Under the pieces are notes generated by a model. That model was not told the origin of the DNA. It saw only the letters and a list, made by a program, of their open reading frames with translations, and searched no databases. DNA of 64,000 nt from Micromonospora radicis (GTDB lineage: Bacteria > Actinomycetota > Actinomycetes > Mycobacteriales > Micromonosporaceae): the NCBI RefSeq assembly GCF_003583405.1, contig NZ_QXEC01000002.1, forward strand, positions 407,378-471,377, in the 5' to 3' direction. The position numbers were made by a program, and so were the translations under genes. Below, piece by piece: positions 1 through 64,000 of the stretch; within the stretch, counting starts at the first letter, position 1; each line of letters starts with the position of its first letter.

Positions 1-302
1 AGGTCGCGGCCTTGCTGTCCAAGCGACAGGCCGAGCAGTTGGCCGCCCGCCGCCGTCGGGCCGCGGACCGGCAGCCCGAGTCGTCCCCGGTGGCTGCCGC
101 ACCGGCACCGATGAGCGCCGCCCAACGCCGCGTGGCGCTACGGCGTCAACTCAACGCCCTGGTCGCCGCCCAGCACCACCGCACCGGCCAACCGCACGGC
201 AAGATCCACGCCGAGCTGCGCCGCCTCTGCGGCGGCCCCCCCAGCGCCCAAGCCACCATCGAACAACTAGAAGAACGCATAGCCACCGTCCAAACCCTCT
301 AA
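1..302 (+). CDS. 3' end of a gene, probably an ATP-dependent helicase (partial)
   Basis: The reading frame is open from the first bases to a TAA at 300-302, so the start lies outside the window. About 99 residues are visible. They are Arg/Ala-rich and end in a compact segment containing GQPHGKIHAELRRLCGGPP followed by a short amphipathic helix. From memory, this type of ending occurs at the C-terminus of actinobacterial DEAD/DEAH-box helicases, where a His-Ala-Glu-Leu-Arg-Arg-x-Cys-Gly-Gly-Pro segment follows the helicase core. No helicase motif is visible here, so the identification rests on the tail alone. Codon usage is typical of the neighbours, so the coding call is firm and the function tentative. 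Confidence 0.5.
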   Translation, partial: VAALLSKRQAEQLAARRRRAADRQPESSPVAAAPAPMSAAQRRVALRRQLNALVAAQHHRTGQPHGKIHAELRRLCGGPPSAQATIEQLEERIATVQTL

Positions 303-350
303 CTCCCCCTCCCCTCCCCCCCCGCCCCGCCCCGCTCCCCTCCCCCTAAC

Positions 351-429
351 CCGCCGCGCGTTGATCATGAAGTTATTGCCCGGGAGAGCGCTTTCCCGTG
401 GCAATAACTTCATGATCAACGCGCGGCGG
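351..429. repeat. Perfect 30-bp inverted repeat, dispersed palindrome family A
   Basis: Bases 351-380 and 400-429 are perfect reverse complements of 30 bp, separated by 19 bases that can themselves pair (CGGGA with TCCCG). The core arm is GTTGATCATGAAGTTATTG. A second, less perfect copy with the same core lies at 51776-51836. The element sits between the end of the helicase-like gene and the converging DUF7455 gene. It could terminate transcription in both directions, but its AT-richer core is unlike the local terminators. The rest of the gap (303-350) is a C-rich simple sequence. Confidence 0.9.
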
Positions 430-516
430 CCGGGCCGGTGAGTGGGAGGGGGCGTGAGAAAGCCGGCCGGAGGGCCCTGGTGGGCTTCTCCGGCCGGCTT
501 TATGTCGGGTTGGGAC

Positions 517-750
517 TCAGTTGGCCATCAAGTCGGCGCCGCGCCAGGTGAACTCGGGGTCCGTCGCGTACCGCACGGTGATCTTCACGAGATCCTCGGC
601 GTACTTGTTGGCGTGGTGCCCACAGAACACCAGCTCACTGCCACCCGAGAGGGTGATCCTGAGCTTGCCGGCAGCATTGCAGCGGTCGCACCGTTCATCG
701 GCGGCCGGGGGGCTCACCGTCTCGGGCGGCGGCGTGAGGGTCGGGGTCAT
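517..750 (-). CDS. DUF7455-type small zinc-ribbon-like protein
   Basis: This 77-residue protein has a Pro/Thr-rich start and one compact domain with CDRCNAAGKLRITLSGGSEL and FCGHHANKY. The Cys-x2-Cys plus Cys-Gly-His-His pair looks like a small metal-binding site. I recall this pattern as the actinobacterial DUF7455 family, whose role is unknown to me. I chose the ATG at 748-750 because GAGGAAGG lies directly upstream; an earlier in-frame ATG (781-783) has no such site. The gene lies downstream of rpoD on the same strand, with a hairpin between them, so it is probably a separate transcript. Confidence 0.75.
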   Translation of the reverse strand: MTPTLTPPPETVSPPAADERCDRCNAAGKLRITLSGGSELVFCGHHANKYAEDLVKITVRYATDPEFTWRGADLMAN

Positions 751-932
751 CGCCTTCCTCCTCTGGTCGTCACCGATGAACACTCTCTTCGGTCTTGGTC
801 ACCTATCGTGCAACATCCTGGTCGGGCCTCGCCTTCCCTGTGTGCCCGCGGGGGACCGAGGTCACACCTGGCACCGACAGTGTGCCGTGCACCCAGGGTG
901 CCACGTCAACGATCACATTCGTGCAACCACCT

Positions 933-963
933 GATCACCATCCGGCGTTGACGCCAGGTGATC
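933..963 (-). terminator. Hairpin downstream of rpoD
   Basis: GATCACC at 933-939 pairs with GGTGATC at 957-963, and an inner GGCGT/ACGCC pair can extend the structure. It lies about 30 bases beyond the rpoD stop codon, where a terminator is expected. There is no clear T-run on the rpoD strand, which is common in high-GC actinomycetes. Confidence 0.5.
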
Positions 964-993
964 AAAACGACACGATGGGTTGACGAATGCTGA

Positions 994-2595
<1,602 letters not shown>

Positions 2596-2739
2596 GAATG
2601 ACCTTCCGGAGGCGAAGAGCGAGCACGGCCGGATCGTCCGGCGCAGCACGGGGCACCGTGCCGGGCGATGTGGTTGAGGAACCCCCGTGTCCCGGGCCGA
2701 CCGGTCGTTCGGCCGTCCGTGGCGCGTGGGCAGGGGTGA

Positions 2740-2745
2740 ATTGTA
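2740..2745 (-). promoter_or_regulatory. rpoD: Probable -10 box of the rpoD promoter
   Basis: Read on the minus strand, the bases are TACAAT, a near-consensus actinobacterial -10 hexamer, about 145 bases upstream of the rpoD start. No convincing -35 is visible at 16-18 bases. Position and orientation fit rpoD transcription; other promoters may exist. Confidence 0.5.
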
Positions 2746-2881
2746 ACGCCGTCTGCGGCGATCATCCTGCGCCGCACGGCTGATCGGCGGTCTGGACCGC
2801 CGATTCGGTGCGCTTGTGGACTTTGTAAGGATGATACCCGCGTACGACCCGGATACCCGGCTGTGCGGAAAGGGACGGATG

Positions 2882-3697
2882 ATGGATCGCTCGACGCCGG
2901 CGCAACTGCTGGAGATCGCGGTCGAGGTGGCGCGGGGCGCCGCCGCCACCGCGTACCGGATGCGGGCCGAGGGCGTCTCGGTCGAGGCGACCAAGAGCAC
3001 GGTCACCGACGTGGTGACCGCCGCCGACCGGGCCGTGGAGCGCCAGATCACCGTGGCCCTGCGCCGGCTGAGGCCGGACGACGCCGTGCTGGGCGAGGAG
3101 TACGGCACGGTCGAAGGCGGCACCGACGTGCCGGCTTCGGTGCGGTGGATCGTGGACCCCATCGACGGGACGGTCAACTACCTCTACGGTCTGCCGCATT
3201 CCGGCGTGTCGATCGCCGCGGAGGTGAACGGGCAGGTCGTCGCGGGTGTGGTACGCAACATCCACACCGGCGAGGAGTGGACCGCCACGGTCGGCGGCGG
3301 CGCCTGGCGAGCCGGGCAACGGTTGCGCTGCTCCGCCGAGACCGATCTCGGGCAGGCGCTGGTGATCACCGGGTTCGGCTACGACCCGGCCCGCCGGGCA
3401 CACCAGGCCCGGGTGGTGGCCGAGCTGATCCCCCGGGTGCGGGACATCCGCCGGCTGGGTGCGGCCGCCGTCGACCTCTGCCTGGTCGCCGAGGGCCGGG
3501 CCGACGCGTACTACGAGAAGGGGCTGGCCGCCTGGGACCAGGCGGCCGGGGCCCTGGTCGCCACCGAGGCCGGTCTGCGGGTCGGCGGGCTGCGCGGACG
3601 TGCGCCGGGGCCGGACATGGTCATCGCCGCGCCACCGGCGCTCTTCCGGCCGCTGCACGAGCGCCTGGTCGAGTTGGACGCGGCCGGCGGGCCCTGA
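2882..3697 (+). CDS. suhB: Inositol monophosphatase family protein (SuhB-like)
   Basis: This is a Mg2+-dependent phosphatase of the inositol monophosphatase/FIG superfamily, probably acting on inositol-1-phosphate or a related sugar phosphate in the cytoplasm. The 271-residue length is typical. Metal-binding motifs are present: GEEYG near residues 71-75, DPIDGTVNY at 92-100 and WDQAAG near 220. Two ATG codons are adjacent (2879 and 2882); the second is better spaced from AAGGGA. The gene is divergent from rpoD, as suhB (Rv2701c) lies near sigA in M. tuberculosis. Actinobacteria need inositol for phosphatidylinositol and mycothiol, a plausible but unproven role here. Confidence 0.9.
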
Positions 3698-3784
3698 CCG
3701 GGAGCCGGTCGGACGACCGGCGTTCTGGCCGGTCGTCCGCGCAGATCGGCCCGTCCGGTCAGGTCTCCCGGGCCGAGGGCCGGG

Positions 3785-4315
3785 TCAGTTCTCCACCGGC
3801 AGCGGGCAGGAACCGGGCGGTGCCACCGGGGCGCCGAGGTCACCGATCGACTGGTTGACCTCGGTGGTGGTGGCCAGCTGCTGGAAGGCGTTGCCGAGCA
3901 CCACGTCGACGACGTCGCCCTCACGGGCGGGGTCGTAGCTGAGTTCGGCGGCGCCCAGGAAGTACGCCCGCAGCAGGTGCGCCGACCCGACGCCCTTCGG
4001 GCCGTAGCGCAGCATCGCCACGTCGTCGATCTTCTTCTTCTCGGTGCCTTCCTCTTCCACCTGGAAGTCCCGGTTACGGAAGTCGTCGCCGACGGTGGCG
4101 GCCAGCCCGGGCCGGTCGGTGCCGTTGAGCACCTTGATCTTGACATCCTTGTGGTCGCGCAGGGTGACGTCGGCACGTGGCCAGTCATCGGGGCAGCCCT
4201 CGGCGGTACCGGCGCTACTCTGGGTGTCCCGGACGATGGCGACCGCGACGAACACCAGGGCGACCACCGCCAGCATGCCGACGATTACGAGTGCTCGCAC
4301 TCGCGCAAAGCTCAT
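3785..4315 (-). CDS. cei: Membrane-anchored LytR_C-domain protein (Cei-like)
   Basis: The 176-residue protein has a short cytoplasmic N-terminus, one strongly hydrophobic segment (about residues 8-30) and an extracytoplasmic LytR C-terminal-type domain. The signature VLNGTDRPGLAATVGDDF is typical of that domain. M. tuberculosis Rv2700 (cei, cell envelope integrity) has the same architecture and also lies next to suhB and a DUF4193 gene, so orthology is likely. The role is probably in cell-envelope maintenance. The ATG at 4313-4315 is preceded by GGGAG at good spacing and places the membrane segment at the N-terminus; the longer frame would add about 45 Arg-rich residues in front of it. Confidence 0.85.
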   Translation of the reverse strand: MSFARVRALVIVGMLAVVALVFVAVAIVRDTQSSAGTAEGCPDDWPRADVTLRDHKDVKIKVLNGTDRPGLAATVGDDFRNRDFQVEEEGTEKKKIDDVAMLRYGPKGVGSAHLLRAYFLGAAELSYDPAREGDVVDVVLGNAFQQLATTTEVNQSIGDLGAPVAPPGSCPLPVEN

Positions 4316-4459
4316 CAGGGCGCTCCCGGACAGTGAAGGGTGGCGGCGGCTGCCAGCGGTCGGGTCGTCCCGCCAGCGGCCGGGTACGCCGCTGAGGTTA
4401 ACGGTTGTCCGACTGTCGCGTGGAAACAGTCCGACATACCGGCGCGCCATCCCAGAACC

Positions 4460-4473
4460 GGGTAGTACTACCC
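4460..4473. promoter_or_regulatory. 14-bp perfect palindrome in a divergent promoter region
   Basis: GGGTAGTACTACCC is a perfect palindrome between cei (minus strand) and the DUF4193 gene (plus strand). Its position about 145 bases upstream of cei and 260 bases upstream of the DUF4193 gene suits a dimeric regulator binding site. I cannot assign a regulator. Confidence 0.5.
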
Positions 4474-4547
4474 CTATCTTCGTGTCGCCTGAGTCACATT
4501 GGGAACAACTTCCCGTGCAGGGGCGTACATCTCAGCCACAAGGGCGG

Positions 4548-4553
4548 TATACA
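4548..4553 (+). promoter_or_regulatory. Probable -10 box for the DUF4193 gene
   Basis: TATACA, followed by T, is the best -10-like hexamer in the 417-base gap between cei and the DUF4193 gene. It lies 180 bases upstream of the DUF4193 start, implying a long leader. No good -35 is visible. Confidence 0.4.
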
Positions 4554-4732
4554 TGCCTCGCCCAAGGGGGGGTAGGGTTCCGCGCTCGCCGGGGAGATTC
4601 TCCGGCGGTACTGACCCGAGCTGTCGTCGGGTCGGGTGGCCGACACTAGCGATGGCCGGCCAGCGGAACCGAAACAGCGTCGTCCGGCGTTACAACCGGA
4701 AGCGACAACATCGAAATGGGAGAGTGAAACCG

Positions 4733-5029
4733 ATGGCCACCGACTACGACGCCCCGCGCCGCGACGAGGTCGACCTCGGCGAGGACAGCCTGGAAGAGCT
4801 CAAGGCACGGCGCGTCGACTCGCAGTCGGGCGCCGTGGACGTCGACGAGGCTGAAGTGGCTGAGAGCTTCGAGCTGCCCGGCGCCGACTTGGCCGATGAG
4901 GAGCTCACGGTCAAGGTGCTGCCGATGCAGCAGGACGAGTTCCGCTGCGCTCGCTGCTTCCTCGTGCACCACCGCAGTCAGTTGGCGGTCGAGCGCAACG
5001 GCGAGCTGATCTGCCGAGAGTGCGTCTGA
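4733..5029 (+). CDS. DUF4193 family protein (Rv2699c-like)
   Basis: The 98-residue protein has a highly acidic first two thirds and a C-terminal zinc-ribbon-like half with FRCARCFLVHHRSQLA and GELICRECV (two Cys-x2-Cys pairs). This is the actinobacterial DUF4193 pattern; M. tuberculosis Rv2699c is the family member beside cei and dut. The biochemical function is unknown to me; acidic and zinc-ribbon parts suggest a protein partner such as RNA polymerase, which is only inference. The ATG at 4733 follows GGGAGAG. A strong hairpin follows the stop codon. Confidence 0.85.
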   Translation: MATDYDAPRRDEVDLGEDSLEELKARRVDSQSGAVDVDEAEVAESFELPGADLADEELTVKVLPMQQDEFRCARCFLVHHRSQLAVERNGELICRECV

Positions 5030-5056
5030 CCGACGGGCACGACGACACCACCGCAA

Positions 5057-5083
5057 GCGGCGGCTCCCGAGTGGAGCCGCCGC
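5057..5083 (+). terminator. Strong hairpin terminator after the DUF4193 gene
   Basis: GCGGCGGCTCC (5057-5067) pairs perfectly with GGAGCCGCCGC (5073-5083) around a 5-base loop, 27 bases after the stop codon. A second GC hairpin (5087-5108) follows. There is no T-run. Confidence 0.75.
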
Positions 5084-5239
5084 GGCCCGGCTCGGCGAGC
5101 GCCGGGCCGGTTCACCTGATTGACTCGTGAGCATGGCCGCCGTGCCGGCGGTCGTCCAGCCGGGAGGTCGGGCAGTGAGCGAGCGAGTCATCGGCAGGGT
5201 GTGGTGGTGCCTCCGGGCGGTCCGTGGGGGAGGACCGGC

Positions 5240-6106
5240 ATGAGCGGGCGGAGTGCCGACAGCGGCGCGGCTGACGGCGACCGCGACCTGGGTGCCGCGG
5301 CTGGCGGCGATCGTGGCGTGGGTGACCGTGGTGCCGAGGAACTGGGTACCACGATCGCGGCGCTCACCGCCGACGAGATCGAGCCCGCCAAACGTCGCCA
5401 GCTGGTCGTCCGCCTGGTCAAGCAGGCCCGGGCCCGGGGGATCGGTGGCCTGTTCAAGCCGAAGACCGCGCTGCGTTGGATGGTCGACACCGTCGCCGAG
5501 GTGGCTCCGCACGTGCCGATCCGTGACCTGGCCACGCTGCGCCAGCACTTTCCCGGGCTGGACGACGAGGAGTTGGCCGACCGGCTGGTACGCAACGCGT
5601 CGCGGGCGACCGCCGGGGTGGGCGCCGCCGGTGGGGGAGCCTCCGCGGTGCAGTGGACGGTCACCCCGAGCCTGCTCTCCGCGCCGGTGCTGCTCGCGGC
5701 CGAGACGGTCGCGGTGGTGACGATCGAGCTGAAGCTGACCGGCGAACTGCACGAGGTCTACCGCGCGCCGCTGCCCGCCGGTGGTACCCAACGCACCGTC
5801 GCGTTGCTGCAGGCCTGGGCCAACCGGCGTGGGGTCAACCCGATGATGCCCGGCGTGGGCGTGGGTGCGGTGCTCGGCACGGCCGCCCGGCACGAACTGC
5901 GGGACACCCTGCTCAAGCGGTTCGGCCGGAACCTGACCACGCTGGGGCCCTTCCTCACCGGTGCCGCGGTGGCGAGCTACCTGAACCGGCGGGCCACCCG
6001 TACGCTCGCCGACCAGCTCCGCACCGATCTGCGCCGGCAGCGGCGCGGCCTGCCCGGTGCACCGCCGACCCTGCCCGGCGCTCCGCCGACCCTGCCCGGC
6101 CCCTGA
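5240..6106 (+). CDS. Conserved actinobacterial protein, possibly membrane-associated
   Basis: I do not recognise a named family for this 288-residue protein. It has an N-terminal Gly/Asp-rich stretch, an Arg-rich helical segment, a central region of small and hydrophobic residues (about 130-165) and a second one near residue 245 that could touch or cross the membrane. Several helices precede a basic C-terminus. The end carries a short in-protein repeat, LPGAPPT twice, mirrored in the DNA at about 6053-6100. The ATG at 5240 is preceded by GGGGAGG and begins MSGRSAD; the frame extends upstream but without a better site. It stands alone between a terminator and a convergent DUF3093 gene. Confidence 0.7.
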   Translation: MSGRSADSGAADGDRDLGAAAGGDRGVGDRGAEELGTTIAALTADEIEPAKRRQLVVRLVKQARARGIGGLFKPKTALRWMVDTVAEVAPHVPIRDLATLRQHFPGLDDEELADRLVRNASRATAGVGAAGGGASAVQWTVTPSLLSAPVLLAAETVAVVTIELKLTGELHEVYRAPLPAGGTQRTVALLQAWANRRGVNPMMPGVGVGAVLGTAARHELRDTLLKRFGRNLTTLGPFLTGAAVASYLNRRATRTLADQLRTDLRRQRRGLPGAPPTLPGAPPTLPGP

Positions 6107-6169
6107 CCACCGGTGGGTCCGCGCCGCGGAGCCGGTCCGGCCGGATCCGCCGCCGCCCGGGCACGACGG

Positions 6170-6655
6170 TCAGCGGGACGCGTCGCGGGCGGCCAGGAGT
6201 GCCTCGGCCAGCGCGACCGGGTGCCGGGAGCTGACCACCCAGAACGGGGTGGGGTCGGCCGGGTCGTCGAGAACCACCTGGACCGCGCCGGAGACCCAGG
6301 GCCGCTGGACGACGAAGGCCAGCGGATCCGCTCCGACGCCGAGTACCTCACGTCGGCCGTCGGCGTCCAGCGCGATGGCGTCGGCGACGAAGCGTGCCGG
6401 TAGCCGGGCGTCGTCGACCTGTAGCTCACCCTCGGACACCGCGATCCTGATCCGGCCCAGCCAGGCCATCGCGGCCACGGCGGCCGGCAGCAGCACCGCG
6501 AACGGCAGCCAGGCCCGCACGCCGGCTCCGCCCATCCACACCTCCAGCGCGAGCAGCGCGGTGGTGGCCAGCCCCGCGAGCCACAGCCACCAGGGCAGGC
6601 GGAGCCGTTCGGCGTACGCCGGGGTCGCCGTGGTGGACGAAGGTGACGTGCTCAC
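6170..6655 (-). CDS. DUF3093 family membrane protein (Rv2698-like)
   Basis: The 161-residue protein has two closely spaced hydrophobic segments (about residues 20-42 and 47-65) and a soluble C-terminal domain containing [15 protein letters not shown] and [16 protein letters not shown]. This matches DUF3093, whose mycobacterial member Rv2698 is divergent from dut, exactly as here. The function is unknown. The start is a GTG at 6653-6655 with no strong ribosome-binding site. It lies 86 bases from the dut start, so the two genes share a short divergent promoter region. Confidence 0.8.
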
Positions 6656-6741
6656 TCGTGCCAGGGTACGGCGCCCGGATGCCGGGGTACCGGGCAGGAT
6701 GGCAGGGTCAGCCCAGCGGAATCAGACGAAAGAGGGGAACC

Positions 6742-7242
6742 GTGACCGACGTGGTGCCCGTGCCGGTCCGGCAGCTCGACCCCGAGCTGCCGCTGCCGGC
6801 GTACGCCCATCCCGGTGACGCCGGTGCCGACCTGGTGGCCGCCGCCGACGTCGAGTTGCCGCCCGGCGGTCGGGCGCTGGTGCCGACCGGCGTGGCGATC
6901 GCCCTGCCCGAGGGCTACGTGGGCCTGGTCCACCCCCGATCGGGGTTGGCCGCCAGACTCGGCGTGACGGTGCTCAACGCGCCCGGTACGGTCGACGCCG
7001 GCTACCGGGGTGAGATCCTGGTCAACCTGATCAACCATGATCGGGCCGTGCCAGTGAAGATCTCCCGGGGCGACCGGATCGCGCAACTCGTTGTGCAGCG
7101 GGTGGAACGGGCGGCCTTCCATCCGGTGGCCGAGTTGCCCGGGTCCGGGCGCGGCAGCGGCGGGCACGGCTCCACCGGCGGACACGCCGGGTTGGTGCCG
7201 CCGCCGGTGACGACGGCGCGGACGGAAGAGGTGGCACGGTGA
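6742..7242 (+). CDS. dut: Deoxyuridine 5'-triphosphate nucleotidohydrolase (dUTPase)
   Basis: This enzyme hydrolyses dUTP to dUMP and pyrophosphate, keeping uracil out of DNA and supplying dTMP synthesis. The 166-residue length and all five trimeric dUTPase motifs are present: [28 protein letters not shown], the RGDRIAQLV segment and the C-terminal Gly-rich [14 protein letters not shown] that closes over the substrate. The GTG at 6742 follows AGAGGGG. A C-terminal extension of about 25 residues follows motif 5. The next gene (DUF3710) starts 25 bases downstream, likely in the same operon, as for Rv2697c and Rv2696c. Confidence 0.96.
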
Positions 7243-7267
7243 GTGCGAACAGCGGAGGGTGGACGAA

Positions 7268-7945
7268 GTGATCTTCTCCCGAAAGCGGGCCGCGGGGCGG
7301 CACGCCCGTGACGAGCGGGGCACCGAGGCGCCCGACGGCGTCGAGGCGACCGAGGCCGAGCCGGCGCGCGGGCCGTACGACGTCTCCGAGGCCCCACCGG
7401 GGGTGCAGCGGCTCGACCTGGGCAGCCTGCAGATCCCGGCGGTGCCCGACGTCGAGGTGCGGGTGCAGGCGGACCAGCAGGGCGTGATCCAGCAGGTCGT
7501 TCTGGTGCACGGCAAGAGTGCCCTGCAACTCGGCGTCTTCGCGGCCCCGCGCAGCGAGGGCATCTGGGACGAGGTACGCGAGGAGATCCGCCAGTCGCTG
7601 TTCAACGACGGCGCCGCCGCGCAGGAGGCCGTCGGGGAGCACGGCACCGAGTTGCACGCCCGGGTCCGTACCGAGGACGGCCTGACCGACCTGCGGTTCG
7701 TCGGTGTCGACGGGCCGCGCTGGATGGTCCGCGCGGTCTACCAGGGTGCAGCGGCCACCGACCCGGCGGCGGCCGGTCCGCTGGCCCAGTGCCTGGACGG
7801 GCTGGTCGTGGACCGGGGCATCGAGGCCAAGCCGGTCCGTGAACCGCTGCCGCTGCGGCTGCCCCGCGAGGCGGGCGAGCAGGCCGGGTCGGCGGGCGAG
7901 CAGGCCGCCGAGGTCGACCCCGCACCGGCCGCCGGCACCCGCTGA
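7268..7945 (+). CDS. DUF3710 family protein (Rv2696c-like)
   Basis: The 225-residue protein begins with a basic segment (IFSRKRAAGRH), has an acidic Ala/Glu-rich linker and then a globular DUF3710 domain including VFAAPRSEGIWDEVREEIR and DGPRWMVRAVYQG. The function is unknown. The GTG at 7268 is chosen because GGAGG lies 9 bases upstream; the earlier GTG at 7259 would sit on that site. The C-terminus has an imperfect EAGEQAGSAGEQAAE repeat. The position directly after dut is conserved in actinobacteria. Confidence 0.85.
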   Translation: MIFSRKRAAGRHARDERGTEAPDGVEATEAEPARGPYDVSEAPPGVQRLDLGSLQIPAVPDVEVRVQADQQGVIQQVVLVHGKSALQLGVFAAPRSEGIWDEVREEIRQSLFNDGAAAQEAVGEHGTELHARVRTEDGLTDLRFVGVDGPRWMVRAVYQGAAATDPAAAGPLAQCLDGLVVDRGIEAKPVREPLPLRLPREAGEQAGSAGEQAAEVDPAPAAGTR

Positions 7946-8011
7946 ACCGGACGTCACCGCACCGCCGGGACGGCTCTGATCGGCGTACGCTGGCGGGAGC
8001 CGTCCCGGCGG

Positions 8012-8089
8012 TGTAGCCGTAGCGGTGCGGTGCTGTAGCCACAGCGGTGCTGTAGCCACAGCGGTGCTGTAGCCGTAGCGGTGCGGTGC
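8012..8089. repeat. Symmetrical tandem repeat 22-17-17-22
   Basis: Four units begin with TGTAGCC. Two outer 22-base copies (8012-8033 and 8068-8089: TGTAGCCGTAGCGGTGCGGTGC) flank two identical 17-base copies (8034-8050 and 8051-8067: TGTAGCCACAGCGGTGC). The block fills most of the gap between the DUF3710 and OB-fold genes and ends 38 bases before the next start. Confidence 0.9.
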
Positions 8090-8127
8090 CGCCGCAGTGC
8101 GGCGGTGGGAGAGGTGGCGCGGAGGTC

Positions 8128-8508
8128 ATGAGCACCGACGAGGGTCGGGGTTCGCTGCGGCGGATGCTGCGTCGGCTGACCGCGAGCGAGGCCGAGATCG
8201 AGGCGCAGCAGTTGCAGCGGGAGAGCGCCCGCTGCGGGGGCGTGCCGATGTTGCAGTGCGCGCGGGGTGAGGTGGTCTCGGTCACCGGGCGGCTGCGTAC
8301 CGTCGTGTACACGCCGCGCACCAACCAGCCGGCGCTGGAGGCGGACCTCTACGACGGCAGCGACGTCGTCACGTTGGTCTGGCTCGGGCGGCGGCACATC
8401 ACCGGCATCGAGCCGGGGCGGCACCTGACCGCGAAGGGGCGGATCGCGCTGCGGGACGACCGCAAGGTGATCTACAACCCGTACTACGAGCTGGAGCCGT
8501 CGACGTGA
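8128..8508 (+). CDS. OB-fold nucleic-acid-binding-like protein (Rv2694c-like)
   Basis: The 126-residue protein has an N-terminal helix followed by a five-stranded pattern typical of OB folds: GEVVSVTGRLRTVVYTP, ALEADLYDGSDVVTLVWLG, LTAKGRIALRDDRKVIYNP. Related actinobacterial proteins are annotated as OB-fold nucleic-acid-binding domain proteins; ligand and role are unknown. The ATG at 8128 follows GCGGAGG. It lies between DUF3710 and DUF3159, as Rv2694c does. Confidence 0.8.
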   Translation: MSTDEGRGSLRRMLRRLTASEAEIEAQQLQRESARCGGVPMLQCARGEVVSVTGRLRTVVYTPRTNQPALEADLYDGSDVVTLVWLGRRHITGIEPGRHLTAKGRIALRDDRKVIYNPYYELEPST

Positions 8509-8584
8509 AGCCGTGGTCGTGGGGGATGAGAGACTGTCCGAAGAGCCCGCAGCGAGGCTCCCGACGGTCCTGGAGAGGCGGGCG

Positions 8585-9265
8585 ATGACCACCGGACAGC
8601 ACCCGGGTACCCAACCGGAGACACCGGCGGACGAGGAGCAACTGCCCACGGTCGCCGAGCAGATGGCCGACCAACTCGGCGGTTGGCGGGGGCTGGTCGA
8701 GTCCAGCATTCCGGTGGTGGTCTTCGTCGTGGTGAACATCCTCGGCGAGCTGCGCCCGGCCGTGATCGCCTCGGTGGGCGTGGCGCTGCTCATCGGTGGG
8801 CTGCGGCTGGCCCAGCGCCGGCCGGTGCGGCACGCCGTCAACGGGCTGTTCGGCATCGGGATCGGTGCCGCCATCGCCTGGCGTACCGGCGAGGCCCGCG
8901 ACTTCTACCTGCCCGGCATCCTCTACGGCATCGGCTACGGCCTGGCCCTGCTGGCCTCGGCGGCGATCCGTCAGCCGCTGGTCGGCTGGCTCTGGTCGGT
9001 GCTGGTGGCCAAGGGCAGCTCCGAGTGGCGCGACAACCCGAAGCTGGTGCGGACCTTCACCGGGCTGACCGTGCTGTGGGGGGTGGTCTGGCTGGCCAAG
9101 GTGGGCGTGCAGGCCGCGCTCTACCTCGCCGAGCAGGACACCGCGCTCGGCGTGGCCCGGCTGGCCTTGGGCTACCCGCCGTACGTCCTGCTGTTGTTGA
9201 TCACGGTCTGGACGGTGCGCCGGGTCACCTCGGACGGGGAGCCAACTCCGTTGCCCAGCACCTGA
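8585..9265 (+). CDS. DUF3159 family integral membrane protein (Rv2693c-like)
   Basis: The 226-residue protein has a soluble N-terminus with TVAEQMADQLGGWRGLVESS, a DUF3159 signature, followed by about five to six membrane segments. The function is unknown. The ATG at 8585 follows GGAGAGG. It is 76 bases downstream of the OB-fold gene, probably in one transcript that begins at dut. It is convergent with the TrkA-type genes. Confidence 0.85.
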   Translation: MTTGQHPGTQPETPADEEQLPTVAEQMADQLGGWRGLVESSIPVVVFVVVNILGELRPAVIASVGVALLIGGLRLAQRRPVRHAVNGLFGIGIGAAIAWRTGEARDFYLPGILYGIGYGLALLASAAIRQPLVGWLWSVLVAKGSSEWRDNPKLVRTFTGLTVLWGVVWLAKVGVQAALYLAEQDTALGVARLALGYPPYVLLLLITVWTVRRVTSDGEPTPLPST

Positions 9266-9304
9266 CCGGCGGCGCCGGGGCCACGCCCCGGCGCCGCGCA
9301 GGCG

Positions 9305-10000
9305 CTAGCGCGACTCGCGGGTGCGTTCGACGCTGTCCGGGCCGAGTACCACCGCCCGTACGGCGTCCTCCATCTCGGCCGTGCAGACGAAGATCAGCTC
9401 GTCGCCGGCCTCGATCGGGTCGTCCGGGCTGGGTACCAGCACCCGCTTGCCGCGCAGGATCGCCACCAGGGCGGCGTCGCGGGGCAGCGGCACCGAACGC
9501 AGCGGCTGCCCGACGTACGGCGCGGTCGGCGGCAGCGTGATCTCGACCAGGTTCGCCTCGCCCTGCCGGAACGTCATCAGCCGGACCAGGTCGCCGACGG
9601 TGACCGCCTCCTCGACCAGCGCGGCCATCACCCGTGGCTTGCTGACCGCCACGTCCACGCCCCACTGTTCGGTGAAGAGCCACTCGTTCTCGGCCCGGTT
9701 CACCCGGGCGACCACCCGGGGGACCGCGAACTCGGTCTTGGCCAGCAGCGACACCACCAGGTTGGCCTTGTCGTCACCGGTCGCCGCCACCACCACGTCG
9801 CAGCCGGCGAGGTCGGCCTCCTCCAGGCTGGCCAGCTCGCAGGCGTCGGCCAGCACCCAGCGGGCGTCCGGCACCCGCTCGGGCCGCAACATCCGCGGCT
9901 GCCGCTCGATCAGCATCACCTGGTGGCCGTTCTCGATCAGTTCCTGGGCGATCGAGCGGCCCACGTTGCCCGCACCCGCGATGGCCACCCGCATGGTCAC
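9305..10000 (-). CDS. trkA: TrkA-type RCK potassium-transport regulator (CeoC-like)
   Basis: This cytoplasmic regulatory subunit binds nucleotide through a Rossmann (TrkA-N) domain and gates potassium transport. The 231-residue protein has GAGNVGRSIA near the N-terminus, the acidic ribose-binding residue in MLIERQ, and a C-terminal TrkA-C domain (about 145-225) ending with GDELIFVCTAEM. The GTG at 9998-10000 overlaps the previous stop as GTGA; an internal ATG at 9992-9994 is an alternative. The tandem pair corresponds to ceoB/ceoC of M. tuberculosis. Its likely partner is the divergently encoded KimA-like permease. Confidence 0.88.
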   Translation of the reverse strand: MTMRVAIAGAGNVGRSIAQELIENGHQVMLIERQPRMLRPERVPDARWVLADACELASLEEADLAGCDVVVAATGDDKANLVVSLLAKTEFAVPRVVARVNRAENEWLFTEQWGVDVAVSKPRVMAALVEEAVTVGDLVRLMTFRQGEANLVEITLPPTAPYVGQPLRSVPLPRDAALVAILRGKRVLVPSPDDPIEAGDELIFVCTAEMEDAVRAVVLGPDSVERTRESR

Positions 10001-10659
10001 TTACCGCCTTCCGGTGCCGCCGCCACCGCGGTGACGGTCGCCACCATGTCGTCGGTGACCAACATGAAGACCTGGTCGCCCTCCTGCAGCACGCTGGAGG
10101 TGGTGGGCAGGGTGCCGATGCCGAACCGCAGCAGGTACGCCACCCGGGCACCGGTCGCCTGCTCCAGGGTCCGCACCGGCCGGCCGATCCACTCCTTGTG
10201 CACCGGCACCTCGATGATCGAGACCGTGCTCGTCGGATCGCGGAAGATCTCCACGTCGCCCTCGGGCAGCAGGTGCCGCAGCATGCGGTCGGCGGTCCAC
10301 CGCACGGTGGCCACGGTGGGGATGCCGAGCCGTTCGAAGACCTGCGCCCGGCGCTGGTCGTAGATGCGAGCCGCCACCCGGGACACGCCGAACGTCTCGC
10401 GGGCCAGCCGCGCCGAGATGATGTTGGAGTTGTCGCCGCTGGAGACCGCCGCGAAGGCGTCCGCCCGCTCGATGCCGGCCTGGCGGAGCACGTCGCCGTC
10501 GAAGCCGGCGCCGGTCACGGTGGTGCCGCTGAAGTCGGCCCCCAGGCGGCGGAAGGCGTCGGCGTCCTGGTCGATGACCGCCACCGAGTGCCCTCGGGAC
10601 GCCAGGCTGTGGGCCAGGGTCGAGCCGACCCGGCCACATCCCATGATCACGATATGCAC
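9997..10659 (-). CDS. trkA: TrkA-type RCK potassium-transport regulator (CeoB-like)
   Basis: The 220-residue protein has an N-terminal TrkA-N Rossmann domain (MGCGRVGSTLAHSLASRGH, then AVIDQD) and a C-terminal TrkA-C domain ending in GDQVFMLVTDD. It should form an RCK dimer with itself or with the overlapping downstream paralogue. The GTG at 10657-10659 follows GGGAGGG and gives MHIVIMGCG, the canonical start; the frame extends upstream far beyond this but as antisense of the permease gene. The gene pair is translationally coupled by a GTGA overlap. It faces the permease across a 159-base divergent region, the arrangement seen for Rv2691/Rv2690c. Confidence 0.9.
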   Translation of the reverse strand: MHIVIMGCGRVGSTLAHSLASRGHSVAVIDQDADAFRRLGADFSGTTVTGAGFDGDVLRQAGIERADAFAAVSSGDNSNIISARLARETFGVSRVAARIYDQRRAQVFERLGIPTVATVRWTADRMLRHLLPEGDVEIFRDPTSTVSIIEVPVHKEWIGRPVRTLEQATGARVAYLLRFGIGTLPTTSSVLQEGDQVFMLVTDDMVATVTAVAAAPEGGK

Positions 10660-10779
10660 GCTGCCCTCCCAAGCTGCGTACCGCCGCCGGTTTCCGGCGG
10701 GCCTGCCACGTCGTGGCGTACGGCGGGAACCGACGGTACCCGCTGCCCCGCACGGCCCGCACCGCGTGGGTCGGCCGGC

Positions 10780-10810
10780 CTGACGGACGCGCGGTGACTG
10801 GTCGTACGCT
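10780..10810 (+). promoter_or_regulatory. Promoter of the KimA-like permease gene, likely leaderless
   Basis: CTGACG (10780-10785) and TACGCT (10805-10810) form -35 and -10 boxes with a 19-base spacer. The GTG start at 10819 lies 8 bases past the -10, so the transcript would begin at or next to the start codon. No ribosome-binding site is present, which supports a leaderless mRNA. Confidence 0.5.
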
Positions 10811-10818
10811 TGCCGGTT

Positions 10819-12876
10819 GTGGCCCGAACCCTGTTGAAGCGGCTGCTCGTCGGTCGACCGTTCCGGTCCGACCGGCTCAAGCACACCCTCCTGCCGAAGC
10901 GCATCGCCCTGCCGGTGTTCGCCTCGGACGCGCTGTCCAGCGTGGCGTACGCGCCGGACGAGATCCTGCTGATGCTCTCCATCGCGGGCGCCTCGGCCTT
11001 CGTCTTCTCGCCGTGGGTGGCGCTCGGCGTCGTCGTGGTGATGCTGACCGTGGTGGCCAGCTACCGGCAGAACGTGCACGCCTACCCCTCCGGCGGCGGC
11101 GACTACGAGGTGGCCACGGTCAACCTGGGCCCGCGGGCCGGGGTCGGGGTGGCCAGCGCGCTGCTGGTCGACTACGTGCTGACGGTCGCCGTGTCGGTCT
11201 CCTCCGGGGTGGCCAACCTCGGCTCGGTGATCCCCTTCGTGGCCACCCACAAGGTGCTGATCGCGGTCGTCGCCGTGGTCCTGCTCACCGCGGTCAACCT
11301 GCGTGGTCTCAAGGAGGCCGGCAGCGCGTTCGCCATCCCCACCTACGGTTTCATGATCGTCATTGTCGGCATGATCCTGACCGGGCTGGTCCGGATCGTG
11401 GTGCTCGGCGAGGACCTGCGTGCCCCCAGCGCCGACCTGGTGATCGCCGCCGAGTGGCACGACACCACCGGTTGGGCGATGGCCTTCCTGCTGCTGCGCA
11501 GCTTCTCCTCCGGCTGCGCCGCGCTGACCGGCGTGGAGGCGATCTCCAACGGCGTACCCGCGTTCAAGGCGCCCAAGAGCCGCAACGCCGCCACCACCCT
11601 GCTGCTGCTCGGTCTGGTCGCGGTGACCATGCTGGTCGGCATCGTCTGGCTGGCCCGACTCACCGGACTGCAGTTCGTCGAGGACCCCGGCCTGCAGATC
11701 GTCGCCGGCCCCGAGGGGTACGTGCAGAAGACCGTCACCGCCCAGCTCGGTGAGACGATCTTCGGCCCCGGCTCGGTGCTGCTGTTCCTGGTCGTCGGGG
11801 TGACCGCCACGATCCTGTTCGTCGCCGCCAACACCGCGTTCACCGGCTTCCCGGTCCTCGGCTCGATCCTCGCCCAGGACCGCTACCTGCCCCGGCAACT
11901 GCACACCCGGGGTGACCGGCTGGCCTTCTCCAACGGCATCCTCTTCCTGGCGGCCTTCGCGATCGTGCTGATCATCGGCTTCCAGGCCGAGGTGACCAAG
12001 CTGATCCAGCTCTACATCGTCGGGGTGTTCGTCTCGTTCACCCTCTCCCAGGCCGGGATGATCCGGCACTGGAACCGGAAGCTGCGCACCGAGCGGGATC
12101 CGCAGGTACGGCGCCGGATGGTCCGGTCCCGGGCGATCAACGCGTTCGGCATGGTGATGACCGGCGCGGTGCTGGTCATCGTGTTGATCACCAAGTTCCT
12201 GCTCGGCGCGTGGATCGCCATCGTCGCGATGGGCGTGATCTACCTGCTGATGCTGGGCATCCGACGGCACTACGACCGGGTCGCGGTCGAGCTGACCCCC
12301 GAGGACGACGGTCGGCCCGTGCTGCCCGCCCGCAACCACGCCATCGTGCTGGTCAGCAAGCTGCACCAGCCGACCCTTCGGGCGGTGGCCTACGCCCAGG
12401 CCACCCGGCCGGACACGCTCACCGCGGTGACCGTCAACGTGGACGACACCGACACCCGGCAGTTGCAGGCCGAGTGGGAGCGGCGGGCCGTACCGATCCC
12501 GCTGACCGTGATCGACTCGCCGTACCGGGAGATCACCCGGCCGATCTTGAACTACGTGGCCGGCGTCCGCCGCGACTCGCCGCGCGACGTGGTCACGGTC
12601 TTCATCCCCGAGTACGTTGTCGGACGCTGGTGGGAGCACCTGCTGCACAACCAGAGCGCGTTGCGGCTGAAGGGCCGGCTGCTGTTCGAGCCGGGGGTGA
12701 TGGTGACCAGCGTGCCGTGGCAGCTCGCGTCGACCGCCGGCAAGGACCTGGACCGGATGGACGCGACCCTCGGCCGCGGTCCGGCCCGTGGCCCCCGGGC
12801 GGCGCCGCCGAGCACCCCGCCGGTGGACTCCGTGCCGTCCGGGCCGGGTCAGCAGTCGAACGGAGAGACACGATGA
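10819..12876 (+). CDS. APC-superfamily permease, probably a KimA-like K+ importer
   Basis: The 685-residue protein has about 12 membrane segments followed by a roughly 190-residue soluble C-terminal domain. Many databases would call it an amino-acid permease. However, residues that I recall as the potassium site of Bacillus subtilis KimA occur with matching spacing: Asp37 and Tyr44 in ASDALSSVAYA (KimA D36/Y43), Asp/Thr/Ser in VDYVLTVAVS (D117/T121/S125) and Thr/Glu in LTGVEAIS (T230/E233). Neighbouring TrkA-type regulators support potassium transport. The start is the GTG at 10819, giving VARTLLKRLL; a TTG at 10810 is the alternative. The stop overlaps the next gene as ATGA. Membership of the APC family is firm; potassium as substrate is inference. 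Confidence 0.85.
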   Translation: MARTLLKRLLVGRPFRSDRLKHTLLPKRIALPVFASDALSSVAYAPDEILLMLSIAGASAFVFSPWVALGVVVVMLTVVASYRQNVHAYPSGGGDYEVATVNLGPRAGVGVASALLVDYVLTVAVSVSSGVANLGSVIPFVATHKVLIAVVAVVLLTAVNLRGLKEAGSAFAIPTYGFMIVIVGMILTGLVRIVVLGEDLRAPSADLVIAAEWHDTTGWAMAFLLLRSFSSGCAALTGVEAISNGVPAFKAPKSRNAATTLLLLGLVAVTMLVGIVWLARLTGLQFVEDPGLQIVAGPEGYVQKTVTAQLGETIFGPGSVLLFLVVGVTATILFVAANTAFTGFPVLGSILAQDRYLPRQLHTRGDRLAFSNGILFLAAFAIVLIIGFQAEVTKLIQLYIVGVFVSFTLSQAGMIRHWNRKLRTERDPQVRRRMVRSRAINAFGMVMTGAVLVIVLITKFLLGAWIAIVAMGVIYLLMLGIRRHYDRVAVELTPEDDGRPVLPARNHAIVLVSKLHQPTLRAVAYAQATRPDTLTAVTVNVDDTDTRQLQAEWERRAVPIPLTVIDSPYREITRPILNYVAGVRRDSPRDVVTVFIPEYVVGRWWEHLLHNQSALRLKGRLLFEPGVMVTSVPWQLASTAGKDLDRMDATLGRGPARGPRAAPPSTPPVDSVPSGPGQQSNGETR

Positions 12877-14144
12877 ATCAGGGAACCCGCCAGCTGGACA
12901 CCCCCGGTGCGGAGACCGGCCGCGGTGGGCTTACCGAGGCCGAGCGGGTGGAGCTGACCGTCGCCGCGGTCGCGCCCGGTGGGCACTGCGTGGCCCGGGT
13001 CGACGGCCAGGTGGTCTTCGTCCGGCACGCGCTGCCCGGCGAGCGGGTGGTGGCCGAGGTCACCGAGGTGCACCGGGGTTTCGTCCGGGCCGACGCGGTA
13101 CGCGTGCTGGCGGCGGCGCCGGATCGGGTCACCCCACCGTGCCCGTACGCCCAGCCGGGTCGCTGCGGTGGGTGCGACCTGCAACACGTGGCGCCGGACG
13201 CGCAGCTGCGCTGGAAGGCCGACGTCGTACGCGAGCAGCTCATCCGGCTCGGCGGACTCGACGAGGCCGGCTGCGACGCGCTCGACGTACGGGTCGAGGC
13301 GCTGCCCGGCGGCCCGCTCGGCTGGCGTTCCCGGGTCCGCTACTCGGTCGACGCGGCCGGCCGTGCCGGGCTGCTCAAACACCGCTCGCACGAGGTGGTC
13401 CCGGTGGACCGCTGCCTGATCGCCCATCCGGCCGTCCAGGAACTGCCGGTACTCACCTCCACCGGTGCGCACTGGCCGGACGCCGACGCCGTGGAGACGG
13501 TCGCCTCGACCGGCGGAGACGTGACGGTGACCGCGGTCGCGGCCGGGGACACCCGGCTGGTGAGCGGCCCGGACCGGGTCCGGGAGCGGGCCGCGGGCCG
13601 GGAGTGGACGCTGCCCGCCGCGTCGTTCTGGCAGGTCCACCCCGCGGCGGCGGACACCCTGGTCGGCGCGGTGCTGGAACTGGTCGGGCCACGACCGGGG
13701 GAGCGGACCTGGGACCTCTACGGTGGCGCGGGCCTGTTCGCCGCCGCGCTGGCCGAGCGGGTCGGCACGACCGGCCGGGTGACCCTGGTCGAGGCGGCCG
13801 ACGACAGCGTCGCCGCGGCTCGGCAGAACCTGGCCGACCTGCGCCAGGTGGAGGTGGTGGCGGCCCGGGTGCAGACCGCGCTGAGCCGGCGCCGGATCAC
13901 CGGGCCGGTCGACGTGGTGGTGCTCGACCCGCCGCGCTCCGGGGCCGGTGCCCGGGTGGTACGCGACCTGGTCGCCGCCGCGCCGCGGGCGGTGGCGTAC
14001 GTGGCCTGCGACCCGGCCGCGTTCGCCCGGGACGTACGGGTCTTCACCGACCTCGGCTGGCGGCTCGCGGCGCTGCGCGGCTACGACCTCTTCCCGATGA
14101 CGCAACATGTCGAACTGGTCGGGCTGCTGCTGCCGGCGCGGTGA
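12873..14144 (+). CDS. TRAM-domain class I SAM-dependent RNA methyltransferase (TrmA/RlmD family)
   Basis: This enzyme probably methylates C5 of uridine in tRNA or rRNA. The 423-residue protein has an N-terminal TRAM domain (about 20-80), a cysteine cluster [17 protein letters not shown] with a further Cys in [10 protein letters not shown] suited to an iron-sulfur cluster, a SAM-binding core with [13 protein letters not shown], the DPPRSGAG motif and the nucleophile motif [12 protein letters not shown]. The ATG at 12873 overlaps the permease stop and follows CGGAGAGA. M. tuberculosis Rv2689c occupies the same place next to the permease. The exact RNA target cannot be read from sequence. Confidence 0.9.
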
Positions 14145-14269
14145 GTCGGGTGTGTGTGCTGCCGGTGGGGTGGGTCGGCGTGTCGCCACGCCGTCCCCGG
14201 GTGCGGGGCTGACCTCGCGCTCAGCATCGATGGCACCGGCGACCGGGCTGCGCCGTGCGCGTGGGCCGA

Positions 14270-14275
14270 TAGACT
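14270..14275 (+). promoter_or_regulatory. dxs: -10 box of dxs, leaderless type
   Basis: TAGACT ends 8 bases before the dxs ATG, so transcription would start at or beside the start codon. The same hexamer at the same distance precedes the membrane-protein gene at 17749. No clear -35 is visible. Confidence 0.55.
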
Positions 14276-14283
14276 CTGCGGTC

Positions 14284-16236
14284 ATGAGTGTTGAAGAGGA
14301 CACGGCCAACCAGGGCCGGCTGCTCGCCGCGGTGCAGGGTCCGCAGGACGTCAAGCGGATGTCGGGCACCGAACTGGACATCCTCGCCGCCGAGATCCGG
14401 GACTTCCTGGTCGCCAAGGTGTCGCGTACCGGCGGGCACATCGGTCCCAACCTGGGCGTGGTGGAGCTCACCCTCGCCCTGCACCGGGTCTTCGACTCTC
14501 CCCGTGACCGGCTGCTGTTCGACACCGGCCACCAGGCGTACGTGCACAAGATCCTCACCGGCCGGCAGGCCGGCTTCGACCAGCTGCGTCAGCGCGGCGG
14601 GCTCTCCGGCTACCCCAGCCAGGCCGAGAGCGAGCACGACCTGATCGAGAACTCGCACGCCTCCACCGCCCTGTCGTACGCCGACGGGCTGGCCAAGGCG
14701 TACGCGCTGCGGGGCGAGGCGCGCAGCGTGGTGGCCGTGGTCGGTGACGGGGCGTTGACCGGCGGCATGTGCTGGGAGGCGCTGAACAACATCGCCGCCG
14801 CCGGCAACCCCCTGGTGATCGTGGTCAACGACAACGGCCGGTCGTACGCGCCGACCATCGGCGGCCTCGCCGACCATCTCTCGACGCTGCGGCTCAACCC
14901 CGGCTACGAGAAGGTTCTCGACGCGGTCAAGGACGCGCTCGGCTCGACCCCGCTGGTCGGCAAGCCGATGTACGAGGTGCTGCACGCGGTCAAGAAGGGC
15001 ATCAAGGACGCCGTCGCCCCGCAGGCGATGTTCGAGGACCTCGGCATCAAGTACGTCGGCCCGGTCGACGGGCACGACGTCGCCGCCGTCGAGACGGCGT
15101 TGCGCGCGGCGAAGAACTTCCGCGGCCCGGTGATCGTGCACGCGGTCACCCGCAAGGGCTACGGCTACCGCCCCGCCGAGGAGGACGAGGCGGACTGCTT
15201 CCACGGCCCCGGCGCGTTCGACATCGCCACCGGCAAGTCCACCGCCGCGCCCGCCGTCAAGTGGACCAACGTCTTCGCCGACGAGCTGGTCGCGATCGCC
15301 GACGAGCGGCCGGACGTGGTCGGCATCACCGCCGCCATGGCCGAGCCGACCGGCATCGCCAAGCTGGCCCGCAAGTACCCGGAACGCACCTACGACGTGG
15401 GCATCGCCGAGCAGCACGCGGCCACCTCGGCGGCCGGCCTGGCACTCGGCGGGCTGCACCCGGTGGTGGCGCTCTACGCGACCTTCCTCAACCGGGCCTT
15501 CGACCAGGTCCTGCTGGACGTGGCGATGCACAAGCTGCCGGTCACCTTCGTACTGGACCGCGCCGGCATCACCGGCCCGGACGGGCCGAGTCACTACGGC
15601 ATCTGGGACATGTCGGTCTTCGGGGTGGTGCCCGGCCTGCGAATGGCCGCCCCCCGCGACGCCGCCACCCTGCGTGAGGAGCTGCGCGAGGCGGTCGCCG
15701 TCGACGACGGTCCCACCGTGCTGCGCTACCCGACCGGTGCGGTCGCCGCAGACCTGCCCGCCGTGCGGCGCGTCGGCACCGTCGACGTGCTGACCGAGTC
15801 GGCGCGTACCGACGTACTGCTGGTCGCCGTCGGCTCCTTCGGCCAGTTGGGCATGGAAGTCGCCGCCCGGGTCACCGAGCAGGGCTACGGCGTCACCGTG
15901 GTCGACCCTCGCTGGATCCGTCCCGTCCCGGCCGAGCTGGTCGAGCTGGCCGCCGGGCACCGACTGGTGGTGACCGTCGAGGACGGCGTCCGGGCCGGTG
16001 GTGTCGGTGACGCCCTCGCCCAGGCGATGCGGGACGCCGGCCTCCGCGTGCCCCTGCGTGACCTGGGCGTACCGGTCGCGTGGCACCCGCACGGCTCCCG
16101 TGGTCAGATCCTCGCCGATCTCGGCCTGACCGCCCAGGACGTCGCCCGCGACGTCACCGGCTGGATCTCCCGCCTCGACACCCACCCCGTCGACCCGATC
16201 CCCGTCCCCGCCAACAACACCCCCACCCCGAACTAA
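14284..16236 (+). CDS. dxs: 1-deoxy-D-xylulose-5-phosphate synthase
   Basis: DXS condenses pyruvate and glyceraldehyde 3-phosphate with thiamine diphosphate, the first step of the MEP isoprenoid pathway. The 650-residue length is typical. Visible motifs are [14 protein letters not shown] near the N-terminus, the thiamine-diphosphate motif [26 protein letters not shown], the transketolase-like central domain with [15 protein letters not shown], and the C-terminal domain with [12 protein letters not shown]. The ATG at 14284 has no ribosome-binding site, but TAGACT (14270-14275) lies 8 bases before it, so the mRNA is probably leaderless. Confidence 0.97.
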
Positions 16237-16271
16237 CCCCTCCCTCCCTCGTCCCTTCGCCTCTCCCTCGC

Positions 16272-16346
16272 GCGTCGACCTTGCACTTGCGGTCGCCGGT
16301 ACGCGGCATACGCACCTTCAGCCCGGACACAAACTGCATGATCGAG
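16272..16346. repeat. Dispersed imperfect palindrome, family B copy 1
   Basis: The left arm holds TCGACCTTGCACTTGCGGTC and the right end holds GGACACAAACTGCATGATCGA, a decayed reverse complement. Its interior shares TACGC, CACCTT and GCCCGGACAC with the reverse complement of the copy at 63722-63797. It lies just after dxs, within a gap of 146 bases. Confidence 0.7.
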
Positions 16347-16372
16347 GGCGCGAGGGCGCGAGGGCGCGAGGG
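16344..16372. repeat. Octamer microsatellite (GAGGGCGC)3
   Basis: Three exact copies of GAGGGCGC plus a partial fourth follow the family B palindrome, immediately before the 3' end of the convergent lipoprotein gene. Confidence 0.9.
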
Positions 16373-16382
16373 GGTGACGGGG

Positions 16383-17579
16383 TTAGCGGTGGGGGGAGCC
16401 GGCGGTGCGGTAGTGGGTCTTGTCCTCGGCCGCGAGGCTGAACGTCTCGCGGCGCTCGGGGAGCGGGGCCACCACCAGGCCGGGCCGGTCCACCAGGCGG
16501 GTGGTGTCCGGCGGTACCGACAGCGTGGTGTCCTTGGTGGACCGCCAGCTCAGCACGACCAGCGGCTGCTCGGGCACGGGCAGTTCGTAGACCTGCAACG
16601 GGTTGGTGCGGTCGGCGGGGGAGAGGACCACCGGGCCGTCGACGGGCCGGTAGACGACCGCGGTCATCGTGCCGTCGGCGGTCTCCCAGGTCAGCTGCTC
16701 CAGTTCGGCCGGTTCGCCGCCGCCGAGGGCCACCTCGCCGAGGGTGCGGATGGCCAGTTTCGCCTTCGGCCACGAGGCCGGTACCGAGTCGGGGGCGTCC
16801 CGGTCGCCGATCCGCCGGGCGATGCTGCCGAACGGTCCTTCCGTGGCGGACAGCAGACAGGTGTCCAGGTCGGTCAGTGCCCGTCGGCCCGAGCCGCTGT
16901 CGTCGCGGACCAGCGGGTAGCGGGGGTCGGTGATGCCGGTGCCGAGATCGAGCAGCCGGTCGGCGGATCGGCCGCGCGGCAGCGACGTGGTGGAACGCAG
17001 GGTCGCGGTCACCGGCACCGCCCGGCACGAGGGTACGTCTACCGGTTCGGTGAGGCCGTCCTTGCCGGCGATCGTGCGTCCGTCGGGGCCGGTCAGGCGA
17101 CGGACCCGTTCCGAGGTGAGGTAGCGGCGCCCGTCGGTGCTCTGCACCGGCAGTACGTCGGAGTAGACGAGGTAGCCGGGGTCGGTGTACTCGGTGGCGT
17201 GGGTGACCCGGTACCCGTCGCCGTCACCGGCGAGTTGCAGCAGCCAGGAGGCGGCCTGTCCGGGTACCGAGGCGGCGACCAGGGCCAGTGGGGCGCCGTC
17301 GACGCGGCCGGAGAAGAGGATGCCGGAGGACGGCACGTGCACCCGGTCGTCCGCGGGGGACCGCCAGTCGCGTACCGCCCGGGTCACGGCGGCGGTCGCC
17401 GTCGCGTCCTCGGCCAGCGAGCCGCGGGGCGGCCAGACGGTCAACGAACCGTCCAGGCTGTCGTAGCCGACGCGCAGGTCCTGTGGGCGGCGTTCGGCGA
17501 CCGGCCCGCAGGCGGTGACGGTGACCAGCAGGGCCGACAGGCCGGTGGCCGTCAAGCCGCGCCAGCGGACTGCAGCCAC
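16383..17579 (-). CDS. Predicted secreted lipoprotein of unknown function
   Basis: The 398-residue protein starts with a lipoprotein signal: basic MAAVRWRG, a hydrophobic stretch, and the lipobox VTAC near residues 21-24. The mature part has no domain I recognise; it is beta-rich with several short repeats of polar and aromatic residues and may form a propeller-like fold. It contains few cysteines. The GTG at 17577-17579 is the start; GGGGG lies about 9 bases upstream. It is divergent from the first of three membrane-protein paralogues and may act with them at the cell surface, which is inference only. Confidence 0.7.
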   Translation of the reverse strand: MAAVRWRGLTATGLSALLVTVTACGPVAERRPQDLRVGYDSLDGSLTVWPPRGSLAEDATATAAVTRAVRDWRSPADDRVHVPSSGILFSGRVDGAPLALVAASVPGQAASWLLQLAGDGDGYRVTHATEYTDPGYLVYSDVLPVQSTDGRRYLTSERVRRLTGPDGRTIAGKDGLTEPVDVPSCRAVPVTATLRSTTSLPRGRSADRLLDLGTGITDPRYPLVRDDSGSGRRALTDLDTCLLSATEGPFGSIARRIGDRDAPDSVPASWPKAKLAIRTLGEVALGGGEPAELEQLTWETADGTMTAVVYRPVDGPVVLSPADRTNPLQVYELPVPEQPLVVLSWRSTKDTTLSVPPDTTRLVDRPGLVVAPLPERRETFSLAAEDKTHYRTAGSPHR

Positions 17580-17709
17580 CTGTTACGCCCCCGATCGCAT
17601 CGGTCGTCGTGTCGGAGGGCAATAGTACGAGATGTCCCGACGATGCCTCGCGCCGCCTCACGCTGCGTCGCGTCGGCCGTACACCGACCACAGAGGACAC
17701 CGCGTCGAC

Positions 17710-17739
17710 TTGGGGGCTATCTCCCTACTCGGGTAGACT
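17710..17739 (+). promoter_or_regulatory. Promoter of the first membrane-protein paralogue, leaderless type
   Basis: TTGGGG (17710-17715) and TAGACT (17734-17739) are separated by 18 bases. The GTG start at 17749 is 9 bases after the -10, and no ribosome-binding site is present. Confidence 0.6.
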
Positions 17740-17748
17740 CCGCCGACT

Positions 17749-19794
17749 GTGACGCCTGCTGAGACCCGCGCCGCATCGCCGCCGGATTCCGACGACGCCG
17801 CGGGCTCGCCGTCCGAACCCGTCACCCAGGGTGAGGGTACGCGGGCCACGCCGCCCGCCACCGGCACGCCGGCCCCGGATGCGTCGCCGATCGATGTGTC
17901 GCCGAGCAAGTCGTCGGCGGGCGCGGTGGTGGCCGGCCCGGCGCCGACCGTGGTGGCCGTCGGCCGGGTCGGCGAGCCGGAACCGACTGTGGACGCCGGT
18001 GCGGCCGGGGACGCGGCGGACGCCGACCGGGCGGCTCCGGCGCGCCGGTTCCGGTTCCGGTGGACGCCGCGCCGGGTGGACCTCGCGGTCTTCGGTGGCT
18101 TCCTGCTGGTCGCGATCTGGGTGACCAGCCAGATCTGGGCGGATCCGGCCGGTCGGGTCGCCTCTCTCTACAGCAGTGACCCGGCTCAGGTGCAGTTCTT
18201 CCTGGCCCACTCGGTGCGGGTGGTGCTGCACGGGGAGTTCCCGTTCTTCACCGAGCAGTTCAACTATCCCGACGGGGTCAACCTGATGGCCAACACGGCC
18301 ATCCTGGCGCTGGGCATCCCGATGGTGCCGGTGACCCTGCTGTTCGGACCGGCGGTGACCTTCGTGGTGCTGGTCACGCTGGCGCTCGCGGGCACCGCGT
18401 CGGCCTGGTACCACGTGCTCTCCCGGCACGTGGTGAACAACCGGCTGGCGGCCGTGGTGGGTGGCTGGTTCTGCGGCTTCTCACCGGCGATGCTGTCGCA
18501 CGCCAGTTGGCATCCGAACATCATCAGCCAGTTCCTGCTGCCGTTCATCGTCTGGCGGGTCATGGTGATCACCCGCTCGACGCGGCCGTACCGGGACGGG
18601 GCGCTGCTGGCGCTGCTGGTCACCGCGCAGGCGTTCATCAACGAGGAGATCCTGCTCTTCACCGCGATGGGCTGCGGCATCTTCCTGATCGCGGTGGTCG
18701 TCCAGCGTCCCGCGCTCTGGTCGACGGCCTGGCGTCCGCTGGGCAAGGCGGTGGCGACCTGCACGGTGATCGCCGGCACGCTGCTGGCGTACCCGCTGTA
18801 CATCCAGTTCGCCGGGCCGATGGCGTACCACGGTCTCAGCGACGCGGTACGCGACTACGGCAACGACATCGCCGCGTACTTCGCCCCGGGCTCGCCGACC
18901 ATCGGCGGCAACCAGCGGGCGAACGTCAACCTCGCGCCGAACTACTCGGAGGAGAACGCCTTCTTCGGTTGGAGCCTGGCGTTGATCGCGGTCGGGATCG
19001 TCCTCTGGCTCCGCCGGGAGGTGCTGGTCCGGGCGCTCGCCGCGACCGCCGCCTTCTACACCATCCTCTCCCTCGGCGAGCGGATCACCTGGTGGGACCG
19101 GGAACTGGTGGTCGGGCCGTGGGAGTGGCTGGTCCGGCTGCCGCTGCTCGACGCGGTGGTACCGACCCGGTTCGGCATGATCACGAGCGTGGTGGTGGCG
19201 ATCCTGCTCGCCCTGGCGATCGAGCGCAGCCGGTCGCTGCCGCTGGACCCCCGGACCCTGCGTACGCTGACCGCCGGTGGCCTGGTGCTGGCGCTGCTGC
19301 CGATCGCACCGATGCCGCTGCCGATGACCTCCCGGCCGCCGGTTCCCGAGTTCATCACCTCCGACCGTTGGCGCGACTACGTCGGCCCGGACCAGACGTT
19401 GGTGCCGATCCCGGTGCCGAGCATGGGCAACACCCACGGGATGCGCTGGGCCGCGGCCACCAACCTCGACTTCAAGATCCCGGGCGGCTACTTCCTCGCC
19501 CCGCGTAACGGCAACACCGGTGACCCGGGCCGGTTCGGTGGCCGACCCAGCGGCATCGGCCGGCTGCTGGAGGGTGTCGCGACGACCGGCCGTACTCCCG
19601 AGTTGGACGACCGGCAGCGGCGCCGCTGCCTGGACGAGCTGCGGCACTGGCGGGCCGCGGTCCTGGTGCTGCCGGTACGCCAGCCGCACTCCGAACCGCT
19701 GCGGCAGACCGTCGAGCAGTTGGTCGGCCCGGCCCGCCTCGAACTGGACGTCTGGGTGTGGGACGTGCGGGCGTTGACCGACCCGGCGGTCTGA
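17749..19794 (+). CDS. Multi-pass membrane protein, GT-C glycosyltransferase-like, paralogue 1
   Basis: The 681-residue protein has a Pro/Ala-rich cytoplasmic N-terminus of about 100 residues, about 11 membrane segments, and a C-terminal soluble domain ending in LELDVWVWDVRAL. Shared with two paralogues in this window are YPDGVNLMANTA, FINEEILLF, SEENAFFGW, VVPTRFGM and RHWRAAVLVLP. The topology, a large loop after the first segment and a soluble C-terminus resemble GT-C polyprenyl-phosphate-dependent glycosyltransferases, but I see no diagnostic catalytic motif beyond scattered acidic residues. The stop codon overlaps the next ATG (TGATG), so paralogues 1 and 2 are one operon. Function is unproven. 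Confidence 0.75.
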   Translation: MTPAETRAASPPDSDDAAGSPSEPVTQGEGTRATPPATGTPAPDASPIDVSPSKSSAGAVVAGPAPTVVAVGRVGEPEPTVDAGAAGDAADADRAAPARRFRFRWTPRRVDLAVFGGFLLVAIWVTSQIWADPAGRVASLYSSDPAQVQFFLAHSVRVVLHGEFPFFTEQFNYPDGVNLMANTAILALGIPMVPVTLLFGPAVTFVVLVTLALAGTASAWYHVLSRHVVNNRLAAVVGGWFCGFSPAMLSHASWHPNIISQFLLPFIVWRVMVITRSTRPYRDGALLALLVTAQAFINEEILLFTAMGCGIFLIAVVVQRPALWSTAWRPLGKAVATCTVIAGTLLAYPLYIQFAGPMAYHGLSDAVRDYGNDIAAYFAPGSPTIGGNQRANVNLAPNYSEENAFFGWSLALIAVGIVLWLRREVLVRALAATAAFYTILSLGERITWWDRELVVGPWEWLVRLPLLDAVVPTRFGMITSVVVAILLALAIERSRSLPLDPRTLRTLTAGGLVLALLPIAPMPLPMTSRPPVPEFITSDRWRDYVGPDQTLVPIPVPSMGNTHGMRWAAATNLDFKIPGGYFLAPRNGNTGDPGRFGGRPSGIGRLLEGVATTGRTPELDDRQRRRCLDELRHWRAAVLVLPVRQPHSEPLRQTVEQLVGPARLELDVWVWDVRALTDPAV

Positions 19795-21608
19795 TGCCGG
19801 TCGGCACCGCCGAACGTCCCGCCGAGGTCACCGCCGCCCGGCGCCGGTGGCTGCCCCGCCGGGCTCCGGATCTGGTGGTGGTGTTCGGCTATCTGGCGCT
19901 CGCCGGGTGGCTGAGCAGCCGGCAGTGGGGCCGGCCGGACCGGCTGTTCCACCAGGCCGGCGACCAGATCCTCTTCGAGTGGATGCTGGCCCGGGCGGCG
20001 CGGGCGGTGCTCGGCGGGGAGGACCCGTTGTGGAGTGACGCGTTGAACGCCCCCGGCGGGGTGAACCTGATGGCCAACACCTCGGTACTCGGCCTGGGGA
20101 TACCGCTGACTCCGGTCACCGCGCTGTTCGGCTCGCAGACCGCCTTCCTGGTGGCGGTGGTGGGCTGCCTGGCCGGTACGGCGACCACCTGGTACGTCCT
20201 GCTGCGCCGGCGCCTGGTCGAGTCCCGGTGGGCCGCCGCCGTCGGCGGGCTGGTCTGCGGCTTCGCCCCCGGCATGGTGGCCCAGGCCGGGGCGCACCTG
20301 CATATGGCCGCCCAGTTCCTGGTGCCGGTGATCCTGGCCCTGCTCTTCCGCCCCGAGCCAGCCGCCGCCCGAGCCGCCGACGACGCCGCCCGAGGCACGG
20401 GCCGGGGCGGTGGGGTGTGGTGGCCCGGGGTGCTGCTCGGGCTGGTGGTCACCTACCAGGTCTTCCTCGGCGAGGAGGTGCTGTTCTTCGTGGCGCTGGC
20501 CGCCGGGGTGTTCGTGTTCGGGTATGCGCTGGCCGACCGGGCGGCGGCCCGTCGGCTCGCCCCGGCCGTGGCCGGTCGGGTCGGCGTGGGTGCGGCGGTG
20601 GCGGGCGGGCTGCTGGCGTACCCGTTGTGGTTCCAGTTCTTCGGTCCGGGGCACTACCGGGGGATGCCGTTCCACGCGTACGGCTACCAGCTCGACGCGG
20701 CGTCCTTCACCGCGCCGGCCCGGCAGACCGTGTTCGGTGACCAGCGTCCGCCGGGCCTGCTGGCGCCCAACCTGACCGAGGAGAACTCCTTCTTCGGGCC
20801 GGTGCTGCTGGTGCTCGCCGTGGTCGTCACGATCTGGCTGTGGCGCCGCCCGCTGGTCCGGGCCCTGGCCGGATGCGGGGTGCTGTTCGCCCTGCTCTCG
20901 CTCGGCACGCCGGTACGCCTCGACGGGGCGCTCACCGAGTTGACCGGCCCGTACCGGCTGGTCGCCGGGTTGCCGCTGGTCGACCACGTGGTGCCGGCCC
21001 GGTTCGCGTTGGTCTGCGTACCGGTGCTGGGCATCCTGGTGGCCCTGAGCGTGGACCGGATCCGGTCCGTCGGCCGGGCGCCGGTGCGGGCGCTGGGGGC
21101 CGCCGCGGTGGCCGTCGCCCTGCTGCCGCTGGTTCCGACGCCGATCCGGACCGTGCCGGTCGGGCCGGTGCCGGCGTTCGTCGCCGAGGGCATCTGGCGG
21201 GAGTACGTGCCGGCCGGTCGGACCCTGGTGGCGGTGCCGCCGGTCACCAACGCCGGTCGCAGTCCGGCGATGCTCTGGTCGGCCCGGACCGGGCTGGCCT
21301 TCACCGCACCGGGTGGCTTCTTCATCGGCCCGGTGGCCGCGGACGATCCGACGGCCCGCTGGGGCGCCCCGGACCGGCCCACCTCGGTACTGCTGCGTCG
21401 GGTGGCCGACACCGGTGAGGTGCCGTCGGTCACCGAGGCCGACCGTCGGCAGGCGGTGGCGGACCTGCGGCACTGGCGGGCGGCGGTGGTCGTGCAGAGT
21501 GGACTGTCGACCGGCGAACCGGTGCGGCGTACCGTCGAGGCGCTGCTCGGTCCGGCCCGGCGGATCGACGACGCGCTGGTCTGGGACGTCCGCCCGCTGG
21601 TCGGCTGA
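19794..21608 (+). CDS. Multi-pass membrane protein, GT-C glycosyltransferase-like, paralogue 2
   Basis: The 604-residue protein resembles its upstream neighbour but lacks the long N-terminal extension. Matching blocks are APGGVNLMANTSVLGLGIPL, VFLGEEVLFF, TEENSFFGPVLLV, HVVPARFAL and LRHWRAAVVV, and it ends DDALVWDVRPLVG. About 11 membrane segments are visible. The ATG overlaps the previous TGA by one base, which implies translational coupling and possibly a heteromeric pair. Function is unproven, as for paralogue 1. Confidence 0.75.
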   Translation: MPVGTAERPAEVTAARRRWLPRRAPDLVVVFGYLALAGWLSSRQWGRPDRLFHQAGDQILFEWMLARAARAVLGGEDPLWSDALNAPGGVNLMANTSVLGLGIPLTPVTALFGSQTAFLVAVVGCLAGTATTWYVLLRRRLVESRWAAAVGGLVCGFAPGMVAQAGAHLHMAAQFLVPVILALLFRPEPAAARAADDAARGTGRGGGVWWPGVLLGLVVTYQVFLGEEVLFFVALAAGVFVFGYALADRAAARRLAPAVAGRVGVGAAVAGGLLAYPLWFQFFGPGHYRGMPFHAYGYQLDAASFTAPARQTVFGDQRPPGLLAPNLTEENSFFGPVLLVLAVVVTIWLWRRPLVRALAGCGVLFALLSLGTPVRLDGALTELTGPYRLVAGLPLVDHVVPARFALVCVPVLGILVALSVDRIRSVGRAPVRALGAAAVAVALLPLVPTPIRTVPVGPVPAFVAEGIWREYVPAGRTLVAVPPVTNAGRSPAMLWSARTGLAFTAPGGFFIGPVAADDPTARWGAPDRPTSVLLRRVADTGEVPSVTEADRRQAVADLRHWRAAVVVQSGLSTGEPVRRTVEALLGPARRIDDALVWDVRPLVG

Positions 21609-21654
21609 GCCGCCCACGCCGGTCGGCCGGTGGCCGGATGGCAGACTTCTCGGG

Positions 21655-22320
21655 GTGAGTGACGTGGCCGCGACGCCGACGGACGGCGAGCTGGAGAGTG
21701 TCAGTCTGGTCGACCTTGCCGTCGCCCGGCTGACCCGGGAGATCCTCAGCGGCCGGAGCGACCCGGGCGAACGACTGGTGGAGGAGCAGCTGACCCGGCG
21801 GCTCGGGATCAGCCGGGCGCCGTTGCGCGAGGCGCTGCGGCTGCTGGCGCAGCGCGGGCTGGTCGAGCACGTGCCCCGGCGCGGGGTCCGGGTCGCCACC
21901 CTCTCCGACCGGGACGTCCAGGAGCTGTACGAGCTGCGCGACGTGCTGGAGCGGTTCGCGGTGCGGGCGGGGATCCCGGTGGCCGGAGAGAGCGAGCTGG
22001 CCGGGTTGGGGGCCGCGCTGGACCAGATGCGCGAGGCGACCCGCGCCGGTGACCGGCTGGCGGTAGCCGAGTCGCACCGGGCGTTCCACGTCGCGCTGGT
22101 GGCGCTGGCCGGCAACCGTCAGCTCTCCGGGGTGTACGAGTCGATCCTGGTGAAGTTGCAGCTCTACATGGCGATCAACCTGCGCCGCGAGGCGGAGGTG
22201 GCGCAGCCGCTGGACGGGGTGCACCGGCACGAGCGGCTCTACGCCGCGGTCGTCGGGGGAGACCCGGAGGACGTCCTCGCGGTGCTCTCCGAACACGGGG
22301 CGCGTTCGTACCTCCGGTGA
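21655..22320 (+). CDS. GntR-family transcriptional regulator with FCD domain
   Basis: The 221-residue protein has an N-terminal winged helix (LTREILSGRSDPGERLVEEQ, then RLGISRAPLREALRLLAQRG) and a C-terminal all-helical FCD ligand-binding domain (about 90-215) with AESHRAFHVALVALAGNRQL. FCD regulators usually repress nearby catabolic genes and release DNA on binding a small metabolite. It lies 102 bases upstream of the allophanate hydrolase gene in the same direction and is the obvious candidate regulator of that operon. The start is GTG 21655; CAGACT sits 7 bases upstream, suggesting a leaderless transcript. Confidence 0.88.
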   Translation: MSDVAATPTDGELESVSLVDLAVARLTREILSGRSDPGERLVEEQLTRRLGISRAPLREALRLLAQRGLVEHVPRRGVRVATLSDRDVQELYELRDVLERFAVRAGIPVAGESELAGLGAALDQMREATRAGDRLAVAESHRAFHVALVALAGNRQLSGVYESILVKLQLYMAINLRREAEVAQPLDGVHRHERLYAAVVGGDPEDVLAVLSEHGARSYLR

Positions 22321-22406
22321 GGCCTGGCCGCCCCGCCCGCGTCGAGGCCCCGCCGGACCGCCGTCATCTCGTCGTTACCTGCCGTGCCGACGCTCGAAAC
22401 AGAACG

Positions 22407-22419
22407 GTCGACAATCGAC
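22407..22419. promoter_or_regulatory. Candidate operator overlapping the allophanate hydrolase promoter
   Basis: GTCGA-CAA-TCGAC is a perfect 5-bp inverted repeat with a 3-base centre, ending 3 bases before the ATG at 22423. The -10-like GACAAT (22410-22415) lies inside it. A regulator bound here would block a leaderless transcript; the adjacent GntR protein is the likely candidate. Confidence 0.5.
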
Positions 22420-22422
22420 TGT

Positions 22423-24372
22423 ATGCCAGAGCGGATCGGATCCATCTCGGAGTTGCGTGCGGCGTACCGCGACGGCCGGCTCACCCCGGTCGACCTGGCC
22501 GAACGCGTCCTGGACGGGCTCGCCGGGCGGGACCGGGAGCCGGTCTGGATCAGCACGGTCGCCGGCAACGAGCTGCGGGCCCGCGCCGCCGAGTTGACCC
22601 GCGACGGCGATCCGGCGGCCCTGCCGCTGTACGGCATCCCGTTCGCCGTCAAGGACAACATCGACGTGGCCGGCATGATCACGACCGCGGGCTGTCCCGA
22701 CTTCGGGTACCGGGCCACCGAGGACGCCCCGGTGGTGCGGCGACTGCTCGACGCCGGTGCCCTGCTGGTCGGCAAGACCAACCTCGACCAGTTCGCCACC
22801 GGCCTGACCGGTGCCCGCTCGCCGTACGGCAGCTGCGAGAGCGTCTTCGGCGGCGGGCTCGTCTCGGGCGGGTCCAGCTCCGGTTCGGCGGTCGCGGTCG
22901 CCGCCGGCCAGGTCTGCTTCGCCCTCGGTACGGACACCGCCGGATCCGGCCGGGTACCGGCGGCGCTGAACGGGATCGTCGGCGTCAAACCCACCCGTGG
23001 CCTGCTCAGCACGGCCGGGGTGGTGCCGGCCTGCCGGTCGCTGGACTGTGTCTCCGTCTTCGCCACCGACGTCGCCGGTGCGATGCGGGTGTGGCACGCC
23101 GCGCGTGGGATGACGGCGGCCGACCCGTGGGGGCGTCCGCTGCCGGCGGAGCGGGTGGATGCCCGCATGCCCGGGACGCTACGCCTCGGCACCCCCCGCA
23201 CAGAAGAGCTGGACTTCTTCGACGACGCCGGTCAGGCGGTCCGGTTCGCGGCCGGTGTCCGGCGGCTGCGGGGGCTGGTCGGTGCCGCCCGACCGGTGCC
23301 GCTCGCGCCCTTCCTGGCGGCGGGCGACCTGCTCTACCAGGGGCCGTGGGTGGCCGAGCGGCTGGCCGCGCTGGACGGCTTCCTGCGCGCGCGTCCCGAC
23401 TCGGTCCTCCCGGTCACCCGGGCGGTGTTGGAGACCGGGCGGCGCTACGACGCGGCCGACGCCTTCCGGGGTCAACACCGCCTGCGTGAGCTGCGCGCCC
23501 AGGTCGACCGGCTCTGGCAGGAGATCGACGTGCTGGTGCTACCGACCGTCGGTACGACGTTCACCCTCGACGAGATCGCCGCCGACCCGATCGGGCGCAA
23601 CACCACGCTCGGCCGGTACACCCAGTTCGCGAACCTGCTCGACCTGGCCGCGGTGACCGTGCCGAACGGGTTCACCGCCGCCGGTCGCCCGGCCAGCCTC
23701 ACCCTGATCGGCCCCGCGTTCAGCGACACCACCCTGGCCCGACTCGCCACCGCCTTCACCACCACCGGCGGCGACTCGGCGACCGACCCGGCCCGTGGTC
23801 CGGACGAGCCGACTCGCGGCCCGGCGGCCCCGGCCGCTGCCCGGACGTCAACTGATCAAGCGGCGGCCGACCAGCCGGCGGGCACGTCGGCCCAGGTGCT
23901 GCTCGCCGTCGTCGGCCGGCACCTGGCCGGCGAGTCACGCAACGCGGAACTGGTCGAGCTGGGAGCCACCCTGGCTGGCGCCGCCCGCACCGCGCCGCTC
24001 TACCGGCTCTACCGGCTGGACAGCGCCGACGGCGTCGGGTTGCCGGGGCTGGTCCGGGTCGCCTCGACGGCACCGGACGGACACCCGATCGAGGTCGAAC
24101 TCTGGCGGCTGTCCGGCTCCGCCGTCGGTCGGCTGCTGGCCCGGGTACCGGCGCCACTCTCGCTCGGCTGGGTCCGGCTGCACGACGGGCGCGACGTGCT
24201 CGGGTTCCTCTGCGAGGCGTACGCCGCCGGTCCCGACGCGGAGGACATCAGCGCCACCGGCGGGTGGCGTGCGTACCGGCGGACGGTCGGGGCCGTCCGC
24301 GACCCGGGACACCCCGGTTCGGCGGAGACGACGACAGGAGGAGAGCGAGGATGGGCAGCATCGGGCCGGTGA
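22423..24372 (+). CDS. atzF: Allophanate hydrolase (AtzF-like)
   Basis: Allophanate hydrolase splits allophanate to ammonia and carbon dioxide, the last step of biuret, cyanuric acid or urea-carboxylase pathways. The 649-residue protein has an amidase-signature domain (about 1-450) with catalytic Lys in FAVKDNID, the Ser-rich GGSSSGSAVAVAAGQ and ALGTDTAGSGRVPAA, then a Pro/Ala-rich linker and a C-terminal AtzF-type domain (about 490-610) with GRHLAGESRNAEL and LYRLYRLDS. No urea carboxylase gene is nearby, so allophanate probably comes from biuret. The ATG at 22423 has no ribosome-binding site and may head a leaderless mRNA. Its 3' end overlaps the next gene by 22 bases. Confidence 0.92.
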   Translation: MPERIGSISELRAAYRDGRLTPVDLAERVLDGLAGRDREPVWISTVAGNELRARAAELTRDGDPAALPLYGIPFAVKDNIDVAGMITTAGCPDFGYRATEDAPVVRRLLDAGALLVGKTNLDQFATGLTGARSPYGSCESVFGGGLVSGGSSSGSAVAVAAGQVCFALGTDTAGSGRVPAALNGIVGVKPTRGLLSTAGVVPACRSLDCVSVFATDVAGAMRVWHAARGMTAADPWGRPLPAERVDARMPGTLRLGTPRTEELDFFDDAGQAVRFAAGVRRLRGLVGAARPVPLAPFLAAGDLLYQGPWVAERLAALDGFLRARPDSVLPVTRAVLETGRRYDAADAFRGQHRLRELRAQVDRLWQEIDVLVLPTVGTTFTLDEIAADPIGRNTTLGRYTQFANLLDLAAVTVPNGFTAAGRPASLTLIGPAFSDTTLARLATAFTTTGGDSATDPARGPDEPTRGPAAPAAARTSTDQAAADQPAGTSAQVLLAVVGRHLAGESRNAELVELGATLAGAARTAPLYRLYRLDSADGVGLPGLVRVASTAPDGHPIEVELWRLSGSAVGRLLARVPAPLSLGWVRLHDGRDVLGFLCEAYAAGPDAEDISATGGWRAYRRTVGAVRDPGHPGSAETTTGGERGWAASGR

Positions 24373-25040
24373 CGGCCAACCCCTACCCGTGGCCGTACGA
24401 CGGCGTGGTGGACACCGCGCGTACCGCGGTGCTCTGCATCGACTGGCAGACCGACTTCTGTGGACCGGGCGGCTACGTCGACACGATGGGCTACGACATC
24501 AGCCTCACCCGGGCCGGACTGCCCGCCACCGCCCGGCTGCTGGCGCACGTCCGCTCCCTCGGGATGCTGGTCGTGCACACCCGCGAGGGTCACGACCCCG
24601 ACCTGTCCGACCTGCCGGCCAACAAACGGTGGCGCTCGGCGCGGATCGGCGCCGAGATCGGCGGCGCGGGGCCCTGCGGCAGGATCCTGGTGCGGGGCGA
24701 GCCGGGGTGGGAGATCGTGCCGGAGGTCGCCCCGGTGCCCGGCGAGGTGGTCGTCGACAAGCCGGGCAAGGGCGCCTTCTACGCCACCAACCTCGACCTG
24801 GTGCTGCGTACCCGGGGCATCACCCACCTGATCCTCACCGGCATCACCACCGACGTCTGCGTGCACACCACCATGCGCGAGGCGAACGACCGGGGCTACG
24901 AGTGCCTGATCCTCTCCGACTGCACCGGCGCCACCGACAAGGGCAACCACGACGCGGCGCTGCACATGGTGACCATGCAGGGCGGGGTGTTCGGCTGCGT
25001 GGCCACCTCCGACGACGTCATCGCCGCCACCACCGAATGA
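24351..25040 (+). CDS. Isochorismatase-fold cysteine hydrolase 1 (biuret/triuret hydrolase type)
   Basis: The 229-residue protein has the catalytic triad of the isochorismatase-like amidohydrolases: Asp in LCIDWQTDF, Lys in [11 protein letters not shown] and Cys in [19 protein letters not shown]. Biuret hydrolase (BiuH) and triuret hydrolase belong to this family and are found with AtzF. Here a second paralogue follows 9 bases later, so one may remove a carbamoyl unit from triuret or carboxybiuret and the other from biuret; I cannot tell which is which. The ATG follows AGGAGGAGAG and lies inside the end of the allophanate hydrolase gene. Confidence 0.88.
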   Translation: MGSIGPVTANPYPWPYDGVVDTARTAVLCIDWQTDFCGPGGYVDTMGYDISLTRAGLPATARLLAHVRSLGMLVVHTREGHDPDLSDLPANKRWRSARIGAEIGGAGPCGRILVRGEPGWEIVPEVAPVPGEVVVDKPGKGAFYATNLDLVLRTRGITHLILTGITTDVCVHTTMREANDRGYECLILSDCTGATDKGNHDAALHMVTMQGGVFGCVATSDDVIAATTE

Positions 25041-25049
25041 GGTGAAGCA

Positions 25050-25742
25050 ATGCCGACCATCACCGCCGCGCGGCCCGCGGCGTACGCGTTCGACCTGCAC
25101 ACCACCGCGCTGCTCGTCATCGACATGCAGCGGGACTTCCTGGAGCCGGGTGGCTTCGGCGAGAGCCTGGGCAACGACGTCGGCCAGCTGCGCCGCACCA
25201 TCGGGCCGCTCACCGCGTTGCTGGCCGGCGCCCGGGCGGCCGGCCTGACCGTGCTGCACACCCGCGAGGGGCACCTGCCCGACCTCTCCGACTGCCCACC
25301 GGCCAAACTCGAACGGGGGGCGCCGAGCCGGCGCATCGGCGATCCCGGCCCCAACGGCCGGATCCTGATCCGGGGCGAGTACGGCCACGACATCGTCGAC
25401 GAGCTGGCTCCGCTGCCCGGTGAACCGGTGATCGACAAGCCCGGCAAGGGTGCCTTCTACGCCACCGGACTGGACGAACTGCTCGCCGAGCGGAACGTCC
25501 GCAGCCTCCTGGTCACCGGGGTCACCACGGAGGTGTGCGTACACACCACCGTCCGGGAGGCCAACGACCGCGGGTACGAGTGTCTCGTGCTCGCCGACTG
25601 CGTCGGGTCCTACTTCCCCGAGTTCCAGCGGGTCGGGCTCGACATGATCGCCGCCCAGGGCGGGATCTTCGGGTGGGTCGCCGACTCCATGGACGTGCTC
25701 GCCGTGCTGCCCACCACCCCCGTGTTGCAACCCTCCTCCTGA
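25050..25742 (+). CDS. Isochorismatase-fold cysteine hydrolase 2 (biuret/triuret hydrolase type)
   Basis: The 230-residue paralogue of the preceding gene has Asp in LVIDMQRDF, Lys in [11 protein letters not shown] and Cys in [19 protein letters not shown]. The substrate-side segment differs ([13 protein letters not shown] instead of CTGATDKGNHDAA), which suggests a different substrate. Cytoplasmic biuret or triuret hydrolysis is the most economical role given the downstream allophanate step. The ATG at 25050 follows AGGTGA and begins 9 bases after the previous stop. Confidence 0.88.
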
Positions 25743-25754
25743 CCGGGAGCAGCC

Positions 25755-27455
25755 ATGGTCCCCAGCAGAACCCCCACCGCCGCACTGCCCTACTGGGTAC
25801 GCGGCGACACCAACGCGTTCTTCGGCTTCGGCGTCAACGTCCTGGTCAACGTGCTCACCCTGACCGGGCTCTGTCTGTTCGTGGTGAACCTCCCCGAGCG
25901 GGAGGTCTTCGGCACCATCCTGCCGGCGCTCGGCATCGCTTTGGTCGCCGGCAACGTCTACTACACGTACCTGGCCCGACGGCTGGCCCGGCGGGAGCAC
26001 CGCGGCGACGTGACGGCGCTGCCGTACGGGCCGAGCGTGCCGCACATGTTCATCGTCATCTTCGTCATCATGTTGCCGATCTTCCTGCGCACCGGAGATC
26101 CGCTGCGCGCCTGGGAGGCCGGCCTGGCCTGGGCCTTCATCATCGGCGTGATCGTGTTGATCGGCGCCTTCGTCGGGCCGTACATCCGCCGGTTCACCCC
26201 CCGGGCCGCGTTGCTCGGCACCCTCGCCGGCATCTCCATCACCTTCATCTCGATGAACCCGGCCGGGCAGATGTGGCGGATGGCCTGGATCGCCCTGCCG
26301 GTCCTCGCGCTGCTGCTGATCGGCCTGCTCACCGACGTGAAGCTGCCGTTCAACTTCCCGATCGGGCTGGCCGCCCTGCTGCTCGGCACGGCGATCGGCT
26401 GGCTCGGCGGGGCGATGTCGGTGCCGGACGTCACGGCGGCCGCGCGGGACATCGCGTTCGCCTTCCCCACCTTCCAGTTCGACCTGCTGTGGCGCGGCCT
26501 GACGGACATGGCGCCGCTGCTGGCGACCGCGATCCCGCTCGGCGTCTACAACTTCACCGAGGCGATGACCAACGTGGAGAGCGCGGCGACCGCCGGGGAC
26601 AACTACAACCTGCGCAGCGTCCTGCTCGCCGACGGCGCCGGCGCGGTGATCGGCTCCGCGCTCGGTTCCCCCTTCCCGCCGGCCGTCTACGTCGGTCACC
26701 CGGGCTGGAAGGCCGCCGGTGGCCGGACCGGCTACTCGATGGCCACCGGCGTGATCATCGCGTTGCTCTGCTTCCTCGGGATGTTCTCGCTGCTCGGCGC
26801 GATCTTCCCGACCGCCGCGATCGTGCCGATCCTGCTCTACATCGGGCTGTTGATCGGTGCCCAGGCGTTCCAGGCCACCCCCCGGGCACACGCGGCGGCC
26901 GTGGTGGCGGCGCTGATCCCGAACATCGCGGCCTGGGCGACCGGGCAGATGAACAACGCCCTGGCGGCAGCCGGCACCAGCGCCGCCGAGGTCGGCGACG
27001 AGGCCCTCGCCGGCGCCGGAGTGGTCTACGACGGGCTGCGGGTGCTCGGCGAGGGTGCCATCCTCGCCGGCCTGGTGCTCGGTGCGATCGTCGTCTTCAT
27101 CATCGACAAACGCTTCGCCCGCGCGGCCGTCTTCGCCGCCGTGGGTGCGCTGCTCGCCTTCGTCGGCCTGATCCACGGCGAGGAGGTCCAGTGGAACGCC
27201 AACGGTCAGGTCGCCCTCGGCTACCTCTTCGTGGCGGTGGTCTGCGGGATCTTCGCGCTCGGCAAGTACCCGCCCCGGGTGCCCGAACCCGAGGAGATCG
27301 AACTGGACCGCCAGCACGGCGGCGGCACCACCGACACCGCAGTGCCGGTGCCGGCCGTCGCGGCGGGGGCCGGGGCGCCGGCCGGTACCGAGGCGACTTC
27401 CGCGCCGGCCGATCCGGTCGACGGTGGGAAGCGTGAGCCGGCGGTGAGCGGCTGA
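25755..27455 (+). CDS. Purine/uracil permease-like (NCS2-type) membrane transporter
   Basis: The 566-residue protein has about 13 membrane segments and a soluble C-terminal tail. Motifs such as TALPYGPSVPHMF, GVYNFTEAMTNVESAATAGD and SPFPPAVYVGHPGWKA fit the NCS2/AzgA-like permease superfamily, in which the Asn-x-Glu-Ser segment lies near the substrate site. In this operon it should import the nitrogen compound used by the hydrolases, probably a flat, urea-like molecule such as biuret. The ATG follows GGGAGC 12 bases after the previous gene. The subfamily assignment is moderate and the substrate is inferred from context. Confidence 0.75.
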   Translation: MVPSRTPTAALPYWVRGDTNAFFGFGVNVLVNVLTLTGLCLFVVNLPEREVFGTILPALGIALVAGNVYYTYLARRLARREHRGDVTALPYGPSVPHMFIVIFVIMLPIFLRTGDPLRAWEAGLAWAFIIGVIVLIGAFVGPYIRRFTPRAALLGTLAGISITFISMNPAGQMWRMAWIALPVLALLLIGLLTDVKLPFNFPIGLAALLLGTAIGWLGGAMSVPDVTAAARDIAFAFPTFQFDLLWRGLTDMAPLLATAIPLGVYNFTEAMTNVESAATAGDNYNLRSVLLADGAGAVIGSALGSPFPPAVYVGHPGWKAAGGRTGYSMATGVIIALLCFLGMFSLLGAIFPTAAIVPILLYIGLLIGAQAFQATPRAHAAAVVAALIPNIAAWATGQMNNALAAAGTSAAEVGDEALAGAGVVYDGLRVLGEGAILAGLVLGAIVVFIIDKRFARAAVFAAVGALLAFVGLIHGEEVQWNANGQVALGYLFVAVVCGIFALGKYPPRVPEPEEIELDRQHGGGTTDTAVPVPAVAAGAGAPAGTEATSAPADPVDGGKREPAVSG

Positions 27456-27544
27456 GCCGGTCGGGCCCTCGGGTCGGGTGGACCCTGGACCGGGTGGACG
27501 CCGGGCCGTGGACGACCTCGGCCGGGGAAGAGAGGACGTACCGC

Positions 27545-27922
27545 ATGGAGATCGACCGGCCGGACGTGGTCGCCGAGGTGACCGCGGCCTTCACGGGCTA
27601 CGAGCAGGCCCTGGTCGACGGGGACGCCGACCGGATCTGCGACTACTTCTGGGATTCCGACCGGACGGTGCGCTTCGGCGTCGCCGACCACCAGTACGGC
27701 CTCGACGCGCAGCGCAAGTGGCGCTGGGCGCAACCGCCGCTGCCGCCGGGCCGCCGGTTGGTCGACCCGGTGGTCAGCACCTTCGGCCCCGACCTCGCGG
27801 TGGTCACCGTCCGGTTCGGCTACCCCGGTGACCCCGTCAGCGGCCGGCAGACCCAGACCTGGGTACGCCTGCCGGTCGGCTGGCGGATCGTCACCGCCCA
27901 CGTCTCGACGGTCGCCGGCTGA
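27545..27922 (+). CDS. AtzH-like DUF3225 (SnoaL-fold) protein
   Basis: The 125-residue protein matches the AtzH/DUF3225 pattern from the cyanuric acid gene cluster: MEIDRPDVVAEVTAAFTGYE at the start, then YFWDSDRTVRFG and QTWVRLPVGWRIVTAHVS. AtzH proteins adopt an NTF2/SnoaL-like fold and accompany allophanate hydrolase and related amidases; their role is not clear to me. The ATG at 27545 follows GAGAGGAC. Its presence strengthens the reading of this operon as an AtzF-type biuret pathway. A perfect palindromic terminator follows. Confidence 0.85.
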   Translation: MEIDRPDVVAEVTAAFTGYEQALVDGDADRICDYFWDSDRTVRFGVADHQYGLDAQRKWRWAQPPLPPGRRLVDPVVSTFGPDLAVVTVRFGYPGDPVSGRQTQTWVRLPVGWRIVTAHVSTVAG

Positions 27923-27937
27923 GGCGCCGCCCGGGAG

Positions 27938-27971
27938 GGTCGGGTTCGCCGCCGCGGCGGCGAACCCGACC
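27938..27971. terminator. 34-bp perfect palindrome, bidirectional terminator
   Basis: GGTCGGGTTCGCCGCCG (27938-27954) is directly followed by its exact reverse complement (27955-27971). It lies between convergent genes ending at 27922 and 27977 and would form the same hairpin in both transcripts. Confidence 0.85.
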
Positions 27972-27976
27972 ACCGG

Positions 27977-29824
27977 TCAGACCCGGTCGCGTACGTCCCA
28001 GAGCCACACGTCGTCGACCCGCTGCGGCTCACCGAGCAGGGCGGTCATCAGCTCACGCAGCACCGCCTCCTTGGGATGGGCGCCGAGTACCACCACCGAG
28101 GCCCGCCAGAAGCGGAGGTCCTCCACCGCCTGCCGGCGGTTCTCGTCGGTCAGTTCGGGCAGCGCACCGGCGTCCATGCTGCGGTAGATCAGGGTGCTGG
28201 TGGGCCGGTTCGGTGCGCCGAAGACACCCTCGCCGTCGAGGTTGGGGCCGATGAAGTAGCCGGCCGGGATCGGGAACTGGTGCTGGGTCAGCGCGCTCCA
28301 GCGCAACGTGGACAGACCGTGCACGTTGCTCGGGATGGGCACCGGCACCAGCGTGTGGCCGTCCGGCACGTACGGCTGCCAGGCGCCGGAGGTGATGAAG
28401 GCCGGCGGCGGGTCGACCGGCTCGGCCGGCAGCGGGGTGGGGATCAGCGGTACCACGGCCGCCGCGACGGCGACGTACCCGATCGGCCGCCGCCAGCGCG
28501 ACCACCGGCGTTCGGCGGCGGGCTCGGGGGTACGCGGCGCCGGCACCGGCGGGCGGCCGTTGCCGGCGACCGCGTCCCAGGCCAGGGCGAGCAGTACGCC
28601 GAGCGCGGCGGTGGTCACCAGGGTCAGCCGGGTCGGCATCATCATCTCGACCAGCGGCAGGTCCTCCGGGATGTACGACCACGGGCCGGGGATCCCGGTC
28701 AGCGCGCCGTTGAACCGGATCTCCGGACCGAGCGCGGCGACGGAGAAGAGCACCACCAGTACGGCGAGGATCCGGGCCACCAGCGACCGGCGGACCAGCA
28801 ACGCCAGGGCCACCACCGACAGCAGCACCAGCGGCCAGCCGAACCAGGTGTTCTGCTCGGTCAGCCCGATGGTCGCCTCCACCGCCTCGTTGCCGGCGAT
28901 GGTGTCGCGGGGGAAGGTGACGAAGGCGACGACGTCCTCGCCCCAACTGTGGAACACCCCGCCCTGCAAGCCGCGGTAGGACTGCGGGCCGTTGAACTGG
29001 AACCAGATCGGGTAGGCGGTCAGCAGCAGGGCCAGGCCGCCGCCGAGGCCCAACCCGGCGGCGAAGGTGCCGGCCCGTTCCCGCGCCGCACGTGGCCGCA
29101 TGACCGCGTACGCGATCACGATGACCAGGCAGGCCATCGCCGTGAGCAGCAGCATCTCCTCGTTGATGAAGATCTGGTACGCCACCAGCAGGCCCAGCAC
29201 CAGCCCGTTGCGCCGCCACCGGCCCGGCTCGGCCAACCGGAACACCCGCACCACGATCAGCGGGAGCAGGAAGTTGGAGACGAAGTTGGGCTGCCCGTTG
29301 GCGTGGTGCACGATGCCGGGGGCGAACCCGAGGAAGCCGCCGCCGACGAAGGCCGCGGCCCGCGAGCGCACCAGGTGCCGCGACAGCATCCAGTACGCGG
29401 TGCCGGCGGTCGCGGCCAGCGCACCACCGAGGTACAGCGCGTACACCACCTGCGGGCCGAGCAGCCAGGTGAGGGGCGCCAACGGCAGGGTCACCCCGAG
29501 CAGCGAGGTGTTGGCCATCATGTTCACCCCGTCGGGGGCGTTCTGCTGCGTACTGAACAGCGGGTTCTCCAGGTTGCGCACCGAGTACGCACCGTGCGAG
29601 AAGAGCCACTCGAACCAGCTGTGGTCGGTGGGCAGGTGGGACGAGACGCGGTTGTTCACGTCCACCCAGTAGTTGAGGCAGACGACGACACCGAGCAGCA
29701 CGTAGGCTCCGATGACCAGCACGTCGGCCCGGTGCGGCCGGCGTCGGGGACGCCGTGTTTCCGCTTCCGCCTCGACGGTCGGGGAGACGGGATTCAGCGA
29801 GGGATCTACCACCGGCACAGCCAC
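27977..29824 (-). CDS. Multi-pass membrane protein, GT-C glycosyltransferase-like, paralogue 3
   Basis: The 615-residue protein shares the family blocks seen at 17749 and 19794: APDGVNMMANTSLLGVTLPL, IFINEEMLLL, TEQNTWFGWPLVL, MMMPTRLTLV and RFWRASVVVLG, and it ends VDDVWLWDVRDRV. It has about 11 membrane segments and a soluble C-terminus. It lies on the other side of the biuret-type operon and in the opposite orientation. The GTG at 29822-29824 lies 8 bases after TACGAT, so the mRNA is probably leaderless; the frame extends further but into the divergent region. Function is unproven. Confidence 0.75.
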   Translation of the reverse strand: MAVPVVDPSLNPVSPTVEAEAETRRPRRRPHRADVLVIGAYVLLGVVVCLNYWVDVNNRVSSHLPTDHSWFEWLFSHGAYSVRNLENPLFSTQQNAPDGVNMMANTSLLGVTLPLAPLTWLLGPQVVYALYLGGALAATAGTAYWMLSRHLVRSRAAAFVGGGFLGFAPGIVHHANGQPNFVSNFLLPLIVVRVFRLAEPGRWRRNGLVLGLLVAYQIFINEEMLLLTAMACLVIVIAYAVMRPRAARERAGTFAAGLGLGGGLALLLTAYPIWFQFNGPQSYRGLQGGVFHSWGEDVVAFVTFPRDTIAGNEAVEATIGLTEQNTWFGWPLVLLSVVALALLVRRSLVARILAVLVVLFSVAALGPEIRFNGALTGIPGPWSYIPEDLPLVEMMMPTRLTLVTTAALGVLLALAWDAVAGNGRPPVPAPRTPEPAAERRWSRWRRPIGYVAVAAAVVPLIPTPLPAEPVDPPPAFITSGAWQPYVPDGHTLVPVPIPSNVHGLSTLRWSALTQHQFPIPAGYFIGPNLDGEGVFGAPNRPTSTLIYRSMDAGALPELTDENRRQAVEDLRFWRASVVVLGAHPKEAVLRELMTALLGEPQRVDDVWLWDVRDRV

Positions 29825-29906
29825 GACGGGCCATCGTACAGGCGGGCGCCGGGGATCCCCGACGGCCGTGAGGGGCCGCGTGTGGCGCGCGGCGGGGAGG
29901 ACGAGC

Positions 29907-31229
29907 GTGACGCTGATCGACCTCGGTGACCTGTCCGGGCCGACCACAACCGAGCCGACGGCGCGGCGGCGCCCGGCCGGGTTGCGGCGTCGGGCCGCCG
30001 GCCGGTGGTGGTCGATCGGGTTGGTGACGGTGGCCGCGCTGGTGGCGCTGGCCGGTGCCGCGCCGCCCGGCACGCGGGTGCACGCGACGGTGCCGGCCGC
30101 TCTGGGGTCGGAGTTGTTCCTCGCCGAGGAGTACATCTTCACCATCACCCCGGCGCCCCGGGTGACCGACGGCACGCAGGAACTCGCCGCCTACCCCCGG
30201 CCGACCCGGGCCACCGTCGCACCGCGGCAGCTGACCGCACTGTGGCGGATCCCGGTGCCGCCCGGGCACCGCTTCTACCGGGTGGAGACCGTCGCCGGTG
30301 ACGGCGTGCTGCTCGCCATGGTGCCGCCAGGGAATACCGGCGGCGACAGCCAGACCGTGTTGCTGGACGTGCGTACCGGGCAGGAACGGTGGCGGACCGT
30401 CGGGTTCGGTACGCCCGACCCGTCGGGCCGGGTACTGCTGCAGACGTTCGGCTTCGAGGAACCGATGACGCTGCGCGCGGTCGACCTGGCCGACGGTCGC
30501 GAGCTGTGGTCGACCACCTCGCCGCCGGGCTGGTTGCAGCACCACTGGCGGGACGGGGTGATCGACGCCATCGTGCTGTCCACCAACGCCGGTGACGTCG
30601 ACGTGCTCGACGCGACCACCGGCGAGGTTCGGCACCGGCTGCCCCGAAGCGCCGCCCATCCGTCCGCCTACCAGCAGTCGTCGCTGGTCGGAGACCTGGT
30701 GCTGGTGGTCAGCAACTCGCGGGTCGTCACCGCGTACGGCATCGACGGGTTGGTGCGGCGCTGGCAGACCACCCTGCCGCTGGCCGAACAGGTGACCCGG
30801 TGCGGGGAGCTGCTCTGTGTCCAGGCCGGCGGTGGCGGCACGCACGTCCTCGACCCGGCCACCGGCGCGCTCCGGTGGCGCACCGACGTGGACGCCGAAC
30901 TGCTGCGCGTCACGGGCGCCCGCGGCCTGGCACAGCTACGCGGCAGCCCCGGCCGGGAACTGGTGCTGCTCGACTCGGCCACCGGCGCGGTGCTGACCGA
31001 CTACGCCGCCTGGGCCTCGGTCGCCTCCTACGAGCAGGAGCAGGAGCTGTACGGGGTGCACACGATCCCCGAGGTGGGCCTCGTGCTGGCCCGGCTCGAC
31101 CCGGCGCAGGCACAGCCGCGCCGGCTCGACGTGCTGGCCGGCGCGGCCGGCGGCTGCCAGAGCCGCGACGGCCTGATCGGCTGCCGCCGCCACGACGGCG
31201 GGTTCGGCGTGTGGCAGCTGCCGGAGTGA
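29907..31229 (+). CDS. Membrane-anchored PQQ-type beta-propeller protein
   Basis: The 440-residue protein has a basic N-terminus, one membrane segment (about residues 36-55) and an extracytoplasmic domain with repeated propeller blades: LLDVRTGQERWRT, AVDLADGRELWSTTS, VLDATTGEVRHRL, VLDPATGALRWRTDVD and LLDSATGAVLTDY. These match PQQ-like repeats, although binding of the cofactor is not implied. Two cysteines near the end (GCQSRDGLIGCRR) may form a disulfide. The GTG at 29907 follows GGGGAGG. It is divergent from paralogue 3 and may share a cell-surface role. Confidence 0.8.
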   Translation: MTLIDLGDLSGPTTTEPTARRRPAGLRRRAAGRWWSIGLVTVAALVALAGAAPPGTRVHATVPAALGSELFLAEEYIFTITPAPRVTDGTQELAAYPRPTRATVAPRQLTALWRIPVPPGHRFYRVETVAGDGVLLAMVPPGNTGGDSQTVLLDVRTGQERWRTVGFGTPDPSGRVLLQTFGFEEPMTLRAVDLADGRELWSTTSPPGWLQHHWRDGVIDAIVLSTNAGDVDVLDATTGEVRHRLPRSAAHPSAYQQSSLVGDLVLVVSNSRVVTAYGIDGLVRRWQTTLPLAEQVTRCGELLCVQAGGGGTHVLDPATGALRWRTDVDAELLRVTGARGLAQLRGSPGRELVLLDSATGAVLTDYAAWASVASYEQEQELYGVHTIPEVGLVLARLDPAQAQPRRLDVLAGAAGGCQSRDGLIGCRRHDGGFGVWQLPE

Positions 31230-31238
31230 GCGGGGGCG

Positions 31239-32489
31239 CTACCAGTTCGGCTGCGCCGGGCGGGTCGGCAGCGGCCGGTCGGGCGGCCGGATCACGTACG
31301 TCAGGCCGCCGCTGGCGACCTGCCAGGCGTGCTCGAACGGGGCCCGTGGCACGACCCGGCGTACCGTCTCGTCGTCCGGCGCGTACGGGTCGTTGACGAT
31401 CGGGTCACCGGTGGCGGTGAAGCCGACCAGCACCAGCAGGTGCCCGGTGGTGTCGTAGTCGAGTCCGGGCACCTCTCCCCGCCGGTACGCGGCGGAGAGC
31501 ACCAGCGGGATGCCGGCGGCCACGAACGCCTCCGCCTCGGCCAGCGACCGGAGTCGGGTCACGAAGGCGTCCATCCCCTGCGACCCCGCGTACGCGGTGG
31601 TGAACGACCAGTTCCCGGTCCCGTCGTAGGCGTGGTCGTAGCACTGCCGGGCGGCGTGCACCACCGCCGGCCGGGGTCCGGGCGGGCGGACCCAGGCGTA
31701 CCGCCGTGGGACGGGTGAGGCGCCCCAGTAGGCCAGCACCATCGCCGCCGACGTGGGGCTGCACCAGCCGTCCCCACCGCCACCCAGCCACCGGTGGGTG
31801 CCGGTGTGCCGGCGCTGGGACCAGCACGGCACGTCCAGTACCCGGCCGGTCGCCGGCCCCGGCCGGGTGCTCGGGGCCACCGGGTCGCCCTCGCCGGTCG
31901 CGCCGGCCTGGTCCGCGCCGGCCTGGTCCGCGCCGGGCGGGTTGGTGCCGGTCGGGGTGACCGGGTCGCCGCTGGCCACCGCGCCGGCCGTGCGCAGCAC
32001 CGGGCCGGCGCGGGCCCCCGCCGGGCGGAGCAGCGTCAGTCGCAGCTGCCAGCCGGTCACCGTCGCCGCGCCGACCACCAGCGTGTCGGTCTCCACCCGG
32101 GCGGCGGCGTCCCGCTGGCCGGGCACCGAGGTGCGCCGTACCGCGCTGTCGTCTGCGGTCCAGTCGCCGAGCGCGTACCAGCGGGTCGCCGGGCCGCTGG
32201 CGTGCCAGCCGCGCAGCTCGGCCCGCAGCCAGCAGCCGGCCGGGGCGTCCGCGGTCCAGGAGGGCACCACCTCGCGTACCGCGAATCCGGCCGGCACCGG
32301 CGGCGACGTCCAGGTGCCCCACTCGTAGCGGCGGAGGTGGCCCGCCGGGTCGGGGTGCACCAGTCGCCGGACGACGCCGCCCGGTGCCAGCCCGCGGCGG
32401 GCCACCCGCAGCCCGAACCGGCGGCCGGCGGCGCCGTCGGTGGGGAACCGGAATCCCCGGTACACGATGTCCCGAGCCGCTGCCGTCAC
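31239..32489 (-). CDS. C39-like cysteine peptidase with N-terminal accessory domain
   Basis: The 416-residue protein has an N-terminal beta-rich domain (about 1-190), a linker with a GADQAGADQAGA repeat and a C-terminal peptidase C39-like domain. The likely catalytic residues are Cys in DGWCSPTSAAMVLAYWG, His in TTGHLLVLVGF and Asp in PIVNDPYAP. No signal peptide is visible with the chosen GTG start at 32487-32489, which follows GGAGGG; upstream in-frame starts also give no clear signal. Similar actinobacterial proteins are annotated as peptidase C39 family proteins with unknown substrate. It is convergent with the propeller gene, 9 bases apart. Confidence 0.8.
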   Translation of the reverse strand: MTAAARDIVYRGFRFPTDGAAGRRFGLRVARRGLAPGGVVRRLVHPDPAGHLRRYEWGTWTSPPVPAGFAVREVVPSWTADAPAGCWLRAELRGWHASGPATRWYALGDWTADDSAVRRTSVPGQRDAAARVETDTLVVGAATVTGWQLRLTLLRPAGARAGPVLRTAGAVASGDPVTPTGTNPPGADQAGADQAGATGEGDPVAPSTRPGPATGRVLDVPCWSQRRHTGTHRWLGGGGDGWCSPTSAAMVLAYWGASPVPRRYAWVRPPGPRPAVVHAARQCYDHAYDGTGNWSFTTAYAGSQGMDAFVTRLRSLAEAEAFVAAGIPLVLSAAYRRGEVPGLDYDTTGHLLVLVGFTATGDPIVNDPYAPDDETVRRVVPRAPFEHAWQVASGGLTYVIRPPDRPLPTRPAQPNW

Positions 32490-32623
32490 GTCCCACCCTC
32501 CGTCGCTTCCTGCCGGCAGCATCGTGCAGGTCGAAGGTTTCCGGCAACACCGCACCGGCGTGCCCGTCGGCTTGGCCACCGGCGCTAGGTTGACGAGTTG
32601 TCGTCGCCGGGAAGGGGCTGGGC

Positions 32624-33292
32624 ATGCGGGTACTGGTGGTCGAGGACGAGCGCAACCTCGCCGACGCGATCGCGCGTGGCCTGCGTAAGCGTGGGATGGC
32701 GGTGGACGTGGCGTACGACGGCGACAGCGGCCACGAGATGGCCTTCGTCACCCGCTACGACGTGGTGGTGCTCGACCGTGACCTGCCCGGCATGCACGGT
32801 GACCAGATCTGTGCCGAGCTGGCCGCCTCGGGCGCGCTGACCCGGGTACTGATGCTCACCGCCAGCGGTACGGTCGCCGACCGGGTCGAGGGCTTGCAGC
32901 TCGGCGCCGACGACTACCTGCCCAAACCGTTCGCCTTCGACGAACTGGTCGCCCGGGTGCAGGCGCTGGGCCGGCGGGCCACCCCGGCGGCCCCGCCGGT
33001 GCTCGAACTGGCCGACCTCGTCGTCGACCCGGCCCGCCGCACGGCCACCCGGGGCGGGGTGGCGGTGGAGCTGACCAACAAGGAGTTCGGGGTGCTCTGC
33101 GAGCTGCTCAAGGCCCGCGGCGCCGTGGTGTCCAGCGAGGAACTGTTGGAACGGGTCTGGGACGCCAACACCGACCCGTTCACCACGATCGTCCGGGTCA
33201 CCGTGATGACCCTGCGGCGCAAGCTCGGCGACCCGCCGCTGATCGAGACCGTGGTGGGTGCCGGCTACCGGACGGCCGAGGTGTCGGCGTGA
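32624..33292 (+). CDS. OmpR-family two-component response regulator
   Basis: The 222-residue protein has a receiver domain with acidic pocket Glu7-Asp8, phosphoacceptor Asp51 in VVVLDRDLPG and Lys101 in YLPKPF, followed by a winged-helix DNA-binding domain (about 125-220) with TNKEFGVLCELLKARG and GAGYRTAE. It should be phosphorylated by the overlapping downstream kinase. The ATG at 32624 follows GGGAAGGGG. Its targets are unknown. Confidence 0.93.
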   Translation: MRVLVVEDERNLADAIARGLRKRGMAVDVAYDGDSGHEMAFVTRYDVVVLDRDLPGMHGDQICAELAASGALTRVLMLTASGTVADRVEGLQLGADDYLPKPFAFDELVARVQALGRRATPAAPPVLELADLVVDPARRTATRGGVAVELTNKEFGVLCELLKARGAVVSSEELLERVWDANTDPFTTIVRVTVMTLRRKLGDPPLIETVVGAGYRTAEVSA

Positions 33293-34479
33293 CGGGCCCG
33301 GCACGCCGCCGGCTCAGCCTCCGTATGCGACCCACCCTGCGGCTGCGGCTGACCCTGCTCAACGGGGTGCTGCTGGTCGGTGCCGGGGCGATCCTGGTGC
33401 TGCTGGCCTGGTTGCTGGTCCGCGACGCGTTGCGGCCCACCGACGAGCTGCTGCCCGGCACCACGGTGCTGCTGGCCGACGGGCGTTCGCTGGACGCCGC
33501 CACCTGGCAACGGCAGCTGGTCGACTCGGCCTCCGGGGAACTGCTGGCCAAGGGGCTGGCCGCGCTGCTGGCGATCGGCACGGTCGGCGTGGTCGGGGCG
33601 TACGCGGTCGCCGGCCGGGCGCTGCGACCGCTGCACCAGGTCACCGCGACCGCGCGCCGGCTCGGCGAGACCACGCTGGACCAGCGGATCTGCTACTCCG
33701 GGGCGGACGACGAGGTGGCCGAGCTGGCGGACACCTTCGACGAGATGCTGGACCGGATCGCCGCCGCGTTCGAGGCGCAGAAGCGGTTCGTCGCCAACGC
33801 CTCGCACGAGCTGCGTACGCCGCTGGCGGTGATGCGTACCGAGATCGACGTGACGCTCTCCGACGACGAGGCGGACACCGGCGAGTACCGCCGGATGGCG
33901 ACCGTGGTCCGGGACGCCTCCGAGCGGGCCAACGGCCTGGTTGACGCGCTGCTGGTGCTGGCCCGCAGCGAGGCGCAGGCGGGGCGGCGACTCGGCCGGC
34001 GTACCGAGTGCGACCTCGCCGCCGGCACCCTCAACGCGTTGTCCGCGGTACGGCGGGAGGTCGAGCGGATCAAGCTGGACGTGCGGACCTCGCTGGAGCC
34101 GGCGCCGGTGGTCGGCGATCCGGGTCTGCTGGACCGGCTGGCCGGCAACCTGATCGAGAACGCGGTCCGCTACAACCATCTGCACGGCCGGCTCTGGGTG
34201 CGGACCGGCTCGGACGGCCACCAGTCGTGGCTGGTGGTGGGGAACACCGGCTTCGAGGTCGACCCGGCCGACGTGCCGGGGCTGTTCGAGCCGTTCCGCC
34301 GCGGTGGCCGGGAGCGGACCGGGGCGCGTGGGTCGGGACTCGGTCTGTCGATCGTCCGGGCGGTCTGCGATGCGCACGGCGGCACGGTGACCGTGGTGGC
34401 GCAGCCCGGCGGCGGCCTGGAGGTGACGGTGACCCTCCCGGCGGCCGACGCCGTGCCGACGGCGGACGCCGCCAGGTGA
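33289..34479 (+). CDS. Sensor histidine kinase
   Basis: The 396-residue protein has two membrane segments (about 23-42 and 84-103) flanking a short extracellular loop of about 40 residues, a HAMP region, a dimerisation domain with the phosphorylated His in NASHELRTPLAVMRTE, and an ATPase domain with NLIENAVRYN and RGSGLGLSIVRAV. The small sensor loop suggests membrane or small-ligand sensing. The GTG overlaps the regulator stop as GTGA, a typical coupled pair. Confidence 0.92.
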   Translation: MTGPARRRLSLRMRPTLRLRLTLLNGVLLVGAGAILVLLAWLLVRDALRPTDELLPGTTVLLADGRSLDAATWQRQLVDSASGELLAKGLAALLAIGTVGVVGAYAVAGRALRPLHQVTATARRLGETTLDQRICYSGADDEVAELADTFDEMLDRIAAAFEAQKRFVANASHELRTPLAVMRTEIDVTLSDDEADTGEYRRMATVVRDASERANGLVDALLVLARSEAQAGRRLGRRTECDLAAGTLNALSAVRREVERIKLDVRTSLEPAPVVGDPGLLDRLAGNLIENAVRYNHLHGRLWVRTGSDGHQSWLVVGNTGFEVDPADVPGLFEPFRRGGRERTGARGSGLGLSIVRAVCDAHGGTVTVVAQPGGGLEVTVTLPAADAVPTADAAR

Positions 34480-34583
34480 CCCGACGGCGGTCGCCCGGCC
34501 ACCGCCCATCCCACTCCCGCGACGGCCGTCGGGCCACTCCACGGGGCGGGATAATCGCTTGATCAGCGTGAGAGGTTGGGCCC

Positions 34584-34985
34584 ATGACTTCGACAGTCCA
34601 CTGGATCGACTTCGACTGCGCCGACCCGTACGCCATGGCGACCTTCTGGGCCGAGGCGACCGGGATGCGCCACGACCCGGACAACAAGCCGGGCGAGGAG
34701 GAGTGCGCGTTGTTCTCGGGCCCGGACGACGCCGATGGCGGCCTGCTCTTCCAGCGGGTACCGGAGGGCAAGACGGCGAAGAACCGGGTGCACCTGGACC
34801 TGAAGCCGACCGACCGGACCCGGGACGAGGAGGTCGAGCGGCTGCTCGGCCTGGGCGCGTCGCTGGTCGCCGACCAACGCCGGCCGGACGGCACCGGCTG
34901 GGTGGTGCTCGCCGACCCGGAGGGCAACGAACTCTGCGTGGAACGCGGCGCGGCGGAGCGGGCCGAGGCGGCCGGGCAGTCCTGA
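34584..34985 (+). CDS. VOC-superfamily (glyoxalase-like) protein
   Basis: The 133-residue protein shows the vicinal-oxygen-chelate pattern: TSTVHWIDFDCADPYAMATF at the start, KNRVHLDLKPTD in the middle and TGWVVLADPEGNELCVE near the end. Such proteins include dioxygenases, glyoxalases and antibiotic-binding proteins; this short form cannot be assigned a substrate. GATAAT (34550-34555) may be its -10 box, and GAGAGG precedes the ATG. Confidence 0.82.
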   Translation: MTSTVHWIDFDCADPYAMATFWAEATGMRHDPDNKPGEEECALFSGPDDADGGLLFQRVPEGKTAKNRVHLDLKPTDRTRDEEVERLLGLGASLVADQRRPDGTGWVVLADPEGNELCVERGAAERAEAAGQS

Positions 34986-35006
34986 GACCGCTGGTGCGCC
35001 CACCGG

Positions 35007-35900
35007 TCAGGACACCGGCTGCCCCGCGCGCCGCAGGCGTACGGCGTCCTGGCTCGGTGGCGCGCCGAACTGGCGCCGGTACTCGCGGCTGAACTGGGAG
35101 AGGCTGCCGTAGCCGACCCGCCGGCCGACGGCGGCGATGTCGTTGCCGTCCGCGGCCAGTTGCAGGCGGGCGTGCTGGAGCCGGATCTGTTTCTGGAACT
35201 GGATCGGGCTCATCGCGGTGACCGCCTGGAAGTTGCGGTGGAACGCCGACACGCTCATCCCCGCCTGCTGTGCCACCTCCTCGACGAGGAACCGCTGCGG
35301 GTAGTTCTCGCGGATCCAGCGCACCGCACGGGCGATGTGGCTGAGGTTGCTGTCGGGCAGACCGAGCTGGCGGACCAGCGCGCCCTGGTCGCCGGTGAGC
35401 AGCCGCCAGAGGATCTCGCGTTTGACCAGTGGCGCGAGTACCGGGATGTCGCGCGGCTGGTCGAGCAGGCGGACCAGCCGCAGGACGGCGTCGAGGAGTT
35501 CGCCGGAGGCGGTACTGACGGCGAGCCCGGCCGGCATCTCGTCGCCGACCGCCGGCAGGTCGCCGGGGGCGAGCTGCAACAGCAGGTCGGCCACCGTGGC
35601 CGGGTCGAGGTTCAGTCCGACACCGAGGCCGGGAAGCTCCGGGCTGGCCTCGGTGAAGTGGCTGCTCACCGGCAGGTCGACGGAGGTCACGAGATACTCT
35701 CCGGCACGGTACTGGTACACGCGGTCACCCAGGGCCAGTCGTTTGGTGCCCTGGGTCACCAAGGCCAGCACCCGGCCGTAGATCGTCGGCGTCGGCGGGT
35801 ACGGCCGGTCGGCCCTGATGATCAGCACGTCGTCGATCGTGGTGGTCAGATCGGGCCGGGCGTGGCGGGTCAGCAGGCGGCACAGCTCGTCGAGGGCCAT
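35007..35900 (-). CDS. AraC-family transcriptional regulator
   Basis: The 297-residue protein has an N-terminal AraC_N-type domain (about 1-150) with VLALVTQGTKRLALGDRVY and VTSVDLPVSSHFTEAS, and a C-terminal pair of helix-turn-helix motifs (LVEEVAQQAGMSVSAFHRNF and VGYGSLSQFSREYRRQFG). Relatives often regulate adjacent dehydrogenase or hydrolase genes. The nearest candidates are the operon at 39733-42512 or the divergent LuxR-type gene. The ATG at 35898-35900 has no clear ribosome-binding site; TTTAAT lies 8 bases upstream, suggesting a leaderless mRNA. Confidence 0.9.
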   Translation of the reverse strand: MALDELCRLLTRHARPDLTTTIDDVLIIRADRPYPPTPTIYGRVLALVTQGTKRLALGDRVYQYRAGEYLVTSVDLPVSSHFTEASPELPGLGVGLNLDPATVADLLLQLAPGDLPAVGDEMPAGLAVSTASGELLDAVLRLVRLLDQPRDIPVLAPLVKREILWRLLTGDQGALVRQLGLPDSNLSHIARAVRWIRENYPQRFLVEEVAQQAGMSVSAFHRNFQAVTAMSPIQFQKQIRLQHARLQLAADGNDIAAVGRRVGYGSLSQFSREYRRQFGAPPSQDAVRLRRAGQPVS

Positions 35901-36096
35901 GCCTGCGATTAAACCGGCACGGCCGCCGGGCGACGCCCACCGGTGCCGGTCGTTGCCGGGCCACTGCCGGCCCGATCCGCGTACCGGCCGGATCGGGCAG
36001 GATCACGCCAGAGTTTGCGACTTCTGGGCAACGCGTCCGGGCACTGCGCCTGGTTCGATATGTCTCCGGGAGGCTGGCCGTGTCTGAGGAGCCGCG

Positions 36097-38841
36097 TTGA
36101 CCGAACTCGTCGGCCGTCACGCCGAGCTTGCGCAGCTCTCCGACTTTGTCACCCGGCTGTCCGAGCGGGGCGACGCGCGGCTGCTCTGGGGTGAGCCCGG
36201 GGTGGGCAAGTCGGCCCTGATCGCCGCCACCGCGCACCTCGCGCTGGCGGCCCAGCTGCGGCTGCTGCGGGCCTCCGGTTCGGAGTTCGAGGCCGACGTC
36301 AGCTACTCGTGCCTCAACCAGCTGCTCCTGCCGGTCCACGCCGACCTGGAGCGCCTGCCACCCGGGCCCCGGGAGGCGCTGGCGGTGGCGCTCGGCTTCC
36401 GGGCCGGCCCGCCACCGGACGCGCTGCTGGTCTGCAACGCCGCGTTGATGCTGGTCAAGGCGGTCGCCACCGAGGTGCCGGTGGTCCTGCTGGTGGACGA
36501 CGTCCAGTGGGTCGACCGGGCGAGCGCGATCGTGCTCAGCTTCATCGCCCGCCGCCTCGACGGTTGCCGGGCCGGCCTGCTGGCCTCGGCCAGGACGGGT
36601 ACGGCGAGTCTGCTCGACCCCCGGGGACTGGCCGAGATCGTCGTCCCGCCGCTCGACGACGAGGCCGCCGGACGCCTGGTCGACGCCACCTTCCCGCAGT
36701 TGACGCCGCGGATCCGGCAGCGGCTGCTGGATCTCGCCCAGGGCAATCCGCTGGCTCTGATGGAGCTGCCGGCGACGCTGGTGGGGGCCGTCGGGCGCAC
36801 CGCCGGGCGGGCGGAGGTGGTGCCGCTCAGCGACCGGCTGCAGGCGATGTTCGCCGCCCGCATCGCCGAGCTGCCCGAACCGACCCGCCGGCTGTTGCTG
36901 CTGGCCACCTTCGAGGGCACCGGCGACATCCGGATCCTGCGCGCCGCCGGTGACGACCAGCCCGGGCTCGCCGCGCTCGCCCCGGCGGAACGGGCGCAGC
37001 TCGTACGGGTGGACGACGCCACCGCGCGGATCGCGTTCCGGCATCCGCTGATCCGGTCGGCGATCGTGGCGATGTCCACCCACGAGGAGCGCCGCGGTGC
37101 GCACGTCGCCCTCGCCGGCGCGCTCCACGGCGACCAGGAACGTCGTGCCTGGCACCTGGCGGCAGCCGCCGTGGGGCCGGACGAGACGGTGGCGCAGCTG
37201 CTGGAGATGGCGGCGCATCGCGTCATGCTGCGCGGGGACGCGTTCGCCGCGGTCGCCGCGCTGGTCCGGGCCGGGGAACTCAGCGTGACCAGCGCCGACC
37301 GGGCCCGGCGCCTCGCCGAGGCCGCGTACATCGGCGTCGAGGCCAGCGGCGCCGTCGACGACGCGAAGACGTTGCTGACCGACGCGCGGCGGGCGGCGCC
37401 GGACGACACGGGCAGCCTGCACGCGGCCAACGCGGCCGCGTTCCTGATGCTCAACGGCGACGGTGACGTCAACACCGCACACCGGCTCCTCGTCGGCGCC
37501 ATCGAGACCGGCGACCACGGCTACCGGGCCGAGGATCCCGCGCTCATCGAGGCCATGCACACCCTGCTGCTGCTCTGCTGGTACGGCGGCACGCCCGCGT
37601 ACTGGGAGCCGTTCTACCGGCTCCTCGGCCGGCTCCGACCCCGGCCACCCGACGTCCTGGCCCTGGCCGGCCGGACGTTTCCCGACCCGGTACGCACCGC
37701 GGTGGCGGCGCTGCCCCAGGCCGATGCGATTCTCGCCGCGCTGCCGGACGAGACCGACCTGTCCCGGATCGTGCGGATCGGCACGGCGTCGGTCTACCTG
37801 GACCGCCTCGCCGACTGCCGCGAGTCCTCCTGGCGGCTGGTGCGGCACGGCCGGGACGGTGGACCACCCCGGCGGCACCTCGGCGCCCTGATGCACCTGT
37901 GCCTGGACGACTATCTCGTCGGCCGCTGGGACGAGGCCGAGGAGCTCGCGCGGGAGGGGCAGCGGATCTGCGCGGCGAGTGGCTTCTCGTTCTTCGCCTG
38001 GTACTTCCGGTACAACCGGGCGATCATCGCTGCCGGCCGGGGACGCTTCGACGAGGCGTACGCCCTCGCCGACGAGATGAGCCACTGGGCGCTTCCCCGC
38101 GGCGTCTCGGCGGCGGTGTCCTTCGCCCACCATCCGCGCACCCTGGCCGCTCTCGGCCAGGGCGACTGGGACGCCGCCTTCCGGCACGCCGCCGCGCTGA
38201 GCCCACCCGGTGTGCTCGCCTCCCACCTGCCGCACTGCACCTGGGTGATGTTCGATCTGGTGGAGGCGGCGGTGCGGACCGGGCGCACGGTCGAGGCCAG
38301 CGCCCACGTCGCGGCGATGCGATCGGCTGGCGTCGCCGCGCTGTCGACCCGGATGGCGCTGCTCGTGGCGGGTGCGGAGGCGCTCGTCGGAGACGACGAC
38401 GCGGCGACGGACCGGTTGACGGAGCTGCTGGCCGACCCGGCGACACAGCGGTGGTTGTTCGAGGTGTCCCGGATCCGGCTCGCCCTCGGCGAGAAGCTGC
38501 GCCGCGGCAGGTCGGCGTCGCAGGCCCGGCGGCACCTGCTCGCCGCCCGGGACGGATTCGCGGCCATGGCCGCCACACCGTGGCTGGAACGCACCCACGC
38601 CGAGCTGCGCGCCGCCAAGTACCGACTCGCGGACGTACCCTCGGACGGGCCGTCCGCCCTGACCGCCCAGGAGTCGCAGATCGCGCAGTTGGCGGCGAGC
38701 GGTCTGACCAACAAACAGATCGCCGAGCGCCTGTATCTGTCGCACCGGACCGTCGGCGCACACCTGTACCGGATCTTCCCCAAGCTCGGTGTCGCCTCGC
38801 GCGCCGGGCTCAGGGACGCGCTGACGACCGATCCCGGGTAG
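36097..38841 (+). CDS. Large LuxR-family (LAL) ATP-binding transcriptional regulator
   Basis: The 914-residue protein has an N-terminal AAA/STAND ATPase domain with Walker A GEPGVGKS (about 31-38) and Walker B VVLLVDDVQW, a long helical TPR-like middle, and a C-terminal LuxR helix-turn-helix (LTAQESQIAQLAASGLTNKQ). LAL regulators commonly activate secondary-metabolism or sugar-use genes. An in-frame stop at 36085-36087 rules out an upstream start, so it begins at the TTG of 36097-36099, preceded by GAGGAG. It is divergent from the AraC gene. Its 3' end overlaps the ferritin-like gene by 32 bases. Confidence 0.92.
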   Translation: MTELVGRHAELAQLSDFVTRLSERGDARLLWGEPGVGKSALIAATAHLALAAQLRLLRASGSEFEADVSYSCLNQLLLPVHADLERLPPGPREALAVALGFRAGPPPDALLVCNAALMLVKAVATEVPVVLLVDDVQWVDRASAIVLSFIARRLDGCRAGLLASARTGTASLLDPRGLAEIVVPPLDDEAAGRLVDATFPQLTPRIRQRLLDLAQGNPLALMELPATLVGAVGRTAGRAEVVPLSDRLQAMFAARIAELPEPTRRLLLLATFEGTGDIRILRAAGDDQPGLAALAPAERAQLVRVDDATARIAFRHPLIRSAIVAMSTHEERRGAHVALAGALHGDQERRAWHLAAAAVGPDETVAQLLEMAAHRVMLRGDAFAAVAALVRAGELSVTSADRARRLAEAAYIGVEASGAVDDAKTLLTDARRAAPDDTGSLHAANAAAFLMLNGDGDVNTAHRLLVGAIETGDHGYRAEDPALIEAMHTLLLLCWYGGTPAYWEPFYRLLGRLRPRPPDVLALAGRTFPDPVRTAVAALPQADAILAALPDETDLSRIVRIGTASVYLDRLADCRESSWRLVRHGRDGGPPRRHLGALMHLCLDDYLVGRWDEAEELAREGQRICAASGFSFFAWYFRYNRAIIAAGRGRFDEAYALADEMSHWALPRGVSAAVSFAHHPRTLAALGQGDWDAAFRHAAALSPPGVLASHLPHCTWVMFDLVEAAVRTGRTVEASAHVAAMRSAGVAALSTRMALLVAGAEALVGDDDAATDRLTELLADPATQRWLFEVSRIRLALGEKLRRGRSASQARRHLLAARDGFAAMAATPWLERTHAELRAAKYRLADVPSDGPSALTAQESQIAQLAASGLTNKQIAERLYLSHRTVGAHLYRIFPKLGVASRAGLRDALTTDPG

Positions 38842-39421
38842 CCGGGCGGGGCCGGGGGACGGCGGAGCACGGGGCGCTCAGGTTGGCGGCCTGGGCCTCC
38901 TTCTCCGCCAGTAGTCCCTCCAGCAGCCGGCGGGTGGTGGGATCGTCGTCGCCGACCCAGCGCACCGCCTCCTGCAGGGTCTGGACGAGAATCCGCGCCC
39001 CGATCAGGTTCTGGGTCAGGATGCCGGCGAGGTCGCCGTCGGGGAACGTCTGGAACGCCACCCGGGAGCGGCCGGTCAGGTGCTGTGGATCGAGGTCGGC
39101 GTGGTACCCGAGCTGCCGGATCCGGGCCGCCAGCAGCCGTGCGCCCGCGCGGTCCCGGTCCGCACAGGCGTGCAGGAACTCCGCGACGGGTCGGTCGGCC
39201 GGCGCGCCGACCAGCAGCGCGTGCTGGTCGTGTTGCAGCGACGCCACGACCAGGCTCGCCAGCAGGACGTTCAGCAGTTCCGCCAGGGCCGGCAGGTCGG
39301 CCCGGTTGGACGGGGTGACCGGCCCGTCGTCCAGGTCGAACAGCGCCCGGTCGCGCAACTCCCGCGTGCGTACCACGGGTGGCGGCGGTCCGGCGTCTTC
39401 CCGCCCGGCTGGCTTCGTCAT
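38810..39421 (-). CDS. Ferritin-like (bacterioferritin-type) protein lacking iron ligands
   Basis: The 203-residue protein aligns, from memory, with the bacterioferritin/DPS-like family over about residues 40-175: LLNVLLASLVVASLQHDQHA, VAEFLHACADRDRAGARLLA, ARIRQLG, NLIGARILVQTLQEAVRWVG and DDDPTTRRLLEGLLAEKE. At positions where active relatives carry metal-binding Glu and His, this protein has other residues: ATE is ASL, EEQQHAD is DRDRAGA, EDLVAER is QNLIGAR and EEEHAD is KEAQAA. It probably keeps the four-helix fold but cannot build a di-iron site. The ATG at 39419-39421 follows GAGG. Its tail overlaps the convergent LuxR-type gene. Confidence 0.75.
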   Translation of the reverse strand: MTKPAGREDAGPPPPVVRTRELRDRALFDLDDGPVTPSNRADLPALAELLNVLLASLVVASLQHDQHALLVGAPADRPVAEFLHACADRDRAGARLLAARIRQLGYHADLDPQHLTGRSRVAFQTFPDGDLAGILTQNLIGARILVQTLQEAVRWVGDDDPTTRRLLEGLLAEKEAQAANLSAPCSAVPRPRPATRDRSSARP

Positions 39422-39732
39422 GCCTCGATGGTCGGGCGCCGGCCACCGCCGTACATCTGTCAAACGACCTAACGCCCGTCCGGGGTGCCGCTGCCCCGGC
39501 CCACGCCCGGGTCGGGCCCGTACCCGGCGCCTGCGGGCCGGCGAACCCGGCCGGTCGCCGGGTGGGGTCCGCCGCCGATCGGCCCGGGACGCTAGGTCGT
39601 CGTCCGTGGCACCCCGGGAAGCCGCAGACAGATGACTGATGAGCGCGGCCCGGCCAGGCCGAAGAGTGGAGCCCGTCAGTACGCCGATCCGGCCTCCCGG
39701 CCGGATGCGTCAGGAACGAGAAGAGGTACGCC

Positions 39733-40038
39733 ATGATCGTCCATCACGGTTTCCACGCCGTCATGACCGCCCGGCCGGGCCGGGGTGACGAACTGGTCGC
39801 CCTGCTGCTCGACGCGCCCTCCCTGCCCGACGACGACTGTGTCGTCTTCCTGGTCAGCCGCTCCGGCACCGACCCCGACGTGGTCTCGGTCGCCGAGGGA
39901 TGGACCAGCCGGGAGGCGCACGCCAGGTTCTTCGCCGCCGATCCGGCACAGGCGTTCGTCGCGCGGCTCCAGCCGCTGCTGGCCGGCGAGTCGCACTACA
40001 CCGACGCGGTACCCGTCGGCGGCAAGCCGTCGTTCTGA
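39733..40038 (+). CDS. Antibiotic biosynthesis monooxygenase (ABM) domain protein
   Basis: The 101-residue protein is a single ABM-fold domain: HHGFHAVMTARPGRGDELVA at the start, VFLVSRSGTDPDVVSVAEGW in the middle and HARFFAADPAQAFVARLQPL near the end. Such small dimeric proteins include cofactor-free quinone-forming monooxygenases and quinol-handling proteins. It heads a four-gene operon with an esterase, a methyltransferase and a dehydrogenase/reductase. The ATG follows GAAGAGG. The 311-base region upstream (39422-39732) contains no other gene that I can support and presumably holds the operon promoter. Confidence 0.8.
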   Translation: MIVHHGFHAVMTARPGRGDELVALLLDAPSLPDDDCVVFLVSRSGTDPDVVSVAEGWTSREAHARFFAADPAQAFVARLQPLLAGESHYTDAVPVGGKPSF

Positions 40039-40075
40039 ACCGCCACCGTACCCATCGAGAGCGCAGGAGCCGACC

Positions 40076-41071
40076 ATGAGACTCGCCCGACCCGACATCG
40101 ATCCCGAGCTGCGTACGCTGCTCGCCGACCTGCCCCTGTCGTCCCAGCTCAGCACCGAACTGCTCGCGCAGCTCCGACAGCTTCCCGCGCCCCCGGTCGA
40201 GGGCCTTCTCGACGGGCGTGCCGTGCAACGGCGCGAGGTCACCGTGGCCCGGGCCGACGGGGGCCGGATCCCGTTGTCGATCTTCAGCCCGGAACGGACG
40301 GAATCCACCGGGGCGCCGTGCGTCTACTGGCTGCACGGCGGCGGGATGGTGATGGGGGACCGCTTCTCGCAGATCGACATCCCGCTGGAGTGGCTCAACC
40401 GCTTCGGTGCGGTCGTGGTCAGCGCGGACTATCGGCTGGCGCCGGAGGCCACCGGCACCACGCTGGTCGAGGACTGCTACCAGGGCCTGCTCTGGACCGC
40501 CGAACACGCCGCCGGGCTGGGCGTCGACCCGAACCGCCTGATCGTCGCCGGGATCAGCGCCGGTGGTGGCCTGGCCGCCGGTGTCACGCTGCTGGCCCGC
40601 GACCGCGGCACCCCGCCGATCGCCGCCCAGGTGTTGATCTGCCCGATGCTCGACCACCGCAACGACACCACGTCGAGCCGTCAGTACTCGGGTGAACCGG
40701 GGGTCTGGACCCGTGAGATGAACGAGTTCGGCTGGCGGTCGGTCCTCGGCGACCTGCCGGACTCCGAGGTGCCCGCCTACGTCTCGCCCGCTACCGCCGA
40801 GGACCTCGCCAACCTGCCGACCACCTACATCGACGCCGGTACGGCGGAGGTGTTCCGCGACGAGGACGTCGCCTACGCCAGCCGGATCTGGGCCGCTGGC
40901 GGTCAGGCGGAGCTGCACGTCTGGGCCGGCGGCTGCCACGGCTTCGACGCCCTGTTCCCCGGTACCCGCGTCGCCACGGCGGCCCGTCGTACCCGCAACA
41001 ACTGGCTCACCCGGGTGCTGACCTCGCTCCGCGCCGACGAGCGTCGCGCCGTCACGACGAGTGCGCCGTGA
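40076..41071 (+). CDS. Alpha/beta hydrolase of the hormone-sensitive lipase family
   Basis: The 331-residue protein has the HSL oxyanion motif HGGGMVMG, the nucleophile elbow GISAGGG, the acid in TYIDAGTAEVFRDED and the catalytic His in GGCHGFD. It should be a cytoplasmic carboxylesterase acting on small esters. The ATG at 40076 follows GCAGGAG, 37 bases after the ABM gene. Its stop overlaps the next start as GTGA. Confidence 0.9.
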   Translation: MRLARPDIDPELRTLLADLPLSSQLSTELLAQLRQLPAPPVEGLLDGRAVQRREVTVARADGGRIPLSIFSPERTESTGAPCVYWLHGGGMVMGDRFSQIDIPLEWLNRFGAVVVSADYRLAPEATGTTLVEDCYQGLLWTAEHAAGLGVDPNRLIVAGISAGGGLAAGVTLLARDRGTPPIAAQVLICPMLDHRNDTTSSRQYSGEPGVWTREMNEFGWRSVLGDLPDSEVPAYVSPATAEDLANLPTTYIDAGTAEVFRDEDVAYASRIWAAGGQAELHVWAGGCHGFDALFPGTRVATAARRTRNNWLTRVLTSLRADERRAVTTSAP

Positions 41072-41757
41072 CCGCGTTCGCCGCCGCCCCCGCCGACCCG
41101 ACCGCCCCGTCGACGCGGGCCGGCCACGACGACCGGGCCGCGTTCCTGCGCGAGTTCCTCCGCGCCCCGTTCACCGTCGCCGCCCTCACCCCCAGCGGCC
41201 GACCGCTGTCCGAGGCGGTCACCGCGACCGTGCCCCGCGACGGCGCGCCACTGGTGGTGGAACTCGGCCCCGGCACCGGGGCGTTCACGGCGGCGATCCA
41301 GCGGCGGCTCACCGCCGGCGGGCGGCACCTGGCCGTCGAGATCAACGCCCGGTTCGCCGAGCGGCTGGCCGCCCGCTACCCCCGGGTGGACCTCGCCGTG
41401 GCCGACGCGCGCGGCCTGCGGGACATCCTGACCCAACGCGGCCACGACCGCGCGGACGCGATCGTGAGCGGCCTGCCCTGGGCCGCGTTCGCTCCGGACC
41501 GGCAGGACGACCTGCTCGACGCGGTGACCGCCGGCCTCGCCACGCACGGCGTGTTCACCACCTTCGCGTACGCGCACACGCGGTGGACCCCGCCGGCCCG
41601 CCGGCTGCGGCGTCTGTTGCGGGCCCGCTTCGCGGAGGTGGTGCCCGGCCGGACGGTCTGGGCCAACCTGCCGCCGGCCTTCGTCTACTACTGCCGCCAC
41701 CCCCGCCCGGCCACCGCGCCGACGGGTCCGACGAACGAACGGGTGGGTCGACCATGA
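41068..41757 (+). CDS. SAM-dependent methyltransferase, phospholipid or rRNA-adenine N-methyltransferase-like
   Basis: The 229-residue protein begins FLREFLRAPFTVAALTPSG and has the SAM motif VVELGPGTGAFTAAIQ, an acidic strand end in LAVEINARF, the motif IVSGLPWAAF and a C-terminal ANLPPAFVYYCRHPR. This combination resembles PmtA-type phosphatidylethanolamine N-methyltransferases and the related KsgA-like group. In this operon it may instead modify a small metabolite. It overlaps its neighbours on both sides by four bases (GTGA and ATGA), so expression is tightly coupled. Confidence 0.82.
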   Translation: MTAFAAAPADPTAPSTRAGHDDRAAFLREFLRAPFTVAALTPSGRPLSEAVTATVPRDGAPLVVELGPGTGAFTAAIQRRLTAGGRHLAVEINARFAERLAARYPRVDLAVADARGLRDILTQRGHDRADAIVSGLPWAAFAPDRQDDLLDAVTAGLATHGVFTTFAYAHTRWTPPARRLRRLLRARFAEVVPGRTVWANLPPAFVYYCRHPRPATAPTGPTNERVGRP

Positions 41758-42512
41758 AGATCGCGATTGTCAGCGGCGCCAGCTCCGGGATCGGCCGAAG
41801 CGCCGCGGTCCACCTCGCTCGGCGTGGGGCCGGCGTGATCCTGACCTACCACGGCAACCGGGACGGCGCCCTGGAGACGGTTGCCGCCATCGACGGCGAC
41901 GGCGGCCGGGCCGTCGCGCTGCCACTCGACCTCGGCGACAGCGCGGCCTTCCCGGCCTTCCGCGCGGCGGTCGAGGCGGCACTGCGCGACACGTGGCAGC
42001 GGGACACCTTCGACTTCCTGGTCAACAACGCCGGATCCAGTCGGCTGGCGTTGTTCGAGGACACCACCGAGGACATCTTCGACACGCTCGTGCGGGTGCT
42101 GCTCAAGGCGCCGTTCTTCCTGACCCAGACGTTGTTGCCGCTGCTCGTCGACGGCGGCGCGATCGTCAACACCACGAGCAACGCGGCCCGGCGCTCCGGC
42201 ATGGAACCCGGCTACTCCGCGTACGGCAGCATGAAGGGTGGGCTGGTGGTGTTGACCCGCTACCTGGCCAAGGAACTCAGCACCCGGGGCATCCGGGTGA
42301 ACTCCGTCTCGCCCGGCGCCACCCGCACCCGGATCGCCGGCAACGCCTTCGAGCGCCATCCGGAGGCGATCCCGGCGATAGCGGCGAGGACCGCCCTCGG
42401 CCGACTCGGCGAACCCGACGACATCGGCATGGTCATCGCGACCCTCCTCGCCGAGGAGTGCCGGTGGATCACGGCGCAGGACATCGAGGTCTCCGGCGGC
42501 TACAACCTCTGA
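41754..42512 (+). CDS. Short-chain dehydrogenase/reductase
   Basis: The 252-residue protein has the classical SDR features: cofactor motif SGASSGIGRSAAVHL, NNAG in FLVNNAGSS, the Ser at TTSNAARRSG, catalytic Tyr and Lys in YSAYGSMKGG, and the substrate-side VNSVSPGATRTRI. Basic residues near the end of the second strand suggest NADPH. It should reduce or oxidise the product handled by the operon. The ATG overlaps the methyltransferase stop. Confidence 0.92.
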   Translation: MKIAIVSGASSGIGRSAAVHLARRGAGVILTYHGNRDGALETVAAIDGDGGRAVALPLDLGDSAAFPAFRAAVEAALRDTWQRDTFDFLVNNAGSSRLALFEDTTEDIFDTLVRVLLKAPFFLTQTLLPLLVDGGAIVNTTSNAARRSGMEPGYSAYGSMKGGLVVLTRYLAKELSTRGIRVNSVSPGATRTRIAGNAFERHPEAIPAIAARTALGRLGEPDDIGMVIATLLAEECRWITAQDIEVSGGYNL

Positions 42513-42553
42513 CCAGCCGCGGCCGGTGACCCCGAGCCGGCACCGGCCCTGTC

Positions 42554-43453
42554 TCAGCGACGGTGCCGGTCGCCGGCCGTGCCCGGATCGTCGTCTCGTC
42601 GAACCGATTCCAGCTCCTTCACGACCTCCCGCATCCGGTTCCGGTCACCGGCGCGCTCCAGGACGTCCAGCAGCCGCTCGGCGGTGTAGGCGTACCCGGC
42701 GTGGCCGGGGCTGGTCTCGGGTCGGCGGGCGGCGAGCGCCCGCTCGAGAAGCTCGATCGCGGCCACGAACTCGCCCAGATCCGCGTTGGCGGTCGCCAGG
42801 TTCTCCAGCGTGGCCAGCGTCGCGGGCTCGACTTCACCGAGGGTCCGACGACGTGCCTCGTAGGTCTCGGACAGGACCACGCCGGCCGACCGCGCCTCGC
42901 CCAGCTGGGCCAACACCGTGCCGAGGTTGTGGGCGGCCGCCAGGGTCGCGGGGGCGTCGGCGCCGAGCAGGGCGGACCGGGCGACGCGTACCCGCTCGTA
43001 GAGTCTTCGCGCCGCGTGCAGGCCGCCGTTCGCCTCGTCGAGCGAGGCGGCGACGCGGACCATCTCCTCGAGAGTCACGAGGTGAGCCGGGTCCGCCGGT
43101 GGCGCCGAGCCGACGGCTTCGGCATCCGACCGTTGGACCGGCACCGGTCGCGCTGCCCTGGCGTTGCCGTGGTTGGCCTGCCGCCACACGTCGAGCAGCG
43201 CCGCCGTCTCCTCCGTCGAGGCGGCGCAGGCGGTGGCGAGAGCCACGACGAACCCTCGTGGGATGTGGCCGTCACCGGAGAGATGGCGGCTGATGGTCGA
43301 CCGGGACAGTCCCGCGCCGGCGGATCGGTTGTCATCCGCAATCTGCCGTACGGATCTGCCGGATTCGGTCACCAGTTCGTTCAGTAGTTGCCGGAGTCTG
43401 GCGCGCGCGGTGACCGGCCCGGTCGATTCCGCGAACACGGAGTCGCTGCTCAT
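42554..43453 (-). CDS. XRE-like regulator with tetratricopeptide repeats
   Basis: The 299-residue protein has an N-terminal helix-turn-helix (about 10-75) with LSRSTISRHLSGDGHIPRGF and a C-terminal TPR-like region (about 120-280) with repeated helix pairs such as AAHNLGTVLAQLGEARSAGV and ATLENLATANADLGEFVAAI. Such proteins act as DNA-binding regulators that sense peptides or protein partners. The ATG at 43451-43453 follows GGGGA; the frame extends upstream with a different residue composition. It is convergent with the SDR gene. Confidence 0.82.
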   Translation of the reverse strand: MSSDSVFAESTGPVTARARLRQLLNELVTESGRSVRQIADDNRSAGAGLSRSTISRHLSGDGHIPRGFVVALATACAASTEETAALLDVWRQANHGNARAARPVPVQRSDAEAVGSAPPADPAHLVTLEEMVRVAASLDEANGGLHAARRLYERVRVARSALLGADAPATLAAAHNLGTVLAQLGEARSAGVVLSETYEARRRTLGEVEPATLATLENLATANADLGEFVAAIELLERALAARRPETSPGHAGYAYTAERLLDVLERAGDRNRMREVVKELESVRRDDDPGTAGDRHRR

Positions 43454-43525
43454 GAGATCCCCGCAGTTGTCGTACCGTGCTGTCCGGTGGCGTGTCCCGA
43501 CGACAGTAGACGGTGCCGACCTGTC

Positions 43526-43590
43526 CCGGGACGGCCGCACAGTGTCTCGTTGGCGACTCGGACCCGGCTCGGGACGGCCGCAGAATGTCT
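43526..43590. repeat. Direct repeat CGGGACGGCCGCA..TGTCT
   Basis: CGGGACGGCCGCACAGTGTCT (43526-43546) recurs as CGGGACGGCCGCAGAATGTCT (43570-43590), 44 bases apart, 19 of 21 bases identical. The second copy contains the ATG of a possible short frame (43585). Confidence 0.8.
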
Positions 43591-43721
43591 TTCGACTGGT
43601 CCGACGTGACCATTTACGGCCGTGTTCGTCCACCCCCATTGCTGGGTGATCGGGACAGCCTCAACTTGGATCTCGATCCGCGCTACCTGCGGGACCGAGA
43701 CCACGGAAAGGTGCCAAGCCA

Positions 43722-43916
43722 ATGGCCGTCATCTTCATTCACTGGCTCCTCACGGTGGATCCCGCGCCGGCTCCGATCTGGCTGCCGTCCGCCACCGCCG
43801 CCCTCAAGTTCCTGTCGGCGCTCGTGGGGTTCCTGGCCACCGCGGTACCGGTGGCCCTGCGGGTGTACCGGTCGGCTCGTCAGTGGCTCCGGCGGTGTGC
43901 CGTCAGCCGAGGCTGA
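43722..43916 (+). CDS. Small hypothetical membrane protein
   Basis: The 64-residue protein is hydrophobic with one or two membrane segments and a basic C-terminus (YRSARQWLRRCAVSRG). Third codon positions are almost all G or C, supporting real translation. AAGG lies about 8 bases upstream of the ATG. A second frame beginning at 43585 also looks coding up to about 43725 (MSFDWSDVTIYGRVRPPP...), so this could be the end of a longer, frame-disrupted gene. No family is recognised. Confidence 0.5.
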   Translation: MAVIFIHWLLTVDPAPAPIWLPSATAALKFLSALVGFLATAVPVALRVYRSARQWLRRCAVSRG

Positions 43917-44181
43917 CCAGCGCGGCAACCCGTCCACGGGCGCTCTCGTCCGGTCGTCCGCCCGGTCCCGTCGGGGGCCGGGCGGGCGCGTCCCGTCGGA
44001 CGCCGCCGTGGGCTGGTACCCCGGTGAGGAACGCGTGCCACGCGGGCCGGCTGATCCGTAGTGCCGGACCGTCGGGATCCTTGCTGTCCCGAACGAGTAC
44101 GGCGGCCTTCGCGCTCGCGACCTCCACGCAGTTTCCTTGGCAACTGCGGGAACTCTTGCGCCACGACACGGGCGTAGGCAT
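43903..44181 (-). CDS. DUF397 family protein with C-terminal extension
   Basis: The 92-residue protein has a DUF397 domain: SWRKSSRSCQGNCVEVA, VLVRDSKDPDGPALRIS and WHAFLTGV. DUF397 proteins are very common in actinomycetes beside XRE/DUF5753 regulators, as here (45191-46096), and may act as their partners. The residues after about 60 are a Pro/Arg/Gly-rich extension not usual for the family. The ATG at 44179-44181 is preceded by GGAGGAA at a rather long spacing. The 3' end overlaps the small membrane protein gene by 14 bases. Confidence 0.82.
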   Translation of the reverse strand: MPTPVSWRKSSRSCQGNCVEVASAKAAVLVRDSKDPDGPALRISRPAWHAFLTGVPAHGGVRRDAPARPPTGPGGRPDESARGRVAALVSLG

Positions 44182-44436
44182 GTCGCCCAACGTTCCTCCT
44201 CCGTCGGCGGCCGACGTCTCGCCACGGTCGCTGGGGCGATGAGCGGGCCCGATCGTGCGGCGATCCAGAGTGTAGATAGTTTTCGATGTGCAGGCTAGCC
44301 TGTCCGAAGAGACCGATGTTCTTCCGAGGTGGGTATCCAAGAACAGGACACGAGTATGCTGCTTTCCGGTTGATCTCGCCGTGGTCGCCTGACCAGTGCG
44401 CAATCGGAAGCAGGCGGGTCGCGCGAGGAGGTGGCG

Positions 44437-44763
44437 GTGCCCGGCGGTGGTTTCGTGGACAGGCCGGCGCGTGTGCGCCCGGCGCCGTTTCGGGACGAGT
44501 GTCGCCGAGGCATGCGCGACTCCCGCCCGTCCGACGACGATGAACCGACATCGCCGGTTCGGCTGGCCGTCTACGCGGCCGGTACGGGGGTGATCGCCGT
44601 GTCGGCCGGAAAAGGGCTCGGCGACCTGCTGTTCCCCGACAGTGGAACCGCGAGAATGGCGACGCTCGTCGTCATGATGCTTGTCGTCGGCGGCGTCGCC
44701 GGTGTTCTCGCCGATCCTGTTCTGTCAGCCATCTCGGCTGCGCGGAGACGTCATCGTCGATAG
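44437..44763 (+). CDS. Small hypothetical membrane protein
   Basis: The 108-residue protein has an Arg-rich and acidic N-terminus and two membrane segments (about 48-66 and 78-96), ending with a basic tail (SAARRRHRR). The GTG at 44437 is preceded by AGGAGG at 5 bases, a strong site; an ATG at 44512 is a shorter alternative. Its 3' end overlaps the convergent small membrane gene by 13 bases. No family is recognised. Confidence 0.5.
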   Translation: MPGGGFVDRPARVRPAPFRDECRRGMRDSRPSDDDEPTSPVRLAVYAAGTGVIAVSAGKGLGDLLFPDSGTARMATLVVMMLVVGGVAGVLADPVLSAISAARRRHRR

Positions 44764-45126
44764 CCCCTGCGCTTCTTGCGGTGCGACCTGGCGAGGGTCA
44801 AGCCGAGCAGGGCGATGGCGCCCGGAACGGAAATTGCGAATCCGAGCGTGCTGGCCGCAACAACCATCCAGAACACGCCGACGAGGCAGGTGATCATGGC
44901 GAGCAGGGCCATGGCGCTGACGAGCATCTCGTGGTCGCGGAGGACCTCGCGGAGAAGCCCCAACCACGTCAGGCCCGGCTGGTCCGACACGGGCTGCTGA
45001 GTGGTCTTCCGGAACGGCAGGTCGCGGTCAGACTCGGCCACGAGGCGCCACCGCTCGTCGGTCGGTCCCAGACCGGGCGGTGAGCCACGAGCCGTACCTC
45101 GTCATGAGCGCGGATGAGCTGGCCAT
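44751..45126 (-). pseudogene. Small membrane protein gene with an apparent frameshift
   Basis: From the GTG at 45039-45041 a 96-residue protein with two membrane segments (LVSAMALLAMITCLVGVFWM and a second) ends at 44751. That start has no ribosome-binding site. A strong site, AAGGAGG, lies instead before the ATG at 45124-45126, in another frame. Reading from there and shifting by +1 inside GACCGACCGAC gives a continuous protein (...LTARSGTD / ERWRLVAESDRDL...). The 376-base span is one base more than a multiple of three. The shift may be a mutation, a sequencing error or recoding. No family is recognised. Confidence 0.55.
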
Positions 45127-45190
45127 GGTCAACCTCCTTAGGTCTGGTTCGGAGCCGCCTGGCTGCTGGGTGCCGGCGTCGGGTTGGGGT

Positions 45191-46096
45191 CTACAGGGCG
45201 GCGAGTGCGTCGTCCAGCAGGCGCTTGAGGTCGGTGCCGGTGACGGCGCGGGACTGGAGACTCTCGAACGACGATTCGACGATCTTGATGCGGTCCTCGT
45301 CCTCCCGGGTGGTGAGTTCGCCGGTGGCGTTCTCCTCGTAGATCACCGGCGGATCGTCGACGTTGGAGAACTCCAGGAGGACGTACGAGGACTGTCCCAT
45401 TCCGAGGTGTGCGCCGCTGCTGAAGGGGATCACTCGGAAATCGACCTTCGGGCTCTTCAGCGCCACCTTGAGTCGTTCGAGTTGCTCCCGCATGACGCTG
45501 GTGTCACCGACCTCGGCACCGACCACCCGCCGAATGGCCGCCTCGTCCACGACGAAGTTCGCCTTGGTCAGGGTGCCCTTGCTGGTCAGGAGTCGCTGGC
45601 GCCATCTCATCACCTCGACCTTCTGCGCGATCCGTCGCTCCACCTCGGCCTGTTCCTCACCGTTGAGGGACGATAACTGGTAGGCGTTCCGGAGTACGGC
45701 GGTCCGGTATTTCTCTGTCTGTAGGAGGCCGGGTACGTAGCACGGTTCGAAGGAGTGCAGGGCCTGTGCGATCTGTTCGTTCTCCAGATACTCGCGGAAA
45801 GCCTTGGAATGGACGTTGCTCATCTGGGGGAGGCTCGGGCGTCGGGCGATGTCCGCAATTCTGGTGAACTCCCGGACGGTGCTGTCGTCCGAGATCCGGT
45901 AGAGCGACAGAAGGGCGAGCAGATCGGTGTGGGAAACCCCGACCTCGCCGCTCTCGATCCGGGTCACCTTGGACTGGGACCAGTGCAACTCGGCGGCGAC
46001 CTGCTGCTGGGTGAAGCCCGTCGTCCGGCGCGTACGCGTGAGACGACGACTGAGCCTCCTGCGTTGATAGGCCGGCGCTTCCACTAGATTCGTCAT
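45191..46096 (-). CDS. XRE-family regulator with DUF5753 domain
   Basis: The 301-residue protein has an N-terminal helix-turn-helix (about 15-75) with TGFTQQQVAAELHWSQSKVT and a DUF5753 domain (about 95-285) with LHSFEPCYVPGLLQTEKYRT and HLGMGQSSYVLLEF. This is the widespread Streptomyces/Micromonospora type that pairs with DUF397 proteins. The ATG at 46094-46096 is well separated upstream from an AT-rich region with inverted repeats that may be its own operator. Confidence 0.9.
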   Translation of the reverse strand: MTNLVEAPAYQRRRLSRRLTRTRRTTGFTQQQVAAELHWSQSKVTRIESGEVGVSHTDLLALLSLYRISDDSTVREFTRIADIARRPSLPQMSNVHSKAFREYLENEQIAQALHSFEPCYVPGLLQTEKYRTAVLRNAYQLSSLNGEEQAEVERRIAQKVEVMRWRQRLLTSKGTLTKANFVVDEAAIRRVVGAEVGDTSVMREQLERLKVALKSPKVDFRVIPFSSGAHLGMGQSSYVLLEFSNVDDPPVIYEENATGELTTREDEDRIKIVESSFESLQSRAVTGTDLKRLLDDALAAL

Positions 46097-46167
46097 GTCA
46101 TCCGTCCGTTACCGTGAGTGATTTGCCTGGCTCTCCAGCGAGGTCAACTCCCCTCACGTTACTGCGA

Positions 46168-46197
46168 ATATGCAGAACGACTATCTGGGCTGCATAT
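46168..46197. promoter_or_regulatory. Inverted repeat ATATGCAG-N14-CTGCATAT
   Basis: Exact 8-bp arms lie at 46168-46175 and 46190-46197, and GCATATGC at 46192-46199 is itself palindromic. The block is unusually AT-rich for this genome and sits about 70 bases upstream of the XRE/DUF5753 gene, consistent with autoregulation. Confidence 0.5.
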
Positions 46198-46432
46198 GCT
46201 GTGATCGATGTCACCTGCACGTTTGCGGGGTCGGTCGACGTGGGTAAGGAGCCGGCTGGGCGGTCTGCGTGAACCGCTGGGTCACGTACAAATCACGGAG
46301 CGCAACCGACGCGTTCGTATCGTGTTCGTTCCACTCCGCCGGGTATTCGAACGCGGGCGTCGCGGTCGTTGTCAGTGAATTCACAGGAAACTGCTTCGAA
46401 TCCGCTTTCCCGGCGCGTCGCCGGACGGAGAG

Positions 46433-47623
46433 TCAGCCGTCGGCGCGCCGCCGGTGGAACGTCTCGTAGCCGGTCAGGGCGATCACGAACGCGATGAGCA
46501 GCCCGAGGGCGGCCAGGCCCGGCAGGAACCGGGCGGCGGGCAGGAGCAGCAGAACCGCGACCGGGGCGAGGAGTTGCACGATGGTCACCGACCGGACGCT
46601 GAAGCCGAGGAACGCCGCCCGGCCGGCGAGGAACAGCGCCACCCCGCCGACCAGGGCCACGGCGGCGGTCCAGCTCAACCGCAGCTCGTCGGGGTGGCCG
46701 GGCTGCTCGACAGCCATTCGTTCGAGGACCTGCTCCACGCCGAGCGAGTGATAGATGATCCCGGCGATCATCGGGAAGTGGGCCAGGCTGTAGGCGTTGC
46801 CGGCGATCCGCCCGCGGCGCTGGCCGGACTCCGCCGTCAACACCTGCCCCGCGGCTGCGGCGTTCTGGGCGTACAGCCCGTACAGGCACACGGTGCCGGT
46901 GAGGGTGAACATCGCGGCCAGCAGGATCGGCCCCTGGATCATCTGTGCGCCGATCCCCGCGCCGACCGAGATCAGCGACTCGCCGAGTGCGATGATCAAC
47001 ACCAGGCTGTGCCGCTCGGCGAAGTGGCCCGGACTGCGCACCGCCCACCCGCTGAAGATCGAGGCGATCAGGCCACCGGCCAGGTCGACGGCGAGCGCCG
47101 CGGTCCAGAGCACCAACTGGGCGAAGCCTTCGAGCACAGCACCGAGGACGAGCGGGATCCAGGCCAGCGCGGTGGTGACCGCGTAGATGTGGACCGTTCT
47201 CCGCAGCCGCCGGTCACCCTCCGCGGCCCAGTGGTACAGCACCAGGTGGACCGTCCGCAGGACGATGTAGGCCAGCACCAGGATCAGTCGCGGCGTCAAC
47301 ATGCCGGGACCGGACTGCCACGCGTCGGGGACGACCAGGGCGACGAGGAAGACGGCCGCCATCGCGACGGTGGTGCCGGCCCGGATCACCCCGATGTCGA
47401 TCCGGGCCTGGTTGCCCAGCCAGGAGTAGACCAGCCAGCAGATCCAGAGCAGTAGCAGGACGACGAGTCCCTGGGCCAGGGTCCGAGGTGTGGGCCGCTC
47501 GCTCATGAACTCGGTGACCCGGATGAAGGCGAAGACGAAGACCAGATCGAAGAAGATCTCGTACAGGGTGGTCCGGTGGGTCTCCGTGGTCATCACCAGG
47601 CGCGACCGGAAGATCGGCTGCAT
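46433..47623 (-). CDS. Low temperature requirement protein A (LtrA) family membrane protein
   Basis: The 396-residue protein has about 11 membrane segments and the LtrA signature near the start (TTLYEIFFDLVFVFAFIRVT) and in the middle (HFAERHSLVLIIALGESLIS). LtrA was named for cold growth in Listeria; the molecular function is unknown. The ATG at 47621-47623 follows GAGGA. The gap to the XRE gene (46097-46432) holds the inverted repeat described above and no other gene I can support. Confidence 0.9.
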   Translation of the reverse strand: MQPIFRSRLVMTTETHRTTLYEIFFDLVFVFAFIRVTEFMSERPTPRTLAQGLVVLLLLWICWLVYSWLGNQARIDIGVIRAGTTVAMAAVFLVALVVPDAWQSGPGMLTPRLILVLAYIVLRTVHLVLYHWAAEGDRRLRRTVHIYAVTTALAWIPLVLGAVLEGFAQLVLWTAALAVDLAGGLIASIFSGWAVRSPGHFAERHSLVLIIALGESLISVGAGIGAQMIQGPILLAAMFTLTGTVCLYGLYAQNAAAAGQVLTAESGQRRGRIAGNAYSLAHFPMIAGIIYHSLGVEQVLERMAVEQPGHPDELRLSWTAAVALVGGVALFLAGRAAFLGFSVRSVTIVQLLAPVAVLLLLPAARFLPGLAALGLLIAFVIALTGYETFHRRRADG

Positions 47624-47778
47624 CGCACCATCCTCATCGGCCCGCCTGCCCCGGCGGTGGCATTCGGCGTCACACCGACCGGGGCGTACGCCATAGCGCC
47701 CGAGGTGACCGTCGTGGTCGTCCGAACGGGTGACCACCCGCGACCCCGGCCGTCCGGGCCGTCGCGCTCGCGGGGGTG

Positions 47779-48150
47779 CTAGCCGCGCCCCGCGTCGCGT
47801 TCGGCGAGTTGTTTGAGGGTGAGCAGTTGCCGTCGGGCACCACCAGCACGTAGGGCAGGTAGGCGTTCATGATCATCCCGGTCAGTTGTACGCCGGGCTC
47901 GATGGAGAGGATCCGACCGTGCCTGCGCCCACCGGCGGTGGTGAACGCCTCTCCCACCCGGGGGTTCGGGAAACCCGACCGCCGGGGAGAGCGCCGGCCG
48001 AGATTGTCGATCCAGGCGTAGGAGTACGGCGCCAGCCGGATCTGGGCGACCCACGGCCAGACCAGTACGGCCGGCGCCGCCACCGGCACGCCTCGCCAGG
48101 CCCGAAGCGGGGGCGACGACGAAGTCGTCCGCCGTTCCCTTGCCGGTGCC
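47779..48150 (-). pseudogene. Decayed SRPBCC/START-like protein gene
   Basis: Family-like segments are split over two reading frames. One frame gives GTADDFVVAPASGLAR, the other gives WRGVPVAAPAVLVWPWVAQI, LAPYSYAWIDNLGRRSPR and RILSIEPGVQLTG, and the first frame then gives the ending QLLTLKQLAERDAGRG before the stop at 47779. Placed end to end they read like a small SRPBCC protein I recall from actinomycetes (VWPW, YSYxWIDNLGRRSP, then a C-terminal helix). At least two frameshifts are needed, and the middle is too short, so the gene is probably dead. Confidence 0.65.
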
Positions 48151-48225
48151 GACCTCCACCACGGAGGATGGCGTACCGCCGTGGTGCCCATGCTGGAGCG
48201 TTGCGGCGGAACGGCGAACGGGTTG

Positions 48226-48286
48226 CCCGCAGACGGAACCGCGGTGACCACCCTCCTGGGGTGGCCACCGCGGTTCCGTCTGCGGG
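48226..48286 (-). terminator. 21-bp perfect stem, terminator of the fatty-acid oxidation operon
   Basis: CCCGCAGACGGAACCGCGGTG (48226-48246) and its exact reverse complement (48266-48286) flank a 19-base region that itself folds (CCACCC/GGGTGG). It starts 8 bases beyond the fadB-type stop codon. The stem is far longer than an ordinary terminator. Confidence 0.8.
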
Positions 48287-48293
48287 GGCGGGC

Positions 48294-50360
48294 TCAGCCG
48301 GCCAGGCTGGCCACCCCGCGGCGCAGGAAGCGTTGGCCGGTGACCCGCTCGCTGGTGCCGGTCCGGTCCAGGTACGGCGTGACACCACCCAGGTGGAACG
48401 GCCAACCCGCTCCGAGGATCATGCACAGGTCGATGTCCTGGGCCTCGGCGACGACACCCTCGTCGAGCATCAACCGGATCTCCTCGGCAAGGGCGTCCAG
48501 CGCGTTGCGGCGTACCTGCTCCTCGGTGAGCGGTTGGTCGCCGACCACCAGCAGCTTCGCCACCTCGGCGTTGATCTCGTCGTCGACGACGATCGGCTGG
48601 CCGGAGTCGGCGATCCGCTTGAGGTTCTCGCTGACCCCGTACCGGTCCGGGTACGCCGCGTGCAGGGTGCCGCCCACGTGGTACGCCACGGCCGGGCCGA
48701 CCAGCTGGAGCAGGGCGAGCGGACGCATCGGCAGGCCCAACGGGTCCAGCGCCCGGTTCGCCACGTCCAGCGGGGTACCCGCGTCGACGGCCGCGAAGAC
48801 GGTGCCGAGAAACCGGGTCAGCAGCCGGTTGACCACGAACGCCGGAGCGTCCTTCACCAGCACACTCGACTTCTTCAGCTGTTTGCCGACCGCGAACGCG
48901 GTGGCCAGCGTGGCGTCGTCGGTGCGCTCGCCGCTGACGATCTCCAGCAGCGGCAGCACCGCCACCGGGTTGAAGAAGTGGAAGCCCACCACCCGCTCGG
49001 GATGCGTCAGGTCCGCGGCCATCGCCGTGATCGACAGCGAGCTGGTGTTGGTGGCGAGCACCGCCTCCGGCTTGACGATCTTCTCCAGTTCGGCCCAGAC
49101 CTGCTTCTTGACGTCCAGGTCCTCGAAGACCGCCTCGATGACGAAGTCGGCATCGGCGAACGCGCTCTTGTCGACCGAGCCGCTGACCAGGCCGTACAGC
49201 TTGGCGGCGGTGCCCTTGTCCATCCGGCCCCTGCTGACGGCCTTCTCGATCTGGGTGTGCACGTAACCGACACCGGAGTCGACGCGGGCCTGGTCCAGGT
49301 CGGTCAGCACCACCGGCACCTGTAGGCGGCGGGCGAACAGCAGCGCGAGCTGGCTGGCCATCAGGCCGGCGCCGACGATGCCGACCTTCGTCACCGGCCG
49401 GGCCAGGCCCTTGTCCGGTGCGCCGGCCGGTCGCTTGGCCCGCCGCTGCACCAGGTCGAAGGCGTACAGACCGCTGCGCAGTTCCTCGGAGAAGACCAGG
49501 TCGGCCAGGGCCTCGTCCTCGGCGGCGGTGCCGGTGGCGAAGTCGGCGTCCTTCGCCGTCTCCAGCAGGTCCAGCGCCCGGTACGCGGCCGGCACCGCAC
49601 CGTGCAGCCGCTGGTCCAGCGTCTGCCGGGCGAAGTAGAGCACGCCCGCCCACATGTCCCTGTCGACCTCGGGCCGGGTGACGGTGACCTCGCCGCGTAC
49701 CACCCCGGCAGCCCACTCCAGCGACCGCTCCAGGAAGTCGGCCGGCTCCAGCAGCACGTCGGCGATGCCCAGCTCGGCGGCCTGCTTCGGCTTGAGCATC
49801 TTGTTCTGCATCAGCGGGTTCTGGATGATCACCTGGGTCGCCGCCGGGATGCCGATCAGGTTCGGCAGCAGCTGGGTGCCGCCCCAACCGGGGATCAGGC
49901 CGAGCGAGACCTCGGGCAGCGCCAGCGCCGCCGCGCCGCCGGAGAGCGTCCGGTAGTGGCAGTGCAGCGCCAGCTCCAGGCCACCGCCCATCGCCGCGCC
50001 GTTGACGAAGGCGAAGGTCGGGACCGGGCTGTCCTTGAGCCGGGCGAAGACCCGGTGGCCGAGGCGGCCGATCTCCAGCGCCTGCGCCCGGTCGGCGAGC
50101 AGCGGCAGACTGGTGATGTCCGCGCCGACACAGAAGATGTACGGCTTGCCGGTGACCGCGATGAACGCCGGGTCGGCGGCCAGGGCAGCGCTGATCGCCT
50201 CGTCCAGGCTGGTCAGGCCGCCCGGACCGAAGGTGTTCGGCTTGGTGTGGTCGAATCCGTTGTCGAGGGTGATCAGGGCGGCCGGACGGTCCAGCCCCGG
50301 CACGTTCACCTGGCGCAGCAGCGCCCTGGTGACCACCTCGTTGGGTGCCGCGAGGCTCAC
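48294..50360 (-). CDS. fadB: Fatty-acid oxidation complex alpha subunit (FadB/FadJ-like)
   Basis: The bifunctional protein hydrates enoyl-CoA and oxidises 3-hydroxyacyl-CoA in beta-oxidation. The 688-residue protein has an N-terminal crotonase domain with AMGGGLELALHCHYR and LGLIPGWGGTQLLPNL, then an NAD-binding 3-hydroxyacyl-CoA dehydrogenase domain with KVGIVGAGLMASQLALLFAR and ATNTSSLSITAMA, the catalytic His in GFHFFNPVAVLPLLEI, and two C-terminal helical domains. The GTG at 50358-50360 follows AAAGGAGA; a further upstream in-frame start would add the translation of a repeated element. It probably forms an operon with the upstream thiolase gene. Confidence 0.93.
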   Translation of the reverse strand: MSLAAPNEVVTRALLRQVNVPGLDRPAALITLDNGFDHTKPNTFGPGGLTSLDEAISAALAADPAFIAVTGKPYIFCVGADITSLPLLADRAQALEIGRLGHRVFARLKDSPVPTFAFVNGAAMGGGLELALHCHYRTLSGGAAALALPEVSLGLIPGWGGTQLLPNLIGIPAATQVIIQNPLMQNKMLKPKQAAELGIADVLLEPADFLERSLEWAAGVVRGEVTVTRPEVDRDMWAGVLYFARQTLDQRLHGAVPAAYRALDLLETAKDADFATGTAAEDEALADLVFSEELRSGLYAFDLVQRRAKRPAGAPDKGLARPVTKVGIVGAGLMASQLALLFARRLQVPVVLTDLDQARVDSGVGYVHTQIEKAVSRGRMDKGTAAKLYGLVSGSVDKSAFADADFVIEAVFEDLDVKKQVWAELEKIVKPEAVLATNTSSLSITAMAADLTHPERVVGFHFFNPVAVLPLLEIVSGERTDDATLATAFAVGKQLKKSSVLVKDAPAFVVNRLLTRFLGTVFAAVDAGTPLDVANRALDPLGLPMRPLALLQLVGPAVAYHVGGTLHAAYPDRYGVSENLKRIADSGQPIVVDDEINAEVAKLLVVGDQPLTEEQVRRNALDALAEEIRLMLDEGVVAEAQDIDLCMILGAGWPFHLGGVTPYLDRTGTSERVTGQRFLRRGVASLAG

Positions 50361-50372
50361 TGAGTCTCCTTT

Positions 50373-50474
50373 GTTCCCGACTGCGGGGCTCGCAAGCTCA
50401 CTCCTCGCGCTCACCTGTCCCCTCCGTTCCCGACTGCGGGGCTCGCAAGTTCACTCCTCGCGCTCACCTGTCTC
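50373..50474. repeat. 53-bp tandem duplication (GTGAGCGCGAGGAGTGA element)
   Basis: Two copies with a 53-base period (50373-50425 and 50426-50474) differ at one base across the first 46 positions. On the minus strand each begins GTGAGCGCGAGGAGTGA. The 3' copy overlaps the thiolase stop codon (translated, the gene-end copy would encode SARSELASPAVGN just after the stop in another frame). I recall the same element in front of many Micromonospora genes. Confidence 0.85.
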
Positions 50475-51660
50475 CACCCTCCCAGTGCGGGTTCTCCCAG
50501 ATGACCGTGCCGCCCATGCCGATGCCGATACACATCGCGGTGAGGCCGTAGCGGACCTCCGGGTGTTCGGCGAACTGCCGGGCGAGCTGGGTCATCAGGC
50601 GTACGCCGGAGGAGGCGAGCGGGTGGCCGATGGCGATCGCGCCGCCCCACTGGTTGACCCGGGGGTCGTCGTCGGCGATGCCGAAGTGGTCGAGGAAGGC
50701 GAGCACCTGCACGGCGAACGCCTCGTTCAGCTCGAACAGGCCGATGTCGTCGATGGTCAGGCTGGCGATGCGCAGCGCCTTCTCCGTCGACGGGATCGGG
50801 CCGATGCCCATCACCTCGGGCTCGACGCCGACGAAGCCGTACGACACCAGCCGCATGGCGACCGGCAGCCCCAACTCGCGGGCGACGTCCTCGGCCACCA
50901 GCAGGCTGGCGGTCGCGCCGTCGTTCAGGCCGGCCGCGTTGCCGGCGGTGACCTTGCCGTGCGGGCGGAACGGGGTCTTGAGGGTGGCGAGCTTCTCCAT
51001 CGAGGTGTCCCGGGGCGCCTCGTCCACAGTGGCCAGACCCCAGCCGGTCTCCGGGTCGCGGATCGCCACCGGCACCAGGTCGTCCTGGAACTTTCCGTTC
51101 GCGTACGCCTTCGCGGTCTTCTGCTGCGAGGCGAGCGCGAACGCGTCGGTGCGCTCCTTGGTGATGTGCGGAACCCGGTCGTGCAGGTTCTCCGCCGTGG
51201 AGCCCATCACCAGCGCGGATGGGTCGACCAACTTCTCCGCCACGATGCGCGGGTTCGGGTCGACGCCCTCGCCCATCGGGTGCCGGCCCATGTGCTCGAC
51301 ACCACCGGCGATCGCCACGTCGTACGCGCCCACGGCGATCCCGCTGGCGACGGTGGTCACCGCGGTCATCGCGCCGGCGCACATCCGGTCGATGGCGAAA
51401 CCGGGCACCGTCTTGGGCAGACCCGACAGCAGCGCGGCGGTACGGCCGATGGTCAGCCCCTGGTCGCCGATCTGGGTGGTGGCCGCGATGGCCACCTCCT
51501 CGACCCGCTCCGGCGGCAGCTGTGGGTTGCGGCGCAGCAGTTCACGGATGCATCGGATCACCAGGTCGTCGGCGCGGGTGTTGGCGTACATGCCACCCGC
51601 CTTGCCGAACGGGGTACGGACGCCGTCGACGAAGACGACATCCCGAACTTCACGGGGCAC
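50464..51660 (-). CDS. fadA: Acetyl-CoA C-acyltransferase (thiolase, FadA-like)
   Basis: Thiolase cleaves 3-ketoacyl-CoA to acetyl-CoA and a shortened acyl-CoA. The 398-residue protein has the active-site Cys in IDRMCAGAMTAV, the motif ELNEAFAVQVLAFL, the His in GGAIAIGHPLASSG and the C-terminal Cys in TAMCIGIGMGGTVIWE. The GTG at 51658-51660 follows TAGGAGG. It precedes the alpha-subunit gene by about 100 bases, so the two probably form a complete beta-oxidation complex. Confidence 0.95.
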   Translation of the reverse strand: MPREVRDVVFVDGVRTPFGKAGGMYANTRADDLVIRCIRELLRRNPQLPPERVEEVAIAATTQIGDQGLTIGRTAALLSGLPKTVPGFAIDRMCAGAMTAVTTVASGIAVGAYDVAIAGGVEHMGRHPMGEGVDPNPRIVAEKLVDPSALVMGSTAENLHDRVPHITKERTDAFALASQQKTAKAYANGKFQDDLVPVAIRDPETGWGLATVDEAPRDTSMEKLATLKTPFRPHGKVTAGNAAGLNDGATASLLVAEDVARELGLPVAMRLVSYGFVGVEPEVMGIGPIPSTEKALRIASLTIDDIGLFELNEAFAVQVLAFLDHFGIADDDPRVNQWGGAIAIGHPLASSGVRLMTQLARQFAEHPEVRYGLTAMCIGIGMGGTVIWENPHWEGGDR

Positions 51661-51775
51661 TGGAGCCTCCTAGCCGGCACTGGCGTTTCCCCGAACATTA
51701 CCCGCCAGTAACAATCCCCGCCCCCGCTCCGCCCTGTGGCCCACACCACACCACCCCCGCCCGGCCCCGCCCGGC

Positions 51776-51836
51776 GTTGATCATGAACTTGTTGTCACGA
51801 CACGCCGACGACCGGCGCAACAACTTCATGATCAAC
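51776..51836. repeat. Dispersed palindrome family A, copy 2
   Basis: GTTGATCATGAACTTGTTG (51776-51794) and CAACAACTTCATGATCAAC (51818-51836) are inverted repeats with one mismatch. The core matches the copy at 351-429. It lies between the divergent thiolase gene and the 3' end of the RNase D gene. Confidence 0.85.
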
Positions 51837-51848
51837 CCCTCTGGCCGA

Positions 51849-51912
51849 CGGGGTGGGGGTGGGGGTGGGGGTGGGGGACGGGGTGGGGGTGGGGGTGGGG
51901 TTAGGGGGGTGG
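51849..51912. repeat. G-rich microsatellite (GGGGGT)n
   Basis: The plus strand carries repeated GGGGGT units interrupted by GGGGGAC, up to the RNase D stop codon at 51901-51903. The run could form a G-quadruplex on the plus strand and is C-rich in the RNase D transcript. Confidence 0.85.
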
Positions 51913-53220
51913 GAGGAGGGCTTCGGCGAGGGCGGGGAGGAGCAGGGTGAGCTGCCACTCGCGGGCGTTCATGGTGCGTAGGGCTTCGGCGACCGCGCTC
52001 TCGGTGATCTCCTCCGGGGGCTGCCAGGCGATGCGGCGGATGGTGTCGGGGGAGATCAGGTTCTCCGGTGGCAGGTTGTGCTCGGCGGCCAACCGCAACA
52101 CCAGCTCGCGGGCGCGGGCCAACCGCGCGGCGGCGGCCGGATCCCGCTCGGCCCAGCGGTGCGGCGGCGGCGGTCCCTCCACCGTCGGCGTCACCGGCAA
52201 CTCGTCGTCGGGCAGTTGCCGCGCGTCGTCCAGCGCCGCCAGCCAGGTGCGGGCCAGCCGGCGTACCGACCGGCCACCGAAACCGGGCAGGGTGAGCAGG
52301 GTCTTCTCGTCCTTCGGGTCCAGTTCCGCCGCGGCGACGATGGCCGAGTCGGGCAGCACCCGACCCGGCGCGGAGTCCCGGCGGGCGGCGATCTGGTCCC
52401 GGGCGTACCACAGCGAGCGGACCCGTGCCTGGGCGCGCGCGCCGCGTACCCGGTGGATGCCGGAGGTACGCCGCCACGGCTCGGCCCGCACCCGTGGCGG
52501 ACGGGCACCGGTACGCACCAGCGCGGCGAACTCCTCCGCCGCCCACTGCGACTTGCCCTGCCGGGTCAACTCGGCGTCGAGCGCGTCGCGCAGGTCCGTC
52601 AGCAACTCCACGTCCAGCGCGGCGTAGGTCAGCCAGGACTCCGGCAGCGGCCGGCTGGACCAGTCGGCGGCGGAATGGTGCTTCTCCAGGCTGAAGCCGA
52701 GCAGTTGTTCGGTGAGCGCGGCCAGGCCGACCCGTTCGAAGCCGGCGAGCCGCGCGGCCAGTTCGGTGTCGAACAGTCGGCGCGGCCGGAGTCCCAACTC
52801 GGCCAGGCAGGGCAGGTCCTGGTTCGCGGCGTGCAGCACCCACTCGGTGTCGGCGATCACCTCGTCCAGGGCGCTCAGGTCGGGCAGCGGTACCGGGTCG
52901 ATCAGCGCGGTGCCGGCGCCCCGACGGCGTAGCTGCACGAGGTATGCCCGCTGGCTGTAGCGGTAGCCGGAGGCGCGTTCGGCGTCCAGGGCCACCGGCC
53001 CGTTGCCGGCCGCGAATCGGGCCACCACCTCGGCCAGTTGCTCCGGTGCGGTCACCGGATCCGGGGTGCCCTCACGGGGCGCGGTCAGCGGCACGGACTC
53101 GCCGCCGGTGGGTTCGGTCCCCGCGTCCGACGGCTCCGGCCGCGCCGACGGCGGGTGGTGCGGATCGGTGCCCGTACGGCTTGCGGCGGCCCGACGGCGC
53201 AGGGGTGGTTCGTCGGTCAC
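51901..53220 (-). CDS. rnd: Ribonuclease D-like 3'-5' exonuclease with HRDC domain
   Basis: The 439-residue protein has a Pro/Glu-rich N-terminus, a DEDD exonuclease domain (about 60-225) with VALDAERASGYRYSQRAYLV, EWVLHAANQDLPCLAELGL, FDTELAARLAGFERVGLAAL and TYAALDVELLTDL, then an HRDC domain (about 260-340) and a second helical domain at the end. It should trim RNA 3' ends. The GTG at 53218-53220 is the start. The protein ends in ALLPPP, within the G-rich microsatellite. Confidence 0.93.
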   Translation of the reverse strand: MTDEPPLRRRAAASRTGTDPHHPPSARPEPSDAGTEPTGGESVPLTAPREGTPDPVTAPEQLAEVVARFAAGNGPVALDAERASGYRYSQRAYLVQLRRRGAGTALIDPVPLPDLSALDEVIADTEWVLHAANQDLPCLAELGLRPRRLFDTELAARLAGFERVGLAALTEQLLGFSLEKHHSAADWSSRPLPESWLTYAALDVELLTDLRDALDAELTRQGKSQWAAEEFAALVRTGARPPRVRAEPWRRTSGIHRVRGARAQARVRSLWYARDQIAARRDSAPGRVLPDSAIVAAAELDPKDEKTLLTLPGFGGRSVRRLARTWLAALDDARQLPDDELPVTPTVEGPPPPHRWAERDPAAAARLARARELVLRLAAEHNLPPENLISPDTIRRIAWQPPEEITESAVAEALRTMNAREWQLTLLLPALAEALLPPP

Positions 53221-53280
53221 CTGACAACCCTAGTGCGCGAGCGGATCGCGCGGCGCGCACCCGCCCTGCCGCGTGTCGGC

Positions 53281-53853
53281 TCAGCCGGTGGTGGCGGGAC
53301 GGCGCTCCGGCAGGGCGGTGACGCCGGGGGGCGGCAGGCCGGCGGTGGAGGCCAGCAGCGTGCACCAGGCGTACAGGTGCGGGGTGAGGTCGACGCCGGT
53401 CGGCGTCCACGAGGCGCGGATCTCGATGTCGGCGGTGGCGGGCGGGCCGGCCAGGTCGCCGAACCGGTGCGAGGTGGTCTGGGTGATCGTTCCGCCGATC
53501 GCCCGGTAACCCGCCTCCTGGGCGTCGAGGGCGTCGGTTAGCCAGGTCCAGCCCACCCCGGCCAGCAGCGGATCGGCGGCCAGGTCGGCCTCCAGTTCGG
53601 CGGTGACGTACGTGACCAGCCGCAGGGTGCCCTGCCATGCCTCGTGTCCGGCCGGGTCGTGCAGCAGGATCAGCCGCCCGGTGGCCACCTCGTCGTCGTC
53701 GCGCAGCACCGACGCGGAGAGCGCGAAGGCGTACGGCGCGAGTCGTTGCGGCGCGCCCACCTCCTCCAGGCAGATCTCCGGACGGGGCGTGGCCGACCGG
53801 AGACCGGAGACCGCGCGGGCGAACGAATCCGGAAGCGCGATCGGGGGGGCCAT
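53281..53853 (-). CDS. DUF3000 family protein
   Basis: The 190-residue protein matches the actinobacterial DUF3000 pattern: LRSATPRPEICLEEVGAPQR, VGWTWLTDALDAQEAGYRA and IEIRASWTPTG. It usually lies next to RNase D and near hemE, as here; the function is unknown. The ATG at 53851-53853 has weak upstream signals. The gap to hemE (53854-54055) contains the divergent promoters and nothing else I can support. Confidence 0.88.
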   Translation of the reverse strand: MAPPIALPDSFARAVSGLRSATPRPEICLEEVGAPQRLAPYAFALSASVLRDDDEVATGRLILLHDPAGHEAWQGTLRLVTYVTAELEADLAADPLLAGVGWTWLTDALDAQEAGYRAIGGTITQTTSHRFGDLAGPPATADIEIRASWTPTGVDLTPHLYAWCTLLASTAGLPPPGVTALPERRPATTG

Positions 53854-54055
53854 GTCCGCAGCCTAAGCCGCCGCCCGCTGTCCGCCCGGGAGGGCACGCC
53901 GACGATCGACTCGCCGATGATCTCCGGCGGGCGGTGACCAAACCCGTCGCGACCCGTCCCGTGACGGTGTCAATGCGCCCGGGTGCCCTCGTTCCACGTC
54001 ACAAACAGGGCGGTGGGGGTGGGTGCGCGGATACCCGCGTGGCACGATGGCCGCG

Positions 54056-55153
54056 ATGACCACCGACAGCACGGGCACCGCCGCCCGAGACGACGCATCC
54101 CGCCCCGGCGGGCCCGCCGACTCGCCCTTCGTGCGGGCGTGTCGCCGCCGGTCCGTCCCGCACACCCCGGTCTGGTTCATGCGGCAGGCCGGCCGTTCCC
54201 TGCCGGAGTACCGCGAGATCCGGGCGAATGTGGCGATGCTGGAGTCCTGCCGCCGCCCCGAACTGGTCACCGAGATCACCCTCCAGCCCGTCCGCCGGCA
54301 CAACGTGGACGCGGCGATCCTGTTCAGCGACATCGTGGTGCCGGTCGCCGCGGCCGGGGTCGACCTGGACATCGTGCCCGGCACCGGGCCGGTGGTGGCC
54401 GAGCCGGTGCGTACCGCCGCCGACGTACAGCGGATCCGGCTGATCGGCCGCGACGACGTCCCGTACGTGGACGAGGCGGTCCGGCTGCTGGTCAAGGAGC
54501 TGGGCGACACCCCGCTGATCGGCTTCGCCGGTGCCCCGTTCACCCTGGCCAGCTACCTGGTCGAGGGCGGGCCGTCGCGTACCCACGCGAAGACCAAGGC
54601 GCTGATGTACGGCGAGCCCGAGCTGTGGCACGCCCTGGCCGATCGACTGGCCGAGGTGACCCTGGCGTTCCTGCGGGTTCAGATCGACGCCGGAGTCAGC
54701 GCGGTGCAGCTCTTCGACTCCTGGGCCGGTGCGCTCTCCGAGGCCGACTACCGCCGGTTCGTGCTGCCGCACTCGACGAAGGTGCTCGCCGGGCTCGCCG
54801 ACGCGGGTGTACCGCGGATCCACTTCGGGGTGGGCACCGCCGAACTGCTCGGCGCGATGGGCGAGGCCGGCGCCGACGTGGTCGGCGTCGACTGGCGCAC
54901 CCCGCTGGACGTCGCGACCGGCCGGATCGGGCCGGACAAGGCGGTGCAGGGCAACCTCGACCCGTGCGTGCTGTTCGCACCGTGGCCGGTGATCGAGGCC
55001 GAGGTACGCCGGATCCTCGACCAGGGCCGGGCCGCGCCGGGGCACGTGTTCAACCTCGGCCACGGCGTGCTGCCGGAGACCGATCCGGAGGTGCTCACCC
55101 GGGTGGTCGCCCTGGTGCACGAGCTGTCCGGCCGGCCCGCCGACCGGGACTGA
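54056..55153 (+). CDS. hemE: Uroporphyrinogen decarboxylase
   Basis: HemE converts uroporphyrinogen III to coproporphyrinogen III in heme synthesis. The 365-residue protein has [19 protein letters not shown], the catalytic Asp in [25 protein letters not shown] and a C-terminal [16 protein letters not shown]. The ATG at 54056 lies 7 bases after CACGAT (54043-54048), suggesting a leaderless mRNA; an ATG at 54047 is alternative. It leads a three-gene operon that follows the coproporphyrin-dependent route of actinobacteria. Confidence 0.96.
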
Positions 55154-55158
55154 CCGGC

Positions 55159-56568
55159 GTGGCGACGCGGTGGCGGGTGGCGGTGGTCGGTGGCGGCATC
55201 ACCGGCCTGGCCGCCGCGGTCCGGTTGCGCGACCGCGCACCCGCCGGCACCGAGATCACCGTGTACGAGCAGTCCGGCGCGCTCGGCGGCAAGCTGCGCA
55301 CCGGTGAGCTGGCCGGCGGCCCGGTGGAGTTCGGCGCCGAGTCGTTCCTGATGCGTGACCCGGCCGGTGGCGAGTCCGCGGCGGTGACCCTGGTCCGCCG
55401 GCTCGGCCTGGCCGACCGGATCGTGCACCCGAGTGTCGGGCAGGCGGCGCTCGTCGTCGACGACGAACTGCGGCCCATCCCCGGCGGCACGCTGGTGGGC
55501 GTACCCGGTGATCTGGACAGGGTGGCGGCGGTGGCCCGGCCGACTCCGGCGGCCGACCGGGACGAGGGCCGGCCGCTGCTCGGCCCGGACCAGGATGTCT
55601 CCGTCGGCGCGCTGGTCCGCGCCCGGTTCGGTGACGAGGTGGTCGACCGGCTGGTCGACCCGATGCTCGGCGGGGTGTACGCGGGCCGCGCCGACGACCT
55701 GTCCCTGGCCACCACGATGCCGGCCCTGGCCCGTGCCGCCCGTACCCGGCACACGCTGCTCGACGCGGTCCGGGCGGCGCAGGCCGCCGCGTCCCGCGCC
55801 CCGGGCGAGCCGGTCTTCGGCACCCTCGACGGCGGGCTGACCGCCCTGGTCCAGGCCGCCGCGACGGCCAGCGGGGCGACCGTACGCGACAACGCGACGG
55901 TCCGTGGGCTGACCCCGACCGGCGCCGGTTGGCGGCTCACCGTCGGGCCGACCCGCGACCCCGAACACGTCGACGTCGACGCCGTCGTGCTGGCCGTGCC
56001 GGCCCGGCCGGCGGCCCGGCTGCTCGCCGGCTTCGCCGAACCGGTGGCGGCGGGCGTCGGCGAACTGGACTACGCCAGCGTCGCGCTGGTCACCCTGGCG
56101 CTGCCCGAGCCGGCGTTGCCGCAGCTCTCCGGTTTCCTGGTGCCTAGCACCGAGGGCCTGCTGATCAAGGCGTCGACGTTCTTCACCACCAAGTGGGGGC
56201 ACCTACGGCGGCCGGACGGGCTGGCGCTGGTGCGTGCCTCGGTCGGCCGGTACGGCGACGAGGCCCAGCTGCAACGCTCCGACCAGGACCTCGCCGCCGT
56301 GGTGCACCGGGAGTTGTCGGCGGTGCTCGACAGGCCGCTGCCCGACCCGGTCGCCGGGCACGTGCAGCGGTGGGGTGGGGCGTTGCCGCAGTACACCCCC
56401 GGTCACCTGGACCGGGTGGCCGCCGCGCGCTCGGCACTGGGGTCGGCGCATCCGACGCTGCGGCTGGCCGGCGCGGGCTACGACGGCGTCGGCATCCCGG
56501 TCTGCGTCCGCTCCGGCGAGACGGCGGCCGAGGAGATCATCATGGCACTGGGAGGATCGGGTAGATGA
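55159..56568 (+). CDS. hemY: Coproporphyrinogen III/protoporphyrinogen oxidase (HemY/CgoX type)
   Basis: This FAD enzyme oxidises coproporphyrinogen III to coproporphyrin III in Gram-positive heme synthesis. The 469-residue protein has the dinucleotide motif [17 protein letters not shown], the acidic residue in [13 protein letters not shown], and the C-terminal FAD segment [16 protein letters not shown]. The GTG at 55159 is 5 bases after the hemE stop. Because hemQ follows directly, the coproporphyrin rather than protoporphyrin substrate is more likely. Confidence 0.92.
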
Positions 56569-57266
56569 CCGAGCAGACCAACGCGGCCCGGCTGCGGGAA
56601 CTCAACGACACCATCCGCTACACGATGTGGTCGGTGTTCCGCGCCAGCGCGCCGCTGCCGTCACTGCGGGACAACGTCACCGGCGAGGTCGAGTCGCTGA
56701 TCGAGGAGCTGGCCGGCAAGGACGTGGTGGTCCGGGGCACGTACGACGTGGCCGGGCTGCGCGCCGACGCGGACCTGATGATCTGGTGGCACTCCGCGTC
56801 CAGCGACGACCTGCAGGACGCCTACCTGCGGTTCCGCCGGACCACGCTGGGCCGGGCGATGACCCCGGTCTGGTCGCAGATGGCGCTGCACCGGCCGGCC
56901 GAGTTCAACAAGAGCCACGTTCCGGCGTTCCTCGCCGGTGAGCAGGCCCGTGCCTACCTCTGCGTCTACCCGTTCGTCCGCTCGTACGACTGGTACCTGC
57001 TGCCCGACGCCGAGCGTCGGGAGCTACTCGCCGAGCACGGCCAGATGGCCCGGGGCTACCCGGACGTACGCGCCAACACGGTCGCCTCGTTCGCGCTCGG
57101 CGACTACGAGTGGATGCTCGCCTTCGAGGCCGACGAGCTGCACCGCATCGTCGACCTGATGCGTGACCTGCGGGCCTCACGGGCCCGGCTGCACGTGCGC
57201 GAGGAGGTTCCGTTCTACACGGGTCGCCGGCGCCCGATCGCCGACATCATCACCGCCCTCGGCTGA
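56565..57266 (+). CDS. hemQ: Coproheme decarboxylase (HemQ/ChdC)
   Basis: HemQ decarboxylates coproheme to heme b with hydrogen peroxide, the last step of the coproporphyrin-dependent pathway. The 233-residue chlorite-dismutase-family protein has [15 protein letters not shown], the catalytic Tyr region [13 protein letters not shown], the heme-side [17 protein letters not shown] and [11 protein letters not shown]. The ATG overlaps the hemY stop as ATGA. Confidence 0.93.
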
Positions 57267-57334
57267 CGCGGGGCGGGACCGGCGGACCGGCCGGGGTCGC
57301 GCCCGAGGGAGAGGGGCGCGACCCCGGCCGGGGT

Positions 57335-58417
57335 TCAGGCGGTCGCCGTGCAGGTCAACGTCGGGGTACTGGTGCTGGAGCCGGAGCCCAGGAAGCCGAA
57401 CGTGGTGCTGGCTCCGGAGCCGAGACTGCCGTTGTAGCCGACGTTGGTGGCGGTCACCGTGTTGCCGCTGGAACTGACGGTGGCGTTCCAGGCCTGGCTG
57501 ACCTGTTGGCCGTTGCCGTACGTCCAGGTCACCCGCCAGCCCTGGATCGCCGCGTTGCCCGCGGTCACCTGCACCTCACCCTGGAACCCACCCGACCAGG
57601 TCGAGGTGACCCGGTAGGTGGCCGAGCAGGCGCCGGCCGGCGGCGGGTTGCTCGGCGGGGGCGTGGTGGGCGGCACGGTGGTGGGCGGGGGAGTGGTCGG
57701 CGGCGCCGTGGTGGGCGGTGGCGTGCTGCCGCCACCGAACTGCACGTCGCTGCAGATGTAGTACGACTGGTCGAAGTGGCTGGCCTGCCAGATGGTGTAG
57801 ATGACGTGCCGGCCGGTACGACCGGGGGCGTTCACCGGGATCTCGATGGACACCCCGTCGACCTCCCGCTGCCACTGCGAGGCGGGGGTGTTGCCGATCT
57901 GCCCGACCAGTTCCAGGTCGGACCAGGCCAGCGGCTTGGTCAGCGGATCGTAGCCCTGCCGGGTCGCGTACACCCGGATGTAGTCGGCGCCGTGGCTGGC
58001 CTGGTCGAAGAACTTCAGCCGGAAGTTGTTGGCGACCGGGGTGGTCCGCCAGGCACCGACCGCGTCCATGGCGTTGTACCGCCCGCTCTCGGTGCGGCCG
58101 CCCGAGCAGAGCTGGCCGTTCGGGATCGCGGCCTGGTGGTTGCCGGCCACGCCCTCGCGGAACAGGCCGTTCCAGTTCCACATGGCGTTCGGGTTGGCCT
58201 GCCAGGCCTGCCAGCACATCGGGTCCTCGGTGGCCATCCGGGGGTTCTGGAAGTCACCGCCCCAGCGCTGCCAACAGCCGTAGTTGCGCGACGCGGGGTT
58301 CACCACCGAGCCGTGTGCCGAGGCGGGTTTGACCAGCGCGGTGCTGAGCAGCAGCATGGCGACGGCCGCGACGGCCAGCAGCCACCCGGTGCGGGATGAT
58401 CTGATCAGGTTGGACAT
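57335..58417 (-). CDS. Secreted AA10 lytic polysaccharide monooxygenase with CBM2
   Basis: This copper enzyme oxidatively breaks crystalline polysaccharide outside the cell. The 360-residue protein has a signal peptide ending ASA before His35, the N-terminal copper ligand; the second brace His is His142 in DQASHGADYIRVY. The catalytic domain (35-228) is followed by a Pro/Thr linker (TPPPTTAPPTTPPPTT...) and a cellulose-binding CBM2 domain with STWSGGFQGEVQVTAGNAAI and AWNATVSSSGNTV. Cellulose or mixed cellulose/chitin is the likely substrate. A promoter (TTGACG, 18 bases, CATTCT) lies about 110 bases upstream. Its 3' end is 68 bases from the converging hemQ gene. Confidence 0.93.
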   Translation of the reverse strand: MSNLIRSSRTGWLLAVAAVAMLLLSTALVKPASAHGSVVNPASRNYGCWQRWGGDFQNPRMATEDPMCWQAWQANPNAMWNWNGLFREGVAGNHQAAIPNGQLCSGGRTESGRYNAMDAVGAWRTTPVANNFRLKFFDQASHGADYIRVYATRQGYDPLTKPLAWSDLELVGQIGNTPASQWQREVDGVSIEIPVNAPGRTGRHVIYTIWQASHFDQSYYICSDVQFGGGSTPPPTTAPPTTPPPTTVPPTTPPPSNPPPAGACSATYRVTSTWSGGFQGEVQVTAGNAAIQGWRVTWTYGNGQQVSQAWNATVSSSGNTVTATNVGYNGSLGSGASTTFGFLGSGSSTSTPTLTCTATA

Positions 58418-58523
58418 GGAGCCCCCAGGGGGAGTCGTCGGATCGCGACATCGCCCGGACGCTCGGGAGTTGCCCCTCCCGGGCCGGTCGGCGCGTGGCA
58501 CCGTTGTGCTGGCTCCGTCCGGA

Positions 58524-58553
58524 AGAATGGCACAAAACATCGCCTTCCGTCAA
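58524..58553 (-). promoter_or_regulatory. Promoter of the CBM2-type monooxygenase gene
   Basis: On the minus strand TTGACG (58548-58553) and CATTCT (58524-58529) are separated by 18 bases. The 5' leader would be about 100 bases. The boxes lie just before the neighbouring GNAT gene ends at 58573. Confidence 0.5.
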
Positions 58554-58572
58554 TGGTGGCGGAGGGTGTGGT

Positions 58573-59013
58573 TCAGCGGTCGCGGCGCATCGGGGTGTGC
58601 GGGATGCCGTCCTCGACGTACTCGGGGCCGCTGACCGTGAAGCCGTGCCGGGCGTAGAAGCCGACCAGATGCGACTGGGCGTCGAGCACGCACGGACCGT
58701 CGCCGACCTCGGCCAGCGCCGCGGTCATCAACCGCCCGGCATGGCCACTGCCGCGCGCCGACGGCGCCACCACCACCCGTCCGATCCGGGCCACGCCGCC
58801 GGGGTCGGCCAGGATCCGCAGGTACGCCAGGGGAGCTCCGTCGTGGGCCAGCCAGAGGTGCCGGGTGCCGGGCTCCACGTCCCGGCCGTCGAGCTCCGGG
58901 TACGCGCACTCCTGCTCGACCACGAACACGTCGACCCGCAGTCTCAGTAGGTCGTGGAAGGTGCGGGCGTCCAGGTCGGCGAAGCCGGCGACCCGCAGTT
59001 CGGTGCTCGACAT
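58573..59013 (-). CDS. GNAT acetyltransferase, ElaA-like
   Basis: The 146-residue protein has LLRLRVDVFVVEQECAYPEL, a typical ElaA start, the acetyl-CoA loop VVAPSARGSGHAGRLM, and FYARHGFTVSGPEYVEDGIP. Substrate unknown. The ATG is at 59011-59013. It is convergent with nothing, and the gap of 142 bases upstream contains a family B palindrome. Confidence 0.9.
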   Translation of the reverse strand: MSSTELRVAGFADLDARTFHDLLRLRVDVFVVEQECAYPELDGRDVEPGTRHLWLAHDGAPLAYLRILADPGGVARIGRVVVAPSARGSGHAGRLMTAALAEVGDGPCVLDAQSHLVGFYARHGFTVSGPEYVEDGIPHTPMRRDR

Positions 59014-59060
59014 CCCGCCAGGCTAGGACGTCGCGGACCACCCGCAACCCCCGCCACCAC

Positions 59061-59130
59061 GCGATCTTGAACCTTCGGTCGCCGACCTGGGCGAAACATC
59101 CCCTGTGCGGGACGGAAAGTGCAAGATCTC
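59061..59130. repeat. Dispersed imperfect palindrome, family B copy 2
   Basis: GATCTTGAACCTTCGGTC (left) and GACGGAAAGTGCAAGATC (right) are imperfect inverted repeats. Its reverse complement shares CTTGCACTT, CCGTC and GCCC positions with the copies at 16272-16346 and 63722-63797. Confidence 0.8.
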
Positions 59131-59155
59131 GAGAGGTGGCCGGGGCGCGCGTCGG

Positions 59156-59425
59156 TCAGGCGGGGCGGGCGCCGACGGTGTCGCGGATCTCGGCGCCCTG
59201 TTCGGCCTCCACCGCGCGGGCGCAGTGGCCGCAGCAGAAGAAGCGCCCGGAGACCTCCACCCCGTGCCCGATGATCTTCACCTGGCAGTGCTCGCAGATC
59301 GGGGCCAGCTTGTGCGCGGCGCACTCGAAGCTGTCGAAGGTGTGTACGTCGCCGCTGACCGTACGCACCTCGAAGGCCAGCCAGTAGTCGTTGCCGCAGA
59401 CCTCGCACGTCGCCACGACGCTCAT
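59156..59425 (-). CDS. Small zinc-ribbon protein of unknown function
   Basis: The 89-residue protein has three cysteine clusters: CEVCGNDYW near the start, ICEHCQVKIIGHG in the middle and FFCCGHCARA near the end, plus a conserved FDSFECAAHKLAP. It probably binds zinc. The ATG at 59423-59425 has CGGAGGG directly adjacent, which is too close, so the GTG three codons later may be used instead. No named family is recognised. A 5' region with no gene (59426-59605) separates it from the divergent glycan-binding gene. Confidence 0.65.
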   Translation of the reverse strand: MSVVATCEVCGNDYWLAFEVRTVSGDVHTFDSFECAAHKLAPICEHCQVKIIGHGVEVSGRFFCCGHCARAVEAEQGAEIRDTVGARPA

Positions 59426-59605
59426 CCCTCCGCAAGCCGGTGTTTGGCCCAGCCTGCGGCAGGTCGCGGGTGGGTTCGGTGGGAAGTGGGACGGATCCCC
59501 CGGAAGGGGCGGCGTGTCGCCCCCGCGTGTCGGCCGTTGTACCAGGTGACCTGGCCGGTGGCGGCGGCCCGGCCCCGCCTCCGGCAACCAACCGGGAGGA
59601 AGATG

Positions 59606-59881
59606 ATGATCAAACGAAACCGGCTCTTCGGCAGTCAGACCCGGGTCACCTTCTGCCTTCCGCGGGACGCCCCGCCCGGCACGGTGAGCGTGGTGGGCTC
59701 CTTCAACGGATGGCGGCCCGGTGAGCACGTGCTGGTGGCCCGCCGTGACGGCACCCGGACGGTGACCGTACGCCTCGGCCCGGGGCGGCACCGGTTCCGG
59801 TACCTGGCCACCGGTGGCGTGTGGTTCGACGACGAGTCCGCCGACCGGGTGGACGACCAGGGTGGCCTGCTGGTGCTCTGA
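59606..59881 (+). CDS. Stand-alone glycogen-binding (CBM48/isoamylase N-terminal) domain protein
   Basis: The 91-residue protein is one early-set immunoglobulin-like domain: RVTFCLPRDAPPGTVSVVGS, FNGWRPGEHVLVARRDGTRT, PGRHRFRYLATGGVWFDDES. This is the CBM48 or AMPK-type glycogen-recognition fold found in starch enzymes, here without a catalytic partner. GGGAGGA precedes the ATG at 59606; the ATG at 59603 is too close to the site. It may target a partner enzyme to glycogen or act as a regulator. Confidence 0.8.
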   Translation: MIKRNRLFGSQTRVTFCLPRDAPPGTVSVVGSFNGWRPGEHVLVARRDGTRTVTVRLGPGRHRFRYLATGGVWFDDESADRVDDQGGLLVL

Positions 59882-59909
59882 GGGCCCGCTAGCGGCTGCC
59901 TTTATTGAC

Positions 59910-59925
59910 AGTGGTCTTTACTGTT
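59910..59925 (+). promoter_or_regulatory. DasR-like half-site before the chitin-type monooxygenase
   Basis: AGTGGTCTTTACTGTT overlaps the promoter region TTGACA (59905-59910). Its left half matches the DasR box consensus as I recall it (A-TGGTCTAGACCA-T), but the right half is weak. It is 60-80 bases upstream of the monooxygenase gene, where Streptomyces chitin genes carry such sites. Confidence 0.4.
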
Positions 59926-59988
59926 AACAAGGTTTAAATTATGTTGGTGGCACCTCACCAGGCAACACGCCGCAAAGGAGCCGCCGTC

Positions 59989-60729
59989 ATGCGTCGAAGA
60001 ATCACCCTTCCGCTCGTCGCGACGGGCGCCATGCTCGCGACCCTGGCCGTCGCCACCCCCGCCCAGGCCCACGGGTACGTCTCGGCACCGCCCAGCCGCC
60101 AGGCGCTCTGCGCCCAGAACCGAGTCCCCGACTGCGGGCAGATCAGGTGGGAACCGCAGAGCGTGGAGGGCCCCAAGGGGCTGCGTAACTGCCACGCCAA
60201 CATCTCGCACTTCGCCGTCCTCAACGACGACAGCCGGGGCTGGCCGGCCACCTCGGTCGGCACCACGGTGACCTTCACCTGGGTCAACACCGCGCTGCAC
60301 GCCACCCGCGACTGGGAGTACTTCATCGGCAACACCCGGGTGGCGGTGTTCAGCGGTGGCGGTCGCCAACCGGGCTCCACCGTCTCGCACACGGTCAACC
60401 TCTCCGGCTACTCCGGCCGGCAGAAGCTGCTGGCGGTCTGGAACATCTCCGACACCGCCAACGCCTTCTACTCCTGCGTCGACCTGCAGATCGGCGGAGG
60501 TGGCGGCACCCCCACGCCCAGTCCGACCCCGACCAGCCCGCCGCCGCCCACCCCGACGGCCACCCCGACCAGCAACCCGCCGGCCGGTGGCACCTGGACC
60601 GCCGGGCGCGCGTACGCCGTCGGCGACCAGGTCACCTACGGCGGGCGTACGTACCGCTGCCGGCAGGCGCACACCGCCATCGCCGGCTGGGAGCCGCCGA
60701 ACGTACCGGCGCTGTGGACCCTGCTGTGA
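59989..60729 (+). CDS. Secreted AA10 lytic polysaccharide monooxygenase with CBM5/12
   Basis: The 246-residue protein has a signal peptide ending PAQA before the copper ligand His28; the second brace His is His104 in TALHATRDWEYF. The short catalytic domain (28-168) with EPQSVEGPKGL and FAVLNDDSRGW resembles small chitin-active AA10 enzymes. A Pro/Thr linker (PSPTPTSPPPPT...) leads to a chitin-binding CBM5/12 module (TAGRAYAVGDQVTYGGRTYR). AAAGGAG precedes the ATG. The next frame's GTG overlaps its stop codon. Confidence 0.93.
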   Translation: MRRRITLPLVATGAMLATLAVATPAQAHGYVSAPPSRQALCAQNRVPDCGQIRWEPQSVEGPKGLRNCHANISHFAVLNDDSRGWPATSVGTTVTFTWVNTALHATRDWEYFIGNTRVAVFSGGGRQPGSTVSHTVNLSGYSGRQKLLAVWNISDTANAFYSCVDLQIGGGGGTPTPSPTPTSPPPPTPTATPTSNPPAGGTWTAGRAYAVGDQVTYGGRTYRCRQAHTAIAGWEPPNVPALWTLL

Positions 60730-61388
60730 CCAGCGGGAGGTGCGGTCGGACCCGGCCGCACCTCCCGTCGGTCCGGCGCCCGGCGCACCGTGACCGGGTG
60801 CTGGTCGGCTGGCTGGCGGCAGCGCTGATCGTCGCGCTGGGCGCCGCCGGATGCGGCGGGCCACCGACGGCCGGTGCGACCCCGGCACCACCGGTCGTCG
60901 CAACACCGGCACCCGTCGCGTCCGCAACCCCCGGCGTGGCCGAGATGACCGGCATCGACCTGCTGTTCCTGTCGATGACCGCCGGACACACCGAGCAGAC
61001 CCTGGAGATCGTCCGACTGGTCCGGGACCGGCTCGCCGACACCGAACTGCGGACCCTGGTCGCCGCCATCGAGGTAACCGAGGCCGACGAACTGGCCACT
61101 GCCCGGGACTGGCTGGCCCAGGCCGGGCGCACTGCCCGCGCCGACGACCACACCGGCCACGGCACCGGCCCGGACCAACTGGCCCGGCTGCGCACCGCCG
61201 TGGACGGCGAGGTGGACGCGGTACTGATCGAGGTGCTCAGCGCTCACCAGCGGGGCGCCGCCGACCTGGCCCGGGCCCACCTGGCCGCCGGCACTGACGA
61301 ACGGGTACGCGACCTGGCCCGGCGGATCGAGCAGTCGCGTACCGCCCAGGTGGCGCTGCTGGCCGCCCGCCCGGCGGCCGCCGGCTGA
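60726..61388 (+). CDS. Secreted DUF305-type lipoprotein
   Basis: The 220-residue protein contains a hydrophobic segment followed by a lipobox-like GAAGC and a Thr/Pro-rich stretch, then a DUF305-like helical domain with LLFLSMTAGHTEQTLEIV, HGTGPDQLARL and the His in LSAHQRGAADLARAHL. DUF305 proteins usually carry several metal-suited His residues; this one has only a few of them. The frame starts at GTG 60726 (overlapping the previous stop) or GTG 60798, which gives a standard short lipoprotein signal. Function unknown. Confidence 0.65.
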   Translation: MTSGRCGRTRPHLPSVRRPAHRDRVLVGWLAAALIVALGAAGCGGPPTAGATPAPPVVATPAPVASATPGVAEMTGIDLLFLSMTAGHTEQTLEIVRLVRDRLADTELRTLVAAIEVTEADELATARDWLAQAGRTARADDHTGHGTGPDQLARLRTAVDGEVDAVLIEVLSAHQRGAADLARAHLAAGTDERVRDLARRIEQSRTAQVALLAARPAAAG

Positions 61389-61403
61389 CTGGTGCCCAGT
61401 GCC

Positions 61404-61486
61404 CAGTGCGTGGCGCCCAGTGCCCGGCGCTCAGTGCGTGGCGTCCGGTGCTCGGGCGCTCAGTGCGCGGTACCGGGTGCCGGGCC
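61404..61486. repeat. Three tandem copies of a ~28-base unit
   Basis: CAGTGCGTGGCGCCCAGTGC... (61404-61431), CAGTGCGTGGCGTCCGGTGC... (61432-61460) and CAGTGCGCGGTACCGGGTGC... (61461-61486) are related units between the convergent DUF305-type and msrB genes. Confidence 0.85.
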
Positions 61487-61496
61487 GGGGGTGGGG

Positions 61497-61907
61497 TCAG
61501 GGGTTGCTGGGGTCCAGGCGGATGGAGAGCGAGTTCACGCAGTGCCGGGTGTCCTTCGGGGTGAAGCCCTCGCCTCGGAACACGTGCCCGAGATGGCTGT
61601 CGCAGCGGGCACAGCGGATCTCGGTGCGGCGCATGCCGAGTGAGTTGTCCTCGATCTCCCTGATCGCACCCGGGATGGCGTCGTCGAAGCTCGGCCACCC
61701 ACAGTGCGAGTCGAACTTCGTGTCACTCGGGTACAACTCCGCGCCGCAGGCCCGGCACCGGTACATGCCCGGCGTCTTGGTGTCGACGTACTCTCCGGTC
61801 CACGCCGGCTCGGTGCCGTGCTCACGCAGCACCCGGAACTCCGCGGGGCTGAGCCGGACCCGCCACTCGTCCTCGGTGCGGGGCAGTTCACTGTCGGGAA
61901 GAGTCAC
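61497..61907 (-). CDS. msrB: Peptide-methionine (R)-S-oxide reductase
   Basis: MsrB repairs oxidised methionine using a reductant such as thioredoxin. The 136-residue protein has the catalytic Cys in TRHCVNSLSIRLDP, zinc ligands in YRCRACGAELYP and IRCARCDSHLGHVF, and the core KFDSHCGWPSFDDAI. The GTG at 61905-61907 has no ribosome-binding site but lies 6 bases after TACCGT, suggesting a leaderless mRNA. It is divergent from the LigD-type polymerase gene, 47 bases away. Confidence 0.93.
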   Translation of the reverse strand: MTLPDSELPRTEDEWRVRLSPAEFRVLREHGTEPAWTGEYVDTKTPGMYRCRACGAELYPSDTKFDSHCGWPSFDDAIPGAIREIEDNSLGMRRTEIRCARCDSHLGHVFRGEGFTPKDTRHCVNSLSIRLDPSNP

Positions 61908-61954
61908 GTGCCAACGGTACGTCGAACGTCGGACCCATCGCATATGGTCGCGAA

Positions 61955-62980
61955 ATGGCAGGCACGAAGGCCCCGGCCGAGGAGATCGAGATCGCCGGGC
62001 ACACCGTACGGCTGTCCAGCCCGGATCGGGTGATCTTCCCGAAGCGGGGCTTCACCAAGGCCGACGTCTTCCACTACTACCGGGCCGTCGGCGACGGCAT
62101 CATGCGCGCGCTGCACGAACGGCCGACCACCCTGCAACGCTTCCCGGACGGCATCGAGGGAGAGATGTTCTTCCAGAAGCGGGTGCCGACCCGGGGCGTA
62201 CCACCGTGGGTGCGGACCGCCGAGATCAGCTTCCCCAGCGGGCGTACCGCCGCGGAGCTGTGCCCGGCCGACCTGGCCCATGTGGCCTGGGCGGCGCAGA
62301 TGGGCACCGTCGTGTTCCACCCCTGGCCGGTGCGCGCCGTCGATCCCGACCACCCCGACGAGCTGCGCGTCGACCTGGATCCGCAGCCCGGCACCGACTT
62401 CGCCCACGCGGCCACCGCCGCCGCCGAGCTGCGCGCCATCCTCGACGAGTTGGGCGTCGCCGGCTGGCCGAAGACCTCCGGCGGCCGAGGCGTGCACGTC
62501 TACCTGCGCATCCAGCCGCGCTGGACGTTCGTCGAGGTGCGGCGGGCCACCATCGCGTTGGCCCGGGAACTGGCCCGTCGCCGTCCCGACCTGGTCACCA
62601 CCGCCTGGTGGAAGGAGGAACGCGGCGCGCGGGTCTTCGTCGACTTCAACCAGATGGCCCGCGACCGCACCATCGCCTGCGCGTACTCACTGCGGGCCAA
62701 CGCCCGGGCCACCGTCTCCACCCCGGTCAGCTGGGACGAGCTGCCCGACGTCGACCCCGACGACTTCGACCTGCGGACCGTGCCGCAGCGGCTGGCCGAG
62801 CGCGGTGACCCGCACGCCGGCATCGACGACACCGGGTGGGACATCACCCCGTTGCTGGAGTGGGCCGAGCGGGACGCCGCAGCCGGCGAGGGTGACCTGC
62901 CGTACCCGCCGGACCATCCGAAGATGCCCGGCGAACCGAAGCGGGTCCAACCCTCCAAGGACCGCGACCGCCCCCGCTGA
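61955..62980 (+). CDS. Stand-alone LigD-type polymerase (primase-polymerase) domain protein
   Basis: The 341-residue protein matches the polymerase domain of bacterial NHEJ ligase LigD: VIFPKRGFTKADVFHYYRA, FPDGIEGEMFFQK, the metal-binding DLDPQPG pair and SGGRGVHVYLRI, then ERGARVFVDFNQMARD. It should add ribonucleotides or dNTPs at double-strand breaks. There is no ligase domain, so a separate ligase is needed. The ATG at 61955 follows CATATG by about 8 bases, suggesting a leaderless mRNA. Confidence 0.92.
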   Translation: MAGTKAPAEEIEIAGHTVRLSSPDRVIFPKRGFTKADVFHYYRAVGDGIMRALHERPTTLQRFPDGIEGEMFFQKRVPTRGVPPWVRTAEISFPSGRTAAELCPADLAHVAWAAQMGTVVFHPWPVRAVDPDHPDELRVDLDPQPGTDFAHAATAAAELRAILDELGVAGWPKTSGGRGVHVYLRIQPRWTFVEVRRATIALARELARRRPDLVTTAWWKEERGARVFVDFNQMARDRTIACAYSLRANARATVSTPVSWDELPDVDPDDFDLRTVPQRLAERGDPHAGIDDTGWDITPLLEWAERDAAAGEGDLPYPPDHPKMPGEPKRVQPSKDRDRPR

Positions 62981-63033
62981 CCCGGTTGCCGTCGGCTCCA
63001 GCGGACACCGGCGAGCGGGTGGCCCCGCCTGCC

Positions 63034-63080
63034 TGGTCGGGCGGTCCCGCTTGGTCGGGCGGTCCCGCTTGGTCGGGGCG
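63034..63080. repeat. 18-base tandem repeat
   Basis: TGGTCGGGCGGTCCCGCT occurs twice in direct succession (63034-63051 and 63052-63069) with a third partial copy, between the polymerase gene and the 3' end of the GNAT gene. Confidence 0.9.
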
Positions 63081-63096
63081 CCGGGTCGATGATCGG

Positions 63097-63549
63097 TCAG
63101 AGACTGAGCTTCATGCCTTCGTGGCTGGCGACGAAGCCGAGGCCGAGGTAGAACCGGCGCGCGTCGTGGCGGGTCTTGTCGGTGGTGAGCTGCACCAGGC
63201 CGCAGCCGCGCTGCCGCGCCTGCTCGATCGCCCAGGTCATCATCTGCCGACCGAGACCGCCGCCCCGCCGGTCGGAACGGATCCGGACCGCCTCGACCAA
63301 CAGCCGTTCGGCGCCGTGCCGGCCGAGCCCCGGAATGTAGGTGAGCTGTACGCAGCCCACCACCTCGCCGTCGGACTCGGCGACGACAAGCTGGTTACGG
63401 GGGTCGGCGGCGATGTCCGCGAACGCCTGCTCGTACGTGGCGTCGACCTCCCCGACGTCGCGGGTACGTCCCAGCACGTCGTCGGCGAGCAGATCGAGCA
63501 CGGCGGGCAGGTCCGCCCGGACCGCCTCCCTAAAGATCAGGTCGCTCAT
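63097..63549 (-). CDS. GNAT acetyltransferase
   Basis: The 150-residue protein has an N-terminal FREAVRADLPAVLDLLADD, the acetyl-CoA loop IRSDRRGGGLGRQMMTWAIE and the C-terminal DARRFYLGLGFVASHEGMKL. Substrate unknown. The ATG at 63547-63549 has no strong ribosome-binding site; the frame extends upstream but with unrelated composition. The 451 bases to the end of the window hold a family B palindrome, a 15-base tandem repeat (63821-63850), G-rich DNA and a terminator-like hairpin, with no gene I can support. Confidence 0.88.
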   Translation of the reverse strand: MSDLIFREAVRADLPAVLDLLADDVLGRTRDVGEVDATYEQAFADIAADPRNQLVVAESDGEVVGCVQLTYIPGLGRHGAERLLVEAVRIRSDRRGGGLGRQMMTWAIEQARQRGCGLVQLTTDKTRHDARRFYLGLGFVASHEGMKLSL

Positions 63550-63721
63550 CCCGCGAGGGTCGCACAGCGGCGCGAACCGATCTCCACTCGCCCGCGACAC
63601 CCACCGTCCACCTCCGTCGAGACCCTCCCGCCGTCGCACCCATGCCCCCACGTCCCCTCCGCGCACAACCCCGCGTCGGTCGGCTCTCTCCGCGCTGGCC
63701 CTCTTCGCGTCGACCTCTCTT

Positions 63722-63797
63722 CGCGTCGATCTTGCGTTTCGTGTCCGGGCAAAGGTGGATTCTCCTGGCGTATCGGTGACGGAAGTGCAAGACCGCC
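63722..63797. repeat. Dispersed imperfect palindrome, family B copy 3
   Basis: The reverse complement contains CTTGCACTTCCGTC, CCGATACGC, CCACCTTTGCCCGGACACG and GCAAGATCGACGCG, in the same order as the matching parts of the copy at 16272-16346. Left and right ends are imperfect inverted repeats. A direct CTTCGCGTCGA duplication precedes it. Confidence 0.8.
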
Positions 63798-63820
63798 GGA
63801 CCGGGCGGCCGGGGCCGGGT

Positions 63821-63856
63821 GGGGCTCGGCCGGACGGGGCTCGGCCGGACGGGGCT
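63821..63856. repeat. 15-base tandem repeat
   Basis: GGGGCTCGGCCGGAC occurs at 63821-63835 and 63836-63850, with a partial third copy. It sits within a G-rich tract that continues to about 63910. Confidence 0.85.
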
Positions 63857-63916
63857 GGGGTGGGCGGGGCTGGGGTGGGGGTGGGTGAGGGTCGGCCCCG
63901 GGGTGGGTGGATGGGT

Positions 63917-63949
63917 AAGGGCCGGCCCCCGGTGTGGGGGTCGGCCCTT
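63917..63949. terminator. Strong hairpin near the window end
   Basis: AAGGGCCGGCCCCC (63917-63930) pairs with GGGGGTCGGCCCTT (63936-63949), 13 pairs plus one wobble or mismatch, around a 5-base loop. It probably terminates a gene lying beyond the window. Confidence 0.6.
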
Positions 63950-64000
63950 GGTGTTTGGAGAGACCGGCAGTAGGCGGGGCGTTTGGGTGTACGGGACCCT

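Follow-up and report, generated by a model that had tools for sequence, protein, structure and literature searches.

The window analyzed here, a stretch of 64,000 nt from Micromonospora radicis (assembly GCF_003583405.1, contig NZ_QXEC01000002.1, positions 407,378-471,377), carries a six-gene operon that probably, at about three chances in four, serves the conversion of triuret and biuret to ammonia and CO2 for use as nitrogen, with predicted import, decarboxylation and GntR control. Triuret enters soil with urea fertiliser and also forms upon urate oxidation, and genes for its breakdown have been described for proteobacteria. The Micromonospora operon and its relatives would constitute an actinobacterial triuret gene set. 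Since the encoded enzymes are close to known triuret-, biuret- and allophanate-splitting enzymes, growth on these compounds as nitrogen sources is likely. A Corynebacterium was reportedly grown on triuret when its enzymes were still unknown (PMC7948467).

Organization and conservation of the operon

The genes gntR, atzF, biuH, trtA, a permease gene and an atzH-like gene follow each other on the plus strand at positions 21655-27922, and all six are confirmed. The original prediction had drawn the operon from 22407 to 27922, a range that encloses the other five genes and leaves gntR (21655-22320) outside. The close spacing it had described, with gaps of 9-102 bases or overlaps, agrees with the measured distances: 102 bases separate gntR and atzF, atzF and biuH overlap by 22 bases, and gaps of 9 and 12 bases lie between biuH and trtA and between trtA and the permease gene, respectively. 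The atzH-like gene follows after 89 bases, or after 38 when counted from an alternative GTG start at 27494. When 200 genomes of the window's own family were searched, 61 had relatives of the operon. In this family, biuH and trtA stand together in all 30 short loci (own genome included), and gntR, biuH, trtA and atzH are all present in each of the 20 longer loci, with the GntR gene preceding biuH every time. This co-occurrence points to an arrangement beyond chance. Note that atzF is not nearby in 5 of the 20 longer loci and that the permease gene behind trtA is missing in 2 of the 20 longer and 4 of the 30 short loci.

Two paralogous hydrolases with different signatures

The assignment of the first hydrolase (biuH, 24351-25040, +; 229 amino acids) to the biuret hydrolase family is strong. 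With 421.5 bits it exceeds the cut-off of the curated BiuH model NF050097 (370 bits), it matches the biuret hydrolase 6xjm with an E value of 2e-120, and it nests with both crystallised BiuH enzymes in a clade of 36 rows (SH-aLRT 99). RhdBiuH of Rhodococcus sp. Mel (6xjm) is its closest solved BiuH, and the two share an actinobacterial BiuH clade (12 rows, SH-aLRT 99). The RhdBiuH gene is reported beside a cyanuric acid hydrolase gene in a genome without trtA (PMC7948467). In contrast, biuH adjoins trtA in M. radicis, where no cyanuric acid hydrolase was found in the genome.

The second hydrolase (trtA, 25050-25742, +; 230 amino acids) stays below the BiuH cut-off (265.9 versus 370 bits) and falls outside the 36-row BiuH clade, with branching among the TrtA rows being poorly resolved. 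Its best solved relative is Herbaspirillum TrtA (6xix, E 9e-80, 61% identity), and all 13 TrtA residues checked are present. Phe35, Asn41, Glu160, Tyr187, Gln202 and Ile205 (Herbaspirillum numbering) are each found at +1, and the triad is formed by Asp25, Lys130 and Cys163 (Asp24, Lys129 and Cys162 in Herbaspirillum TrtA). The Asp-Lys-Cys triad is complete in both proteins, as had been foreseen, and the two short segments initially quoted truly mark the enzymes: CVGSYFPEF in the 25050 protein contains the TrtA specificity Tyr, CTGATDKGN in the 24351 protein the BiuH Thr. At the five discriminating places, TrtA has Phe, Asn, Glu, Tyr and Ile, while BiuH, including the 24351 protein, has Tyr, Tyr, Asp, Thr and Val; these five-residue sets separate 92 of 93 TrtA-type from 25 of 26 BiuH-type rows. 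The 25050 protein is thus well supported as a probable triuret hydrolase of the TrtA type. Herbaspirillum TrtA reportedly cleaves triuret to ammonia and carboxybiuret. Taken together, curated model, best structure, residues and tree favor the biuret/triuret assignment of the original prediction, including its proposed check by phylogeny. As to other isochorismatase-like identities, the two hydrolases reach only 115.9 and 114.7 bits with the RutB ureidoacrylate hydrolase model TIGR03614 (cut-off 377.95 bits) and likewise remain below the curated cut-offs for nicotinamidase.

Allophanate hydrolase and rejected routes

AtzF (22423-24372, +; 649 amino acids) is complete. It scores 674.5 bits with TIGR02713 (cut-off 511.05 bits), combines the amidase domain PF01425 with the allophanate hydrolase C-terminal (AH_C) domain PF21986, and has a solved relative in 4gyr (E 3e-147). 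Urea carboxylase had been noted as missing from the outset, and indeed nothing in the whole genome exceeded the curated cut-off; the hits were confined to portions of biotin-dependent carboxylases, the best with 507.7 of the 1303.85 bits needed. Cyanuric acid was rejected as an entry substrate, as the genome lacks a match to a cyanuric acid hydrolase query that was positive in 2 of 2 control genomes; in a separate family search, the controls were silent.

A conserved palindrome in front of the first enzyme gene

The regulator gene encodes a GntR-family protein of the FCD subtype (PF00392, E 4e-15; PF07729, E 2e-23). A 17-base palindrome of the type CTGTCGA-CAA-TCGACAG resides at 22405-22421 (+), separated from the start codon of atzF by a single base. 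With up to 3 mismatches allowed, 48 of the 57 actinobacterial loci, the window among them, carry it, as compared to 1 of 95 other loci. Of 45 regions that extend from gntR to the following gene, 44 share its core. Used as a pattern, the 16-base site of the window hits two further places in the window with 3 mismatches, which is about chance (1.05 expected). We propose the conserved palindrome, newly described here, as the likely GntR operator and the GntR protein as the likely repressor of the operon. The regulator is predicted to sit on the palindrome abutting atzF and to be released when a compound of the pathway binds.

The AtzH-like protein and the fate of carboxybiuret

In the proposed pathway, the permease would take up triuret or biuret, and TrtA would hydrolyse triuret at one of its terminal amides to release ammonia and carboxybiuret. 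The AtzH-like protein is predicted to accelerate the loss of CO2 from carboxybiuret, giving biuret, which BiuH would convert to allophanate and ammonia; AtzF would finally release ammonia and CO2. Left alone, carboxybiuret decays with a half-life of some 20 minutes. The two-step route from triuret via biuret to allophanate that was initially suggested is supported in outline and refined by an unstable intermediate. The obvious candidate for handling this intermediate is the AtzH-like protein.

This small NTF2-fold protein (27545-27922, +; 125 amino acids) belongs to PF11533 (E 5e-41) and matches the solved AtzH 6bjt (E 8.5e-26), but falls narrowly short of the NF033625 (HpxZ) cut-off (132.9 versus 135 bits). 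It keeps Tyr22, Arg46, Arg63, Arg73, Gln106 and Gln108, whereas Arg66 is replaced by Gln and Arg96 by Tyr. Because these two arginines are missing and the operon contains no atzE, we refer to the protein as AtzH-like only. With AtzH of Pseudomonas sp. ADP, encoded in atzDGEHF (PMC6219798), it has the Pfam family, Tyr22, Arg46 and most of the pocket in common. Unlike that AtzH, it does not have AtzE, AtzG and AtzD alongside but sits with TrtA and BiuH.

The two arginines follow the genetic context. Arg66 and Arg96 are each found in 25 of 26 AtzE-linked AtzH rows, which include two references labelled from the AtzH paper, as opposed to 1 and 8, respectively, of 42 BiuH-only rows. The lone BiuH-only row with Arg66 stems from a locus (L220) that breaks off within AtzE. 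Under the stricter label that AtzE be adjacent on the same strand, Arg66 occurs in 23 of 24 versus 3 of 44 rows. On the tree, however, this amounts to two changes of Arg66 and one well-supported independent pair, giving the pair test of Arg66 against AtzE low power, and the pattern may reflect the history of one subfamily rather than repeated adaptation. In the AtzH report, Arg66 and Arg96 variants are not listed among those with reduced effect (PMC6219798).

Across 151 loci, an AtzH-like gene was present in 65 and a small cupin gene in 12, and never both. The AtzH-like protein thus occupies the place that the cupin has in other triuret operons. One or the other accompanies 52 of 60 loci with BiuH and without AtzE, as compared to 1 of 65 loci with neither BiuH nor AtzE. 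BiuH and the decarboxylase gene change jointly in about 4 of the 6 independent pairs, which is not significant at the low power of this test (median p 0.125). A protein search with a BiuH-linked AtzH-like protein yielded no telling names.

Retention of the catalytic Tyr and Arg combined with loss of Arg66 and Arg96 leads us to predict carboxybiuret decarboxylase activity for the AtzH-like protein. It is rather unlikely that BiuH instead acts on carboxybiuret itself and that the AtzH-like protein decarboxylates the resulting 1,3-dicarboxyurea to allophanate. Such a sequence of reactions would need no new AtzH activity and would be compatible with PF11533 membership and the conserved catalytic residues, and 1,3-dicarboxyurea is the likely substrate of AtzH in the published cascade of Pseudomonas sp. 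ADP (PMC6219798). However, both arginines typical of the AtzE-linked rows are lost, the HpxZ model is narrowly missed and AtzE is absent from the operon, all of which speaks against it. The exchange of two residues would offer an explanation for how the same small fold might act in two pathways.

Is triuret the substrate of the TrtA-permease pair?

TrtA-type genes are frequently found without BiuH: 65 of 151 loci had neither BiuH nor AtzE in reach. Among 30 genomes, a BiuH-grade match (at least 66% identity) was present in 14, in 4 of these beside trtA, and in none of the other 16. The TrtA-permease pair may consequently also function outside the triuret-to-biuret route, and several TrtA-type genes stand beside allFGH-type genes (L005, L006, L037, L048, L076, L213). 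One could thus imagine that in M. radicis the second hydrolase and the permease serve another ureide, next to a plain biuret pathway consisting of BiuH and AtzF; a distant permease relative (37%) located among xanthine dehydrogenase genes would also fit. We consider this improbable, as every TrtA specificity residue is present. Moreover, AtzE and AtzH replace BiuH in 9 loci, which fits carboxybiuret, the published entry compound of AtzE with AtzH, as the product of TrtA.

The permease (25755-27455, +; 566 amino acids) had been termed NCS2-like. While a permease gene is present, its NCS2 affiliation is weakly supported. The protein matches no Pfam or NCBIfam family, and none of 38 members of its family matches the Pfam NCS2 model. 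Comparison with solved chains gave one chance-level match (E 0.72) and none with the family profile. This profile resembles the NCS2/AzgA purine permeases weakly, through the E. coli guanine/hypoxanthine transporter GhxQ (102 columns), and there is no meaningful similarity to UacT. The hydropathy profile is too ragged for counting membrane helices. In 98 of the 151 loci, the gene comes immediately after trtA. Around trtA, 98 loci have only the permease, 43 only an ABC transporter, 2 both and 8 neither. This alternation, not significant in a tree-based pair test of low power (median p 0.25), is in keeping with uptake of the very compound that the pathway degrades. That the permease rather imports purines, with triuret or biuret arising inside the cell by urate oxidation, has similarly little probability: the GhxQ likeness, the relative in the xanthine dehydrogenase neighborhood and the naming of some relatives as xanthine/uracil permeases in their source records would agree with it, but the six operon genes include no purine-breakdown enzyme and the alternation with an ABC transporter argues against it. 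The permease is described here as the likely ureide importer of a new family that lacks a Pfam model.

Relation to published triuret pathways

The route from triuret via biuret to allophanate has already been published, and so have TrtA-BiuH-AtzF operons of Herbaspirillum sp. BH-1 and Rhizobium, with trtB reported as co-occurring (PMC7948467). The pathway is therefore known, and the operon at 21655-27922 is its actinobacterial variant. Both share two paralogous isochorismatase-like hydrolases with TrtA and BiuH residues as well as AtzF. They differ in that the Micromonospora operon is actinobacterial and shows a conserved palindrome ahead of the gene for its first enzyme. Furthermore, a BMP-type ABC transporter takes the place of the permease in Rhizobium, Sulfitobacter, Enterobacter, Pseudomonas luteola and in numerous other proteobacterial loci, and a cupin gene that of the atzH-like gene in the Rhizobium and Sulfitobacter loci inspected. 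TrtB, the published carboxybiuret decarboxylase, may correspond either to the cupin or to the AtzH-like protein.

With the M. radicis operon, triuret entry and CO2 removal from carboxybiuret become single-gene questions. We tentatively suggest, at slightly less than even odds, that the AtzH fold became a carboxybiuret decarboxylase by giving up two arginines for a substrate with one carboxylate and that, together with the new importer family and the GntR operator, this makes a complete, transportable actinobacterial triuret module. When genomes drawn from one proteobacterial family were searched with Herbaspirillum TrtA, no near-identical TrtA was found, the best reaching 72-73% identity. The same enzyme set as in M. 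radicis, without AtzE and with an ABC transporter instead of the permease, is present in six proteobacterial loci (L164, L165, L169, L176, L218, L221).

Genomic organization and identity of the two hydrolases

The operon resides on the forward strand and consists of gntR (21655-22320), atzF (22423-24372), two isochorismatase-fold genes, biuH (24351-25040) and trtA (25050-25742), a permease gene (25755-27455) and an atzH-like gene (27545-27922). The gene spacings in the original prediction, made from the sequence alone, match these coordinates, including the 22-base overlap of atzF with its neighbor. The predicted gene set also stands but the extent assigned to it does not, as gntR falls outside. 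AtzF carries both the amidase and the AH_C domain and is complete. In agreement with the prediction, a search of the genome gave no urea carboxylase over the cut-off. Nor was a match for cyanuric acid hydrolase found in the genome (control genomes positive 2/2), and there was one match for the urease alpha subunit.

The proposal that one hydrolase is of the biuret and the other of the triuret type gained support from a curated model, solved relatives, residues and phylogeny alike. The protein encoded at 24351 exceeds the cut-off of the curated model for biuret hydrolase (421.5 versus 370 bits), its top solved relative is a named biuret hydrolase (6xjm), and it carries the BiuH residue set. The protein encoded at 25050 stays below that cut-off (265.9 bits) and is nearest to the Herbaspirillum triuret hydrolase 6xix (E 9e-80, 61% identity); its best 119 listed relatives are 80-92% identical, the top named ones stemming from Micromonospora, which makes this the likely genus of the source. 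It agrees with TrtA at all 13 places checked among the distinguishing residues named in the available text of the JBC paper on this enzyme (PMC7948467). When 119 rows were compared (116 from comparison loci L001-L091 and the window, plus three references), five discriminating places read Phe, Asn, Glu, Tyr and Ile in 92 of 93 TrtA-type rows and Tyr, Tyr, Asp, Thr and Val in 25 of 26 BiuH-type rows, the exceptions residing in L006 and L066. The suggested phylogenetic comparison with characterized BiuH was performed on 112 rows by means of a quick maximum-likelihood tree with SH-aLRT support. All BiuH rows group in a single clade (36 rows, SH-aLRT 99) that includes both crystallized BiuH enzymes and the 24351 protein, while the window's TrtA falls into an actinobacterial TrtA clade (24 rows, SH-aLRT 98) within a TrtA part of the tree whose deeper branching order is poorly resolved. 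The two enzymes are probably a biuret and a triuret hydrolase, as judged from sequence comparison.

TrtA-BiuH-AtzF operons and their chemistry have already been published (PMC7948467), as have putative triuret genes of nitrifiers (PMC12625717). The abstract of the latter gives trtA, biuH and atzH, whereas the available text has atzF and trtB, possibly a slip. Among the matches listed for literature on triuret with Actinobacteria or a transporter, a search that covered few subscription papers, none describes such an operon in actinobacteria. The pathway is known, and the operon is an actinobacterial variant of it.

Distribution of TrtA-type genes

We compared 151 loci (L numbers) with a TrtA-type gene: the 80 top-ranked among 579 confirmed hits of the window's TrtA, a choice biased towards its own clade; 11 hand-picked plasmid loci, including L006, which was reached via the permease; 10 loci from 13 positives among 369 genomes of the Solimonas class; 30 loci from 102 positives among 399 genomes of a proteobacterial family with a Pelomonas, presumably Burkholderiaceae in GTDB terms; and 20 loci from 61 positives among 200 genomes from the family to which the window belongs, likely Micromonosporaceae. 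The 61 positive genomes are spread over 11 of 44 genera, and each of these genomes has a BiuH-type second match. Within this family, biuH adjoins trtA in all 30 short loci read, and the 20 longer loci all contain gntR, biuH, trtA and atzH, 18 the permease and 15 atzF. TrtA-type matches thus occur in 102/399 and 61/200 genomes of the two families and in at most 13/369 of the whole class; for recorded genomes, the TrtA paper (PMC7948467) puts the figure at 1-2%.

Three long paralogous proteins, encoded at 17749-19794 (+), 19758-21608 (+) and 27977-30175 (-), surround the operon; they are mutually 37-41% identical and lack a Pfam family. As no relative of them occurs beside the operon in 25 related loci at E 1e-20, the operon seems to occupy different places in different genomes.

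The AtzH-like protein and the carboxybiuret step

Carboxybiuret, the product of TrtA, decarboxylates spontaneously (half-life about 20 minutes); a carboxybiuret decarboxylase, TrtB, is also on record (PMC7948467). In the loci compared, the place of this decarboxylase would be taken by one of two small proteins, a cupin or an AtzH-like protein. Whereas a cupin gene lies behind trtA in the Rhizobium and Sulfitobacter loci read, the window has an atzH-like gene, as does Pseudomonas luteola behind trtA. AtzH-like proteins were found in 65 and cupins in 12 of the 151 loci, never together. Among the 60 loci with BiuH and no AtzE, 41 have AtzH-like proteins, 11 cupins and eight neither. AtzH-like proteins are present in 15 of 17 loci with both BiuH and AtzE and in 9/9 loci with AtzE but no BiuH; the 65 loci with neither BiuH nor AtzE contain none, and a single cupin.

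Guided by the paper on the AtzH structure (PMC6219798), we compared the pockets of 69 AtzH rows (66 from loci and the window, three references). Tyr22, Arg46, Arg63, Arg73, Gln106 and Gln108 are conserved in all of them. Arg66 is retained by 25 of the 26 AtzE-linked rows (24 from loci and two references labeled from PMC6219798), the exception being L059, but by just one of the 42 rows that have BiuH alone (L220, with an AtzE fragment running off the locus end). Arg96 occurs in 25/26 versus 8/42 of these rows. With a stricter label, AtzE adjacent and on the same strand, Arg66 is found in 23/24 versus 3/44 rows. The window's protein has Gln in place of Arg66 and Tyr in place of Arg96. 1,3-Dicarboxyurea carries two carboxylates and carboxybiuret one, and loss of a pocket arginine is therefore expected from a change of substrate. 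The AtzH-like protein is predicted to act on carboxybiuret, which fits the arginine loss. This prediction calls for caution: two changes suffice to explain Arg66 on the tree, where a single independent pair has strong support, and the list of reduced-effect AtzH variants in the available text of PMC6219798 includes none at Arg66 or Arg96.

The permease

The permease has no Pfam or NCBIfam match and only a single, chance-level match to solved chains (E 0.72); a 38-row profile of its family had none. Its original designation as NCS2-like found little support: no member (0/38) matches an NCS2 model, and profile comparison with E. coli GhxQ is weak (probability 68 across 102 columns); for UacT, the probability is 0.2. 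The gene lies immediately behind trtA in 98 of the 151 loci. Permease and BMP-type ABC transporter alternate (permease only, 98; ABC transporter only, 43; both, two; neither, eight), with too few pairs for significance in a tree-based test. A reverse search in the window's phylum found the permease in 6 of 296 genomes; in the five besides its own, trtA is at most 1.5 kb away in three and not in two. As a relative with 37% identity adjoins genes for xanthine dehydrogenase and guanine deaminase, the wider family serves more than ureides.

A palindrome downstream of gntR

Of 45 actinobacterial stretches that separate gntR from the enzyme gene following it, 44 contain the core GTCGACAA. With up to three mismatches, the palindrome CTGTCGA-CAA-TCGACAG occurs in 48 of 57 loci from actinobacteria, counting the window, versus 1 of 95 others, a count that is not independent because the pattern was derived from many of the same loci. 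It was found in 0/60 shuffled sequences made from 20 loci. In most loci it precedes the first of atzF, biuH or trtA. The window's copy stops one base short of the start codon of atzF; this suggests a leaderless atzF message whose start is covered by the regulator.

Other gene combinations with trtA

An AtzF-type amidase without AH_C domain occurs in 19 of 23 loci with trtA and neither biuH nor atzE nearby (L014, L015, L017, L019, L024-L027, L029, L030, L032-L035, L039, L040, L042, L047 and L063), and most of these loci also carry gntR and the permease. Where biuH is present and atzE absent, such an amidase is found in 5 of 39 loci, at least one of the five being cut by the locus end. Nine loci (L001, L002, L004, L058, L059, L078, L170, L210 and L222) combine TrtA, AtzE and AtzH with no BiuH nearby; here, triuret is predicted to be degraded via 1,3-dicarboxyurea and not biuret. 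In L005, L006, L037, L048, L076 and L213, allFGH-type genes (FdrA, DUF1116 and mostly DUF2877) reside beside the TrtA-type gene, five of the six with carbamate kinase, and a phosphorolytic branch yielding carbamoyl phosphate is possible. Matches to the TrtA type at E 1e-60 or better occur in 77 plasmid records of Escherichia; L005, the single one with its trtA-type region read, is 64% identical and has it among allFGH-type genes.
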